Shown in pieces: positions 1 through 43,191 of a DNA stretch of 43,191 bases. Numbering within the stretch: the first letter of the stretch is position 1; the number at the start of each line of letters is the position of its first letter. Both the position numbers and the translations under genes were made by a program. The DNA comes from an uncultured Chloroflexota bacterium (lineage in GTDB: Bacteria; Chloroflexota; Anaerolineae; Promineifilales; Promineifilaceae): contig CAADGU010000444.1 in NCBI GenBank assembly GCA_900696625.1, positions 1-43,191 of the forward strand, read 5' to 3'. Under the pieces are notes generated by a model. The model was given only the letters and a program-made list of their open reading frames with translations, had not been told where the DNA came from and did no database searches.

Positions 1-1
1 A

Positions 2-427
2 GATGCGGCGACGGCCGTGCGCGACGCCGACATCATATGCACTGCTACCACTTCCCATACGCCGGTTTTTGACGGCCGTGATCTGAAACCGGGCGCACAC
101 ATCAATGCCATTGGCTCTTACCAGCCTACCGTACAAGAAATTGATGCCGCCACCGTGCAGCGGGCGCTGGTCGTTGTAGACTCGCGCGAAACAACACTGG
201 CCGAAACGGGCGACCTGATCATCCCCATCCAGCAGGGGTTGATCACAGCCGCCCATATTCACGCAGAGTTGGGGGAGATTGTGGCCGGGGTCAAGGACGG
301 CCGTACCCACCCGCAGCAAATCACCCTGTTTAAGTCGGTGGGCACGGCCGTGCAAGATGCCATTGCCGGGCGCATTGCCCTGGCCAACGCCGCCCAAATG
401 GGGCTGGGGACGCTGCTCGACCTTTAA
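2..427 (+). CDS. Ornithine cyclodeaminase / mu-crystallin family protein, C-terminal part (5' truncated)
   Basis: The reading frame is already open at base 2 and runs to TAA at 425-427, so only about 141 C-terminal residues are present. The visible part starts in the Rossmann domain: [18 protein letters not shown] is the strand-loop that contacts NAD(P) in this family, followed by a [10 protein letters not shown] segment and a C-terminal helix with [13 protein letters not shown]. The TLFKSxGxAxQD motif is a hallmark of the ornithine cyclodeaminase/mu-crystallin/alanine dehydrogenase (archaeal type) family. Members use NAD(P) either to cyclise ornithine to proline or to reduce imines or deaminate alanine. 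The substrate-binding N-terminus lies outside the window, so the reaction cannot be assigned. The family call is secure and the substrate is unknown. Two ACGGCCGT palindromes in the first 80 bases show that it shares the composition of most of the window. Confidence 0.88.
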
Positions 428-465
428 CTAACGTCTCATCTTCAACGTAGCAGCGCAACCACAGT

Positions 466-490
466 GTTGCCAAATTTGGCATTGTTTTTC
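466..490 (+). terminator. Weak palindrome with T-rich tail after the ornithine cyclodeaminase-like gene
   Basis: TGCCAAATTTGGCA (468-481) is a perfect 14-bp palindrome followed by TTGTTTTTC, 40 bp after the stop codon. The stem is short and has no proper loop, so it could be a weak terminator or an operator for the promoter just downstream. Confidence 0.3.
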
Positions 491-492
491 TC

Positions 493-520
493 TTGTCATC
501 TGACAAAATTATGCTACATT
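493..520 (+). promoter_or_regulatory. Sigma70-type promoter candidate
   Basis: TTGTCA (493-498), a 16-bp spacer and TACATT (515-520) predict a start near 527. No convincing gene follows before an intrinsic terminator at 719-752, so the promoter would drive a roughly 225-nt non-coding transcript. Confidence 0.4.
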
Positions 521-526
521 AGATTC

Positions 527-752
527 TCAGAGTGGACACCCCTCTATTCGGAAGAGAAAGAACAACTCATCATCTTTACACAGTTCCCACAACCACGTAG
601 TCTGGTTCATTGCTCCTCCCAAAGCAACAACCAGAACCCCTTATATGGTTCCGTGACCATCTCACATAACCTGATCAACGTCTGTTCTCCATTACTTCAT
701 ATTGTCATGTCTATTTAGCCCGCCCGGTTCTTATTAATCGCGGCGGGTTTTT
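527..752 (+). ncRNA. Candidate small RNA of about 225 nt (unknown family)
   Basis: The stretch lies between a promoter-like element and a strong intrinsic terminator. It contains three small consecutive hairpins: AACCA/TGGTT (591-595/603-607), TTGCT/AGCAA (610-614/623-627) and GAACC/GGTTC (634-638/647-651). An 84-codon frame spans 464-718, but it starts upstream of the predicted transcript, has no Shine-Dalgarno, shows no recognisable domain and has a composition unlike the neighbouring proteins. A short real protein cannot be excluded. The call rests on promoter plus terminator, not on a known RNA family. Confidence 0.33.
719..752 (+). terminator. Intrinsic terminator
   Basis: CCCGCC (719-724) pairs with GGCGGG (742-747) and is followed by TTTTTATTTTATT. 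This is a classic factor-independent terminator on the plus strand. Confidence 0.8.
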
Positions 753-759
753 ATTTTAT

Positions 760-1090
760 TCGCTCAAGCTCACACAGGGCAGTGGGCGGTCTCTTGGCCG
801 AGCCACCTGTTTGTAGCCACGCTGAGTCAAGTTAGCGAAAAAGGATGTGACTCACTCGGCAATGTGCTGACATCACCATTGTGATGGTCAGTTGCGCTGC
901 TAGAGTGCTAGATACCCCAGCCAGTGATGGGGGCTATCTTTGAGTTACCCCTGGCAAAAGATCCACAAACAAGGAACCCTTTCTGTGAGTATGCAAGGAG
1001 GTGAATTTGAGTCAAGCATAAACAAATGTATAGGAACTACCCCATGTATCAGTAAAACTTTCTGCCTAAATCCACCAGGAGGAAAAATCA
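760..1090 (+). other. Structured non-coding leader upstream of the LVIVD protein gene
   Basis: No gene is visible here. There are several good hairpins: CTGACATCAC/GTGATGGTCAG with one bulge (867-891) and AGATACCCC/GGGGCTATCT (910-939). GAGTCA/TGACTC near 822-852 is a possible long-range pair. A perfect AAGGAGG (995-1001) precedes only a four-codon frame (TTG 1007 to TAA 1021), so it is either a leader peptide signal or a relic. Promoter-like TTGAGT (1007-1012), 16 bp, TATAGG (1029-1034) would give a short leader to the ATG at 1091. The fold was compared by eye with c-di-GMP, TPP, cobalamin and fluoride riboswitch consensus sequences and matches none. Confidence 0.4.
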
Positions 1091-3238
1091 ATGCAGAAGC
1101 AAGTCAATAACAACAGTACCCATATTCTAGATTCGCGTATTGCGTATCGTAAGCATATCTACCAGTTGACCCTGGCATTTGTCATGACCATCATCATCGC
1201 ACTGGGGATGATTCCATCCCGCACAGCCGTCCAGGCTCATCCAGAAGGGGAGGGGTGTTATGATGCCGAAACAGGTGAACTTCTCGACGAAGAATGTGAA
1301 GATGATCATTCGGGTCACGAACATGAGCATGGAGAAGGGGAAGGCGGCTCCGGCATATTTGCTGACCCGGTCCCTGGTGAACCGGTTGATCTAGCCGTGA
1401 CCACTTTCACATTCTCGGACAATATGACCCCACTGGGTTATTCACGGCGGACCGTGCCCACCAGCGGCGCAGGCAACAATTTCTACAACTCTGACCTGGC
1501 TTTCTGGGGCAATTACGCCTACCACGGTCACTATGACGGGTTCCGCATCATAGACATCTCCGACCCGACCAACCCCACCCAGATACTCAATTACACCGGC
1601 TGTGGGGCAAATTTAGGTCAGGGTGATATTGTTGTGTGGGAGAACCTGCTCATCCGTTCTTGGGATGCAACCGCCGGGTCTGCGACCCGATGTGCCGGTG
1701 AACTCGTTGGGCAAGGTTTCGAGGGACTCAACATCTTCGACATTAGCGATCCAACGGCACCCGTGCTTCTCCGCAATGTGCGCATGGCCTCTAACACCAC
1801 ACCTGCCGGTTGCGGATCGCATACCCTGACACTCGTGCCCGATGTCGCCAGAGGCAATTTATACGTCTACTCCACTCCCTCAAGCGCTTCCTGTCCAGGC
1901 GTGGATATCGTCCGCGTCCCGCTGGCTGATCCGGCAAGCGCGGTATATCTGCGGCGGGAGCCTGCGGGCCGCGCCTGTCACGACACGGGTGTCATCCTCG
2001 GTGATGTGAACCTCGTCGCCTGTGCCGGTGGTAATGGTTTGACCGTGTGGAGCATTGACCCAACCATTGATCCGCCGGCGGCAGGTTCTTTGGAGGACCC
2101 AATCCAACTGTATTCACGTTCGGTCACTGGCGTTACAGTTGGTCACTCCGCTGCCTTTACATTTGATGGCGAAGTGATCGTCTTCGGTCATGAACCGGGT
2201 GGTGGGTCACAGGCACAATGCCAGGCTGGAAGCTCAACTGTCAACAAGTCAATCTATTTCTTCGAGGCACGCACGGGTGTCCAACTGGGCACTTTCCAAC
2301 ATCAACGGCCACAAACGAACCGAGAGAATTGCACCTGGCATAACTACAACATTCTGCCAACCGACCGCGGCTATGTCTTTGTTTCCGGTAATTACCAGTC
2401 CGGCATTTCCGTGGTGGACTTCACAAACCCGGCGGCGGCGACAGAGATCGCTTATGCCGACCCGGAACCGCTTTCCCCTACCAGCCTCGTCCTCGGCGGT
2501 GACTGGTCAACCTACTGGTACAATGGCAATATCTTTGAAGCCGACATCCGGCGGGGTTTGATCGTTTGGGGACTTGAAGATCGCCTGAACAGTGGCACAC
2601 CTGTGCTGACGCGCCTGAACCCCCAGACACAAGAGTTCTCTTTCCCGCTGGATACAACCCCACCCACGACTGAGGTGACCGGTGTCAGCGATGGAGCTAT
2701 CTACACACTGGGCGAAGTCCCGGTTGCCGGCTGCCTCTCCACAGACAGCCAGTCGGGTGTGGCTCAGGAAGCGACACTTACGCTGGTAGGTGGCACGAAT
2801 AACGGCGTTGGCAGCTTCACCGCCACGTGTAGTGGCGCTTACGATTGGGCTAACAATTTCGCATCTGACGCGGTGGCTCACTACCAGGTCCACTACGGTG
2901 GGCTAAGCGGCTTTACGGCCCCCATCAACCCTGACAACTCCAGTGTATTCCGTCGTGGACAGGCCGTGCCCGGCAAGTTCAGCCTTGCTGGCGCGATGGT
3001 AAGCTATGACTTTAGCGCCTGGACAATCCAGAAAGTCAGCGTGGTTTGTGCTACCCTTGCCGAAGGTGAGGCTAGTGTGGTGGGGTCGCTGGCACCGTTT
3101 CGCTACGATGCAACCGAAGATCAGTATATCTTCAATGCCGACTTCCGCAATCAGGCTGCTGGATCGTGCTGGAAACTGCGCGCAACGTTGGATAGTGGTC
3201 AGATATTCGACTCGGCCGTTTTCCAACTCATCCGGTAA
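1091..3238 (+). CDS. Secreted LVIVD-repeat beta-propeller protein with C-terminal PxKF domain
   Basis: This 715-residue exported protein has ATG preceded by AGGAGG (1077-1082) at 8 bp. Residues 1-49 form a long signal sequence: a charged N-terminus, a hydrophobic core LTLAFVMTIIIALGM, then cleavage near AVQA/HPEG. A short His/Glu-rich stretch follows (HSGHEHEHGEGEGG, about residues 73-86) that could bind metal. The body carries LVIVD-type repeats, for example GFRIIDISDPTNPTQI (about 150), GLNIFDISDPTAPVLL and GISVVDFTNP, predicting a beta-propeller. The end has a PxKF-type domain (FRRGQAVPGKFSL, about residue 620). LVIVD proteins are surface or secreted scaffolds of unclear function and no catalytic site is visible. 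The gene contains no ACGGCCGT palindrome although neighbouring genes average several per 2 kb, which is a hint of later acquisition. It stands alone, flanked by a non-coding leader and a bidirectional terminator. Confidence 0.82.
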   Translation: MQKQVNNNSTHILDSRIAYRKHIYQLTLAFVMTIIIALGMIPSRTAVQAHPEGEGCYDAETGELLDEECEDDHSGHEHEHGEGEGGSGIFADPVPGEPVDLAVTTFTFSDNMTPLGYSRRTVPTSGAGNNFYNSDLAFWGNYAYHGHYDGFRIIDISDPTNPTQILNYTGCGANLGQGDIVVWENLLIRSWDATAGSATRCAGELVGQGFEGLNIFDISDPTAPVLLRNVRMASNTTPAGCGSHTLTLVPDVARGNLYVYSTPSSASCPGVDIVRVPLADPASAVYLRREPAGRACHDTGVILGDVNLVACAGGNGLTVWSIDPTIDPPAAGSLEDPIQLYSRSVTGVTVGHSAAFTFDGEVIVFGHEPGGGSQAQCQAGSSTVNKSIYFFEARTGVQLGTFQHQRPQTNRENCTWHNYNILPTDRGYVFVSGNYQSGISVVDFTNPAAATEIAYADPEPLSPTSLVLGGDWSTYWYNGNIFEADIRRGLIVWGLEDRLNSGTPVLTRLNPQTQEFSFPLDTTPPTTEVTGVSDGAIYTLGEVPVAGCLSTDSQSGVAQEATLTLVGGTNNGVGSFTATCSGAYDWANNFASDAVAHYQVHYGGLSGFTAPINPDNSSVFRRGQAVPGKFSLAGAMVSYDFSAWTIQKVSVVCATLAEGEASVVGSLAPFRYDATEDQYIFNADFRNQAAGSCWKLRATLDSGQIFDSAVFQLIR

Positions 3239-3288
3239 CGATCATCCGGTAACGGCAATTGTTTTAGCTAAACATCGTTGAAAATGAG

Positions 3289-3318
3289 ATGGTGGGTGAA
3301 CGGCCGTTCACCCACCAT
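3289..3318. terminator. 30-bp perfect palindrome, bidirectional terminator between convergent genes
   Basis: ATGGTGGGTGAACGG at 3289-3303 is followed by its exact reverse complement to 3318, with ACGGCCGT at the centre. It lies between the stop of the LVIVD gene (3238) and the minus-strand glycosyltransferase, whose last codons and stop fall inside the right arm. Confidence 0.7.
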
Positions 3319-4579
3319 GCTTATTTGTGCCCCATTGAGCCACCTTTTCCACAAACTGCACGGCCGTGCCTATCCCATCCTCCGCGCGTAATTTTTGGCC
3401 GAGGGTGGCGGCCTTTTGCTGAATGGCCAGGTCACGCACCAGGGCGGTGAGCGCCGCTGCTAGATTATCGGCCGTCAGCTTCTTTTGCGGGATCGGTTGG
3501 GGGCCAGCACCTGACCGGTATACTCTTTCACCCCAAAACGGTTGGTCGGCCAGGAAAGGGCAGATGAGAGTCGGTTTGCCTGCCCGCAGACCAGCAGCGG
3601 TGGTGCCTGCGCCGCCGTGATGCACCACGGCGGCCATTTGTGGGAAGAGCCAGTCGTGTGGCGCTTCTTTTAACTGGAAGATAGTCTCCGGCAAATCTCC
3701 TGGTTGTAGACCACCCCAGCCTGTTGCCAATATGCCGCGCTGCCCGGCCTTTTGCAAAGCAGCCACGGCGATGGCTGCCAGTTTGTCGGGGTGTTTCCCG
3801 GCCATACTGCCAAAGCCGATGTATACAGGTGGTGGGCCTGCCTGCAAAAAGGCGGTTAAATCGGCCGGTGGCTGCCAATCGTCCGGCTGCTCCAGGAACC
3901 AGTAACCGCCGGCCTGCACCACCTCCGGCCAATCGGCGGGGCGGGGAATGAGATGGTGGCTGATGCCGTAGAGGGTGGGGGTGGTACGGCCGTCTGGCAG
4001 CCGCGTCTCGTTCAAAAAGCGCCCCCGTTTGGCCAGTCCCAACTCCTGCCGGAATGCGCCAATCACGTCAGCATAGGGCGCGGAAATCATGGGCACCATC
4101 TGGTACGTTAGCCGGTTAAACCAGCCGCCCAATGTAAAATTGGTGATGGGCAAGGGGAAGGCGCGGGTGGGGGTATACATGGGCAAAGCCATGGTCAGGA
4201 TGATCGGTTTGCCCAGTTTTTCGCCGATGTGGTAGCCGCTGAGCGTTTTGGGGTGGTAGATGATTACATCGGGCAAGGCGGTCTGGGCGGCGGCCCAGGC
4301 GTCCCGCACCATGCGGGCGATCATCGGTTTGACCAGGTTTATGGCTTTGAAAGCTGAGCCGCCGCCTTCGATCATTGCCTTGCCTTCAGGCGTTTCCGTC
4401 AGGCGGATCATCTCGTCGTCCATGGGCAGGAAGGGGAGCTGATGCGCTTCGACCATTTCCTGGAAGAGCGGCCCGGTGCAAAGGGTCACGCTGTGCCCGG
4501 CTGTTTGTAGCCCTTTGCCCAGCGCCACATACGGCTGTACATCGCCGCGAGAGCCAATGGTTAAAATGAGGATTTTCAT
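3308..4579 (-). CDS. GT1-family glycosyltransferase (UDP-glucuronosyl/sterol glucosyltransferase-like)
   Basis: The product is 423 residues from the ATG at 4579, chosen because MKILILTIGSRGDVQPYVAL is the conserved GT1 N-terminus and an AAAGGA site precedes it. The open frame extends upstream but would overlap the TetR gene. The N-terminal Rossmann domain has the GSRGDVQP loop and the C-terminal domain has YIGFGSMAG and HHGGAGTTAAGLRAGKPTL followed by FLADQPFWGERV, the sugar-nucleotide-binding PSPG-like motif of the sterol/macrolide/rhamnosyl glycosyltransferase group. It probably transfers a sugar from a nucleotide donor to a lipid or small hydrophobic acceptor at the inner face of the membrane. 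It lies 25 bp downstream of a TetR regulator in one operon, so induction by its own acceptor or a toxic ligand is plausible. The acceptor is not predictable. Confidence 0.88.
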   Translation of the reverse strand: MKILILTIGSRGDVQPYVALGKGLQTAGHSVTLCTGPLFQEMVEAHQLPFLPMDDEMIRLTETPEGKAMIEGGGSAFKAINLVKPMIARMVRDAWAAAQTALPDVIIYHPKTLSGYHIGEKLGKPIILTMALPMYTPTRAFPLPITNFTLGGWFNRLTYQMVPMISAPYADVIGAFRQELGLAKRGRFLNETRLPDGRTTPTLYGISHHLIPRPADWPEVVQAGGYWFLEQPDDWQPPADLTAFLQAGPPPVYIGFGSMAGKHPDKLAAIAVAALQKAGQRGILATGWGGLQPGDLPETIFQLKEAPHDWLFPQMAAVVHHGGAGTTAAGLRAGKPTLICPFLADQPFWGERVYRSGAGPQPIPQKKLTADNLAAALTALVRDLAIQQKAATLGQKLRAEDGIGTAVQFVEKVAQWGTNKHGG

Positions 4580-4604
4580 GGTTTTCCTTTCCAGAGAGAA
4601 GGGA

Positions 4605-5249
4605 TTATCGTGTGCCCATCCCAAATTGTAAGATGTGAATGGTCTGATTGAAGAGATCGGCGGCGGGCGAGTCAAAGAAGGAACGGCCGTCTGCCAACCG
4701 ATCAGCCGCATTCTCTTCCACCCGGCTTAGCAGGTAGCCGCCCAACTCGGTAATGATGGTATGGAAGATAAACGCCGCCAACTCTTCGTCTATTTGGGCG
4801 TCAATGCTGCCCTGTGTTTTGCCCTGCGCTACCAGTTGCGCAAAAAATGTGTAGGCGCTGGCTCTGGCCTGCTGCATCAATTCGGACGGCACATCGCCGC
4901 TCTTCACCGCCCGGTAGCCAATCTGGCTGAGTTGTGGGTGTGCCAGTTCAAACTGGACGCCTGTCTGGGCCAGCCAGGCTAGATAAGCAAAAATATCCAT
5001 ATCTGCTTCGGGCGGTGGCGTTGCCAGGAATTGAGCCTTTTGCTGCGCGCCTAGCTCTAGCAGGTAGCGGTAGAGTTCGGCTTTGTCGGCAAAGTATTGG
5101 TAAAAGCTGCCTTTGGCGATGCCGGCCTGGGCCACAATCCGTGAAATGGAGGCGTTTGCGTAATCATGGCTGGCGAATTCTGCCAGGGCTATTTCCAGAA
5201 AGTGCTGCCGTTTTTCTTCGGGCAGGTTGAAAAAGGTTTCTTTAGGCAT
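4605..5249 (-). CDS. TetR/AcrR family transcriptional regulator
   Basis: The protein has 214 residues. The N-terminal helix-turn-helix region (about residues 10-57) reads FLEIALAEFASHDYANASIS, then RIVAQAGIAKGSFYQYFADK, the standard TetR DNA-binding signature. The remaining roughly 150 residues form the variable ligand-binding domain. It is the first gene of a two-gene operon with the GT1 glycosyltransferase, and a near-perfect 34-bp palindrome sits 17-51 bp upstream of its start, so autoregulation is likely. By family knowledge it acts as a dimeric repressor released by a small molecule. The ligand is unknown. Confidence 0.9.
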   Translation of the reverse strand: MPKETFFNLPEEKRQHFLEIALAEFASHDYANASISRIVAQAGIAKGSFYQYFADKAELYRYLLELGAQQKAQFLATPPPEADMDIFAYLAWLAQTGVQFELAHPQLSQIGYRAVKSGDVPSELMQQARASAYTFFAQLVAQGKTQGSIDAQIDEELAAFIFHTIITELGGYLLSRVEENAADRLADGRSFFDSPAADLFNQTIHILQFGMGTR

Positions 5250-5266
5250 TTTTGTTCCCGTAATAA

Positions 5267-5300
5267 TGTGACCGGCCAGTCATATGACCGACCGGTCACA
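5267..5300. promoter_or_regulatory. Double TetR operator
   Basis: A 34-bp inverted repeat with two mismatched pairs contains two 14-bp sites, TGACCGGCCAGTCA (5269-5282) and TGACCGACCGGTCA (5285-5298), with centres 16 bp apart. This suits two TetR dimers binding side by side on the promoter of the TetR-glycosyltransferase operon. Confidence 0.75.
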
Positions 5301-5361
5301 TTCTACATGATCAGAAATTAGTTTGTCAAGGGTGTAACATTACTGGTTCAATTTTGCCTAC

Positions 5362-5389
5362 TTGCACGGCCGTTAAAATGCGGTATCAT
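5362..5389 (+). promoter_or_regulatory. Promoter of the orphan RNA
   Basis: TTGCAC (5362-5367), a 16-bp spacer and TATCAT (5384-5389) predict transcription from about 5396. An ACGGCCGT palindrome overlaps the end of the -35 box and the spacer. Confidence 0.5.
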
Positions 5390-5395
5390 AGATGT

Positions 5396-5578
5396 ATTCT
5401 TATCCAATCAACAACACAAGGAAAATATGCGATGGGAAACCATCGTCACCTCCCCTAAAACTGGCACAAAAGAAACGCGACTGGAACAACTGGTTGGATA
5501 AGAAGAGGGTAGCGACACCCCCTCCTTGTGTTGGTCAAAGCCCGGAACGGCCGTCTTCACAGACGGTCGTTTTTTTTG
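5396..5578 (+). ncRNA. Candidate orphan structured RNA, about 180 nt, unknown family
   Basis: The region runs from a promoter to a strong intrinsic terminator. A perfect 10-bp closing helix, CAACACAAGG (5412-5421) with CCTTGTGTTG (5524-5533), encloses about 100 nt. Inside are a hairpin with a GNRA tetraloop, CGATGG-GAAA-CCATCG (5430-5445), and a second hairpin around GAGGGT-AGCGAC-ACCCCCTC just before the closing strand. The 93-codon frame over the same bases (5392-5673) has no Shine-Dalgarno, runs through the terminator stem and its T-run and resembles no family, so it is considered a shadow. The next gene has its own promoter at 5627-5655, so this is probably a free-standing RNA and not a leader, although a long-leader riboswitch cannot be ruled out. 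It does not match the 6S, SRP, tmRNA, RNase P or common riboswitch consensus by eye. Confidence 0.55.
5547..5577 (+). terminator. Intrinsic terminator of the orphan RNA
   Basis: ACGGCCGTCT (5547-5556), loop TCAC and AGACGGTCGT (5561-5570) form a 10-bp stem with one G-U pair, followed by eight consecutive T. The left arm contains the ACGGCCGT palindrome. Confidence 0.85.
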
Positions 5579-5626
5579 TGCCGAGATTAGGGGCTGATGC
5601 CTGCGTACCAGAGCGCCTGTACTCGT

Positions 5627-5680
5627 TTGTTACCCGCTGCGAAGAGTGTTATGATTTGTTGATATTTACCTGATCAGGTA
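5627..5680 (+). promoter_or_regulatory. Promoter plus 14-bp palindromic operator for the LysM/SH3 gene
   Basis: TTGTTA (5627-5632), 17 bp and TATGAT (5650-5655) predict a start near 5662. TACCTGATCAGGTA (5667-5680), a perfect palindrome, lies just downstream of that start and covers the weak Shine-Dalgarno before the ATG at 5689. That is the position expected of a repressor site. Confidence 0.5.
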
Positions 5681-5688
5681 CGTGAGCC

Positions 5689-6777
5689 ATGATGATCGTA
5701 GACCAACTGGTAGTACAGCACCAAACACTGCGCAATAAAGCCGCTGAAGCGCCGGAGGCGGTAGGCATGAATGAAGTCATGGCGCTGATGGATCAGGTGC
5801 GGGCAGCCAGCGCCCACGTAGAAAACCCCCACCAACGTGAACAACTGCAAGCCATTTTGTTCCACTGGAACGGCTATGTACACAGCCAGACCGGCGCTTA
5901 CCCCGGCATCCAATTGGCCGCTTTTTCACCACCGGCTGCTGCTCCCAGCCCGGAACGCACGGCGCGCGTCACCACCGCCGCTCCCCCTGAGCTAACCCTG
6001 CCGCGTGTGCATTGGTTGGTTTGGGTGGCGGCGGCGGTGCTGTTTGTGGGTGGGGCCATCATCGTGATCTGGCCGCTTTTATTTGGCAATGAGGGGGCCG
6101 TGGTGGCGGCGCCCACCTTGCAAGCGGAGGCGGTCTACACGGCCGTTGCCGCCACCCAAACGACCATTGCTTATGAAGCTACCGTCACCCGCGCCGTTAT
6201 TGAACAAACGGCCAATGCTGCGGCGCTGTTGTTTGCCACCGCCACCAGCAGCGAAACGGCCGTTAGCGAGACGCCGCCCACCGGCCCGGTCGTGTATACC
6301 GTTCAGGCCGGGGACACGCTGTTTACCATTGCCCGGCGTTATGGGCTGACGTTGGACGAAATTATGATCCTGAACGGTCTGACGACAGATGCTCTGGCAG
6401 TCGGCCAGACATTGACGTTGCCTCATCCACCACTGACGCCAGAGGGGGACACGGCCGTGAATAACACGGCCGTAAATAACACGGCCGTCACTGCACCACC
6501 ACCCCCCGCCGCCACACTCGCCCCCGGCCAACAACTGGCGGAGATGGTTATTCGCGCACCCTCGGCCAGCCTGTACAGCGGCCCCGGCGCCCAATTTAGC
6601 ATCATCATGCCGCTGGCGCGGGGCACCTTTGCCTATGCTGTTGGCCGCAGCCAGGCCGGGGACTGGTATTTGCTGCAATTGGAAGATGGTGTCACTCGTG
6701 GCTGGTTGCCCGCTACCGATGTGGCCTTGCTTTACCCGGCTGTGCCCGACATCATCCCCGTCATTGTGGTGCCATGA
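5689..6777 (+). CDS. Membrane-anchored LysM and SH3-like domain protein
   Basis: The protein has 362 residues. Residues 1-107 are cytoplasmic, with a helical N-terminus and a Pro/Ala-rich linker. One membrane segment follows (VHWLVWVAAAVLFVGGAIIV, about 108-134). The outer part has an Ala/Thr-rich stalk, a LysM domain (VVYTVQAGDTLFTIARRYGL to TLTLP, about 203-246) expected to bind peptidoglycan N-acetylglucosamine, a linker with a triple TAVNN repeat, and a C-terminal bacterial SH3 domain (ASLYSGPGAQFSIIMPLARG, then GDWYLLQLEDGVTRGWLPA). No catalytic domain is present, so it probably acts as a cell-wall receptor or anchor. The ATG at 5689 is followed directly by a second in-frame ATG and either may be used. 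Its stop overlaps the start of the next gene (ATGA at 6774-6777), implying translational coupling. Confidence 0.85.
   Translation: MMIVDQLVVQHQTLRNKAAEAPEAVGMNEVMALMDQVRAASAHVENPHQREQLQAILFHWNGYVHSQTGAYPGIQLAAFSPPAAAPSPERTARVTTAAPPELTLPRVHWLVWVAAAVLFVGGAIIVIWPLLFGNEGAVVAAPTLQAEAVYTAVAATQTTIAYEATVTRAVIEQTANAAALLFATATSSETAVSETPPTGPVVYTVQAGDTLFTIARRYGLTLDEIMILNGLTTDALAVGQTLTLPHPPLTPEGDTAVNNTAVNNTAVTAPPPPAATLAPGQQLAEMVIRAPSASLYSGPGAQFSIIMPLARGTFAYAVGRSQAGDWYLLQLEDGVTRGWLPATDVALLYPAVPDIIPVIVVP
6451..6488 (+). repeat. Tandem 15-bp repeat carrying three ACGGCCGT palindromes
   Basis: ACGGCCGT occurs at 6451, 6466 and 6481, separated by GAATAAC and AAATAAC, giving an exact 15-bp period. In frame it encodes TAVNNTAVNNTAV in the linker of the LysM/SH3 protein. 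Confidence 0.9.
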
Positions 6778-8756
6778 GCGTGCTGCGCCGCCATGTGCTG
6801 CTGGCGACGGCCGTCTGCGCCGCCGCCATTGCGCTAATCCTTTATTGGCCTATTCGCCAACTTCCCCTGGCTTTTGATGACCTGCTGCATATTCGCCTGG
6901 TGAAAGGGCTGAATTACGCCACCGTCTGGCTGCCCAATACCGATTTTGCTTTTTATCGTCCGGTTCTGTTTCTGCCCGTTTTGCTCAGCCGCAGCCTGTT
7001 TGCTTATTATCCCGCCCCCTTTTTGTATGGGCTGAATTGGCTGCTGCACGCCGCCAATGCCACATTGGTGGTGGCGCTGGCCTGGCGGTTGTGGCAGCGT
7101 TGGCCTCGGGCGCTGGTTGCCGGGCTGCTGCTGGCCTGTTATCCCTTTTCCTTTCAGGCAGTGGCCGTATTTGGCAACAACATCTACTTGATATTGCTGC
7201 TGTTGATGCTGCTGGCGCTGCATACTTATTTGTGGGTGCTGGATAGGGGCGGTTGGTGGTGGGGGGTAACGGCCGTTCTCTTTTTCATCGGCCTGCTTAC
7301 CCATGAACTAATGGTGCTGTTTGGCGTATACGCGGCGCTGACCCAATGGGCTTATACGCGCCATATTGAAATCAGAGAGTGGCGCTGGCAGCGCGGTTTG
7401 TTGCCATTTACTCTTTCCCCTTATCTCCTCTTTTTGTTGGCCGGGGCAACCTATATTGTCCTCTACCAGTTTTTTCCCCTGGCCGTGCCGCCACAACCCG
7501 CCATCAACAATTTGCCAGAGCTAAAATTGCTGTACTTGGGGCAGGCGCTCGTTTACCCGCTGGCCTGGCTGGGGGCGCGGCTGCTGCCGGATAATGCGCC
7601 GCTGATTATCGTGATGAGCCTGTTGGCGACTATCATCTGGACGGGATTGGCAGCGCGGCAGGCGGAAAATCGCCTGGCGCTGTTGTTAGGGTGGGGCTGG
7701 TGGGGGGCAACGGCCGTCTTACTCACCATGACCCTGCCCACCGACTACATTTTGCACGGCCCCCGCCTGCATTATCTGGGCAGTGTGGGCGTTTGCCTGC
7801 TTTGGGCCGTTTTGTTGGATTCTCTGTTTGCCTGGCGGCGGGTGGGTCAGGTAGTCTGGGCCGTGGTTTTGGGCCTGATGCTGCTGATGGGCGCGGTTTT
7901 TGTGCGTGGCCGCATAGCGGCGCTGGCAAATTTGGGTACGCCGGTCACGGTGATGCAGGCGGAAATGGCGGCACGGCCGTTAGCCGAAGGCGTCTTACTG
8001 GTCAATTTACCGGCCTGGGTGGCCCCGGCGCGCAGTACCTTTCCTGTGGGCGTGGAGCATGCAGCCCTCATGGGCGAACATATTTTTGCCGAAGAACTGG
8101 TGTGGGAGAACCTAAACCAGGTGCGCCCGGTGCGGGCCGTAGAAGCGCCAGAACTGCGGCAGCCGGTGGACTATCCATATGGCCTTCATGTGCAGTCACC
8201 GGACATGGGCGACCCGGCGGTCTGGGCCCCCGCCGGGGCCAATGTGTTTATCAACCGGTTTACGGAAACCGGCGTGACCAGTGAATTTAGCGGCCGATTT
8301 ATCCCGGCAGACACGCCTGCACTCAGCGCAGCCGAAGCGGCCGTGACGCCTCTGGCCGCATGGGGTGACACAGTTTTGCTAGATGGCACGGCCGTGTCTT
8401 GTGACCACCACATCGCCGCCGACCTCACCTGGCAGTGGGCGTCCACTGCCGCGACAACCTCGGTATTTGTGCAGGTGTTGGCTGGGGACGGCCGTTTACT
8501 CGGCCAGGCTGATGGCCCGCCGCTGCAACTGCGCCCCGATTGGCTGGCGCTGCCCCCTGGCTGGCTGGTGCTGGATCATCGGCAAATAGAGGTGGCGGAC
8601 ACGGCCGTTTCCGCCACACCCGGCGCCGGCGTGCCCTCTACCCTGCTCATTGGCCTCTACGACTACGTAACCGGCGAACGCGCCCCAGGCACAGACGCCG
8701 CCAAACACCCCTTACCTGACAATGCCCTCCGCCTGCCCATCCAATCCTGCCCTTAG
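6774..8756 (+). CDS. Polytopic membrane protein, probable GT-C-type glycosyltransferase
   Basis: Of the 660 residues, the first 380 or so contain about nine or ten membrane segments. After the first comes LPLAFDDLLHIRLVKG, with paired aspartates in the first outside loop as in GT-C enzymes that use lipid-linked sugars. FLYGLNWLLHAANATLVV and DYILHGPRLHYLGSVG also resemble that superfamily. The last 250 or so residues are a soluble, probably extracytoplasmic beta-rich region. The start ATG overlaps the stop of the LysM/SH3 gene, so the two proteins are made together and may act on the same wall or surface glycan. No specific enzyme family can be named and a non-enzymatic membrane protein remains possible. 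Confidence 0.65.
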   Translation: MSVLRRHVLLATAVCAAAIALILYWPIRQLPLAFDDLLHIRLVKGLNYATVWLPNTDFAFYRPVLFLPVLLSRSLFAYYPAPFLYGLNWLLHAANATLVVALAWRLWQRWPRALVAGLLLACYPFSFQAVAVFGNNIYLILLLLMLLALHTYLWVLDRGGWWWGVTAVLFFIGLLTHELMVLFGVYAALTQWAYTRHIEIREWRWQRGLLPFTLSPYLLFLLAGATYIVLYQFFPLAVPPQPAINNLPELKLLYLGQALVYPLAWLGARLLPDNAPLIIVMSLLATIIWTGLAARQAENRLALLLGWGWWGATAVLLTMTLPTDYILHGPRLHYLGSVGVCLLWAVLLDSLFAWRRVGQVVWAVVLGLMLLMGAVFVRGRIAALANLGTPVTVMQAEMAARPLAEGVLLVNLPAWVAPARSTFPVGVEHAALMGEHIFAEELVWENLNQVRPVRAVEAPELRQPVDYPYGLHVQSPDMGDPAVWAPAGANVFINRFTETGVTSEFSGRFIPADTPALSAAEAAVTPLAAWGDTVLLDGTAVSCDHHIAADLTWQWASTAATTSVFVQVLAGDGRLLGQADGPPLQLRPDWLALPPGWLVLDHRQIEVADTAVSATPGAGVPSTLLIGLYDYVTGERAPGTDAAKHPLPDNALRLPIQSCP

Positions 8757-8783
8757 AAAGCGTCTAAAAACAACTCCCCATCT

Positions 8784-8838
8784 GAGATTAGGAGACTAAG
8801 AGATTGGCAATCTCCTAATCTCCCAATCTCTTAATCTC
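8784..8838. repeat. Intergenic inverted repeat, GAGATTAG/GAGATTGG family
   Basis: The left arm has three tandem 8-nt units (GAGATTAG, GAGACTAA, GAGATTGG) and the right arm has the complementary units (CAATCTCC, TAATCTCC, CAATCTCT). It lies between the convergent GT-C-like and HdeD genes. The same family recurs at 18329-18392. It probably forms the 3' end hairpin of both transcripts. Confidence 0.8.
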
Positions 8839-8875
8839 TGTCGGGAGAAAGTAATAAATGGACGCTTACTTAGCA

Positions 8876-8900
8876 TCTCTTCGCGCTCTTCGCGGATCAA
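8876..8900. repeat. CTTCGCG-type short repeat
   Basis: TCTCTTCGCGCTCTTCGCGG followed by ATCAA overlaps the 3' end of the HdeD gene. Close relatives occur at 40366-40402 and, inverted, at 41755-41782. Confidence 0.5.
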
Positions 8901-9448
8901 TAATTCAGCCACAAATCAAACCCGTCTATAATCATCATCACGCCCGTAATGCCACCCCAGGCGGCCAACATCACCGCCAGTAGTTCCAGAGACGTTTGCG
9001 GCGCGACCAACATCAGCAGCCCCAGTAAGATCATCAACAGCCCTACCAGGATGTCTGATGCGCGGCGCTTGTTAATATCCTTGCGTTTCATCAAGACGCG
9101 AATTCCGCCGAACAGGAACAGGCTGAACGCCACAAATAGAAAAAATGTCCAGCCCAATCCTTGCAAAAACACAAATGGCGCCAGCAAAATCAACCCCCCA
9201 AAAAAGGCGCTCAGGACGCCTTTCAGAAAACTCCAAGACCGGTCGGGCACATGTTTACCCAGAAAAGCATACAAAATGTCTACCAACCCATTAAAGATCA
9301 GGTAAAGACCCAAAAAGATGCCGATCAGAAACACGGTTCCCATTGGTCGCAAAAACAAGAAGATGCTCAAGATGATGACGGCAATTCCTTGAAGAACCAC
9401 CAACCACCATAATCCCTGCCGGGGATGACTGATTGAAACTGTACTCAT
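8897..9448 (-). CDS. HdeD/DUF308 family membrane protein
   Basis: The product has 183 residues from the ATG at 9448, which has an excellent AAAGGAGG about 5 bp upstream; the frame extends 27 bp further without a better site. It has six predicted membrane segments in three pairs, for example LWWLVVLQGIAVIILSIFLF, GTVFLIGIFLGLYLIFNGLV and ILVGLLMILLGLLMLVA. The hydrophobic repeats with Gly and short basic loops are typical of HdeD (DUF308). In enterobacteria HdeD is linked to acid resistance, but the molecular function is unknown and no stress context is visible here. It is monocistronic, facing away from the carboxypeptidase gene. Confidence 0.82.
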   Translation of the reverse strand: MSTVSISHPRQGLWWLVVLQGIAVIILSIFLFLRPMGTVFLIGIFLGLYLIFNGLVDILYAFLGKHVPDRSWSFLKGVLSAFFGGLILLAPFVFLQGLGWTFFLFVAFSLFLFGGIRVLMKRKDINKRRASDILVGLLMILLGLLMLVAPQTSLELLAVMLAAWGGITGVMMIIDGFDLWLNY

Positions 9449-9465
9449 GATTTTCCTCCTTTGTA

Positions 9466-9638
9466 AATCGGGCATCGTTGCCCGATTAGCGCCCGGACAG
9501 GGATGTCCGGGCTACGATTTCCCAAATCGCTTTACAGTCGCGTCATTTACACCCAATTGTGCATTGACCAACCATTCAGAATGGTAGACAATGCCCTAAT
9601 CGGGTGCTGTTTGTTGAACTGGCTTCACCGCTGAAGCC
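9466..9638. other. Three hairpins in the divergent HdeD-carboxypeptidase spacer
   Basis: AATCGGGC/GCCCGATT (9466-9487, 6-nt loop), GCCCGGACA/TGTCCGGGC (9491-9512, GGGA loop) and GGCTTCA/TGAAGCC (9621-9638, CCGC loop). None is followed by a T-run. They differ from the tandem-unit inverted repeats found at gene ends and may be leader structures or dispersed palindromes. Confidence 0.55.
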
Positions 9639-9724
9639 GACTAAAGCCATGACCACAAACGTATAACATGGTGGGGGAAAGTATAACACAAAGACGTGAA
9701 GTCGTTTACATAAGAGGTGAAACC

Positions 9725-12700
9725 ATGAAAAGAGTAACTTTATTGATGGCACTGTTGATGACAGTGATGGGGCTGACATTTTGGCTGGCTGCGCAACCGG
9801 CGCCGGCTGCCAATCACCCTACGCTGGAACATGAGATTGTGGTGGTACGGGCTTATTTTGATGACCCGGCCATCGTGGCCGTTGTCGCCCGCACCCAAGA
9901 ACCCTGGGAGGTGGACTACTACAAGAATTTTATGGTCTTGGAAGTAGACGCGGCCGAATACCAGGAATTAGAGCGCCTGGGATTGCGGCTGGAAGTAGAT
10001 GAGGAGCTAACCGCCGAGATCAACAAAATCCGGCTGCCGCTGCCCGGTCAGGTGAGCGGCATTCCCGGTTATCCCTGTTACCGCACCGTTGAAGAGACAT
10101 ATGCCACGGCGCAATTTTTGGCCGCCAATTACCCCAACCTGGCCGAGTGGCTGGATGTAGGCGACTCTTGGGAAAAGACGGCCGGATTGGGTGGTTATGA
10201 TATGCAGGTTTTGGTGCTGACGAACGAACTCATCCAGGGGGAGAAACCCAAATTGTTTGTCACTTCGGCCATTCACGCCCGTGAATATACCACCGCGGAA
10301 TTGATGACCCGTTTTGCCGAATATCTGGTCAATTCCTATAACGTGGACGCCGACGCCACCTGGCTGCTGGATAACCACGAAGTTCACCTGATGCTGCACA
10401 CGAACCCGGACGGCCGTAAACGCGCCGAAACCGGCATCTCCTGGCGCAAAAACACCAACAACAACTACTGCGCCAACACCAACACTCGGGGCGCTGACCT
10501 GAACCGCAACTTTCAGTTCCAATGGGGCTGCTGTGGCGGCTCCAGCGGCAACCAATGCAGCGAGACCTATCGTGGCCCATCACCTGCCTCCGAACCGGAA
10601 ACACAGGCGGTGCAAAATTACATCTTTGCCAACTACCCCGATCTGCGCGAGCCACCCCTGAACGCGCCCGCGCCCATCACCACCACCGGCATCTACCTGG
10701 ACATTCACAGCTACAGTGAACTGGTGTTGTGGCCCTGGGGTTTCACCAGTACGCCCACCGGCAACGGGACGGCTTTGCAAACATTGGGGCGCAAATTTGC
10801 CTACTTCAACGGCTATTATCCCGAACAGGCGATTGGCCTCTACCCCACCGATGGCACGACGGATGATTTTGGCTATGGCGAGGTAGGGTTGCCTTCTTAC
10901 ACCTTTGAACTGGGTACAACCTTTTTCCAGGGATGTGGCTTCTTTGAGAGCAACATCATTCCCGGTAACATGCCCGCCCTCATCTACGCCGCCAAAGCGG
11001 TGCGAGAGCCGTATCTGGCCCCCGCCGGGCCGGATGCCGTCAATGTGGCTGTGAGCAGCATTATCGTGGAAGCGGGTACGCCGGTGACGCTCACGGCCGT
11101 ACTCAATGACACCCGCTACAACAACCAGAACGGCACGGAACCTACCCAAAACATTGTCGCCGGCGAGTATTACATTGATACACCCCCCTGGATTACGGAA
11201 ACAACGCCGGTGGCGCTGCCCATGCTGCCCACGGACGGCAATTTCAACAGCCCTGTGGAATCCGCCTATGCGGTTATTGATACGTCCGCCTTGGCCGACG
11301 GCCGTCACCTCATTTACGTGCGTGGTCAGGATGCCAACGGCTGGTGGGGCGTCTTCAGCGCCAGTTTCCTCTTCATTGTAGACCCGGCCATCGCCCCGGT
11401 GCTGGCTGGCGACGTGACCGCCGCCGATACCGGTCTGCCCCTGGCAGCCACCGTTACGGCCAACACCATCTTCCAGACCCAGACCGACCCGCTCACCGGC
11501 ATTTACCAGATGCAGGTGATCAGCGATACGTATACGATCACGGCCGTGCCCGACGACCCCAACTACGCACCGGCTACCGAAACCGGCGTGGTGGCCCAAA
11601 ACGGCCAGACGGTTGTACAGGATTTCCAGCTTTACCCCTACTGTGATGTCTTCAACGACGATGTAGAATCGGGCAACATTGGCTGGACGGCGCAGACGCC
11701 CTGGGCCATCACCACCGAAGCCTCTCACAGCCCCACCCACTCCTGGACAGACAGCCCTGGCGGCAATTACGCCAACAATCGCAACGTGGCCATCACCTCG
11801 CCCATCATAGACCTGACCGGTTATGAAAATATGGTTCTCACCTACTGGCAAATCTGTGATACTGAAGCGGGTTACGATTACTGCCGGGTGGAACTCTCGA
11901 CGGATGGCGGCGCGAACTGGAACGAAATTGCCAGCTTTGATGGCCCGCATACGCAGTGGGAAGAAATCACGCTGAACGCTTCGATGTTGGATAACCAGGC
12001 CAATGCCCGCATCCGCTTCCGCTTCACCTCTGATGTGACTGTCGTGGCGGATGGCTGGCATGTGGATGATATTCGGCTGCGGGCAGCAGGCCCGGCCTGT
12101 GTGGGTTATGTAGCCCCTCACGCCAGCTTTACCAGCTCTAGCCCAGATGCGTTGGGCGAGGCGACGCAGTTCACCAATACCTCAACCGGCTCTGAGCTAA
12201 CCTTTGTTTGGGATTTTGGTGATGGCAGCAGCAGTATCCTGGCGAACCCGTCACACACCTATGCCGCTGTGGGCAGCTATACCGTCACCCTGACGGCTAC
12301 CAATAACCTGGGCAGCGATGTGGCCACGGCCGTCGTGGAAATTCTGCAAGCGCCCCAGGCCAGCTTTACCGCCCTGCCGATTGTAGTCTTGGGCGAGACG
12401 GCCGTCTTCAGCAACACCTCCACCGGCGACAATCTGACCTACCTGTGGGACTTTGGCGACGGCAATACCAGCACCGAAACCAACCCCAGCCACCTGTATA
12501 CCGCCGAAGGAGACTATACCGTGACCCTGACGGCCCAAAATGCGGTAGGCAGCGATACGGCCACGGCCGTTGTTTCCGTCTTAGCTGCGCCCCAGGCCAG
12601 CTTCACCGTCACCAGCCCCACCGAACTGGGCAGCGCCACCGTCTTCACCAACACCTCCACCGGCAGCGCCCTCTCCTTCTGGTGGGACTTTGGCGACACC

Positions 12701-12883
12701 ATCACCAGCACGGAAACCAGCCCCAGCCATACCTACGCCACCACCGGCACGTTCACCGTGACGCTGACGGTGACAAATGCGGTGGGGGTGGATGTGGCTA
12801 CGGCCGTGGTGGAAGTTATCGCTCCCATCACCCCTGGTTACACGCTGTTCCTGCCGATCATTGTGGCGGCGCTGCCTGAGTAA
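9725..12883 (+). CDS. Secreted M14 zinc carboxypeptidase with three PKD domains
   Basis: The protein has 1052 residues from the ATG at 9725 (AGAGGTG upstream; the frame opens 57 bp earlier without a site). A signal peptide ends near PAPAANH. A propeptide-like region covers about 30-115 and the M14 domain about 118-420. Zinc ligands are H184 and E187 (IHAREY) and H328 (DIHSYSE). NPDGR and LNRNF bind substrate and E395 (YTFELG) is the general base. The carboxypeptidase T/A-like domain should remove C-terminal residues from peptides outside the cell. Then come a carboxypeptidase regulatory-like fold, a MAM/immune-inhibitor-like jelly roll (DVESGNIGWT...ITSPIIDLTG) and three PKD repeats with WDFGDG or WDFGD, thought to bind surfaces or polymers. 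It ends in PGYTLFLPIIVAALPE, a short hydrophobic tail with an LP motif, possibly a sorting signal. No catalytic residue is missing. Confidence 0.93.
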   Translation: MKRVTLLMALLMTVMGLTFWLAAQPAPAANHPTLEHEIVVVRAYFDDPAIVAVVARTQEPWEVDYYKNFMVLEVDAAEYQELERLGLRLEVDEELTAEINKIRLPLPGQVSGIPGYPCYRTVEETYATAQFLAANYPNLAEWLDVGDSWEKTAGLGGYDMQVLVLTNELIQGEKPKLFVTSAIHAREYTTAELMTRFAEYLVNSYNVDADATWLLDNHEVHLMLHTNPDGRKRAETGISWRKNTNNNYCANTNTRGADLNRNFQFQWGCCGGSSGNQCSETYRGPSPASEPETQAVQNYIFANYPDLREPPLNAPAPITTTGIYLDIHSYSELVLWPWGFTSTPTGNGTALQTLGRKFAYFNGYYPEQAIGLYPTDGTTDDFGYGEVGLPSYTFELGTTFFQGCGFFESNIIPGNMPALIYAAKAVREPYLAPAGPDAVNVAVSSIIVEAGTPVTLTAVLNDTRYNNQNGTEPTQNIVAGEYYIDTPPWITETTPVALPMLPTDGNFNSPVESAYAVIDTSALADGRHLIYVRGQDANGWWGVFSASFLFIVDPAIAPVLAGDVTAADTGLPLAATVTANTIFQTQTDPLTGIYQMQVISDTYTITAVPDDPNYAPATETGVVAQNGQTVVQDFQLYPYCDVFNDDVESGNIGWTAQTPWAITTEASHSPTHSWTDSPGGNYANNRNVAITSPIIDLTGYENMVLTYWQICDTEAGYDYCRVELSTDGGANWNEIASFDGPHTQWEEITLNASMLDNQANARIRFRFTSDVTVVADGWHVDDIRLRAAGPACVGYVAPHASFTSSSPDALGEATQFTNTSTGSELTFVWDFGDGSSSILANPSHTYAAVGSYTVTLTATNNLGSDVATAVVEILQAPQASFTALPIVVLGETAVFSNTSTGDNLTYLWDFGDGNTSTETNPSHLYTAEGDYTVTLTAQNAVGSDTATAVVSVLAAPQASFTVTSPTELGSATVFTNTSTGSALSFWWDFGDTITSTETSPSHTYATTGTFTVTLTVTNAVGVDVATAVVEVIAPITPGYTLFLPIIVAALPE

Positions 12884-12892
12884 CGGGGGAAG

Positions 12893-12935
12893 CGTCATCC
12901 GTAGCCCGTAATCCGATTACGGGCTACGGATGACG
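12893..12935. repeat. Intergenic inverted repeat, CCGTAATC family, 21-bp perfect arms
   Basis: Bases 12893-12913 and 12915-12935 are exact reverse complements with a single central C. Internal near-repeats of CCGTAGCC/CCGTAATC are visible. It sits between the convergent carboxypeptidase and NUDIX genes and contains the last codons and stop of the NUDIX gene. Probably a bidirectional terminator. Confidence 0.85.
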
Positions 12936-13558
12936 GAACGCAGACGTTCCAAAAACTCGCTGAGGATAATGGCAGTGGCTCCCCACACCATGTGCCCTTC
13001 TACGTCAAAGTAGGGTACGGTCAGGCGGTAGCCCTGCCGCTCAATGATTCCTTCGCGGCGGCTGTCTGGGTGCAGCAAGTAGCTGAGCGGCGCCTCCAGC
13101 AGTTCGGCCACTTCATTTTCGGCCAATTGGAACAACGGCCGTACCCCACTATGCACCCAGCCCACAAACGGATGCACTTCAAAGTCAGATGGCGGAATCC
13201 AGATGGAAGTCAATTCACCGAGGATGGTAATGGCTGACGGCCGTACCCCCACTTCCTCCTCCGTCTCCCGCAGCGCCGCTGCCGCCAGCGTCTCCCCCGC
13301 CTCCGCCCGCCCGCCGGGAAACGACACCTGCCCCGCGTGCGAGTTCAAATCATCCCGCCGCCGCGTCAACACCAGATGCAGCTCTTCCTGATGACAATAC
13401 AACAGCAGCAGCACACTGCCAATCCGCGCCGCGCCGGGTAAATCGGCCGGGCGGTTGGCCGGGCGCGTCAGCGGCGCCATCAGGTAATGCGCTGCCTGGC
13501 TGTCAAACGGCGTCAGCGCCAGCGCCGCCTGGATGTGGGCGAGGGTGATGGGGGACAT
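12917..13558 (-). CDS. NUDIX hydrolase, CoA pyrophosphatase type
   Basis: This 213-residue protein carries a NUDIX box GRAEAGETLAAAALRETEEE VGV fitting GX5EX7REUXEEXGU, preceded by VLTRRRDDLNSHAGQVSFPG. The LxxRxxxLxxHxGQxxFPGG signature defines the CoA-hydrolysing NudL/YeaB subgroup. It would cleave CoA or acyl-CoA to 3',5'-ADP and phosphopantetheine derivatives in the cytoplasm, with Mg or Mn held by the glutamates of the box. The start ATG (13558) has no strong ribosome site. The upstream neighbour on the same strand is an OmpR-type regulator 74 bp away, separated by an inverted repeat, so independent transcripts are likely. Confidence 0.9.
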   Translation of the reverse strand: MSPITLAHIQAALALTPFDSQAAHYLMAPLTRPANRPADLPGAARIGSVLLLLYCHQEELHLVLTRRRDDLNSHAGQVSFPGGRAEAGETLAAAALRETEEEVGVRPSAITILGELTSIWIPPSDFEVHPFVGWVHSGVRPLFQLAENEVAELLEAPLSYLLHPDSRREGIIERQGYRLTVPYFDVEGHMVWGATAIILSEFLERLRSVIRSP

Positions 13559-13569
13559 GAGGCGTTATT

Positions 13570-13630
13570 CGTAATCCGTGACCCGTAAGCCGTAAATCGT
13601 CGGATCACGGGTTACGGATCACGGATTACG
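13570..13630. repeat. Intergenic inverted repeat, CCGTAATC family
   Basis: CGTAATCCGTG (left) pairs with CACGGATTACG (right end), and both arms are built of degenerate CCGTAA(T/G)C-like units. It follows the stop of the response regulator (13633) and precedes the NUDIX start. Confidence 0.8.
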
Positions 13631-13632
13631 GT

Positions 13633-14364
13633 TCACGAGGCAATCATCGCCTCAGAGGCACGAAAGACGTAGCCCAATCCCCGCTCTGAGGTGATGTAAC
13701 GGGGACGCGATTTGTCTTTATCCTCAATTTTGCGGCGCAGGCGGTGCAGATGCACATGCAGGCGGTCTTCAAATGCCGGTTCGTTTGGCCAGAGGCGGCG
13801 CAAAATGAAGTCGGTATTGACGGTATGCCCGGCGGCGCGCATGAGGATGAACAGCAGTTTGGTTTCGGTGGGAGTTAGCGTCACCGGTTCACCGTATACC
13901 AGCGCCTGACGGCGCGGAAAATCAATTTGCAGCCGTTCGTCAACGCGGGTCACCGCGTCCAGGTCATAGGCAAAAGTGCCCATGCGCCGCAGAACGCCCT
14001 TTACCCGCGCTACCAGTTCCCCCGGCTTAAACGGTTTGGTGACGTAATCTTCGGCGTGTTCTTCTAGCCCCTGAACGACGGTTCCTTCCTCGTTCACGGC
14101 CGTCAACATCACCACCGGCACATCACTAAACTGGTGCAGGTTATAACAAAACTCGAATCCACTCATGCCCGGCGGCATGTGAATATCCACAATTGCCAGG
14201 TGGGGAAGCCCCTTTTCGACCAGGTACGCCAGGGCTGCTTCCCCCGATTGCGCTGTATAAACGCGGAATCCTGCCTGTTCCAGCGCGTGCTGCACAATGC
14301 GCAGGTTAAACGGGTCATCATCCACCGCCAGAATTTTGGCGCCATTTTCCATAGAATCATTCAT
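13633..14364 (-). CDS. OmpR/PhoB-type response regulator (second of a tandem pair)
   Basis: The product has 243 residues from the ATG at 14364, which has GAGGG 8 bp upstream and overlaps the stop of the preceding gene by 8 bp; a longer frame would run deep into that gene. The receiver domain (about 10-125) has ILAVDDDP, the phospho-acceptor region VDIHMPPGMSG, MLTA and KP (YVTKPFKPGEL). The C-terminal winged helix has LTPTETKLLFILMRAAG, RRLWPNEP and the recognition segment DRLHVHLHRLRRKIE. It is closely related to the regulator encoded just upstream, and the pair looks like a tandem duplication. No kinase is adjacent, so the signal is unknown. Overlap implies coupled translation. Confidence 0.93.
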   Translation of the reverse strand: MNDSMENGAKILAVDDDPFNLRIVQHALEQAGFRVYTAQSGEAALAYLVEKGLPHLAIVDIHMPPGMSGFEFCYNLHQFSDVPVVMLTAVNEEGTVVQGLEEHAEDYVTKPFKPGELVARVKGVLRRMGTFAYDLDAVTRVDERLQIDFPRRQALVYGEPVTLTPTETKLLFILMRAAGHTVNTDFILRRLWPNEPAFEDRLHVHLHRLRRKIEDKDKSRPRYITSERGLGYVFRASEAMIAS

Positions 14365-15088
14365 GTTTAGAACCCTCGTATGTAAAAATATACCCTTTGT
14401 TGCGCCGGGATTGGATGTATTGGGGTTCGGTGGGCGACAGTTCGATTTTGCTGCGCAGCCGGTGAACGTAAACGCGCAGCCGATCTTCATGGGATTTGGG
14501 CGTATCTTCCGGCCACAATCGCCGGATCAGATAATTGGCGGTAATCAACCGGCCGGCCGCGCGCATGAGCAGGTAAAGCAGCTTGGTTTCGGTGGGGGTG
14601 AGCTGCACCGTTTGCTGGTGTACAATGACTTCGCCGCGCACAAAATTGACCGCCAGGTTCTCGTCAGCCTGGGTGTAGCTTTCCAGGGGAAAGGCAAAAT
14701 CTCCCAACCGGTACAACACACGCCGCACACGGGCGGCTAATTCGCCCGGCGTCACCGGCTTTTTAATGTAATCTTCGGCATACTCTTCAATGGCCTGGAT
14801 GATGACGTCTTCTTCATCTACGGCCGTGAGCATTATCACCGGTACATCGCTAAACTGATGAATTTTGTCGCAAAACTCAAAGCCATCCATGCCGCCGGGC
14901 ATATTGATGTCTACCAGCGCCAGGTGCGGTAATCCCTGCTGCTCCATAACCTCCAGCGCTTCCTCTCCAGATTTAGCCGTTAGCACCTGGAAACCGGCGT
15001 CTGACAAATACCTCTCGGCGGTATACAGAGAGGTATCGCTGTCATCTACAACTAAAATACGAGAAGAAGAGGGGGTGGAATTTACCAT
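14357..15088 (-). CDS. OmpR/PhoB-type response regulator (first of a tandem pair)
   Basis: The protein has 243 residues. The receiver has ILVVDDSDTS, VDINMPGGMDG, MLTA and YIKKPVTPGEL. The winged helix has LTPTETKLLYLLMRAAG, RRLWPED and EDRLRVYVHRLRSKIE, and it ends RRNKGYIFTYE. It shares the same layout and many identical blocks with the following regulator. It is the first gene of the minus-strand pair. Upstream lies a 395-bp divergent region with TACGTCA inverted repeats that could be its own binding sites. No cognate histidine kinase is next to it. Confidence 0.93.
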   Translation of the reverse strand: MVNSTPSSSRILVVDDSDTSLYTAERYLSDAGFQVLTAKSGEEALEVMEQQGLPHLALVDINMPGGMDGFEFCDKIHQFSDVPVIMLTAVDEEDVIIQAIEEYAEDYIKKPVTPGELAARVRRVLYRLGDFAFPLESYTQADENLAVNFVRGEVIVHQQTVQLTPTETKLLYLLMRAAGRLITANYLIRRLWPEDTPKSHEDRLRVYVHRLRSKIELSPTEPQYIQSRRNKGYIFTYEGSKHE

Positions 15089-15173
15089 GAAGCGTGTGCC
15101 TGAAGGTCACTGTCGTTTGTGATATAGTCTGTCAATTGTAACAAACCTGTGGCACTGGCTCAACTTTGCCGTG

Positions 15174-15239
15174 CTACGTCAAATGATGGACACGGCCGTC
15201 TGGTCACTATCTGGTCAAATCTACGTCATTTGACGTAGA
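15174..15239. promoter_or_regulatory. Paired TACGTCA operator-like sites in the divergent regulator/ATP-grasp spacer
   Basis: CTACGTCAAATGA (15174-15186) is exactly inverted at 15226-15238. The right copy is part of TCTACGTCA-TT-TGACGTAGA (15220-15239), a 9-bp-arm palindrome. An ACGGCCGT lies between them. The position between divergent genes suggests a binding site for one of the neighbouring regulators. The rest of 15089-15483 holds no recognisable gene. Confidence 0.5.
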
Positions 15240-15368
15240 CGCTTCCACCAAAAATGCGCTATATGGCGGATGAGATTCCCATCCCCATCCCGTATGATGC
15301 ACCGTAGAAATCGGTGATGGTCAGCGATATGATGATCGTTGCCTGCAACAACGTGAAGAAGAAGAGGC

Positions 15369-15407
15369 AAGAGCCATCCACTGCGCCATGAGCCGTAGAT
15401 GGCTCTT
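15369..15407 (+). terminator. Terminator- or attenuator-like hairpin upstream of the ATP-grasp gene
   Basis: AAGAGCCATC (15369-15378) pairs with GATGGCTCTT (15398-15407), followed by AATATTTG. It lies 77 bp before the ATG at 15484 and could attenuate that gene or end an upstream transcript. The T-run is poor. Confidence 0.4.
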
Positions 15408-15483
15408 AATATTTGGGTTGAAAAGTTGCGGCTGGTGGCTGGTACCGGTCACTCGCCACTTTAGACAAGGAGACAGATTAACG

Positions 15484-16671
15484 ATGGATTACTACGAGAA
15501 TTTACAGATCAATGGACATCCCCCTCAACGTCGCTCGCGCAAACCCCCCTGGCGCATTGCCCTCACCGCCAACCTCAAAAGCCAGATGTATTGGCAGCCG
15601 GGGCAGCCGCCAGATGCCGGCGCTGAATTTGACGCCCGCGAAACGGTGGAGTCCATTGCCGCCGCGTTGGAAGCCGACGGCCATTTTGTCCACATTTGTA
15701 TGGCCGACCATACCTTACCCGAAACATTCATCAACTTACGCCCCCATTTTGTCTTTAACATCGCCGAAGGTATGGGCGGTGACGCCCGCGAAGCGCATGT
15801 GCCCGCCCTGTGCGAACTAATGGGCATTCCCTACACCGCTTCCCGTGTGTTGACCAATGCCCTGTCATTGGACAAAACGCAGACCAAGCGCATCTGGCAC
15901 AGCATGGGGCTGCCGACGGCACGTTTTCAGGAATTTACCAGCAGCGACCAGCCCATTGACCCGGCGCTGCCTTACCCGCTTTTTGTGAAGCCGGCCCGCG
16001 AAGGCACCGGCATGGGCATGGGGCCAGAATCCATCGTGACGAATGAGGCGGATTTGCGAACCCGGGTGGCCTGGGTTATTGAAACGTACCGGCAGCCGGC
16101 GCTGGTGGAAGAACTGCTAACCGGGCGCGAATTCACGGTAGGGTATATTGGTAATCGTGGCTTTCCGGGGGGGCGGACACGGCCGTACCTCTATAATTTT
16201 GAGGGCTACCATTTCTTCCCTGTGCTGGAAATTGACGCCAGCCGCAGCGTCACGCCTGGCGTCTACGGGCACGCCGCCAAATCGCTGGAACTGGATGAAC
16301 ATGGCGCGCCCGCTTACCTCTGCCCGGCCGATATTTCCGACGGCCTGCGCGAGCAGTTGTATTCCCTCACGCGGCAGGCGGCCGAGGCCATTGGCGCGTG
16401 TGATGTCTCCCGCATTGATTTCCGCCTGAACGCCGCCGGGCAGCCGATGCTGCTGGAAATCAACACGCTGCCAGGGCTGAACCCGGCAGTGAGTGATGTG
16501 TGCATTATGGCCCGCGCCGAGGGGATGCCTTATGAAACGCTCATCACTGAAATTTTATACCTGGCGGCCGAACGGTTTAATTTGCCGCGCCCGGTCATCC
16601 ATCAATTGGGGAGTATGGCCGTCGCCGAACCCGCCCTCCTGCTTCCACGCATCACTCCTTATTCTCGTTAG
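15484..16671 (+). CDS. ATP-grasp ligase, D-alanine-D-alanine ligase-like
   Basis: The product has 395 residues from the ATG at 15484 (AAGGAG 11 bp upstream; the frame extends 96 bp further but across a non-coding-looking stretch). Ddl-like features in order are NIAEGMGGDAREAHVPALCE with IPYTAS (substrate side), YPLFVKPAREGTGMGM (ATP-binding lysine and glycine-rich loop), VEELLTGREFTVG, and SRIDFRLNAAGQPMLLEINT with LPGLNP, the Mg-binding Glu/Asn region. It should form an ADP-producing amide bond between two amino-acid-like substrates. The sequence is clearly not a standard peptidoglycan Ddl, and the next gene is a lysine 2,3-aminomutase, so a beta-lysine-related substrate is an attractive inference. 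A perfect 25-bp-arm hairpin begins 4 bp after the stop. Confidence 0.85.
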   Translation: MDYYENLQINGHPPQRRSRKPPWRIALTANLKSQMYWQPGQPPDAGAEFDARETVESIAAALEADGHFVHICMADHTLPETFINLRPHFVFNIAEGMGGDAREAHVPALCELMGIPYTASRVLTNALSLDKTQTKRIWHSMGLPTARFQEFTSSDQPIDPALPYPLFVKPAREGTGMGMGPESIVTNEADLRTRVAWVIETYRQPALVEELLTGREFTVGYIGNRGFPGGRTRPYLYNFEGYHFFPVLEIDASRSVTPGVYGHAAKSLELDEHGAPAYLCPADISDGLREQLYSLTRQAAEAIGACDVSRIDFRLNAAGQPMLLEINTLPGLNPAVSDVCIMARAEGMPYETLITEILYLAAERFNLPRPVIHQLGSMAVAEPALLLPRITPYSR

Positions 16672-16674
16672 CTC

Positions 16675-16731
16675 CGTTTGTAGTAGGCGATTTATCGCCC
16701 TTCGTTGGCGATAAATCGCCTACTACAAACG
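16675..16731. repeat. Perfect inverted repeat with 25-bp arms
   Basis: Bases 16675-16699 and 16707-16731 are exact reverse complements with a 7-nt loop (CTTCGTT). Each arm itself contains GGCGATTTATCGCC. It lies immediately after the ATP-grasp stop and is followed by a pyrimidine-rich stretch. A single arm with 22 of 25 matching bases occurs alone at 41720-41744. Confidence 0.9.
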
Positions 16732-16804
16732 TTTCCCCTTCTCTTTTGTCACCTGGTACTAATGCCAGCGCGCCCCAATTTGAGGATAATGGACTATACT
16801 GGCG

Positions 16805-16858
16805 GTGGCCGGTTTTAACCGTGCCATCTGTCTGCTGTGGCCGGTTTCTGACCGCGCC
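16805..16858 (+). repeat. Direct repeat upstream of kamA
   Basis: GTGGCCGGTTTTAACCGTGCC-type sequence occurs at 16805-16825 and, as GTGGCCGGTTTCTGACCGCG plus CC, at 16837-16858. Each copy can form a small CGGTT/AACCG-like hairpin. They sit 40-95 bp before the kamA ATG and could be regulator sites or part of its leader. Confidence 0.5.
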
Positions 16859-16898
16859 GCCGCTGTAAAAATCCAACCACTATTGATGAGGACTAACT

Positions 16899-18317
16899 AT
16901 GAATGAATTAACCCCCACCATTCACACCCGCGCCCCATTCTGGCAAGACGTACCGGCCGAAAAATGGACCGATTGGCGCTGGCAAATGAGCCACCGCCTG
17001 AACAGCCTGGACGAACTGGCCCAGGTTGTCAATCTCACCGACAGCGAACGCCAGGCGTTGCAAACGAACAACTTGTTCCGGGTAGACATTACCCCCTACT
17101 TCGCCAGCCTGATGGACCCGGACGATATTCACTGCCCGGTGCGCAAACAGATCATCCCCACCAGCCGCGAAATTGTGCCCTTTGAGGCGATGATGGAAGA
17201 TTCATTGGCCGAGGATAAACATTCACCCGTGCCGGGTCTGGTGCATCGTTATCCGGATCGGGTGCTGATGTTGATTACCACGCAGTGCGCCAGCTACTGC
17301 CGCTACTGCACCCGCAGCCGCATTGTGGGCGACCCCGGCGAAACGTTTAGCCGCCAGGAGTTTGACGCCCAAATTGCCTATATTGAGCAGACGCCGCAAA
17401 TTCGGGATGTGCTGCTCTCTGGCGGCGACCCGCTGGTGCTGGCCCCCAAACAGCTAGACATGATCCTGGGGCGGCTGCGGGCGATTCCACACATTGAAAT
17501 TATCCGCATTGGTTCGCGTGTACCCGTTTTTCTACCGCAGCGGGTGACGGACGAGTTTTGTGAGATGCTGGCGAAGTATCATCCGCTGTGGATGAACATT
17601 CATGTGAACCATCCCAAAGAGATTACGCCAGAACTGGCGGCGGCATGTGACCGGCTCTCGCGGGCGGGTGTGCCGTTGGGCAACCAGAGTGTGCTGCTGG
17701 CGGGGGTGAATGATTCCGTCCATATCCAGCGGCAGTTGGTGCATGAGTTGGTGAAGATTCGGGTACGGCCGTATTACCTCTACCAGTGCGATCTGGTCAA
17801 AGGCGCCGGCCATTTTCGCACCAGCGTCAGCAAGGGCATTGAAATTATCGAAGGGCTGCGCGGCCACACCTCTGGGTATGCCGTGCCAACGTATGTGGTG
17901 GATGCGCCTGGCGGCGGCGGCAAGATTCCGGTGATGCCCAACTACATCATTTCTCAAGCGCCGGGTAAGGTGGTGCTGCGCAACTTTGAAGGCTTTATTA
18001 CCACCTATGCCGAGCCGCTGGATTATGACCCGCATGAGGTGGAGTTGCAGCAGTATGAAGTACGCCGCCGGCTGGAGCCGGGGCAGGAAGGTGTGCTTGG
18101 TTTGTTGGAAGGGCAGCGCATGACCATTGAACCGGAGGGGTTTGGCAGCACGCATGCGCGCGGCGGCGGCGAACACCGGCTGCGCAGCGGCGATCTGGCC
18201 GCCAAATGGCAGCCGTTGGGCGTGGGCGCCATGGAAGGTGAACAGGCCAAAACGCCCAAACAAGTGACTGCCAATATACCCGTTTCAGAAGTAGAGCCGG
18301 AAACGGCCGTGCCCTGA
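16899..18317 (+). CDS. kamA: Lysine 2,3-aminomutase (radical SAM, PLP)
   Basis: The protein has 472 residues. The radical SAM cluster is C130-x3-C134-x2-C137 (CASYCRYC). GGDPLVL follows. D298 (QCDLVKGAGHFRT) and D335 (VVDAPGGGGK) correspond to the two aspartates that hold the substrate's epsilon-amino group in the clostridial enzyme, and K342 of GGGGK is the PLP lysine. Keeping both aspartates favours L-lysine over glutamate as substrate, giving L-beta-lysine. The core is followed by an extra, low-complexity tail of about 60 residues. An AGGA site precedes the ATG. In osmolyte-making organisms kamA (ablA) pairs with the acetyltransferase ablB, but here the partner is a Ddl-like ligase upstream. 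The fate of beta-lysine is therefore open. Confidence 0.93.
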   Translation: MNELTPTIHTRAPFWQDVPAEKWTDWRWQMSHRLNSLDELAQVVNLTDSERQALQTNNLFRVDITPYFASLMDPDDIHCPVRKQIIPTSREIVPFEAMMEDSLAEDKHSPVPGLVHRYPDRVLMLITTQCASYCRYCTRSRIVGDPGETFSRQEFDAQIAYIEQTPQIRDVLLSGGDPLVLAPKQLDMILGRLRAIPHIEIIRIGSRVPVFLPQRVTDEFCEMLAKYHPLWMNIHVNHPKEITPELAAACDRLSRAGVPLGNQSVLLAGVNDSVHIQRQLVHELVKIRVRPYYLYQCDLVKGAGHFRTSVSKGIEIIEGLRGHTSGYAVPTYVVDAPGGGGKIPVMPNYIISQAPGKVVLRNFEGFITTYAEPLDYDPHEVELQQYEVRRRLEPGQEGVLGLLEGQRMTIEPEGFGSTHARGGGEHRLRSGDLAAKWQPLGVGAMEGEQAKTPKQVTANIPVSEVEPETAVP

Positions 18318-18328
18318 CAACAAGGCGG

Positions 18329-18392
18329 ATGAGATTGGGAGATTAGGAGATTGAGAGATTGTCAATCTCCAATCTCCCAATCTCCAATCTCC
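18329..18392. repeat. Intergenic inverted repeat, GAGATTGG family
   Basis: The left arm is GAGATTGG, GAGATTAG, GAGATTGA, GAGATTG in tandem (8-nt period). The right arm is CAATCTCC, AATCTCCC, AATCTCC. It is the same family as 8784-8838. It separates kamA from the histidine kinase gene and supplies the bases just before the kinase start. Confidence 0.85.
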
Positions 18393-18398
18393 TTTTCG

Positions 18399-19439
18399 GT
18401 GAACACCCAACCAGATTCCAGCCTGATTTCCCTGATTCACAACCTGCCCGGCATGGTGTATCGCTGCCATCACGATGAGCAGCGCACCTTGTTGTTTGCC
18501 AGCGATGGCTGCCAGGAGTTGACCGGTTATACGGCGGCGGCGCTGGTAGCCAATTGTCAACTGGCGTTTGCCGATTTGATCCGGCAGAGCGACCGGGATG
18601 GGGTGTTTGAGGAATTGGCAACGGCCGTGTCTCAGGCACGGCCGTATCGCTGCATTTACCACATAACCACTGCTGCCGGCGAACAACGGTGGGTGCTGGA
18701 CAAAGGACGGCCCGCCCCGCAGCCAGACGGCACGGTGGTGATGGAAGGGTTTGTCAGTGACCACACGCGGCGGATGGTGGCCTTTCGCCAGTTGGAGCAG
18801 CAGTTGGCGGAAAAAGCGCGCAAGGCCGAGCAGGTGGTGGTGTTGGAAGAGCGCAACCGGCTGGCGCGGGAGCTGCACGATTCGGTGACACAATCGCTTT
18901 ACAGCGTGACGTTGTTTGCCGAAGCGGGGCGTAATCAGGCGGAAAACGGCCAGTTTGACCGCGCTGCCTGGTATTTTGCCGAGATTTTGGAGACGGGGCA
19001 GCAGGCGTTAAGGGAGATGCGCTTATTGGTGCATAAGTTACGGCCGTCCGCCCTGGAAAAGGATGGGCTGGTACCGGCCTTACAGCACCGGCTGAACGCG
19101 GTGGAAGGGCGCGCCGGTATCCAGCACCAACTCGTTGTCGAAGGGCAGATTCATTTATCGCCAGAGGTGGAAGAGGCGATTTATCATGTCAGCCAGGAAG
19201 CATTAAATAACGCCATCAAACATGCCCGCGCTTCCCAGGTGCGGGTAACGGTGTACCAGGATAACCAGCATCTGGAACTGACGGTGTGGGATAATGGGTG
19301 TGGGTTTGATGTGGACACGGCCGTGCAAAGCGGCGGTCTGGGCTTAACCAGTATGCGTGAACGGATGCAAATGGTGGGCGGTATTTTAGAAATTCAATCA
19401 ATTTCCGGTCAGGGAACAACAGTACGAGTGACAGTATGA
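18399..19439 (+). CDS. PAS-domain sensor histidine kinase, NarL/LiaS type
   Basis: The product has about 346 residues from a GTG at 18399. An upstream in-frame TTG (18351) lies inside the inverted repeat and is unlikely. No Shine-Dalgarno is visible, so the start is uncertain. There is no membrane segment. A PAS domain (about 10-125, LISLIHNLPGMVYRC to GFVSDHTRR) is followed by a coiled linker, HisKA_3 with RLARELHDSVTQSLY (H160 from the GTG), and a HATPase with NNAIKHARAS, DNGCGFD and GGLGLTSMRERM. It is a cytoplasmic kinase sensing through PAS. Its stop overlaps the start of the response regulator (ATGA), forming a standard two-gene module. Confidence 0.9.
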   Translation: MNTQPDSSLISLIHNLPGMVYRCHHDEQRTLLFASDGCQELTGYTAAALVANCQLAFADLIRQSDRDGVFEELATAVSQARPYRCIYHITTAAGEQRWVLDKGRPAPQPDGTVVMEGFVSDHTRRMVAFRQLEQQLAEKARKAEQVVVLEERNRLARELHDSVTQSLYSVTLFAEAGRNQAENGQFDRAAWYFAEILETGQQALREMRLLVHKLRPSALEKDGLVPALQHRLNAVEGRAGIQHQLVVEGQIHLSPEVEEAIYHVSQEALNNAIKHARASQVRVTVYQDNQHLELTVWDNGCGFDVDTAVQSGGLGLTSMRERMQMVGGILEIQSISGQGTTVRVTV

Positions 19440-20092
19440 GTGATGTTATTCGGGTCTTTTTGGCCGATGACCATGCGGTGGTGCGGCGGGGGTTGGAGGC
19501 GCTGATTGAAACGCAGGCCGATATGGTGGTGGTGGGCACGGCCGTAGACGGCGAAGAGGCCGTGCAGCAGGTAGACCGGCTGTCACCCGATGTCATCTTG
19601 CTGGATATTCAAATGCCGCGTAAAAACGGCGTGACGGCCATTGGCGAAATTAAAACAGCCCACCCAGACGCTCGTATCCTGGTGCTGACCAGCTTTGGCG
19701 ACGATGATACTGTTTTTGCCGCCATCAAAGCTGGGGCCATGGGCTATTTGCTTAAAGACTCCTCGCCACAGGAGTTAATGCAGGCGATCCGCCATGTGTA
19801 TAACGGCCGTGCCTCCCTGCATCCCGACATTGCCCTGAAAGTGATTCAGGAACTCAACAAACCACCCGCCGATCTGCCGCTTACCGACGATCCATTGACG
19901 GAGCGGGAGGTTGAGGTGCTGAAATTAGTGGCGCGCGGCCTGACCAATCAGGAAATTGCCGATCAATTAGTTGTCAGCGAACGCACTGTGCGCACCCATC
20001 TCAGCAACATATTGGGCAAATTGCACCTGGCTAACCGCACCCAGGCGGCGCTGTATGCCCTGCGCCAGGGTCTCGCCCGTCTGGAGCCGTAA
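19436..20092 (+). CDS. NarL/FixJ-type response regulator
   Basis: The protein has 218 residues. The receiver has FLADDHAVVRRG, phospho-acceptor D57 (LLDIQMPRKNG), LTS and YLLKD. The C-terminal LuxR-type helix-turn-helix has LTEREVEVLKLVARGLTNQE, then VSERTVRTHLSNILGKLHL. It is coupled by a 4-bp overlap to the PAS kinase, its evident partner. A hairpin terminator follows within 10 bp of the stop. Confidence 0.95.
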   Translation: MSDVIRVFLADDHAVVRRGLEALIETQADMVVVGTAVDGEEAVQQVDRLSPDVILLDIQMPRKNGVTAIGEIKTAHPDARILVLTSFGDDDTVFAAIKAGAMGYLLKDSSPQELMQAIRHVYNGRASLHPDIALKVIQELNKPPADLPLTDDPLTEREVEVLKLVARGLTNQEIADQLVVSERTVRTHLSNILGKLHLANRTQAALYALRQGLARLEP

Positions 20093-20098
20093 ACAAAA

Positions 20099-20126
20099 AG
20101 AGGGCAGGCTGTTCAGCCTACCCTCT
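20099..20126. terminator. Bidirectional terminator between convergent genes
   Basis: AGAGGGCAGGC and GCCTACCCTCT form a stem with one mismatch and a six-base loop, between the response regulator (plus) and the CBM48 gene (minus). Poly-A precedes it, giving a T-run on the minus strand. Confidence 0.7.
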
Positions 20127-20153
20127 CTCCTTCCTTACTTCGCCGATACGGAA

Positions 20154-20453
20154 TTAGTTTTCCGAAAAAGTGAAGACGACGCTGTTTTGGCCGCCGTGTT
20201 CGTTGGGCCAGTAGGCGTCGGCGGCTTCGTCATTGAGCCACTCTTGCCCATTGACCAGATAACGGAACTGGTAACGGCCGTCTTTGGGCAGACGAACCTT
20301 GGCGCGGAACGGGCCATTTTTGGCCGGTTTCATTGCCACCGGCGTCCAGCCATTGAACTCACCAACCAATACCACTGCTTGCGCGTCGGTGTTGTTGACT
20401 TCAAAGGTGACTTCACACTCTTCACTTGTTTTGAAAAATTTCTTCTTAACCAT
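20154..20453 (-). CDS. Stand-alone CBM48 / isoamylase N-terminal-like glycogen-binding protein
   Basis: The product has 99 residues from the ATG at 20453 (GGAGG 9 bp upstream). The whole protein is one early-set beta-sandwich: VTFEVNNTDAQAVVLVGEFN, GWTPVAMKPAKNGPF, RAKVRLPKDGRYQFRYLVNG and EWLNDEAADAYWPNEHGGQN. The FNGW and YQFRYLVNG blocks are typical of CBM48 modules in branching enzymes and AMPK beta subunits. No catalytic domain is attached, so it probably binds glycogen or a related alpha-glucan, or acts as an adaptor. It has its own strong promoter (20554-20581) and a leader with a terminator-like hairpin. Confidence 0.88.
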   Translation of the reverse strand: MVKKKFFKTSEECEVTFEVNNTDAQAVVLVGEFNGWTPVAMKPAKNGPFRAKVRLPKDGRYQFRYLVNGQEWLNDEAADAYWPNEHGGQNSVVFTFSEN

Positions 20454-20476
20454 TTGTAAAACCTCCAATTGCATAG

Positions 20477-20509
20477 AAAAAGCCGCCCATGGGAGGAGCG
20501 GCTCTCTTT
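20477..20509 (-). terminator. Terminator-like hairpin in the CBM48 leader (possible attenuator)
   Basis: AGCCGC (20481-20486) pairs with GCGGCT (20498-20503). On the minus strand the stem is followed by TTTTT, 24 bp before the CBM48 start and downstream of its predicted promoter. On the plus strand it is followed by CTCTTTTTT. It could attenuate CBM48 expression or stop antisense transcription. Confidence 0.55.
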
Positions 20510-20553
20510 TTTCAACATTCCGCCTAGTCTAAAAATTCGCCAGGACTCAAGAC

Positions 20554-20581
20554 ATTATAGACATAATGGTTGATGTGTCAA
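20554..20581 (-). promoter_or_regulatory. Consensus sigma70 promoter for the CBM48 gene
   Basis: On the minus strand TTGACA (20581-20576), 16 bp, TATAAT (20559-20554): both boxes are perfect consensus. The start is predicted near 20547, giving a leader of about 95 nt. Confidence 0.8.
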
Positions 20582-20617
20582 CTATTTGACTGAAAGATTA
20601 AAGGAATATGACCGTGC

Positions 20618-22093
20618 TTAAGCCACAAAGCTACGAATCAAAGCATCGGGATTCAGCCTTTTTTCCCCTATCAAACCGGAAATGCGCTCTGCCGTTGGCT
20701 GTCCCTTTTGCCACAAAGGCTGCAAAAATGCGCCGGTCGCCGTGGAGAGCGGCCATTCTTTACCCACCTGAGCTTCTAGCTGCGCGGCGATCTGAGCGGC
20801 CAACATCCAGGCGCGGAAGTATTGGGCATTGTAAAAGCCATCGTCCACATCCAGCAAATAGTAGGCGGCGGAGATATTGAGGCCGAGGTGTTCCTGAAGG
20901 ACGGCCGTGTAAAAACAGGCGGGATCAGACAACCCCGTATGCAGTTGGTTTTCATACAATACCTTGGCGGCGCAGCGCCGGGCAAACAGCAGCCGCGTAA
21001 AGCGCATATAGTCCCCATACGGGCCATAATCGGCCGCGCCCAACATCTCCCGCAGCCATACCGGATTGGCCGGGAACTGCTCAAACAAAAAGGCAAACGC
21101 TTCCCCCACCGAATCATCACCCAGGTAACGGGTGGCAAATGGTAACTTCGCCGGTATGTGCCGGCCGTGTAAGGCATGCCCCAGTTCATGGAACACCGCT
21201 TTGTAGTCCTGGTGGCCGCCCACCGGGTTAACCACCAACTTAATCTCATCCGGCACCTGCACAAAGGCGCAAAACGGCCGTAATACCTTCCCCTCTCGCG
21301 GCTCCAGATCAAGTTCTAAACCGGCCCTATCTTGCGGGGAAAAACCAAACAGGCGGATGGTTTCGTAAACGGCCGTCTGCAACTTTTCGGCCGGGAACAA
21401 CCTGTCAAACTGGCTGCCACGCAGCAGATAAAACATATCGGCCGCGTCTGGTCGGGGCGTCCCCAGCATGATCTGGCTCCAATGGCTGAGGGCGCGGAAG
21501 TAGGGTACGGCCGTTTCCCGTAAAAAAGTTTGGGCCATCAATTCCAGGTTTTCAAGATGTAGGTTAAGCAGTTCGTCACATAGCGCATGATACGAAGCAA
21601 AACCGAGGAACCTGGCCTGCGCGTTCACCTGCCGCCACCGTTCTTGCCGCAGCCGGTTATGCCCGGCTACCAATTCACTGCGTCCCGCATACAAAAGCCG
21701 GCGACGCGCCGGGTCTGCTTCTGTGCTTAACAAACCGGTGGTGGCAAAAAACGGCAGCGAATCGCCATCCCAGGGCAGTACGGCCGTGCCCAACTGCTCC
21801 CAAAACGCCTCATCGTGGGGTAAAGATGATTGCCGTAAATACCGCATCGTAGCAAAAGCCGCCAACGAACGATAGTCATCATCGGCATGGGTGCGCGATA
21901 GTTCAATAAGCTCCCGCGCCACATCCACAGCAAACAGGTCGGTATTCTCTTCGTAAACGGCAGCCAGGTCCGTCTCGACCGGCAGCCCCGCCTGTGCCCG
22001 ATATTGGGCGGCCACTTCTGCCTGCCAGAAAACCTCAGCCCGGCGCTGATAATCGGCCACATCTACCACAGTAGTTTCCGGCATTGCTAACAT
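20618..22093 (-). CDS. M3-like zinc metallopeptidase (oligoendopeptidase-type)
   Basis: The product has 491 residues from the ATG at 22093 (GGGAGG 5 bp upstream; a second ATG nine bases in is possible). It is mostly helical, with a gluzincin active site YKAVFHELGHALHGRH (HEXXH: two zinc histidines and catalytic Glu) and, about 25 residues later, the third ligand region DDSVGEAFAFLFEQF. There is no signal peptide, so it probably degrades peptides in the cytoplasm. It is shorter than typical thimet or PepF enzymes (about 600-680) and the N-terminal half is divergent, so the subfamily is uncertain. The start abuts the stop of the MFS gene (no intervening base), which indicates a two-gene operon. 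Confidence 0.85.
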   Translation of the reverse strand: MLAMPETTVVDVADYQRRAEVFWQAEVAAQYRAQAGLPVETDLAAVYEENTDLFAVDVARELIELSRTHADDDYRSLAAFATMRYLRQSSLPHDEAFWEQLGTAVLPWDGDSLPFFATTGLLSTEADPARRRLLYAGRSELVAGHNRLRQERWRQVNAQARFLGFASYHALCDELLNLHLENLELMAQTFLRETAVPYFRALSHWSQIMLGTPRPDAADMFYLLRGSQFDRLFPAEKLQTAVYETIRLFGFSPQDRAGLELDLEPREGKVLRPFCAFVQVPDEIKLVVNPVGGHQDYKAVFHELGHALHGRHIPAKLPFATRYLGDDSVGEAFAFLFEQFPANPVWLREMLGAADYGPYGDYMRFTRLLFARRCAAKVLYENQLHTGLSDPACFYTAVLQEHLGLNISAAYYLLDVDDGFYNAQYFRAWMLAAQIAAQLEAQVGKEWPLSTATGAFLQPLWQKGQPTAERISGLIGEKRLNPDALIRSFVA

Positions 22094-23383
22094 TTACGCC
22101 TCCCGGAAAGTTTTCCAGGTCAGCGCCAACACGCCGCTGGCTACCAATACCACCGACCAGATAATCAACATCACCCCCACGCCCAGCCAATCGGCCAAAC
22201 CAGCCAGGCTGGCCCCGGCGGCGATAGCCATACTGCTCACCACCATAATCACGCTAAAGACACGGCCGATCATGGGGCGCGGCGCATTCTCCTGCACAAT
22301 GGTGCGAATGCCGATAAAGACGGCCGCATTGCAGACCGCCCCCAGGAAAAAGAACGGCAGCGAAACCGCCATCAGCAGTGTTGTTGTCGTCTCGTGTTGA
22401 GACGCCAACCATAAGGGCAGCAGGACGCCAAGAAACTGCCCCACGCCCATGCCGATGACACCGCCGGCCAACAAACGGCCGCGCGGGGCATCGGCGGCAA
22501 ACCGCGCCAGAATATAAGCGCCACAGGCAATCCCTAACCCAAATACCCCTTCTAACAGGCCAAAACCAATCGCGCCCGCCCCCAACACATGGCGGGCAAA
22601 AATCAGCAGCAACGCCTGGGTTGCGCCCACTGCTAAGGGGGCGATCAGGCTCAGCAAGACAGTGCCTTTTAAGATGGGCGACTGCCAGACGTGGGCGAAG
22701 CCGGCACGAATACCGGCAATGACATCCGGTTTGGGGGCAGCCTCGGCGGCGGCGCTCTCAGTCTGGGGCAGCCGCATCAAGAGGATAAACAAGGCAGATA
22801 CCAGGAAAGTAAAACCATCAATGACAAAAGCGCTTTGCACCCCCACCCATTCCACCAGCAGACCGGCAGCGGCAAACCCCAGGAAGCCGATCAAGGTCAT
22901 GGTGGATTGATCCAGCGAATTGGCCGCCATCAACTGCCCTTCACCCACTGTTTCTGGGATGGTGGCAATCTTGGCGGGCAAAAAGAACTGCTTGACGGCA
23001 GCGATGATAAAACTCAGGGTATACAAAACCACCAACTGACCGGTGATGGTTAAGGGCAGTAAGGGAACGAATAAGATCGCAAAAATAAAGATGGCGCGGA
23101 TGACATCGGACCAGATCATGGTGCGCTGGCGGTTCCAACGGTCGGCAATGACCCCGGCAAATAAACCAAAAATTAAAGCGGCTAATGTTTGCGTGAGGAA
23201 GGCCAACCCCAACTGCACGGCCGAACCGGTGATGGTGTAAACCATGATGGGAATGGCTATTTCGCTAAATTTGTCACCAAAGGTGGAAATGGCCTGCCCC
23301 AGCCATAAAAGACGAAAATTGCGTGAGGCTAATACATGACGTTGCGGAACAATGGTTTCTGATGAGGAAAGGGCGCTGCTCAT
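22094..23383 (-). CDS. MFS transporter (EntS/MFS_3-like efflux protein)
   Basis: The product has 429 residues from the ATG at 23383 (GGGGAG upstream; the frame continues 69 bp further through a hairpin). About twelve membrane segments are seen. The N-terminal block FRLLWLGQAISTFGDKFSEI, the loop GVIADRWNRQRTMIWSD (motif A-like G-x-x-x-D-R-x-x-R/K) and a second-half repeat AADAPRGRLLAG fit the MFS_3 subfamily, which contains enterobactin and macrolide exporters. The substrate is not predictable. It is the first gene of an operon with the M3-like peptidase, so peptide or peptide-derived export is one possibility. Confidence 0.9.
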   Translation of the reverse strand: MSSALSSSETIVPQRHVLASRNFRLLWLGQAISTFGDKFSEIAIPIMVYTITGSAVQLGLAFLTQTLAALIFGLFAGVIADRWNRQRTMIWSDVIRAIFIFAILFVPLLPLTITGQLVVLYTLSFIIAAVKQFFLPAKIATIPETVGEGQLMAANSLDQSTMTLIGFLGFAAAGLLVEWVGVQSAFVIDGFTFLVSALFILLMRLPQTESAAAEAAPKPDVIAGIRAGFAHVWQSPILKGTVLLSLIAPLAVGATQALLLIFARHVLGAGAIGFGLLEGVFGLGIACGAYILARFAADAPRGRLLAGGVIGMGVGQFLGVLLPLWLASQHETTTTLLMAVSLPFFFLGAVCNAAVFIGIRTIVQENAPRPMIGRVFSVIMVVSSMAIAAGASLAGLADWLGVGVMLIIWSVVLVASGVLALTWKTFREA

Positions 23384-23426
23384 ATGGTGTTCTCCCCTTT
23401 TTATGTTTGCCCAATGATGATGAGAA

Positions 23427-23460
23427 TAAGGGTCACGGCCGTTGCCGACCATGACCCTTA
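23427..23460 (-). other. Hairpin upstream of the MFS gene
   Basis: TAAGGGTCA (23427-23435) pairs with TGACCCTTA (23452-23460), with a 16-nt loop holding most of an ACGGCCGT. It lies 44 bp before the MFS start in the divergent spacer and could be part of its leader. Nothing coding is seen between 23461 and 23670. Confidence 0.5.
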
Positions 23461-23676
23461 CCGGATTGTGATCAACCCTAAACTAACCTGTCCAAGAATA
23501 ACCGTTTTTCATGCTGCACACTCCTTCATAATATCCGGTTAACCCAACAACAATAAAACTGCGTTGCGACAGGCCCGCAAGAACACCATCACAACACAAG
23601 AACAACACACACCACATATACATGATGTGGCAATTCACCCTGGTCAATCCTATTCAATTGCTGCACTACAAATGAA

Positions 23677-23786
23677 GTTACATTACCACGAAATATGTAA
23701 CTTATTATCCTTAAAGCCTGTCTTACAGGCAACAATAAAAATTTCATAAACAACAATGGGAAAAAGGTCATTCACCCCTTTTCCTA
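23677..23786 (+). other. Hairpin-rich leader upstream of the subtilisin-like protease
   Basis: GTTACAT/ATGTAAC (23677-23701), GCCTG/CAGGC (23716-23730) and an A-rich/T-rich stem around GGGAAAAAGG and CCCCTTTTCC (23758-23786) follow one another. The region is AT-richer than its surroundings and has no gene. Confidence 0.4.
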
Positions 23787-23813
23787 TTGAGGAATAAGGA
23801 GGCGTCTTCAATA

Positions 23814-23912
23814 ATGTATAGCGGGGGCTGGCAGATCAATCAATCCACTTACCAGTTACCCCAAAAAAGAACAGCTTCACATCACAGGCAGAATTTCAAT
23901 GTAGGAGAGTAG
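23814..23912 (+). CDS. Possible 32-residue leader peptide or small protein
   Basis: ATG at 23814 is preceded by a full AAGGAGG (23796-23802, 11-bp spacing) and the frame ends at TAG 23910-23912, only 4 bp before the ATG of the S8 protease. The peptide begins MYSGGWQINQSTYQLPQKRT and is polar, with no signal or membrane segment. The strong ribosome site and the spacing that favours re-initiation argue for translation; its small size and the lack of any known relative argue against. It could serve as a coupling leader for the protease. Confidence 0.35.
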   Translation: MYSGGWQINQSTYQLPQKRTASHHRQNFNVGE

Positions 23913-23916
23913 TATC

Positions 23917-25557
23917 ATGAAGCGAATAGTTAGTATGGCTGTATGGATGGTTTTATTAACGGCCGTCGTCAGCGTCGTCCCCACCAATTCTTCCCCAACC
24001 CGTTCAATTGTGGTGCAAGCCGCCACTGTGCATATTGCCGCAGAGGTGGCGCAGACATATGGCGGGCAGGTTCAGGCCGAACTGCCGATCATTAACGCCG
24101 TTTCCGTGAAGATACCCACCCACCTGGCTGCCAACCTGGCTAAAGACGGGCAGGTGGTGGCTGTCTATGAAGATGGGCAAGTGAATGTGGCCGGTAATGC
24201 CCCCGAGATGTACGCCCCAGAAGTGATGGGCGTCTCTGCTGTGTGGGATGCTGGTTATGATGGTGATGGTATTGGCGTGGCCGTGGTAGATACTGGCATT
24301 GCCACCATGAACTGGAATCGCGGACGGATTATGGCCCGTTACGATGCCCTGGACAATGGATCGCACAAACCAGACCCCCATGGCCACGGCACGATGATGG
24401 CCAGCCTGATTGGGAACGATCACACCGACTCGAATGGCACAATTGGCGTCGCCCCCGCCGTCAATTTGATTGATGTGCGCGTCCTGGATGAAGAGGGTAA
24501 AGGTGCTTACTCGGATATCCTGGAAGGGCTAAACTGGATTCTGCAAAACAAGGACGCTTACAACATTCGTGTTGTCAACCTCTCGCTGGTCGGTGGGATT
24601 GACAGCCCCTATTGGGCTGATCCCATTAATCAGGCGGTTGAGGCGCTTTGGGCGGCCGGGATTGTAGTCGTGGCGGCGGCCGGGAATGATGGCCCAGGCG
24701 CCATGAGTATTGCCGTGCCCGGCAATGATCCGTTTGTCATTACGGTCGGCGCGTATACAGATAACTTCACGCCAACGGATGAGGGCGACGATTACATTAC
24801 CCCATTTAGCGGCGCCGGCCCCACCGAGACGGGTTTTGTGAAACCAGACGTGGTTGCCCCTGGCGCGCATATGGTGGCCATGACCAAAGCCGGTACGACC
24901 TGGGCGCACAGCCACCGGGAGGCGCGTATCCGGGGTGAGTATTATCAGATTGCGGGCACATCATCGGCAACGGCCGTGACCTCCGGCGTGGTGGCGCTCA
25001 TGTTACAGGCCAACCCGGCGATGACCCCCAACCAGGTGAAATATGCCTTGATGGCCGCGGCCCGGCCGGCGGCTTATACAGATGGTAGCCTGGCCTGGAG
25101 TATTTTCCAGCAAGGGGCGGGGCGTGTGGATGCGGCAACGGCCGTACTCACTCCCCCGGCTGGCGAGGCCAATGCCAACATGACCCCCGGCCAACTATAC
25201 GTTGGCCCGGCAACCTTCCAGGATGGCGTTTTTGTCATCGTCGGTGAAGATGGGCAGCCCTTGTCTGACGCAGCCGGTTATTCGTGGACAGGTGGTTACT
25301 CCTGGACGGGCGGCTATTCGTGGACAGGCGGTTACTCCTGGACGGGTGGTTACTCCTGGACAGGTGGCTATTCCTGGACGGGCGGTACTGATTGGCAAGA
25401 ATGGCAAGACGGTGACGTGTGGCAAAGTGGCTATTCCTGGACGGGCGGTTACTCGTGGACGGGTGGCTATTCCTGGACGGGCGGTTATTCGTGGACAGGG
25501 GGCTACTCCTGGACAGGTGGTTATTCCTGGACGGGCCTGGCTGATTACAACAATTAA
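23917..25557 (+). CDS. Secreted subtilisin-like serine protease (S8) with C-terminal GYSWTG repeats
   Basis: The protein has 546 residues with a signal peptide (MVLLTAVVSVVPTNS region) and an inhibitor_I9-like propeptide (about 35-90). The S8 catalytic domain has D125 (VAVVDTGIA), H157 (HGHGTMMASL), the oxyanion Asn in AAAGNDGPG, and S349 (GTSSATAVTSGVVAL), so the protease should be active. After a linker the C-terminus consists of six GYSWTG hexapeptides, a 15-residue spacer GTDWQEWQDGDVWQS, six more GYSWTG, and LADYNN. Twelve tryptophans at a six-residue period suggest a regular beta structure or a surface- or glycan-binding tail. GGAGAG precedes the ATG. It is followed by an inverted repeat and an intrinsic terminator. 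Confidence 0.94.
   Translation: MKRIVSMAVWMVLLTAVVSVVPTNSSPTRSIVVQAATVHIAAEVAQTYGGQVQAELPIINAVSVKIPTHLAANLAKDGQVVAVYEDGQVNVAGNAPEMYAPEVMGVSAVWDAGYDGDGIGVAVVDTGIATMNWNRGRIMARYDALDNGSHKPDPHGHGTMMASLIGNDHTDSNGTIGVAPAVNLIDVRVLDEEGKGAYSDILEGLNWILQNKDAYNIRVVNLSLVGGIDSPYWADPINQAVEALWAAGIVVVAAAGNDGPGAMSIAVPGNDPFVITVGAYTDNFTPTDEGDDYITPFSGAGPTETGFVKPDVVAPGAHMVAMTKAGTTWAHSHREARIRGEYYQIAGTSSATAVTSGVVALMLQANPAMTPNQVKYALMAAARPAAYTDGSLAWSIFQQGAGRVDAATAVLTPPAGEANANMTPGQLYVGPATFQDGVFVIVGEDGQPLSDAAGYSWTGGYSWTGGYSWTGGYSWTGGYSWTGGYSWTGGTDWQEWQDGDVWQSGYSWTGGYSWTGGYSWTGGYSWTGGYSWTGGYSWTGLADYNN
25276..25536 (+). repeat. 18-bp coding repeat array (GYSWTG x6, spacer, x6)
   Basis: Units of GGYTAYTCSTGGACRGGY occupy 25276-25383 (six copies), then a 45-bp unique spacer (25384-25428), then six copies (25429-25536). 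Third positions vary (TAT/TAC, TCC/TCG, ACA/ACG), so the protein sequence is kept while the DNA has diverged, which points to selection on the hexapeptide. Confidence 0.97.
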
Positions 25558-25566
25558 CGTTGGGAG

Positions 25567-25616
25567 TGGCTGGTGGCTGGTGGCTAGTTGCTATACTAGC
25601 CACCAGTCACCAGCCC
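25567..25616. repeat. Intergenic inverted repeat, TGGTGGC family
   Basis: GGCTGGTGGCTGGTGGCTAG (left) pairs with CTAGCCACCAGTCACCAGCC (right) with one G-T pair and an 8-nt loop. The arms are 7-nt tandem units. It lies 10 bp after the protease stop. Confidence 0.85.
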
Positions 25617-25632
25617 CTACAAACAATTTATT

Positions 25633-25670
25633 CCCCATGATCTCCTATGGGCATCATGGGGTTTTTGTTT
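25633..25670 (+). terminator. Intrinsic terminator
   Basis: CCCCATGA (25633-25640) pairs with TCATGGGG (25654-25661), followed by TTTTTGTTTT. It ends the protease transcript, downstream of the separate TGGTGGC inverted repeat. Confidence 0.75.
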
Positions 25671-25728
25671 TAAAGTTGGGGTATGGTAGCAATTTTGCTG
25701 CAAAAAACTTGCGTGTTCACAATTATTT

Positions 25729-27192
25729 ATGCTTAAGTTACGCAACATCTATTCAGGCTTTTTGACTCTGGTTGGGGTAACAATTGTTATTTGGGGCGCC
25801 TGGTTATTCCTGAATGCGGATGACAAGATTACACTGCTGCTGCTGCTGCTGATTGCCATTGCGGCCCAGAGTACGATGACCTATATGGTGGGTGGGCGTT
25901 TCGGCGTTTCTGTGAGCGGCGCCATGAGCTACGCAGTGGTCGGTTTATATGACCCCATCACCGGCGGCGCGGTGGCAGCTATTGCCGAAATTGGGCTGTG
26001 GGTGGTTAATTTGCGTTCAGGCCAGCGCGTATGGAAAGCTGAACTGGAACGGCTGGGGGTCAATGCCGGTATGCAGGCCATTTCCATCTGCCTGGCTGGT
26101 GTTGCTTTTTATGTGACCAACAGTTTGTTGGGCGGTGACACGATTTTGGCCCGTACCGTGCCCTGGTTAGTGGGGGCGGTTGTGGGCGACCAGGTTAATT
26201 TTTGGCTGCTGGCGATGATTATCTTTCTGGCGCACGGCATTAAGCCGCTGGAAATGTGGCACGATAATCGTTGGGCCGTGCCGATGAATGTGACGGTGAT
26301 GACAGTGGGTGGGGGGCTGGTGTACACGGCCGTGTCCCTTTTTGGCCTGCTCGGTTTAGCCATCTTTGTCTTACCCATTATTCTCTCCGCCTATTCCTTC
26401 CGCGTGACCGTCAACAATGCCAAGAAACAAATGGACAATTTAGAAGACCTGGTGGTTTTGCGCACCCAGGCGCTGGCCGAAGCCAATGATGAACTGGAGC
26501 GGCTCAACAAAGAAAAAGACCAATTCCTGGCAGTATTAACCCATGATATGCGCACGCCGCTCACCAGCATTAAAGGATATGGCAGCATCTTGCGTGACCG
26601 TGAATTGTCCCGCGAGCAGCAGGTACAAATTGCCAATGTGGTGCTGCGCAGCCAGGAAACGCTGCTGGAAATTGTGAATAACATTCTCGATCTGGAAAAG
26701 ATGACTTCTGGCGCCGGGTTAGAATTAGACCTGTCGGAGTTTGACCTGGCGCTGCTGGCGAAGAGTACGGCGGAAACGGTGCAGGCGCAGGCTTTGGAAA
26801 AACAAATCAGTTTGAAATTTGATCCCGTGCCCACGCCTATTTTGATTACGGCCGACGAAAAGAAGATCGAACGAGTTTTGACCAATCTCATCTCCAATGC
26901 CATCAAATATACACCGAAGGAAGGATCGGTGGAGGTGGTGGTGACTGCAAACGGCCGTTACGCCCTGGTAGAGATTGCAGATTCCGGCTATGGCATCCCC
27001 GAAGATGAGCTGCCTTATATTTTTGACCGCTACAGTCGCGTCAAAGGGCACCAAAACCTGGCTATTGGCACCGGCTTAGGCCTGACTATCGTCAAAAACC
27101 TGGTAGAAGCGCACCTGGGTTTCATTTCTGTAGACAGCGAAGTGGATAAAGGCAGCACCTTTGCCGTGCGATTACCACTCAACCAGCCCTGA
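25729..27192 (+). CDS. Membrane histidine kinase with multi-spanning sensor region
   Basis: The protein has 487 residues. Residues 1-228 contain about six or seven membrane segments with very short outside loops and no separate sensor domain. A coiled linker (about 229-262, NLEDLVVLRTQALAEANDEL) leads to HisKA with H272 (THDMRTPLTSIKGYGSIL), then a HATPase with NLISNAIKYT (N box), DSGYGIP (G1) and GTGLGLTIVKNL (G2). All kinase motifs are present. The sensor region resembles intramembrane-sensing modules (MASE-like) but cannot be assigned. No response regulator is adjacent on this strand; the nearest lies 1.7 kb away at 28885. No clear ribosome site precedes the ATG. Confidence 0.9.
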   Translation: MLKLRNIYSGFLTLVGVTIVIWGAWLFLNADDKITLLLLLLIAIAAQSTMTYMVGGRFGVSVSGAMSYAVVGLYDPITGGAVAAIAEIGLWVVNLRSGQRVWKAELERLGVNAGMQAISICLAGVAFYVTNSLLGGDTILARTVPWLVGAVVGDQVNFWLLAMIIFLAHGIKPLEMWHDNRWAVPMNVTVMTVGGGLVYTAVSLFGLLGLAIFVLPIILSAYSFRVTVNNAKKQMDNLEDLVVLRTQALAEANDELERLNKEKDQFLAVLTHDMRTPLTSIKGYGSILRDRELSREQQVQIANVVLRSQETLLEIVNNILDLEKMTSGAGLELDLSEFDLALLAKSTAETVQAQALEKQISLKFDPVPTPILITADEKKIERVLTNLISNAIKYTPKEGSVEVVVTANGRYALVEIADSGYGIPEDELPYIFDRYSRVKGHQNLAIGTGLGLTIVKNLVEAHLGFISVDSEVDKGSTFAVRLPLNQP

Positions 27193-27205
27193 GGCAAAGA
27201 AATCA

Positions 27206-27258
27206 GGTAATTGGGTAATTGAAGCCAATTACACAATTACTCAATTACTCAATTACCC
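27206..27258. repeat. Intergenic inverted repeat, TAATTGGG family
   Basis: GGTAATTGGGTAATTGAAG (left) faces CAATTACACAATTACTCAAT and TACTCAATTACCCC (right), built on an 8-nt period. It lies between the convergent kinase and DUF427 genes. It is the same family as 30549-30615 and 41123-41178. Confidence 0.85.
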
Positions 27259-27260
27259 CA

Positions 27261-27755
27261 TCACCACAACTCCGACCCTGCATCCCCCTTAAACGGGCCA
27301 ACCACATTGCTGGTGATCCAGCCGCCATAAAAGCCACCGGGTTGCGGCGTCACTTCTTCCTCATCTACCGTGCAAGAATCCATATACTGGGCATAAAAAG
27401 CGATATACATGCGAATGGGCGCAAACGCCGGTGTGGGTGAGGGGTAATACCAGGCGGCAATATCTACCACCCGGTCACCGACTATCACGCCATAATAATG
27501 TGCCTCCCCCTTCCACTCGCAAAACGAACGATTAAAGCGCGGGATCAGGTAATCCATTTGTACATCCTCAGGCGGGATGTAATAGACGGGGGGGTGGCTG
27601 GTTTCCAGCACTCGTTTGGCCCGGCGGGTATCGGCAATGATGACGCCGTTCAATTTTACTTGAATGTGTTTTGAGCAATCTTCCAGGCGTGGTGGGCGGG
27701 GGTAATCCCATACCGATTCCTGGCCTGGGCCTGGTTCAATTCGTTTTAGCCGCAT
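27261..27755 (-). CDS. DUF427 (NTP_transf_9) family protein
   Basis: The product has 164 residues from the ATG at 27755 (AAAGGAG 9 bp upstream). Characteristic blocks are ESVWDYPRPPRLE near the start, NGVIIADTRRAKRVLETSHP, PVYYIPPEDV and SFCEWKGEAHYYGV, with AAWYYPSP later. This matches DUF427, small cytoplasmic proteins of unknown activity; the Pfam name NTP_transf_9 does not establish a reaction. It lies 31 bp downstream of the LysR regulator on the same strand and probably shares its transcript. Confidence 0.88.
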   Translation of the reverse strand: MRLKRIEPGPGQESVWDYPRPPRLEDCSKHIQVKLNGVIIADTRRAKRVLETSHPPVYYIPPEDVQMDYLIPRFNRSFCEWKGEAHYYGVIVGDRVVDIAAWYYPSPTPAFAPIRMYIAFYAQYMDSCTVDEEEVTPQPGGFYGGWITSNVVGPFKGDAGSELW

Positions 27756-27775
27756 CTTAAAATTCTCCTTTAATA

Positions 27776-27790
27776 GTGGCTGGTGGCTAG
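27776..27790. repeat. Solitary half-repeat, TGGTGGC family
   Basis: GTGGCTGGTGGCTAG matches the left arm of the 25567-25616 element but has no facing arm here. It overlaps the LysR stop codon (27787-27789). Confidence 0.6.
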
Positions 27791-28671
27791 TGCGGCCGTG
27801 TGCTTTGCCATACCGCCGCCACAATGTCTACAAAGGATTGTTCCAGTTCGGTCAACTGCCGTTCGCGGCGGGTAATGACAATGGCGTCCCAATCAAACTG
27901 GAAGTCAGGTACATTGAGTTCTACCAGATGAGACACGGCCGTCAGCCGGCGCGGCAAGAAGGTGACACTGTTTGGCAGTTGGGCCATGGGTAGGGCGGCG
28001 GGTAGTGGCACCCGCACGGTTGGCCCGGTGGCCACGCTGATCTGGCGCAAACTCTCCAGATAGGCGTCAAACGCAGCGCCCCAATGAATGATAATCAGTT
28101 GATACTGCCACAGTTGAGCAATGGGCACGGCCGTTGCCTTCGCCAGTTCATGCTCCGGTGATACCGCCGCCACCATTTCATCGTGCAGCCGCAGCAGCGT
28201 TTGTGTTTGGGACGCATACCGGGGGAAAGCCGCCGCCATAGCCAGATTGACCACGCCATCGAGCAACTGATTCACGGCAAAATCAGAATGACCAGCCTCC
28301 ACATACAGTTCTGCCTGGGGATGCGCCTGCCCAAACCGATTCACCACTTCCGGCAGCAAATAAGTTGCCAGTGAGAAGGGGCAGCACACTGTTACCTTGC
28401 CTACAGTGCCGATCTGGGCGGCGCGCACGGCCGTGTACCCCGCATCCAAAATCCCCAACGCCCGCTCTGCGTAATCCACAAACGTGCGCCCCATCAACGT
28501 CAACTGCACCGGACGCCGGTCCCGAAAAAACAACTCTCCGCCCAAACTTTGCTCTAACTGCTGAATCCGGGCGCTGAGCGACGGCTGTGTCAGGTTAAGT
28601 CGGGAGGCGGCCCCTGTAAAACTGCCTTCCCGCACCACTGCTAAAAATGCTTCGATCTGCCCTAGTTCCAT
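27787..28671 (-). CDS. LysR-family transcriptional regulator
   Basis: The product has 294 residues from the ATG at 28671, where MELGQIEAFLAVVREGSFTG begins the conserved winged helix-turn-helix (AASRLNLTQPSLSARIQQLE, FFRDRRPVQLT). An upstream frame extension lies in the promoter region and is not used. The remainder is the periplasmic-binding-protein-like effector domain (KVTVCCPFSLATYLLPEVV, LAMAAAFPR). It is divergent from the single-domain response regulator gene, with TATAGCC repeats between them that are candidate LysR sites. The DUF427 gene follows. The effector is unknown. Confidence 0.93.
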   Translation of the reverse strand: MELGQIEAFLAVVREGSFTGAASRLNLTQPSLSARIQQLEQSLGGELFFRDRRPVQLTLMGRTFVDYAERALGILDAGYTAVRAAQIGTVGKVTVCCPFSLATYLLPEVVNRFGQAHPQAELYVEAGHSDFAVNQLLDGVVNLAMAAAFPRYASQTQTLLRLHDEMVAAVSPEHELAKATAVPIAQLWQYQLIIIHWGAAFDAYLESLRQISVATGPTVRVPLPAALPMAQLPNSVTFLPRRLTAVSHLVELNVPDFQFDWDAIVITRRERQLTELEQSFVDIVAAVWQSTRPH

Positions 28672-28685
28672 GGTATTACGCTTTA

Positions 28686-28790
28686 GTATAGCCCAGAATG
28701 CCAGAAATAAAGGTTGTATAGCCACAAATCCCTATCGGGCTGCCCACTATACTATCAAAATTTTCTATAAAAGGTATAGCTAATATAGCC
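28686..28790. promoter_or_regulatory. TATAGCC-repeat control region between LysR and response regulator genes
   Basis: GTATAGCC occurs at 28686-28693 and 28716-28723, exactly 30 bp apart, followed by GTATAGCT (28774-28781) and ATATAGCC (28783-28790), plus an inverted CTATAC near 28747-28752. Spacing by three helical turns suits a LysR tetramer. A -35-like TTGAGG (28791-28796) with GATAAT at about 15 bp may serve the plus-strand gene. Confidence 0.5.
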
Positions 28791-28884
28791 TTGAGGCGAC
28801 TGAGTGTTTGTGATAATCTGCCTGCTGTGGCAATTTGAGGGGAGCTGCACCTGGTAAACCAGACAATAAACGGAGGTCGTCATC

Positions 28885-29304
28885 ATGAGCAAGCGGGTTT
28901 TGTATGTGGAAGATCATGCCAACAACAGGTTATTGGTTCAGCGGATTGTGCAGGCCGAAGGGCTGGAATTTTTAGCGGCGGCAGATGCCGAAACGGGCTG
29001 GCACACGGCCGTTACTCACCAACCAGACCTCATCTTCATGGATTTGCACCTGCCCGGCGGTCTCACCGGCTTTGACCTCACCCGCCAACTGCGACAGCAC
29101 CCCGCCTTTGCCCATACCCCCATCATCGCCCTCACCGCCTTTGGCAACGATGAAGCCGAACAGGCGGCTCTGGCCGCAGGCTGCAATGATTTCCTGCGCA
29201 AACCGGCCGACATTCGCCAGATTCGCGCCATCCTGCGCCAATACCTGGGCGAACCAGCCCAAACTGCCCAACCCGGCACGGCCGTACCCGTTGCTTATCT
29301 CTAA
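28885..29304 (+). CDS. Single-domain response regulator (CheY-like)
   Basis: The protein has 139 residues: one receiver domain with VLYVEDHANNR (acidic pocket), phospho-acceptor D53 (FMDLHLPGGLTG), ALTAFG and DFLRKPADI. There is no output domain, so it signals by protein contact or within a phosphorelay. GGAGG precedes the ATG. The receiver resembles those of hybrid-kinase systems (VEDxxxNRxLV). The multi-spanning kinase at 25729 is the nearest kinase and a possible but unproven partner. Confidence 0.93.
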   Translation: MSKRVLYVEDHANNRLLVQRIVQAEGLEFLAAADAETGWHTAVTHQPDLIFMDLHLPGGLTGFDLTRQLRQHPAFAHTPIIALTAFGNDEAEQAALAAGCNDFLRKPADIRQIRAILRQYLGEPAQTAQPGTAVPVAYL

Positions 29305-29306
29305 AA

Positions 29307-29376
29307 TTAGGAATTATGAATTAGGAATTATGAAGCAAGAGAGCCAGATTCATAATTCATCCTTCATAATTCCTAA
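29307..29376. repeat. Intergenic inverted repeat, AATTATGA family
   Basis: The 28-bp left arm (29307-29334) and right arm (29349-29376) pair with four mismatches. Units are AGGAATTATGAATT-like. It lies between the response regulator stop and the thrC ATG (29382), so the hairpin occupies the place of a ribosome-binding site. The same family recurs at 35430-35497. Confidence 0.85.
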
Positions 29377-29381
29377 CTCCC

Positions 29382-30545
29382 ATGAGCTACCTTTCCCACC
29401 TGGAATGTTCTCTGACCGGGCAGCGATATGACGCCGACCAGGTCATTCGCCTCAGCGACGCCGGGCAGCCGCTGCTGGCCCGGTATGACCTGGCTAAAGC
29501 GGCAGCCGAACTAGACCGGGATGCGCTGCTGCGACGGCCGTGTGATATGTGGCGTTTCCAGGAACTCTTGCCCGTGCGCGATCCGCAGTACATCACCACC
29601 TTCGGGGAAGGTGGCAAACCCGTCCTCAAACTAGACCAATTGGGTCGCCAGCTGGGCCTCAACCAGCTTTATTTGAAGGATGAAGGGCAAAACCCCACCG
29701 GCAGTTTTAAGGCGTTGGGGTTGGCCGCCGCTGTCAGCCGCGCCCGCGAATTGGGCGTTACCGAATTTGTCATCCCCACCGCCGGTAATGCCGGCGGTGC
29801 TTTGGCCGCCTATGCCGCCCGCGCCGGGCTGCGCGCCCACGTCTACATGCCCCAAGATGCCCCGCTGATCAACATCAACGAAGTGCAGATGACCGGCGCC
29901 GACCTGCGCCTGGTCAACGGGCTGATTAACGACGCCGGCCGGGAGGCGGCTGCCGACGCCATCGTGGGCGGCTGGTTCGATGTCTCCACCCTTAAAGAGC
30001 CATACCGCGTCGAGGGCAAAAAAATCATGGGGTATGAACTGGCCGCCGCGTTCAACTGGGAACTGCCGGATGTGATCATCTACCCCACCGGCGGCGGCAC
30101 CGGGCTGATTGGCATGTGGAAAGCGTTTGCCGAAATGGAAGAATTGGGCTGGATTGGCAGCCACCGGCCACGCATGGTTGCCGCTCAGGCTGATGGCTGC
30201 GCTCCTGTTGTCAAGGCGTTCCATGAGGGCAAGGAAACCACCGAACCGTGGGAGAATGCAGCCACATTGGCCGGTGGTTTGCGTGTACCCGTCACCATTG
30301 GTGGGCGTTTGATGCTGCAAGCATTACGGGAAAGTGAAGGGACAGGGGTGGCGGTGAGCGACGGCCGTATCTTTGAAGCGCAACAACTTCTGGCCCGCAG
30401 CGAAGGTATCTTCGTTTCCTTTGAAGCTGCCGCCACCATTGCCGCCCTGCAAGAGCTGGCGGCGCAGCAATGGTTCCACCCCGACGAGCGCATCCTGGTC
30501 TTCAACACCGGCAGCGGGTTAAAATACCGCCTCCTGTTATCATGA
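29382..30545 (+). CDS. thrC: Threonine synthase
   Basis: The protein has 387 residues and is a fold-type II PLP enzyme. K110 (NPTGSFKALG) holds PLP, PTAGNAGGALAAYAARAGL binds the phosphate-side substrate, and YPTGGGTGLIGMWKAF is the PLP phosphate loop. The N-terminal SHLECSLTGQRYDADQ with an early cysteine pattern is common in bacterial threonine synthases. It converts O-phosphohomoserine to threonine and phosphate in the cytoplasm. No Shine-Dalgarno is present: the ATG follows 5 bp after an inverted repeat. No other threonine pathway gene is adjacent. A second inverted repeat follows the stop. Confidence 0.92.
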   Translation: MSYLSHLECSLTGQRYDADQVIRLSDAGQPLLARYDLAKAAAELDRDALLRRPCDMWRFQELLPVRDPQYITTFGEGGKPVLKLDQLGRQLGLNQLYLKDEGQNPTGSFKALGLAAAVSRARELGVTEFVIPTAGNAGGALAAYAARAGLRAHVYMPQDAPLININEVQMTGADLRLVNGLINDAGREAAADAIVGGWFDVSTLKEPYRVEGKKIMGYELAAAFNWELPDVIIYPTGGGTGLIGMWKAFAEMEELGWIGSHRPRMVAAQADGCAPVVKAFHEGKETTEPWENAATLAGGLRVPVTIGGRLMLQALRESEGTGVAVSDGRIFEAQQLLARSEGIFVSFEAAATIAALQELAAQQWFHPDERILVFNTGSGLKYRLLLS

Positions 30546-30548
30546 ACG

Positions 30549-30615
30549 TAATTGGGTAATTGAGTAATTGGTCCAATTACTCAATTACCCAATTACCCAA
30601 TCACCCAATCACCCA
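30549..30615. repeat. Intergenic inverted repeat, TAATTGGG family, 23-bp perfect arms
   Basis: Bases 30549-30571 and 30573-30595 are exact reverse complements. The right arm is continued by degenerate CCCAATCA units to about 30615. It separates thrC from the enoyl-CoA hydratase gene. Confidence 0.9.
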
Positions 30616-30631
30616 CAAGCGGAGGTATCCC

Positions 30632-31423
30632 ATGAACGATCTCGTCATCACCCGGCAGCGTGACGCCATTTTTGAAATTATCCTCAACCGGCCAGACAAA
30701 CGAAATGCCATCAATGTGGAACTATTTACACAGTTTGACACGGCCGTGCAGCAAGCCAACCGCACCCCTGGCCTGCGCGCCGTTTTCATTCGCGGCGAAG
30801 GCCAGGCATTTTCGGCGGGCATTGATGTCAGCGCCCTGTTGAGCATGGCGGATCGTTACGGCCCCCACTGGCAAACCCGGATGCGGGTCATCACCGATGA
30901 TTTCCAGCGAGTGCTGACCCGCCTGGAACGGCTGGAACTGCCCACCATCGCCCTCTTACACGGCTACTGCCTGGGGCTGGCCATGGAACTGGCGCTGGCC
31001 TGCGACATCCGCCTGGCCGCCGCCGGTACCATGCTGGGGCTGCCCGAAACCCGCCTGGGCATGATACCCGATGTGGGCGGCACCACGCGCCTGGTGCGGC
31101 TGGTCGGCCCCGCCCGCGCCAAAGAACTCATCTTCACCGGTCGTCAGTTTAGCGCCGATATGGCCGAACAGTGGGGGATTGTCAACTACGTCGTGCCCCA
31201 GGAATCACTGGCGGCCAAAGCGGAAGAATTGGCCGCGGAAATTTGCCAGGGCGCGCCATTGGCTGTGGGCATGGCGAAACGGGTGATTGATGGTCTCAGC
31301 GATATGGACCGGGGATTACAATTAGAAGGCTGGGCGCAAAGCCAGCTATTCCAAACCGAAGATTTTGTGGAGGGGGCGCAAAGTTTTCTGATGAAACGGC
31401 CGCCGGTGTGGAAAGGCAAATGA
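30632..31423 (+). CDS. Enoyl-CoA hydratase/isomerase family protein
   Basis: The product has 263 residues from the ATG at 30632 (GGAGG 7 bp upstream; the upstream frame extension would translate the inverted repeat). Crotonase-fold features are LNRPDKRNAINVELF, oxyanion loop AFSAGIDVSAL, LLHGYCLGLAMELALACDIR, and both catalytic glutamates in LPETRLGMIPDVGGTTRL and PARAKELIFTG. Retention of both glutamates supports hydratase activity, adding water to a trans-2-enoyl-CoA, as in beta-oxidation. No other fatty-acid gene is nearby, so the physiological substrate is open. Confidence 0.92.
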   Translation: MNDLVITRQRDAIFEIILNRPDKRNAINVELFTQFDTAVQQANRTPGLRAVFIRGEGQAFSAGIDVSALLSMADRYGPHWQTRMRVITDDFQRVLTRLERLELPTIALLHGYCLGLAMELALACDIRLAAAGTMLGLPETRLGMIPDVGGTTRLVRLVGPARAKELIFTGRQFSADMAEQWGIVNYVVPQESLAAKAEELAAEICQGAPLAVGMAKRVIDGLSDMDRGLQLEGWAQSQLFQTEDFVEGAQSFLMKRPPVWKGK

Positions 31424-31427
31424 TCAG

Positions 31428-31482
31428 TCATCGGTAATCAGTCAATGACCGATTACCGATGACCGATTACTGATTACCGAAT
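31428..31482. repeat. Intergenic inverted repeat, CGGTAATC family
   Basis: TCATCGGTAATC (31428-31439) pairs with GATTACCGATGA (31451-31462) and further CCGATTACTGATTACCGA units follow. It lies between the convergent hydratase and mrdA genes, ending at the mrdA stop. Confidence 0.85.
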
Positions 31483-33957
31483 TTACGGCATCAGTTGGTC
31501 AAAAATAGATTGCTCATTTTGCGGCAGTATGGTTCCTTCTGCCTTGGCCCGTTCCAAAAAACCGGGAGGGATAACGGGGTTAAAAGAGAGCGAGGGGCAG
31601 GTTCGCTGTACCGGTGGCGCCGTTTCGCCCTCTGCCAACTCTGGTGGTGGTGCATATTGGCCGACTTTCAGGTAGGCGGCCATGATGTTACAGGCAGCCG
31701 GCGCCGCCCATTGTGATCCCTCACCCCCATGATATAAAAAGACGGCGACCACAATTTCGGGATCATCGGCCGGCGCATAACCCACATACCAGGAATGGGT
31801 GGGCAGCACCCGCCGTTGGATAATGTCATCATAGCTGCACCATCCCTTCTCAATGGCAATGTTGTCGCAGAACTCGGCCGTACCCGTCTTGCCGGCCGTG
31901 GGGATGCCGATGTTGTCCATCCACTCCGTATAGGTGGCGCCGGTGTAATACTCTTCCGTGCTGACAAAGGTGTTCACCAGTTTCAAGGCATTGGCAATAA
32001 TCTGAATGTATTCCCGGTCAACGTCCAGCGCGTTTAAGACCACCGGCTGGTAAATGGGCTGCCCGTTGGCATCAAAGCGAATGTTAATGGACGGATCATT
32101 TAGCGGATTACCGTTGGCATCTAATAAAATAGTCTCCCCATTTGGGCCGGGGTGGGCACGGGCGACGATTTGACTGTTGCTGTCCACAATGACCACGTTG
32201 CCATTTTCATCGGTCATATGATGAATGATAGTGGGTTTATACAAAAAGCCGCCGTTAGCAATAACGGCCGCCATTTGCGCTACCTGCATGGGGGATGAGG
32301 TCATAAAACCTTGCCCAATGCCCAGGTTATAATCATCACCAGTAGACCAGGGTTCGCCGTAAAAACGGGCCTTCCAGCCCCGGTCTGGCGGCAAATTCCC
32401 GTCCGCCTCTAATGGCAATTCCAGCCCTTGCACCCGGCCAAATCCAAATTGGGCGCCATATTTGGCAATGCCTTCTACACCCAAGCCCTCCACAAATTCA
32501 CCATCCTGGTTAAAGCCGCCACTGATTTTGTAGAAGTAAATGTCACAGGAATTGGCCAGGCCGGTGGTGACATTCATGTAACCATGTTCACCTGCCGCTG
32601 AATTAATGATCCAACAAACAAAGGTTTGGGCGCGGCCAGGGTCATTGGGGGCGTAGCGGTTGGGGATGGTAATCTGGCCCGGGGCACGCAGCAGCCGGTT
32701 GGGCGAGATCAGCCCTTCTTGTAAGGCGCCGGCCGCCGGCACAATCTTAAATGTGGAGCCAGGTGGGTATTCACTGCTGACGGCGTGGTTAACCAGCGGC
32801 GTGTATTCGTTACGGGCCAGACCCAGATAATACTCTACGGGCACTGACGTTTGAAAGCGGTTATTGTCAAAGGTGGGGAAACTCACCAATGCCAGAATTT
32901 CGCCTGTTTTGGGATTCATGGCTACGGCCGCTGCCTGCCGCACCTCTATAAACGACTCCGCACCGGTAATCGGATCGCGTGAAAGCACAGCTTCACGCTC
33001 TTCCATGACCTGCCGGATAATCTCGGTTGCCATAATTTGTAGATCCAGATCTAGCGTCAGGTGCATATTTAATCCGGCTTGTGGCTCCTGCGCTAACCCA
33101 ATCTGGCGCACTTCGCGTCCGGTCCAGTCCACCTCAATAGTGCGTATTCCCTTTTGCCCCGACAGTTCCAGTTCCATTGAGTTTTCCAGGCCGGCCCAAC
33201 CAACCCGGTCATCTCGCTGATAACCCAATACATTGATCCAGTTTTCATTTGGAATTGGCCCCATATATCCCAAAATATGCGCCGTGAATTCGCCGGAAGG
33301 ATAGTAACGCAGCGGTTGGGGGATGACGCGCACGCCGGGTAGAAAGATGCTCTCCTGCTCCACCCGGTAAGCCATCGTGATAGGCACATTAGCGGTGATG
33401 ACGGCGGGAATATATTGGGCAAAACTATTTTCGATGACAATGCCTTGAATACTACTGGGCAGTTGTTTAACCACGCCGGCATTGTCCAATGTTTCTTGGG
33501 CTGATGTGCCAAAAACGCCGGCCAGACGGGTGTAGGTCTCTATCAATGCGGGGTCGGCCTCAGCAATCAGCTGCTGCTGTTGGACGGTATTGGTAACAGG
33601 TACGCCGGTGAGCAGCGAAAGGCGTTCGTAAACAGCCTGGCGTTCGGCGGCGGTGTCTGGCAAAAAAGCCGGAGTAATGGTGATATTAAAACTGGGCAGG
33701 TTCACGGCCAGGGGTTGGCCGTTGCGATCAAATATAACGCCACGGGGGGCTTTTGTGCGTAAGGTGGCAAACTGGTTTTCCTGGGCCAGCGTGGTGAGTT
33801 CACCGCCGCGTGTTTGCTGAATGTAGTAGACGCGGTAAAGCAGCAGTCCAAAAATGATGACGATGAGGATGCGCAGGAAATATAAACGGCCGCGCAGACC
33901 AATATCTTCTGTTGATGTTTCTCGATCTTCGGGACGATCCCATCCAATGCGTGACAT
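31483..33957 (-). CDS. mrdA: Penicillin-binding protein 2 (peptidoglycan transpeptidase)
   Basis: The protein has 824 residues. A short cytoplasmic tail and one membrane anchor (FLRILIVIIFGLLLYRVYYI) are followed by the PBP dimerisation region (APRGVIFDRNGQPLAVN) and the transpeptidase domain with S401xxK404 (PPGSTFKIV), SCD (ANSCDIYFYK, the usual PBP2 form of SxN) and KTG (AGKTGTAEF). It cross-links peptidoglycan in the elongation complex with MreB, MreC, MreD and RodA. It is longer than the roughly 630 residues of E. coli PBP2, with insertions between SxN and KTG (DENGNVVIVDSNSQ to DANGNPL). It is the last gene of the mreB-mreC-mreD-mrdA series; no rodA follows. This is the longest stretch of the window without an exact ACGGCCGT, though one-base variants ACGGCCGC occur in it. 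Confidence 0.95.
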   Translation of the reverse strand: MSRIGWDRPEDRETSTEDIGLRGRLYFLRILIVIIFGLLLYRVYYIQQTRGGELTTLAQENQFATLRTKAPRGVIFDRNGQPLAVNLPSFNITITPAFLPDTAAERQAVYERLSLLTGVPVTNTVQQQQLIAEADPALIETYTRLAGVFGTSAQETLDNAGVVKQLPSSIQGIVIENSFAQYIPAVITANVPITMAYRVEQESIFLPGVRVIPQPLRYYPSGEFTAHILGYMGPIPNENWINVLGYQRDDRVGWAGLENSMELELSGQKGIRTIEVDWTGREVRQIGLAQEPQAGLNMHLTLDLDLQIMATEIIRQVMEEREAVLSRDPITGAESFIEVRQAAAVAMNPKTGEILALVSFPTFDNNRFQTSVPVEYYLGLARNEYTPLVNHAVSSEYPPGSTFKIVPAAGALQEGLISPNRLLRAPGQITIPNRYAPNDPGRAQTFVCWIINSAAGEHGYMNVTTGLANSCDIYFYKISGGFNQDGEFVEGLGVEGIAKYGAQFGFGRVQGLELPLEADGNLPPDRGWKARFYGEPWSTGDDYNLGIGQGFMTSSPMQVAQMAAVIANGGFLYKPTIIHHMTDENGNVVIVDSNSQIVARAHPGPNGETILLDANGNPLNDPSINIRFDANGQPIYQPVVLNALDVDREYIQIIANALKLVNTFVSTEEYYTGATYTEWMDNIGIPTAGKTGTAEFCDNIAIEKGWCSYDDIIQRRVLPTHSWYVGYAPADDPEIVVAVFLYHGGEGSQWAAPAACNIMAAYLKVGQYAPPPELAEGETAPPVQRTCPSLSFNPVIPPGFLERAKAEGTILPQNEQSIFDQLMP

Positions 33958-33970
33958 AGTGACTCCGTTG

Positions 33971-34036
33971 TCGGTAATCGGTAATCCGTAACCGGTAATC
34001 CGAAGTCGAATTACGGTTCAGGGAATACGGGTTACA
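33971..34036. repeat. Intergenic inverted repeat, CGGTAATC family (degenerate)
   Basis: Tandem CGGTAATC and CCGTAACC units (left) face GAATTACGG and GAATACGGGTTAC (right) imperfectly. It lies between mreD and mrdA. Confidence 0.7.
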
Positions 34037-34038
34037 GG

Positions 34039-34539
34039 TTAAAACTCCAGGCTGCGGGGCCGGAAAATGCGGTCCAGGCCGTAGAGCAGCCAATAAATGG
34101 GCAGCATAGCGACAGTATTTAAGAGGACGAGCGGCCACAGAGTGGTAATGACTTGTATGTTGGAAAGGAAACCAAATAAGCGTAAGAACAGCAGATTGAC
34201 AATCAGGTAAATGGCGGTGGCCAGTGCCGCCAGCAGAATGGGCATGATAATGTGGCTGGTGGGAAAAGCTTGTTGCAGCCACAACACGGCCGTAACCGCC
34301 ACCATATAACTCAATGCTGTTAATCCAATGGGGCTGATGGAAAACAAATCCATGCACAGGCCGCCCACAAATGCCCAGAGCATACCTTCATCTATGCCCC
34401 GTAGCAGCCCCCAGGCCAATGCCACCAGCAAGGGCAATTGTGGCGACAGGTGTAGAAAAGAGAAGTAGGGCAGCACGGCCGTTTGCAGCACACTCAGCGC
34501 CAACATCACCGGAATTGCCAGGTAGATAGAAGTTTTCAT
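34039..34539 (-). CDS. mreD: Rod shape-determining protein MreD
   Basis: The product has 166 residues from the ATG at 34539 (a TTG 6 bp earlier is in frame). Five or six membrane segments are seen: IYLAIPVMLALSVLQTAVLP, PLLVALAWGLLRG, IGLTALSYMVAVTAVLWLQQ, IIMPILLAALATAIYLIVNL and LLNTVAMLPIYWLLYG. LRGIDEGMLWAFVGGLCMDL with the FVGGLxxDL motif is the MreD signature. It is the membrane component of the elongation complex, between mreC and mrdA in the expected order. Confidence 0.9.
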   Translation of the reverse strand: MKTSIYLAIPVMLALSVLQTAVLPYFSFLHLSPQLPLLVALAWGLLRGIDEGMLWAFVGGLCMDLFSISPIGLTALSYMVAVTAVLWLQQAFPTSHIIMPILLAALATAIYLIVNLLFLRLFGFLSNIQVITTLWPLVLLNTVAMLPIYWLLYGLDRIFRPRSLEF

Positions 34540-34548
34540 CTTCAATAG

Positions 34549-34577
34549 GTGGCAGGTGACTACTTGCCACCTGCCAC
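34549..34577. repeat. Intergenic inverted repeat, GGTGGCAGG type
   Basis: GTGGCAGGTG (34549-34558) pairs with CACCTGCCAC (34568-34577). It lies in the 41-bp gap between mreC and mreD and is related in composition to the TGGTGGC family. Confidence 0.8.
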
Positions 34578-34580
34578 TCC

Positions 34581-35426
34581 TTATGGATTATCAAAAATAG
34601 CCGTATTGACCGGCTGAAAATTCGTGATCACAAAGACAATCTCCAGATTCTCAAAATCCGTCACCGGCTGCACCACCGCCTGTTGGAACAGGTTGGCCTC
34701 GCTGCGATTGACTTCAATAACCCGCCCGACCACAATATCCTGAGGAAAACTACCACCCAGCCCAGAAGTCAGCACCACTTCGCCAATTTCCAGGTTGTAC
34801 TTCAAATCCACCCAATCCATCGTCAGCGGCCCGCCCAAGCCGCCGCCGCTGAGGATGCCGGTAGCCCGCGAATTACCCAGCCGGGCCGGAATGGCGCTGG
34901 CGTTATCGGTAATGAGCGCCACCTGGGAGAAGTTGGGCGCGGCCCGGAAAACAATCCCCACCAGCCCTCGTGAACTCTCCACCGGCATCCCGACGCGAAT
35001 GCCATCAGCGGTGCCTTTGTCTATGATAATGCTGCGGATGGACGGGCTGGTATCGTGCCCAATAACAGAAGCGATCTGCCTTGTAAACTCTGGCGATTGG
35101 CGGGCACGGTTGAACAAATCTTGCAAAATGCGCCATTCCCCTTCAATTTCGCGCAGCTCCTCGTTTTCCCGTTCCAGTTCGGCCACACGAGCCTGCAAAT
35201 CGGCAATTTCGGTGCGGGCCGTTTGCAGATCACGCGGGCCTTCCAACAGACCGGCAGCCGATTCAGAGCGGGTAGAGGTGAAAGAGAGAACGGCCGTGAA
35301 TGGATTCCGCACCACCGCCAATGCCCCACCCAAATTCCCCGTGCTGTCCAGATAGGTCAGCAGCAGCGCCACCCCCACCAAAACGGCAAACGTAACCCAA
35401 CGTATCCGCTTCTGTGCCTCACTCAT
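34581..35426 (-). CDS. mreC: Rod shape-determining protein MreC
   Basis: The protein has 281 residues. An N-terminal membrane anchor (VTFAVLVGVALLLTYL) is followed by a coiled coil (about 65-100, TARTEIADLQARVAELEREN) and the extracytoplasmic double beta-barrel (IASVIGHDTSPSIRSIIIDK, GMPVESSRGLVGIV, VLTSGLGGSFPQDIVVGRV). All are standard MreC features. It dimerises through the coil and scaffolds PBP2 outside the membrane. It lies in order after mreB, separated by a long inverted repeat. Confidence 0.93.
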   Translation of the reverse strand: MSEAQKRIRWVTFAVLVGVALLLTYLDSTGNLGGALAVVRNPFTAVLSFTSTRSESAAGLLEGPRDLQTARTEIADLQARVAELERENEELREIEGEWRILQDLFNRARQSPEFTRQIASVIGHDTSPSIRSIIIDKGTADGIRVGMPVESSRGLVGIVFRAAPNFSQVALITDNASAIPARLGNSRATGILSGGGLGGPLTMDWVDLKYNLEIGEVVLTSGLGGSFPQDIVVGRVIEVNRSEANLFQQAVVQPVTDFENLEIVFVITNFQPVNTAIFDNP

Positions 35427-35429
35427 AGC

Positions 35430-35497
35430 TAATTATGAATTATGAATTATGAATTATGAAGGGTGTTTCATAATTCATAATTCATAATTCCTAATTT
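35430..35497. repeat. Intergenic inverted repeat, AATTATGA family, 23-bp perfect arms
   Basis: AATTATGA units in tandem (35438-35460) pair exactly with TTCATAATTCATAATTCATA plus ATT (35467-35489), loop GGGTGT. It fills the whole mreB-mreC gap. It is the same family as 29307-29376. Confidence 0.92.
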
Positions 35498-36559
35498 CTA
35501 ATGGTGTGTGCTGCCGCGATGCAGTCCGGCCAGCGAGCGTTCCCAAAGTTCGATGTTTTCTAACACCCGCCCTGCGCCACGGGCCACACAGGTCATCGGG
35601 TCTTCGGCGACCCACACCCGCATTTTGACCACATCTTCCAGCCGTTCCGCCAGACCGCGAATTTGGGCGCCGCCCCCGGCCAGGCAGATACCCACTTCCA
35701 TCAGGTCGGCTACCAGTTCGGGCGGCGTCTCATCCAGGGCATCGCGTACGGTATCCACAATGATGTTAACAGAGGGGGCCATGGCTTCGCGTAGTTCAAT
35801 GCTGCTAATTTCCACCGACTGGGGCAGGCCGTTAATCAGGTTCCGGCCACGCAGCGTCATGGTGCGCTCTTCGGGCAGTGGGAACGCGGAACCAATCCCA
35901 ATTTTGGCCCGTTCGGCCATGCGCTCGCCAATCAACAGGTTGTACTTGTTGCGGGCATATTGCACAATGTCTTCATCCATCTCATCGCCGGCCACACGAA
36001 TGGAACGGCTGACAACAATACCCCCCATGGCAAAGATGGCTACTTCGGTGGTGCCGCCGCCAATGTCCACAATCATGCTGCCGCGGGGTTCGTTCACCGG
36101 CAGCCCGGCGCCAATGGCGGCGGCGGTTGGTTCTTCAATGAGGTGCGCTTCTCTGGCGCCGGCCGATATGGCCGCGTCATAGACAGCCCGTTTTTCCACT
36201 TCGGTGACGCCACTGGGGATGCCCACCACCACACGCGGGCGGGGAAAGGGCACGATCATTTGCTCGTGTGATTTGGTGATGAAGTATTTGAGCATGGCTT
36301 CGGTGATCTCAAATTCGGAGATCACGCCATCGCGCAACGGCCGTATGGCTATTATATCCGCCGGGGTACGTCCCACCATTTCCCGCGCCTCCGCGCCAAT
36401 TGCCAATGGCATGCGTGTTCGCCGGTTAATAGCCACCCACGATGGTTCATTGATGACAATGCCTTTGTCACGAATGTACACCAGCGTATTGGCCGTACCC
36501 AGGTCAATACCGACATCTAATGAAAACAGGCCCAAAAGCCAGTCTAATGGTCTAAACAA
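35498..36559 (-). CDS. mreB: Rod shape-determining protein MreB
   Basis: The protein has 353 residues and starts with TTG (36559); no ATG is available at the conserved N-terminus. The actin fold has VGIDLGTANTLVYIRDKG (phosphate 1), VVVGIPSGVTEVEKRAVYDA, IEEPTAAAIGAGLPV, MIVDIGGGTTEVAIF (phosphate 2) and GICLAGGGAQIRGL (adenosine motif). An N-terminal FRPLDWLLGLFS is likely an amphipathic membrane-binding helix. MreB polymerises under the membrane and guides wall elongation. It is the first gene of the shape cluster, with a promoter on the minus strand (TTGGAG 36630-36625, 17 bp, TATAAT 36607-36602). Confidence 0.96.
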   Translation of the reverse strand: MFRPLDWLLGLFSLDVGIDLGTANTLVYIRDKGIVINEPSWVAINRRTRMPLAIGAEAREMVGRTPADIIAIRPLRDGVISEFEITEAMLKYFITKSHEQMIVPFPRPRVVVGIPSGVTEVEKRAVYDAAISAGAREAHLIEEPTAAAIGAGLPVNEPRGSMIVDIGGGTTEVAIFAMGGIVVSRSIRVAGDEMDEDIVQYARNKYNLLIGERMAERAKIGIGSAFPLPEERTMTLRGRNLINGLPQSVEISSIELREAMAPSVNIIVDTVRDALDETPPELVADLMEVGICLAGGGAQIRGLAERLEDVVKMRVWVAEDPMTCVARGAGRVLENIELWERSLAGLHRGSTHH

Positions 36560-36601
36560 TGTGTGTTACCTGATCCTTCTCTTCCCAAATGTTCGAGCGA
36601 G

Positions 36602-36675
36602 ATTATAACCAACCGTGAGAGCCTCTCCAATTTTGCTCACGAAATACCCGGTTTTGCCACCCAATCAAGTATAAT
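36602..36675. promoter_or_regulatory. Divergent promoters for mreB and the hypothetical gene
   Basis: Minus strand: TTGGAG, 17 bp, TATAAT (36630 to 36602) for mreB, with a leader of about 36 nt. Plus strand: TATAAT at 36670-36675 with no clear -35 box serves the gene at 36768. No inverted repeat of the gene-end type is found in this divergent gap. Confidence 0.6.
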
Positions 36676-36767
36676 TCCTGAGAACGGGATAAGTTGGCGA
36701 GCAATCAGGGGCAAATTATGCGTATTTTCACCAGTTTATCCAACAGCTTTAGTTATGGAAGAAAATT

Positions 36768-37178
36768 ATGACCACAAGAGCATTATTTGAAGGATTGGTT
36801 TACGGTGAGAACGGGCAGTTGGTAGGCACGGCCGTTGTCGGTAACGAAGCCAACTACGTCATTGACGATGCCGGTTTTATGCGCCATGTGAGCGCCGAAG
36901 ATGTTGACCGGCAGATATTAGATTTTTTCCTGCAACAACTCCATGAAAACCAAGACATGGCGGTGGAACAGGCCATGAAGTTCATGGGCAAGGATGACCT
37001 GATGACCAAAGCGGCCATAGATGCCTCCTTGCGCAACATCAATATGGACGACATTATCGCCCAGGGTATTCCCCAGCAGGCGCGAGAAATGCTGGGCATG
37101 ATGGGCTTTCGGGTCACTATTAACTTTCACGGTGAGGTCATTAGCATTGACCAACCGCAGGGGTTTGAGGAAGAGTAG
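36768..37178 (+). CDS. Conserved hypothetical protein of unknown function
   Basis: This is a soluble 136-residue protein with no signal or membrane segment. It begins MTTRALFEGLVYGENGQLVG, has a beta-rich first part (TAVVGNEANYVIDDAGFMRH), an acidic, Met-rich helical middle (QILDFFLQQLHENQDMAVEQ, AMKFMGKDDLMTKAAIDASL) and a short beta C-terminus (MGFRVTINFHGEVISIDQPQ). I do not recognise a named family. The even composition, GGAA-type ribosome site and own promoter support a real gene. It is divergent from mreB and 62 bp upstream of the PfpI-like gene on the same strand. Confidence 0.75.
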   Translation: MTTRALFEGLVYGENGQLVGTAVVGNEANYVIDDAGFMRHVSAEDVDRQILDFFLQQLHENQDMAVEQAMKFMGKDDLMTKAAIDASLRNINMDDIIAQGIPQQAREMLGMMGFRVTINFHGEVISIDQPQGFEEE

Positions 37179-37220
37179 TTGCTGGTGGCTGGTGGCCGGT
37201 ACAAGCAACCAGCCACTAAC
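37179..37220. repeat. Intergenic inverted repeat, TGGTGGC family
   Basis: GTGGCTGGT (left) pairs with ACCAGCCAC (right), with TTGCTGGTGGCTGGTGGC units. It starts directly after the stop of the hypothetical gene. Confidence 0.75.
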
Positions 37221-37240
37221 GACCTACAAGGAGTAATCTC

Positions 37241-37774
37241 ATGCGTTTAAGTGGTAGAAAAATTGCCATTCTTTTAGCGGAGGGGGTGGAGGATTTGGAG
37301 TTTTATGTGCCGTTGATGCGGCTAGAGGAGGAGGGCGCCGAGGTGATTGCCGCCGGACTGGATATGAAACCGGTACGGGGCAAGAATGGGCTGGAAATAA
37401 CACCCACCACGCGTATTGAGACGTTGAATGCCCAGGAGTTGTTTGCGGTGGTGATACCAGGTGGTTGGGCGCCGGATAAATTGCGCCGGTACACGGCCGT
37501 GACCCAACTCATCCACGACATGAACGCGGCCGGTAAGGTCATTGGCGTCATTTGCCATGGCGGGTTGGTGGCCATTTCGGCGGGGATTGTGAACGGCCGT
37601 CCCGCCACAGGCTCTTTAGGCATTAAAGACGATCTGGTCAATGCCGGCGCCAACTGGGTAGACGACGCCGCCTTCCGCGACGGCAACCTGGTCTGGGGGC
37701 GCGTCGTCGCCGACATCCCTGCCTTTTGCCGTGAACTGGTAGCTGCTCTGGTGGAAGCAGCCGGTAATCGGTAA
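37241..37774 (+). CDS. DJ-1/PfpI family protein
   Basis: This 177-residue single-domain class I glutamine amidotransferase-like fold has ILLAEGVEDLEFYVPL (conserved acidic residue near the start), VVIPGGWAPDKLRR and the nucleophile elbow GVICHGGLVA with C105. PfpI/YhbO-type members are reported as intracellular proteases or glyoxalase/deglycases active on methylglyoxal adducts; the precise activity cannot be told from sequence. AAGGAG precedes the ATG. The stop lies inside an inverted repeat. Confidence 0.92.
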   Translation: MRLSGRKIAILLAEGVEDLEFYVPLMRLEEEGAEVIAAGLDMKPVRGKNGLEITPTTRIETLNAQELFAVVIPGGWAPDKLRRYTAVTQLIHDMNAAGKVIGVICHGGLVAISAGIVNGRPATGSLGIKDDLVNAGANWVDDAAFRDGNLVWGRVVADIPAFCRELVAALVEAAGNR

Positions 37775-37806
37775 TCCGTAATCGGATGACGGTTTACGGT
37801 TTACGT
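37761..37806. repeat. Intergenic inverted repeat, CGGTAATC family (degenerate)
   Basis: CGGTAATCGGTAATCCGTAA (left) faces GACGGTTTACGGTTTACG (right) imperfectly. It lies between the convergent PfpI and sugar-transferase genes and includes the PfpI stop. Confidence 0.7.
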
Positions 37807-37807
37807 C

Positions 37808-39223
37808 TCAATACGCTCCCTTGCCAAACAAAGCATGGGGGATTGTTTGCAGCAAAATGCGAAAGTCTAAGCCCAACGACCAGTTTTCAATGTAATAAAT
37901 ATCCAGCAGGCACAACTCATCAAAGGTCAGGTCGGAACGGCCGCTCACCTGCCATAACCCGGTGATGCCGCCAATGACGGACAACCGTTGTTTGTGCCAG
38001 CCTTTGTATTGAGCCACTTCTTCCGGCAGGGGGGGGCGCGGGCCAACCAGACTCATTTGTCCGCGCAACACATTGTAAAGCTGCGGCAGCTCGTCCAGGC
38101 TGGTGCGGCGGATAAATTTGCCCACTCGCGTCAGGCGCGGGTCGTCTTTCATCTTGAAAAGGGGGCCATCGGCCTGGTTAAAAGCCAACAGCGTTACCTT
38201 TTGTGCTTCGGCATCCACCACCATAGAGCGGAACTTAAGCATTTGAAACGGCCGTCCATCCTTACCAATGCGTATGCCGGCATAAAACACCGGGCCGGGA
38301 GAGTCAATCTTGATAGCCAGAGCGATCACGGCCGTGACAATCAGCGTGGGCACAGACAACAGCAAAATAATGCTCAAATCCATTAGCCGCTTGGTAATCT
38401 GTTGTCCCCGGCTGATGCCTGCTTCCCGCACACGGAGGGTGGGAATACCGGCCATATTGATCATTTCTACCCGGTTCATGCTCAGTTGCAGCAGGTCTGG
38501 CACCACCTGTGCGCGGACGTTGTGCGTCTGGCACGTTTGCAGCAGCCGGGCAATCTCCTGATGCTGTTCACCGGGTAGGGCAATAAAAACATTATGCACC
38601 AACGGATCACTTTGCAGCACACCTTCCAGGTCATCAAAGACGCCTAGATTGGGGATGCGCCCCAGACCGATATTGTTTTCGCTACGGCCGTCGTGCAAAT
38701 AGCCAATCACCTGAAAGCCCAGGTCAGGCCGGGCCAGCAGCGTGCGCATCACGCTGCGTCCCACTTCCCCCGACCCCAAAACCAGCGCCCGGTCGGCCAG
38801 TTTGCCCCGCCGGTATAGCAGCGAAAGCAGCCAGCGGCGCAGCAGCCGCGCCAGGCTGATCAAGGCCACAATGATCACAAACGCCCAAAAAAACAGCAGT
38901 CGGGAAAAAGGCGTGGGCTGCACAAAAAAAGTGAGAACCACCATCAGCCCAATGCCGGCGGCTGTGGCATACAGCACCCGCGTGGCCTCATCCAGCCAGG
39001 CTTCACCCCGCCGCCGCTGCCACACGCCCATTTGCGAATAGGTAAAAACCAACAGCAAGATCAGCGCCGCCTGCTGCCCCAGGTAATCGGTGTAGGGTTC
39101 ATAAAAAGCAATCGAGCGAAACCACTGCCACTGGTAGCGAATGAGGTATGCCAGGGCAAACCCCACATTCATGAGGAATAGATCACCGACAATGGTGACA
39201 AAGCGTATCTTCCTTTTACTCAT
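37808..39223 (-). CDS. Undecaprenyl-phosphate sugar phosphotransferase (WcaJ/PssY-like)
   Basis: The product has 471 residues from the ATG at 39223, overlapping the stop of the upstream GT4 gene by 4 bp (ATGA). Four N-terminal membrane segments, a CoA-binding-like Rossmann region (ADRALVLGSGEVGRSVMRTL) and a reentrant membrane helix (LSIILLLSVPTLIVTAVI) precede the catalytic bacterial sugar transferase domain: YAGIRIGKDGRPFQMLKFRS, RRTSLDELPQLYNVLRGQMS and LVGPRPPLPEEV, with the DELPQ/GPRP motifs. It moves a sugar-1-phosphate from a nucleotide sugar to undecaprenyl phosphate, the first step of exopolysaccharide or capsule synthesis. Together with the upstream GT4 enzyme it starts such a pathway; the remaining genes are not in the window. 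Confidence 0.94.
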   Translation of the reverse strand: MSKRKIRFVTIVGDLFLMNVGFALAYLIRYQWQWFRSIAFYEPYTDYLGQQAALILLLVFTYSQMGVWQRRRGEAWLDEATRVLYATAAGIGLMVVLTFFVQPTPFSRLLFFWAFVIIVALISLARLLRRWLLSLLYRRGKLADRALVLGSGEVGRSVMRTLLARPDLGFQVIGYLHDGRSENNIGLGRIPNLGVFDDLEGVLQSDPLVHNVFIALPGEQHQEIARLLQTCQTHNVRAQVVPDLLQLSMNRVEMINMAGIPTLRVREAGISRGQQITKRLMDLSIILLLSVPTLIVTAVIALAIKIDSPGPVFYAGIRIGKDGRPFQMLKFRSMVVDAEAQKVTLLAFNQADGPLFKMKDDPRLTRVGKFIRRTSLDELPQLYNVLRGQMSLVGPRPPLPEEVAQYKGWHKQRLSVIGGITGLWQVSGRSDLTFDELCLLDIYYIENWSLGLDFRILLQTIPHALFGKGAY

Positions 39224-40404
39224 CCTTCTTCCACTGCGCCGGCAGCCATAGCCGCCTGGTAGACGACGGCCGTTTCCCGCCCGGCGCGTTCCCAAGAAAA
39301 TTGGGCGGCATGGGCCAGCCCCAACGCGCGCATTTTAGCGGATAATTGGGGATTGTGACACACGGCCGTTAGCCGCTCAGCCAATTCAGCTACATCTGTA
39401 GGTGCAAAAAGCAGCCCGGCGTTCCCCACCGCTTCCGGCAGGGAAGAACTGTTCGCCGCCACCACCGGCGTGCCGCAGGCCATCGCCTCCAGCGCCGGCA
39501 AACCAAAGCCCTCATACACCGAGGGCAAGACCAGCAGTTCGGCGGCGTTGTACCACAGGGGCAGTTCCTCATCCGGCACATAGCCGGTAAAATGCACCCG
39601 TTCCGTCAGCCCCAATATCTGCACTCTGGCAAAAATCTCTTCATACAACCACCCCTTACCACCAATCAGAACCAGACTCAGGTCGGGTTTGGCCAGCCGG
39701 GCGAAGGCTTCCAGTAGGGTGGGGATATTTTTGCGCGGCTGTAAGGTGCCGACGTGAAGCAGGTAACGGCCGTACCCCTTCTCTGCCCGAAACCGATTCA
39801 CCACTTCTACCGGGTATGGCCGGTACATCTCATCCACACCCGGAACCACTACATCAATCCGCGACAGGGGCACGCCAAAAAAACGGTGTACATCCTGCCG
39901 CCCCGATTCGGAAATGGTGATCACCCGGCGGGCGCGGCGGCAGGAGCGGCGTGTCTGGCTGGTGAGATACCAGCGTTGGCTCGCCGGAAACCGATCTGGA
40001 AAATGGAGAAAGCTCAAATCATACACCGTGATCACCGCCGGGCAGGGGGAAAACAAGGGGGCCACAAAGGCCGTGCTGTGCAGTAAATGCAGACCACGCC
40101 GCCACGCCTGCCAGGGCCAGACCGTTTGTTCCCAGACAATGCGGGCGGCCCGTTTTTCGGTGGGCCAGGTGGTAGACACGGCCGTCATCCCCTGCCGCTG
40201 TAAAAAATCGGCTTCATGCCGGGTAAAGACCACATATTCCAAGCCATCATCCACCGGTAAATGGCGTAATACCTGGGCCACATATTGGTGAATCCCTGCC
40301 CGGCGATATCCGGCCTCTCCAGACAACAAATGGGCGTTAATGCCCACTCGCAGTCGTTTTAGTTCTTCTCTTCGCGTCCCTTCGCATCCTTCGTGGATCA
40401 CCAT
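39220..40404 (-). CDS. Glycosyltransferase family 4 (mannosyltransferase-like)
   Basis: The protein has 394 residues from the ATG at 40404, or 375 from a GTG at 40347. The first 17 or so residues (VIHEGCEGTRREE) are encoded by a CTTCGCG-type repeat and lie before the conserved LRVGINAHLLSG strand. The -10 box TATAAT ends only 9 bp before the ATG, so either the mRNA is leaderless or the GTG is used. The GT-B fold has GIHQYVAQVLRHL, a donor-domain core LLHVGTLQPRKNIPTLLEAF, then SVYEGFGLPALEAMACGTPV carrying the EX7E motif. It is a retaining nucleotide-sugar transferase building surface polysaccharide, in one operon with the sugar-phosphate transferase. Confidence 0.92.
   Translation of the reverse strand: MVIHEGCEGTRREELKRLRVGINAHLLSGEAGYRRAGIHQYVAQVLRHLPVDDGLEYVVFTRHEADFLQRQGMTAVSTTWPTEKRAARIVWEQTVWPWQAWRRGLHLLHSTAFVAPLFSPCPAVITVYDLSFLHFPDRFPASQRWYLTSQTRRSCRRARRVITISESGRQDVHRFFGVPLSRIDVVVPGVDEMYRPYPVEVVNRFRAEKGYGRYLLHVGTLQPRKNIPTLLEAFARLAKPDLSLVLIGGKGWLYEEIFARVQILGLTERVHFTGYVPDEELPLWYNAAELLVLPSVYEGFGLPALEAMACGTPVVAANSSSLPEAVGNAGLLFAPTDVAELAERLTAVCHNPQLSAKMRALGLAHAAQFSWERAGRETAVVYQAAMAAGAVEEG
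40366..40402. repeat. CTTCGCG-type short repeat
   Basis: TCTCTTCGCG, TCCCTTCGCA, TCCTTCGTGG and ATCA follow in tandem, about 9-10 nt per unit. It overlaps the start region of the GT4 gene. Relatives occur at 8876-8900 and 41755-41782. Confidence 0.6.
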
Positions 40405-40413
40405 AGCGGCGGG

Positions 40414-40442
40414 ATTATAGCCAAAGCGGGGGAGTGGGTGAA
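40414..40442 (-). promoter_or_regulatory. Promoter of the GT4 / sugar-transferase operon
   Basis: Minus strand TTCACC (40442-40437), 17 bp, TATAAT (40419-40414). The predicted start is within a few bases of the ATG at 40404. Confidence 0.6.
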
Positions 40443-40452
40443 TAGCCTCCTC

Positions 40453-40510
40453 TTGACGCTCATATAAGCCTATGGTAGACTGCGTTATGTTTACTCAAGT
40501 TTGACATAAC
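40453..40510 (+). promoter_or_regulatory. Promoter and inverted repeat for the LysM lipoprotein gene
   Basis: TTGACG (40453-40458), 17 bp, TAGACT (40476-40481). GTTATGT (40484-40490) and ACATAAC (40504-40510) form an inverted repeat at the predicted start of transcription, a possible operator or 5' hairpin, followed by AGGAG before the ATG at 40522. Confidence 0.6.
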
Positions 40511-40521
40511 AGGAGAAACCA

Positions 40522-41118
40522 ATGAATTATTTAACCACTTACCGGAAAATGGCCTGGGGTGGCTTTCTGGTACTCGCTTTTTTCTTAGTGGGCTGCGTGA
40601 AGCCGGTTCCCACCGATGAACTTCCCCCCACCAGCACCCCTGCCCCCACCATCAGCTTCCCGGAAGTTCTGCCTACTGCCCCACAACCCACCGTTGATCC
40701 CCTCCAGCCAACGCCTGAATCGGAAACCCCGCCGGTTGTAGAGGAGGCAACGGCCGTGCCCGCACCACCCCCCACCACTGGCGAGCAGACGGTGCATGTA
40801 GTAGCCCCCGGTGATACGCTGTTCAGCATTAGTCAGCGTTATGGCGTGCCCATGGACCAAATTATGGCCGCCAACGGCATCACCGATCCCAACAATCTGG
40901 CGGTGGGCACACAACTTGTCATTCCCGCGCCCGGTTCCGTAGCGCCGCCACCCGCCACCGGCACAGAACAGGTATATACCGTCAAGGCTGGCGACAACCT
41001 GTTCCGCATTGGCCTGAATTATGGCTGCACTGTAGACCAGCTATCAGCCTATAACAACATTCCCTACCCCTACACCATTTTCGTCGGCGACCAGATTCGC
41101 ATCCCGCCTGATTGTTAA
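40522..41118 (+). CDS. Lipoprotein with two LysM domains
   Basis: The protein has 198 residues. The lipobox is FFLVGC (Cys about residue 25), after a hydrophobic signal; a Pro/Thr-rich spacer (about 27-88) suits passage through the wall. There are two LysM domains: HVVAPGDTLFSISQRYGVPM to LVIP (about 92-136) and YTVKAGDNLFRIGLNYGCTV to IRIP (about 152-196). It should sit on the outer face of the membrane and bind peptidoglycan or chitin-like glycans. No enzymatic domain is present. AGGAG precedes the ATG and the gene has its own promoter. Confidence 0.93.
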   Translation: MNYLTTYRKMAWGGFLVLAFFLVGCVKPVPTDELPPTSTPAPTISFPEVLPTAPQPTVDPLQPTPESETPPVVEEATAVPAPPPTTGEQTVHVVAPGDTLFSISQRYGVPMDQIMAANGITDPNNLAVGTQLVIPAPGSVAPPPATGTEQVYTVKAGDNLFRIGLNYGCTVDQLSAYNNIPYPYTIFVGDQIRIPPDC

Positions 41119-41122
41119 AGAG

Positions 41123-41178
41123 GTAATTGAGTAATTGAGTAATTGTGTAATTACCCAATTACTCAATTACTCAATTAC
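41123..41178. repeat. Intergenic inverted repeat, TAATTGAG family, 23-bp perfect arms
   Basis: GTAATTGAGTAATTGAGTAA plus TTG (41123-41145) pairs exactly with 41156-41178. It lies between the LysM lipoprotein stop and the NUDIX start (41183), occupying the ribosome-site position. Confidence 0.92.
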
Positions 41179-41182
41179 TCTC

Positions 41183-41728
41183 ATGCTCCCCCCTTCTTCC
41201 CACATCGTCTGGCAAGGCGACTCCTGGTATTTGCGGGAGGATACGCGGCTGCTGCCGGATGGCACGGCCGTCACCCGCGGCGTAGTGGTGCATCCGGGGT
41301 CGGTGGTGCTGGTTCCGTTACGGCCGTCACCCGCCGGCCCGGAAATCCTCATGCTGCGCCAATACCGGCAGACGCTGGGCCAGACTATTCTGGAACTGCC
41401 CGCGGGTACGCGCCATTGGCATGAAGCCTGGCTGGATTGCGCCCAACGGGAACTGCGCGAGGAAACGGGCTATCGCGCTGAACAATTCCTCAGCCTGGGT
41501 GAAATCTGGCCCGCCCCCGGCCTGACGGACGAAGTGATGCACATTGTCCTGGCGCAAGGGCTGACACCCGACCCCCTACCCGGTGATGCGGACGAAATGA
41601 TAGAAGTGATGCCCATGCCCCTGGCAGAACTGGTGCCGATGGCGCAAGACGGCCGTTTGCAAGACGGTAAAAGTGTGGTGGCGGTGTGGCGCACGGCCGT
41701 GTATCTGCAAAACCGTTTCCGTTCGTAG
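41183..41728 (+). CDS. NUDIX hydrolase, ADP-ribose pyrophosphatase-like
   Basis: The product has 181 residues from the ATG at 41183; an in-frame ATG at 41135 would translate the inverted repeat and is rejected. The NUDIX box GTRHWHEAWLDCAQRELREE TGY fits GX5EX7REUXEEXGU, with ILELPAG before it as in ADP-ribose pyrophosphatases (NudF/YjhB group), and IWPAPGLTDEVMHIVLA after it. It probably hydrolyses ADP-ribose or a related nucleotide sugar. No Shine-Dalgarno: the ATG follows 4 bp after the hairpin arm. The stop overlaps a solitary half of the 16675-16731 repeat. Confidence 0.9.
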   Translation: MLPPSSHIVWQGDSWYLREDTRLLPDGTAVTRGVVVHPGSVVLVPLRPSPAGPEILMLRQYRQTLGQTILELPAGTRHWHEAWLDCAQRELREETGYRAEQFLSLGEIWPAPGLTDEVMHIVLAQGLTPDPLPGDADEMIEVMPMPLAELVPMAQDGRLQDGKSVVAVWRTAVYLQNRFRS

Positions 41729-41744
41729 TGGGCGATTCATCGCC
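41720..41744. repeat. Solitary arm of the 25-bp hairpin element
   Basis: This matches the left arm at 16675-16699 in 22 of 25 positions, without a facing arm. As at the first locus, it sits at a gene end, overlapping the NUDIX stop codon (41726-41728). Confidence 0.8.
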
Positions 41745-41791
41745 TGTCCCCCTGACACAAAGAGCGCGAAGATACGCGAAAGCCAATCAAT

Positions 41792-42970
41792 ATGAAAGAA
41801 CTCTCCCAAAAACTACAAACTTTACCCGCCTCCATGACGCTGGCGGTGAATGACAAGGCGAAGGCGATGCAGGCGGCGGGCCTGGACGTAATTGCCCTGG
41901 CGGGCGGCGACCCGGATTTTGATACGCCGGCACATATTGTGCAAACGGCCGTAGATGCGCTGCGCGCCGGGCACACCCATTACCCGGCGCCGATGGTGGG
42001 CATTCCCCAGGCGCTAGAAGCGGTAGCGGCCAAAATGGCGCGGGAAAATGGCGTGTCCGTGCCCGACCCGCGCCACCAGATCATCTTGACGCCGGGTGGC
42101 AAGTGGGCGCTGTACCTGGGGCTGTGCGCGGTGCTGAATCCCGGCGATGAGGTGCTGATTTTAGAGCCGCATTGGGTCTCTTACCCACCGATGATTACGC
42201 TGGCGGGGGGCACGGCCGTGCCCATCAGCCTGCCGGCCGAAGACAATTTCCGCGTCACGGCCGTAAAGTTGCGGGCAAAGCTCACCCCGCGCACCAAAGC
42301 GATTCTGATTAACAATCCGTGTAACCCCACCGGGCGGGTGCTAACGCGAGAGGAATTAGAAGCCATTGCCGCCGTTGCTCTGGAAGCCGACCTGTATGTG
42401 ATTGCGGATGAAATCTATGAGAAGTTGGTGTTTGACGGCCGTACTCACCTCTCCATCGCCTCTTTCCCCCACATGGCCGAACGCACGCTGACCGTCGGCG
42501 GTCTGACCAAATCTTACGCCATGACCGGCTGGCGCATGGGTTGGGTGGTGGCGGCGCCAGACATCATCCGGTTAGCCACCCGCCTGAACGGGCAGACCGT
42601 CTCCTGCGCCGCCACCTTCACCATGCACGCCTGCGTGGCCGCCCTGAACGGGCCACAAGACAATATCGCCGCCATGTGTACCGCTTACCAGCAGCGGCGC
42701 GACTTTATGGTTAAAGCGTTAAACGAAATTGAAGGCATTGAATGTCGCTCGATTGAAGGGGCATTTTACCTCTTCCCCCGTTTCCCCCATTCCCGGCGCA
42801 GCAGCCTGGAACTGGCCGACGCCCTGCTGGACAAAGCCCAGATCGCCAGCGTACCCGGCAGCGCCTTTGGACGCAGCGGCGATGGCCATCTCCGCTTTGC
42901 CATCTCCACCGCCCAAAGTGACCTGGAACGCGCGGTGGAACGGCTTGCTAAAATCGCTCGCCAGCTTTAA
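41792..42970 (+). CDS. Class I/II pyridoxal-phosphate aminotransferase (aspartate aminotransferase-like)
   Basis: The protein has 392 residues and is fold-type I. IALAGGDPDFDTP (substrate loop), HYPAPMVGIPQALEAVA, INNPCNPTGRVLT (Asn contacting PLP), VIADEIYEKLVFDG (Asp contacting the PLP nitrogen and Tyr contacting the PLP O3'), K240 in GLTKSYAMTGWRMGW (PLP Schiff base) and a C-terminal LRFAIST with the carboxylate-binding Arg. It belongs to the subgroup Ib aspartate/aromatic aminotransferases; the exact amino acid pair is not predictable. The ribosome site is weak. It is convergent with the truncated gene to the right. Confidence 0.93.
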   Translation: MKELSQKLQTLPASMTLAVNDKAKAMQAAGLDVIALAGGDPDFDTPAHIVQTAVDALRAGHTHYPAPMVGIPQALEAVAAKMARENGVSVPDPRHQIILTPGGKWALYLGLCAVLNPGDEVLILEPHWVSYPPMITLAGGTAVPISLPAEDNFRVTAVKLRAKLTPRTKAILINNPCNPTGRVLTREELEAIAAVALEADLYVIADEIYEKLVFDGRTHLSIASFPHMAERTLTVGGLTKSYAMTGWRMGWVVAAPDIIRLATRLNGQTVSCAATFTMHACVAALNGPQDNIAAMCTAYQQRRDFMVKALNEIEGIECRSIEGAFYLFPRFPHSRRSSLELADALLDKAQIASVPGSAFGRSGDGHLRFAISTAQSDLERAVERLAKIARQL

Positions 42971-42988
42971 GCGCAGATAGTATTGCGT

Positions 42989-43191
42989 TTATTTGTTGAT
43001 TTCTCGAAAACGGTTGGCCGCACGAATAAATTCGACCGAAGGCCACTGATTTCGATCTTGAGGTAGGTGAATTCTATCACCGAGGTACGCCTTAAAATCC
43101 CGTAACCCACCTGCCAAGCCAACCTGTATGAGCTCTTGCTCTTTTATAGGATTGATTTTCATAACCAGGTCATCATCCAGATATATTAACC
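42989..43191 (-). CDS. Unknown protein, C-terminal part (truncated at window end)
   Basis: The minus-strand frame is open from the window edge to TAA at 42991-42989 and gives at least 66 residues, ending WPSVEFIRAANRFREINK. An internal ATG at 43162 would give a 57-residue protein (MKINPIKEQELIQVGLAGGL...), but the frame is open further upstream. The codon pattern is less GC-rich than its neighbours. No family is recognised. It faces the aminotransferase gene with an 18-bp gap. Confidence 0.5.
   Translation of the reverse strand, partial: LIYLDDDLVMKINPIKEQELIQVGLAGGLRDFKAYLGDRIHLPQDRNQWPSVEFIRAANRFREINK

Follow-up and report, generated by a model that had tools for sequence, protein, structure and literature searches.

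Does the stretch that precedes a LysM gene on a contig of an uncultured Chloroflexota bacterium (CAADGU010000444.1) encode an RNA and, if so, of what kind? In the window (the whole stretch analysed, 43,191 nt), a first-pass annotation had proposed a regulatory or housekeeping RNA of about 180 nt at this point, flanked by a promoter and an eight-T terminator and containing a 10-bp helix, a GNRA-capped hairpin and a second hairpin. All of these elements are present in the letters. The proposal itself is supported, with its fold revised to a pseudoknot and its scale to that of a family-wide RNA that is present in multiple copies and carries an invariant core. We conclude that 5397–5578 is a free-standing structured RNA of approximately 180 nt, belonging to a family that is almost certainly real. 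Folding of the RNA strand beats all of 200 dinucleotide shuffles (z = −3.5).

Fold of the window copy

The window copy is divided into the following parts:

5362–5389, + strand: promoter, −35 TTGCAC (5362–5367), 16-nt spacer, −10 TATCAT (5384–5389) ending 7 nt before P1; from the letters and the −10 spacing across copies
5397–5410, + strand: P1 5′ arm TTCTTATCCAATCA, probable 5′ end of the transcript; pairs with 5491–5504
5412–5422, + strand: P2 5′ arm CAACACAAGGA, within the P1 loop; pairs with 5523–5533, with an arm-swap control
5429–5446, + strand: P1a hairpin GCGATGG-GAAA-CCATCGT, only in the subtype of the window's genus; stem covaries
5447–5456, + strand: C-rich single-stranded tract CACCTCCCCT, complementary to Shine–Dalgarno sequences; C/U-rich in all copies, length variable
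5458–5487, + strand: invariant core AAACTGGCACAAAAGAAACGCGACTGGAAC; pattern search with three mismatches allowed
5491–5504, + strand: P1 3′ arm TGGTTGGATAAGAA; pairs with 5397–5410
5507–5516, + strand: P3 5′ arm GGGTAGCGAC; pairs with 5534–5543 around an AGC/AAA internal loop
5515–5525, + strand: C-rich tract of the P3 loop ACACCCCCTCC; C/U-rich in all main-scaffold copies
5523–5533, + strand: P2 3′ arm TCCTTGTGTTG, within the P3 loop, forming the P1-loop/P3-loop pseudoknot; arm-swap control
5534–5543, + strand: P3 3′ arm GTCAAAGCCC; pairs with 5507–5516, with covariation
5544–5578, + strand: intrinsic terminator GGAACGGCCGTCT-TCAC-AGACGGTCGTTTTTTTTG, stem 5544–5573 followed by eight T; terminator search, with comparable ones at other copies

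P1, a perfect 14-bp helix (5397–5410/5491–5504), was missed in the first-pass annotation, which had taken 5412–5421/5524–5533 for a perfect 10-bp closing helix. That complementarity is real, in fact 11 bp long (P2, 5412–5422/5523–5533), but it does not close the structure. P1 crosses P2, so the fold is a pseudoknot and a multiloop held by a closing helix is ruled out. The second hairpin also exists and is P3 (5507–5516/5534–5543), which encloses the 3′ arm of P2 in its loop. The predicted fold thus consists of two stem-loops, P1 and P3, whose loops are paired by P2. A hairpin CGATGG-GAAA-CCATCG is found at 5430–5445, as described, but its GNRA cap is not conserved: the loop changes freely.

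Covariation of the helices

Compensatory variation among homologues, which the first-pass annotation had suggested testing in its closing helix, is abundant: all 19 modelled P1 and P3 pairs have changes on both sides. Across 96 distinct sequences, 87.9% of the P1 and P3 cells are paired; shuffles give 64.0%, and sliding gives at most 46%. Since the alignment had been fitted to these two helices, the pairing figure is tilted towards them, but the slid controls lie far lower. Taken singly, P1 has 89.9% of cells paired (10/10 modelled pairs changed on both sides) and P3 85.7% (double changes at 9/9).

P2 lies outside the covariance model and was judged by comparing own with swapped arms among 53 non-redundant copies. 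Own arms are strictly best in 24 of these and within the top 5% in 35 (2.7 expected). One subtype has a P2 of 10–13 bp that changes freely; in another it is a short, near-constant GAGG/CCUC, which gives no evidence for or against. The P1a stem covaries (GCGATGT/ACATCGC, CCGCG/CCGC and GGCGCTG/CAGCGC, among others) around an unconserved loop, and the hairpin is absent in other genera. A triple helix between the C tract and P2 was considered and rejected: by eye, the C tract does not track changes in P2.

Transcription unit and genomic setting

In 22 of 54 non-redundant copies, a match of at least five in six to TATAAT ends exactly 7 nt upstream of P1, where the upstream control sequence predicts 0.14 per position; in 33 of 54 it ends 6–9 nt upstream. 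This spacing makes P1 very probably the transcript's 5′ end. Terminators comparable to that of the window copy are present at 65 of 95 copies (130-nt scan). The LysM gene has a promoter-like site of its own (TTGTTA-17-TATGAT, 5627–5655), in keeping with what had been read from the letters.

Beyond the terminator, 51 of 96 copies have a downstream gene on their own strand and 45 have one on the opposite strand; the flanking genes come from unrelated families, without a constant transposase or nuclease neighbour. Because orientation is random and the flanks unrelated, the gene is free-standing and predicted to act in trans. Groups of copies share flanking genes between genomes, and such syntenic sites across genera (for example, 14 loci downstream of an NYN-domain-like gene, five with GlgB and five with UbiA) indicate vertical inheritance. 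In the most widespread orthologous group (loci L087, L109, L118, L123, L124, L129 and others), a UvrD-like helicase gene and the NYN-domain gene precede the RNA on the same strand, at 14 loci; the latter gene, named from its sequence alone, resembles NYN-domain (YacP/Rae1-like) nucleases.

Several features adjoin the window copy. A near-perfect inverted repeat, TGTGACCGGCCAGTCATATGACCGACCGGTCACA (5268–5301), lies between a TetR-type gene (4605–5249, − strand; Pfam TetR_N) and its promoter, TTGACA-18-TAGAAT, and is likely to be a TetR autoregulatory operator. The LysM protein carries a short tandem repeat, AVNNTAVNNTAV (6452–6490), built of the word ACGGCCGT, which is also frequent in terminators and linkers here. 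Directly 3′ of the terminator, 5571–5592 (TTTTTTGTGCCGAGATTAGGGG) is antisense to the C tract and core of the RNA itself. Three closely related genomes share this complementary stretch, at no locus but this one, and the complementarity is probably due to chance.

Distribution and copy number

About 100 further copies of the RNA were found. When 98 related genomes were searched at the nucleotide level, 72 gave a match at E ≤ 1. The strong matches all fall in the window's own taxonomic family and centre on 5449–5490, with about 90% identity between genera there and differing flanks. Searching a single genome per species for the pattern returned 99 stretches, all labelled Chloroflexota/Anaerolineae or subgroups. 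A covariance model detected the RNA in 36 of 39 genomes, representing 22 of 22 genera, from a single Anaerolineae family; this family contains Promineifilum and is very probably Promineifilaceae (name as in PMC10408702). Genomes of this family hold one to eight copies, with five or six in that of the window. One locus (L088) has two tandem copies, 180–307 and 488–613, about 180 nt apart.

Outside the family, the core pattern was absent from 365 Anaerolineae genomes and, with three mismatches allowed, from four genomes of the sister family, the order sample likewise giving none beyond the family. Class and phylum samples gave no covariance-model match under stricter filters, with which weak matches are lost, and the named phage and plasmid collections gave none. 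A phage-borne copy is present on an IMG/VR viral contig (L134, 3381–3408), between genes for a terminase large subunit and an HNH endonuclease.

The first-pass annotation saw no likeness to the common RNA families, and database searches agree. Rfam cmscan has no match in the window at or above the gathering score, known riboswitches included, and nothing credible at permissive E-values; on 15 homologous loci it identifies only a neighbouring tRNA. The literature searched contains no occurrence of the core sequence and nothing relevant on structured RNAs in this group.

An invariant core on two scaffolds

Between the C tract and the P1 3′ arm, the core AACTGGCACNANAGAAACGCGACTGGAA (28–30 nt) is near-invariant while the stems vary freely; in a pattern search of the order allowing three mismatches, most of the places found have none. 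Four loci (L039, L041, L067 and L073) use a variant scaffold, where C tract and core are kept. By eye, P1 is here GTGGCC/GGCCAC, and a covarying hairpin surrounds its 3′ arm (CTATTTGC/GCAAATAG, CTATCCGC/GGTGGATAG, CTATTTACC/GGTAGATAG). Because the two elements are retained on another scaffold, function probably resides in them. As an antisense to rRNA, the core gives best matches no better than those of a shuffled core. The simplest explanation suggested by the core is a dedicated protein partner.

Variant-scaffold copies (L067, 3814–4686, and L040, L041 and L073) have nearby genes clustering with one of P22 antirepressor/ORF6C type (Pfam on L067). These loci are possibly prophage remnants.

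Candidate functions

The RNA has two C-rich tracts, one before the core and one in the P3 loop, which match the anti-Shine–Dalgarno sequence of the host 16S rRNA (end ...GGATCACCTCCTTTTA; 3′ end GGATCACCTCC). In 24 of 53 copies (but only two of 2,880 control tiles), a hairpin with a CCCTCC (CCCUCC) loop is added 3′ of P3. The stems of these hairpins differ in sequence, and the loop sometimes belongs to the terminator itself. The window copy has UCAC as its terminator loop and no CCCUCC, leaving it with two C-rich sites rather than three. Shine–Dalgarno-like motifs precede 23% of long ORFs, against 5% of random positions, which leaves a subset of the mRNAs as possible targets. A search of eight genomes for Hfq found none, while the control genomes gave matches.

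By analogy, these features are compatible with an Hfq-independent sRNA that would block Shine–Dalgarno sites of other messages, in the manner of LhrC or sX13; we regard this as the most likely mechanism, though held somewhat short of probable. The sequence itself indicates that the RNA is transcribed from its own sigma-70-type promoter, starting at P1 and stopping at its own terminator, and that joining of the P1 and P3 loops by P2 creates a compact pseudoknotted scaffold. This scaffold leaves the first C-rich tract, the core and the second C-rich tract single-stranded, with many copies adding the CCCUCC 3′ hairpin. The C-rich tracts may then pair with Shine–Dalgarno sites of the mRNA subset, blocking translation initiation with no need of Hfq, as in LhrC and sX13. 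The core would dock a dedicated protein (or a conserved RNA) that stabilizes the RNA or brings it to its targets, and copies under different promoters could serve different expression conditions.

Known sRNAs offer partial parallels. LhrC, a multicopy sRNA of Listeria, blocks Shine–Dalgarno sites without Hfq (PMC4132741) and, like the RNA described here, is encoded by free-standing genes in multiple copies; at about 112 nt, however, it has neither the pseudoknot nor the invariant 28-nt core, and no sequence or covariance homology between the two was found. An LhrC-type set of three C/CU-rich unpaired sites would apply to the 24 of 53 copies with the 3′ loop, the window copy having only two. 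In Xanthomonas, sX13 acts through three C-rich loops on G-rich motifs near starts, independently of Hfq (PMC3771888). C-rich loops on stable stems and a presumed independence from Hfq are shared with our RNA, but sX13 is a single gene of three simple stem-loops, lacking pseudoknot and invariant core. Yfr1/Yfr10 of cyanobacteria (PMC6778093) are lineage-wide sRNAs that hold a conserved unpaired pyrimidine-rich motif in different structural settings, as seen here; both motif and fold differ, the phylum is another, and our RNA has no Rfam match. 6S RNA (RF00013) is likewise free-standing, of about 180 nt and under its own promoter, but forms a single bulged hairpin unlike the present fold. It was rejected as an identity: the four genomes tested (G000, G028, G039 and G040) have a separate 6S gene, and the window has no RF00013 match. 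We therefore rate the family as uncatalogued: it cannot be filed as LhrC or under any other catalogued family, and is of the trans-acting sRNA kind, a new family in its own right.

Shine–Dalgarno blocking needs the C tracts alone, and leaves unexplained a core whose conservation far exceeds theirs; Shine–Dalgarno sequences precede only a minority of the ORFs here, and the C-rich tracts could serve the fold or bind a protein instead. In a rival reading, the core is the docking site of a dedicated RNA-binding protein or enzyme on a non-coding RNA that acts as scaffold, sponge or RNP part, like 6S or CsrB, with the C-rich parts secondary. The constancy of the core across 22 genera amid helices that all vary, its retention on a different scaffold and its chance-level complementarity to rRNA all point this way, while the C tract kept beside it in both scaffolds and the enrichment of CCCUCC 3′ loops by hundreds of times over background do not; we entertain protein docking as a tentative possibility. 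Conserved unpaired cores within covarying pseudoknots are typical of aptamers, and the core could on these grounds sense a ligand, in a riboswitch or a riboswitch-like trans regulator whose copies end in terminators. The terminator stem overlaps neither core nor helices, and no Rfam riboswitch matches. A riboswitch continuing into the LysM gene had been named as the contrary case; across copies, the near-even split of downstream strands, the unrelated gene families and the lack of any recurrent function rule out a cis-acting riboswitch and make ligand sensing improbable overall.

The phage-borne copy next to a terminase gene, the antirepressor-like neighbours of the variant subtype and the presence of one to eight copies per genome would suit a guide or structural RNA of a mobile or phage element that spreads its copies. 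Vertical inheritance at syntenic sites and the want of a constant transposase or nuclease neighbour render this very unlikely. A leader or small-protein gene is extremely unlikely. The locus had been described as free of a credible reading frame, and no frame is conserved as a gene, although one small frame of 24 codons does exist (5427–5501), open from ATG to TAA in the window copy and preceded by AAGGA, a plausible ribosome-binding site. Its start codon is missing in L008 and most subtypes, length differences of 1–3 nt within its C tract and core disrupt it, and conservation tracks helices, not codons; with neither start codon nor frame conserved in homologues, it is ruled out as a gene.

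Implications

More speculatively, and with the odds against it as a whole, we propose a near-universal, lineage-specific RNP RNA whose core, AAACUGGCACRARAGAAACGCGACUGGAAC, would dock a dedicated protein on interchangeable pseudoknotted scaffolds in one to eight copies per genome, exerting a global post-transcriptional control in place of Hfq throughout this bacterial family and having been taken up by at least one of its phages. The finding contributes a structured RNA family, uncatalogued and unusually clear in its covariation, to a phylum for which we found hardly any described sRNAs. Detected in 22 of 22 genera of its bacterial family, this RNA combines helices that vary freely with a core that is invariant, and the contrast is extreme. 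In a lineage without detectable Hfq, finding the partner of this core would reveal how sRNA regulation works there.

Follow-up and report, generated by a model that had tools for sequence, protein, structure and literature searches.

Background

REPs and REPINs are repeats found widely among bacteria, and sequence change in them is usually read as the result of transposition and selection. The element described here comes from the Chloroflexi, the group to which T. roseum also belongs. In plastid DNA, minute hairpin-loop inversions are known, in which a short loop lying between inverted arms flips between related genomes.

REPINs are REP doublets that form hairpins (Bertels and Rainey 2011, PMC3116915). 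A legend of that paper names both hairpin and clover folds and, in the passages concerned, the way in which symmetric REPINs are re-established is a key issue for its authors. GTAG REPs, as presented in the corresponding sections of Di Nocera et al. (2013, PMC3733652), carry short TY loops, fall into sub-families with alternative stem residues and occur as homodimers and heterodimers; Chloroflexi are named there among their carriers and T. roseum is mentioned. For template switching at inverted repeats, the relevant part of another study names two products, homogenisation of the arms and inversion of the spacer, and reports that in 9 of 10 yeast genes the inversion arose within an already perfect repeat (Abraham and Hazkani-Covo 2021, PMC8604942). 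The creation and repair of stems by template switching are argued for in sections of a further paper (Monttinen and Loytynoja 2022, PMC8794818).

Results

A GTAG-type REP dimer downstream of a ligase-like gene

The window (the whole stretch of 43,191 nucleotides analysed here) carries an intergenic element of 57 bp in which 16707-16731 is the exact reverse complement of 16675-16699, with a 7-nt spacer between these two arms, as the preliminary description had claimed. The features of the site are as follows.

16675-16731, no strand assigned: REP dimer (homodimer, REPIN form) with perfect inverted 25-bp arms and a 7-nt spacer
16680-16699, + strand: left REP unit GTAGTAGGCGATTTATCGCC, with a GTAG tag, a 6-bp stem GGCGAT/ATCGCC and the loop TT
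16700-16706, + strand: 7-nt spacer CTTCGTT, in the same orientation in the sister species G001; the spacer inverts between species at other homodimer sites
16707-16726, - strand: right REP unit; the relatives G003, G002 and G004 have a different, GCT-like inner sequence in its orthologue, so that the match to the left arm is read as derived
15388-16671, + strand: upstream neighbour, an ORF with a domain match to a D-Ala-D-Ala ligase C-terminal domain protein
16899-18317, + strand: downstream neighbour, a lysine 2,3-aminomutase-like radical SAM protein, used as the anchor for finding the orthologous site

The hairpin starts 3 nt past the stop codon (16669-16671) of the upstream ORF. At up to 3 mismatches the window contains three arm matches only, namely both hairpin arms and 41720-41744, and 100 dinucleotide-preserving shuffles of the window contain 0. 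The homodimer folds into a single long hairpin (DNA fold, -30.2 kcal/mol, z -12.25). A fold also forms from the left arm by itself (DNA, -4.9 kcal/mol, z -5.33). The hairpin is real and a chance match is excluded. An Rfam scan of the window gave 0 matches at the gathering threshold. The GTAG tag beside a short palindromic stem-loop, the 2-nt loop and the high copy number are those of GTAG-type REPs, while two inverted REPs, a short spacer and a hairpin fold are those of REPINs. The element is a GTAG-type REP dimer (REPIN) in form.

Other repeated sequences are found in the window. The octamer palindrome ACGGCCGT occurs at 87 places in 43 kb (for example 16179-16186), with 1.0 expected from dinucleotide shuffles, an abundance resembling that of a highly iterated palindrome. 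Further repeats or hairpins lie at 8784-8830, 18331-18370, 27227-27276, 29304-29376, 35431-35497, 37762-37805 and 41113-41190. Their arms are made of tandem 7-8-nt units (AATTACTC, AATTATG, GAGATTG, GTAATCG), and several of these motifs are found again in relatives. At 25240-25582, 18-bp tandem repeats encode GYSWTG units at the C-terminal end of ORF 23917-25557.

Copy number and unit types

Searching the window's own genome (6.95 Mb in 641 contigs) with the arm core GTAGTRGGCGATTYATCGCC at up to 3 mismatches, as the preliminary description had proposed, returned 123 + 124 matches on the two strands, against 1 + 2 for a reversed-pattern control. That description had allowed for the likeness of the arms to be a coincidence if the genome held no further copies; 247 matches against 3, spread over many contigs, dispose of this and define a high-copy, dispersed repeat. 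A fixed 47-base pattern covering whole two-armed elements gave 112 + 114 rows (control, 7 + 9), many elements appearing on both strands, which amounts to about a hundred elements.

Each arm consists of GTAG, then TA, then the small palindrome GGCGAT-TT-ATCGCC. Units were compared at 286 sites of five genomes (81 in the own genome, 70 in G001, 46 in G003, 46 in G004 and 43 in G002), which come from selected loci and not from whole genomes. The set omits duplicates, elements less than 60 nt from a stretch end, and loci L038 and L039. The spacer between the facing arms measures 7 nt at 272 of the 286 sites. Sites were located by their outer ends, so that the conservation of these ends is partly built in. 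Over the 572 arms the inner stem is chiefly GAT/ATC, ACT/AGT, AAT/ATT or GCT/AGC. Its two sides change jointly, including double changes from G-C to A-T and from A-T to C-G. At each of the six positions of the stem, 555 to 559 of these arms have a Watson-Crick pair, the outer three pairs being partly fixed by the site-finding procedure. The ACT-GAT heterodimer of locus L068 folds as DNA into an outer stem with two small hairpins and as RNA into one interrupted stem; for the G003 version of the window site, the DNA fold and the RNA fold are each a long hairpin with interruptions.

Within the window, the hairpin is intergenic and the lone arm lies at a gene end. Crude ORF calls at 284 sites placed 49 in long ORFs of doubtful reality and left 55 unassigned, and the repeat itself supplies stop codons. 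The 2-nt loop within a single arm is sometimes reversed (GATAAATC in 3 and GATGAATC in 1 of the 572 arms; L097, L179, L177 and others), which looks as though the 6-bp stem also flips, rarely.

Distribution and search for a linked transposase

Among 59 genomes including the own one, the arm core (up to 2 mismatches) is abundant only in G000 to G004, which belong to one genus and have 161 to 228 matches each (in order 116+112, 112+112, 114+100, 81+84 and 77+84). The sixth genus member, G005, gave 0+0, and the remaining 53 genomes have at most 6 matches in any of them. Among the species that carry the family, many of its sites recur at orthologous positions. When one genome per species (84,980 species) was scanned, exact GAT-GAT homodimers spaced by 7 nt were found in 79 stretches. 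All come from four MAGs (CFX8, ACE_CHL11, CHL1 and BJ8), whose titles read Chloroflexi or Anaerolineae bacterium, in a set that may omit the window's own genome.

None of the 47 Y1_Tnp (PF01797) loci examined carries the full arm as a linked RAYT locus would; the set takes in every one of the 22 matches in the genus, together with 25 of 112 listed for the rest of the taxonomic family. The own genome has 2 Y1_Tnp (PF01797) matches, one of which, L031, adjoins GGAG-tagged palindromes of another sequence. In L031 (gene 1399-1935), L051, L057 and L058 the Y1_Tnp genes lie near their own GGAG- or GTAG-tagged palindromes, each unlike the family studied here. Three further candidates were rejected: L394 and L403 show weak arm-like matches with the palindrome missing, and L059 has a bare 9-mer, GTAGTAGGC, about 900 bp from its Y1_Tnp gene. 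It is possible that the cognate RAYT has been lost or is unassembled, as the genomes are incomplete. We are apparently dealing with a new genus-restricted REP/REPIN family that lacks its RAYT, of a kind of element already known.

Two related observations concern single loci. The protein encoded by L032 (1429-2607, - strand) is 392 aa long; towards its C-terminus it is Y1_Tnp-like (Pfam 291-368), and the ~290 N-terminal residues have no Pfam match at 0.001. Frames of 391-393 aa with such a match are found in five of the six genus genomes, and proteins of this type are possibly a domesticated transposase domain. L033, from the class relative G050 of another genus, holds two copies of a related element 93 bp apart, in which GTAGTGGGCGATTTATCGCC or a one-base variant faces an unlike partner arm.

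The solitary unit

41720-41744, + strand: solitary REP unit GTAGTGGGCGATTCATCGCC with CGTTC in front, present in G001 and absent from G003 and G004

The resemblance of this unit to one hairpin arm in 22 of 25 bases is as first described. The statement that both elements start near a stop codon holds for the hairpin; the lone arm instead contains one, the TAG stop of the upstream NUDIX ORF (41726-41728) lying within its GTAG, so that the unit supplies the stop codon of the NUDIX gene. The arm is common to the own genome and the sister species, single in both, and has been single since before these two split. In G003 and G004 the alignment gap covers at least 37 columns, corresponding to the arm and about 12 bases; the surroundings are different in G002 and G005. 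No relative examined has a paired arm at this place. On these alignments, the 41720 arm is most simply seen as a separate single-unit insertion, neither the precursor nor the remnant of a pair.

The preliminary description offered two readings of the lone arm, decay of a pair or the building of full hairpins from single arms by templated inversion. The second finds no counterpart here: the arm is single in the own genome and in G001 and missing from the place in G003 and G004, and the 16675 site is already two-armed in all five family-carrying species of the genus. Several other apparently lone arms have a diverged or different partner. The 41720 arm shows no mark of a pair remnant.

The window site in related species

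Five species carry the element in the orthologous position ahead of the aminomutase gene. In the own genome the left arm is GATTTATC, the right arm is its copy and the spacer is CTTCGTT. G001 has the same right arm and spacer; one base of its left loop is changed, leaving it one base short of a perfect palindrome. The three other species (G003, G002 and G004) have a GAT-type left arm and a different, GCT-like right arm. The inner right arm of the own genome is 3 to 6 bases away from these three relatives and 0 away from its own left arm. A two-gene tree gives ((((own,G001),G003),G004),G002,G005) with moderate support (71-89), while flank identities put G003 nearer G004 (90.5) than the own genome (88.6). 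With either grouping the unlike pair is still ancestral at this site. Because of the different right arm in G003, G002 and G004, and of the gene tree, the right arm is read as a derived copy of the left one. By parsimony, the palindrome is read as having arisen from unlike arms before the split of the own genome and G001.

Similar copying is seen elsewhere at L011/L162: in G001 one arm has an outer half that duplicates its partner. Such clusters of changes, turning an arm into a duplicate of the one it faces, were seen at few sites (the window site and the half-arm of L162). The loop bases of GAT-GAT pairs agree beyond expectation (C/C 9 against 2.9, sites of several species being counted apart).

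In G005 the window site carries an unrelated hairpin, CCTGACAGGTCT...AGACCTGTCAGG. Slots in which an unrelated hairpin replaces the family are also found at other loci, for example L301 (G003), L240 (G003) and L065 (G005), which points to selection favouring a hairpin at these places or to a common target.

Spacer inversion between orthologous elements

From 200 stretches together with further loci, sites with both flanks orthologous gave 187 pairs in 72 groups. Dimers were called homodimers when their arms match at 2 or fewer mismatches. Removal of 8 pairs with a spacer other than 7 nt left 179 for the count of flips.

Homodimers: 140 pairs, 43 flip, 61 same, 36 not callable; groups, 25 flip, 19 same, 6 not callable
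Heterodimers: 25 pairs, 0 flip, 18 same, 7 not callable; groups, 0 flip, 14 same, 2 not callable
Mixed: 14 pairs, 0 flip, 5 same, 9 not callable; groups, 1 flip, 5 same, 0 not callable

A flipped spacer is thus present in 25 of the 44 resolved homodimer groups and in 0 of the 14 heterodimer groups (Fisher p 9.8e-5). Restricted to the own genome and G001, the figures are 7/22 and 0/7, a difference that is not significant (p 0.15). The flip criterion is loose, since it fires on 17% of an all-pairs control of own against G001 spacers, and exact inverses are therefore the better measure. They were found in 23 of the 140 homodimer pairs against 60 of 2208 (2.7%) in the all-pairs control, in which the orthologous pairs are also counted; sites recur among the 140 pairs, and this lack of independence makes the binomial p of 6e-12 too low. 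With one pair per site, own and G001 alone give 5/25 exact flips (p 5e-4). Exact inverses occur in 18 groups (17 homodimer and 1 mixed) and in 0 of the 16 heterodimer groups. The mixed group is L083, in which the flipped pair are homodimers. The exact inverse at L090 is equally explained by a single substitution and was scored not callable in the count of flips.

Along ~646,000 aligned columns, with overlaps counted repeatedly, 38 inverted blocks were found, 29 in the family and 9 elsewhere. Blocks reversed but not complemented, taken as a control, numbered 11, so that the 9 outside the family are not in excess. One of the latter, a 16-nt inversion between 5-bp arms (L246), looks real. The 40 rows of other hairpins make a poor control: several are family copies with a mutated or truncated tag, the rest are mostly gapped or unlike, and the single flip called among them lies in a tandem hairpin that aligned badly. 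Among the family's dimers examined, spacer inversion was seen only where the arms match. Templated inversion, as put forward in the preliminary description, therefore survives inside existing two-armed elements and not as a way of building pairs out of single arms: spacers invert at matching-arm sites, none was seen to do so at differing-arm sites, and at the window hairpin the right arm appears to have been turned into a copy of the left one.

Discussion

Probable template switching within the dimer

We consider it probable that these elements are REPIN-form dimers in which template switching at the replication fork flips the spacers and homogenises the arms, the lone arm being a separate insertion. 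The fork would be the agent of both arm copying and spacer inversion. A nascent strand would switch template within one arm, use either the complementary or the nascent strand as template for the spacer or for the opposite arm, and then switch back. Two switches in matching arms would leave the 7-nt spacer inverted, and a fold-back switch would copy one arm onto the other, by which a heterodimer would become a palindrome. Differing arms could not re-pair beside the spacer and no flip would follow. The contrast between matching and unlike arms indeed implies that arm pairing beside the spacer is needed. Breakpoints would often fall inside the arms, as implied by the outer asymmetry, which is unswapped in 10 of the 15 informative flipped pairs, and by the arm difference at L080, which is unswapped despite the flip. 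Inversion of the whole element could account for a minority of flips. The original dispersal presumably took place through an IS200-like RAYT that is now unlinked from the family.

A wider proposal is made tentatively and given less than even weight: replication template switching within the element, and not transposition, may maintain and renew REPIN symmetry. An orphan family without a RAYT might then keep near-perfect palindromes at old sites, its arms templating each other. Heterodimers, too, might become homodimers in place.

Alternative explanations

The hairpins may be terminators or stabilisers of mRNA 3' ends, kept by selection and turning over with no special mechanism. We regard this as rather unlikely to be the whole explanation, although it agrees with the position of the window copy 3 nt past a stop codon and with the slow change of stems (4/612 between the own genome and G001) set against a flank identity of 93.3%. 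It also agrees with 10 of the 18 rows, among 394 overlapping orthologous-place rows, in which the family is missing and another hairpin of at least 9 bp is present; the other 8 have neither, at loci mostly chosen for the family. However, selection for a hairpin would not by itself reverse-complement a 7-nt loop, nor does it explain the restriction to matching arms. Both could hold at once, with template switching supplying the mutations.

Ectopic gene conversion or re-insertion, by which another copy of the family overwrites the element in either orientation, seems improbable. The recurrence of common spacers (GTCAAAA at 25 and GTCAGAA at 18 of 169 GAT-GAT sites) and the 36 of 140 homodimer pairs that are not callable leave some room for it. 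A donor would nevertheless be expected to share the spacer, and in six exact-inverse groups the spacer is unique among the homodimers of the examined set, which is smaller than the whole genomes.

The named relatives are all MAGs, in which short-k assembly might give the wrong orientation to a loop flanked by identical arms. If short-k graphs failed to orient such loops, the direction of the spacer in MAGs would be partly random and flips would be restricted to matching arms, as observed; between the more distant genomes their frequency does approach one half (31 flip and 48 same among resolved pairs, heterodimers included). We nevertheless give an artefact of this sort little credence. The arms measure 20-27 bp, below the final k of common assemblers. 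L003 and L080, the only such sites, are flipped with at most 6 bp of contiguous arm identity in both genomes, too little for such an error to arise, and at L080 the own spacer agrees with that of G001 while G003 agrees with G004. At the window site, moreover, arm copying alters bases and not orientation alone.

Excision and re-insertion, or inversion, of whole elements by a transposase or site-specific recombinase acting at the outer GTTYGTAGTA ends is very improbable: REPINs are indeed held to be mobilised by RAYTs (in the passages seen of PMC3116915) and 5 of the 15 flipped pairs that are informative show the outer-end asymmetry exchanged (unflipped pairs, 3 of 21), but it stays in place in the majority, as does the arm difference at L080, heterodimers with identical outer ends flip in 0 of 14 resolved groups, the spacers of ACT-GAT heterodimers mostly keep their direction relative to the arms (41 of 57, with 7 reversed and 9 tied, sites of several species being counted apart), and 0 of the 47 Y1_Tnp loci examined carry the repeat.

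Significance

If loops flip and arms are copied in place, compensatory changes in a hairpin are by themselves no evidence of structural selection, and symmetry need not imply recent mobility. The family offers dozens of parallel sites and, in the unlike-arm dimers, a built-in control, and the rate and requirements of bacterial template switching could be read from genomes through it. Should the proposal on symmetry be true, it would answer how symmetric REPINs are re-established, and REPIN loops would provide a natural record of strands switching at the replication fork.

Comparison with known systems

The mutational process is known from yeast, from RNA genes and from plastid hairpins. The turnover of REPINs by this process was not found in the literature searched, and neither was any paper joining REP or REPIN elements with template switching or spacer inversion. 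As in the plastid hairpin-loop inversions, a loop between inverted arms flips; the plastid cases are single loci, whereas here a repeat family is concerned.

The family shares with the REPINs, as described in the relevant passages of PMC3116915, two inverted REPs around a spacer that is less conserved, a high copy number, folding as a hairpin or clover, and the presence of solitary units. It departs from that account in three respects: no RAYT carries the repeat among the 47 Y1_Tnp loci, the arms change stem type (GAT, ACT, AAT and GCT), and the spacers invert between species, which those passages do not mention. With the GTAG REP superfamily, in the parts of PMC3733652 concerned, it shares the GTAG tag, the short stem, the 2-nt TY loop and dimers of like and unlike stems. 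That superfamily comprises 24 families, beside which ours is set by description and not by consensus sequences (PMC3733652, same parts); the spacer inversion seen here is not described in them. Finally, the inversion of a spacer with its arms intact and the making of one arm into a copy of the other are like the products of template switching in the part of PMC8604942 that deals with them. The cases set out in the corresponding sections of PMC8604942 and PMC8794818 are yeast coding genes and RNA genes, whereas the present ones come from many parallel sites of one repeat family dispersed in bacterial genomes.
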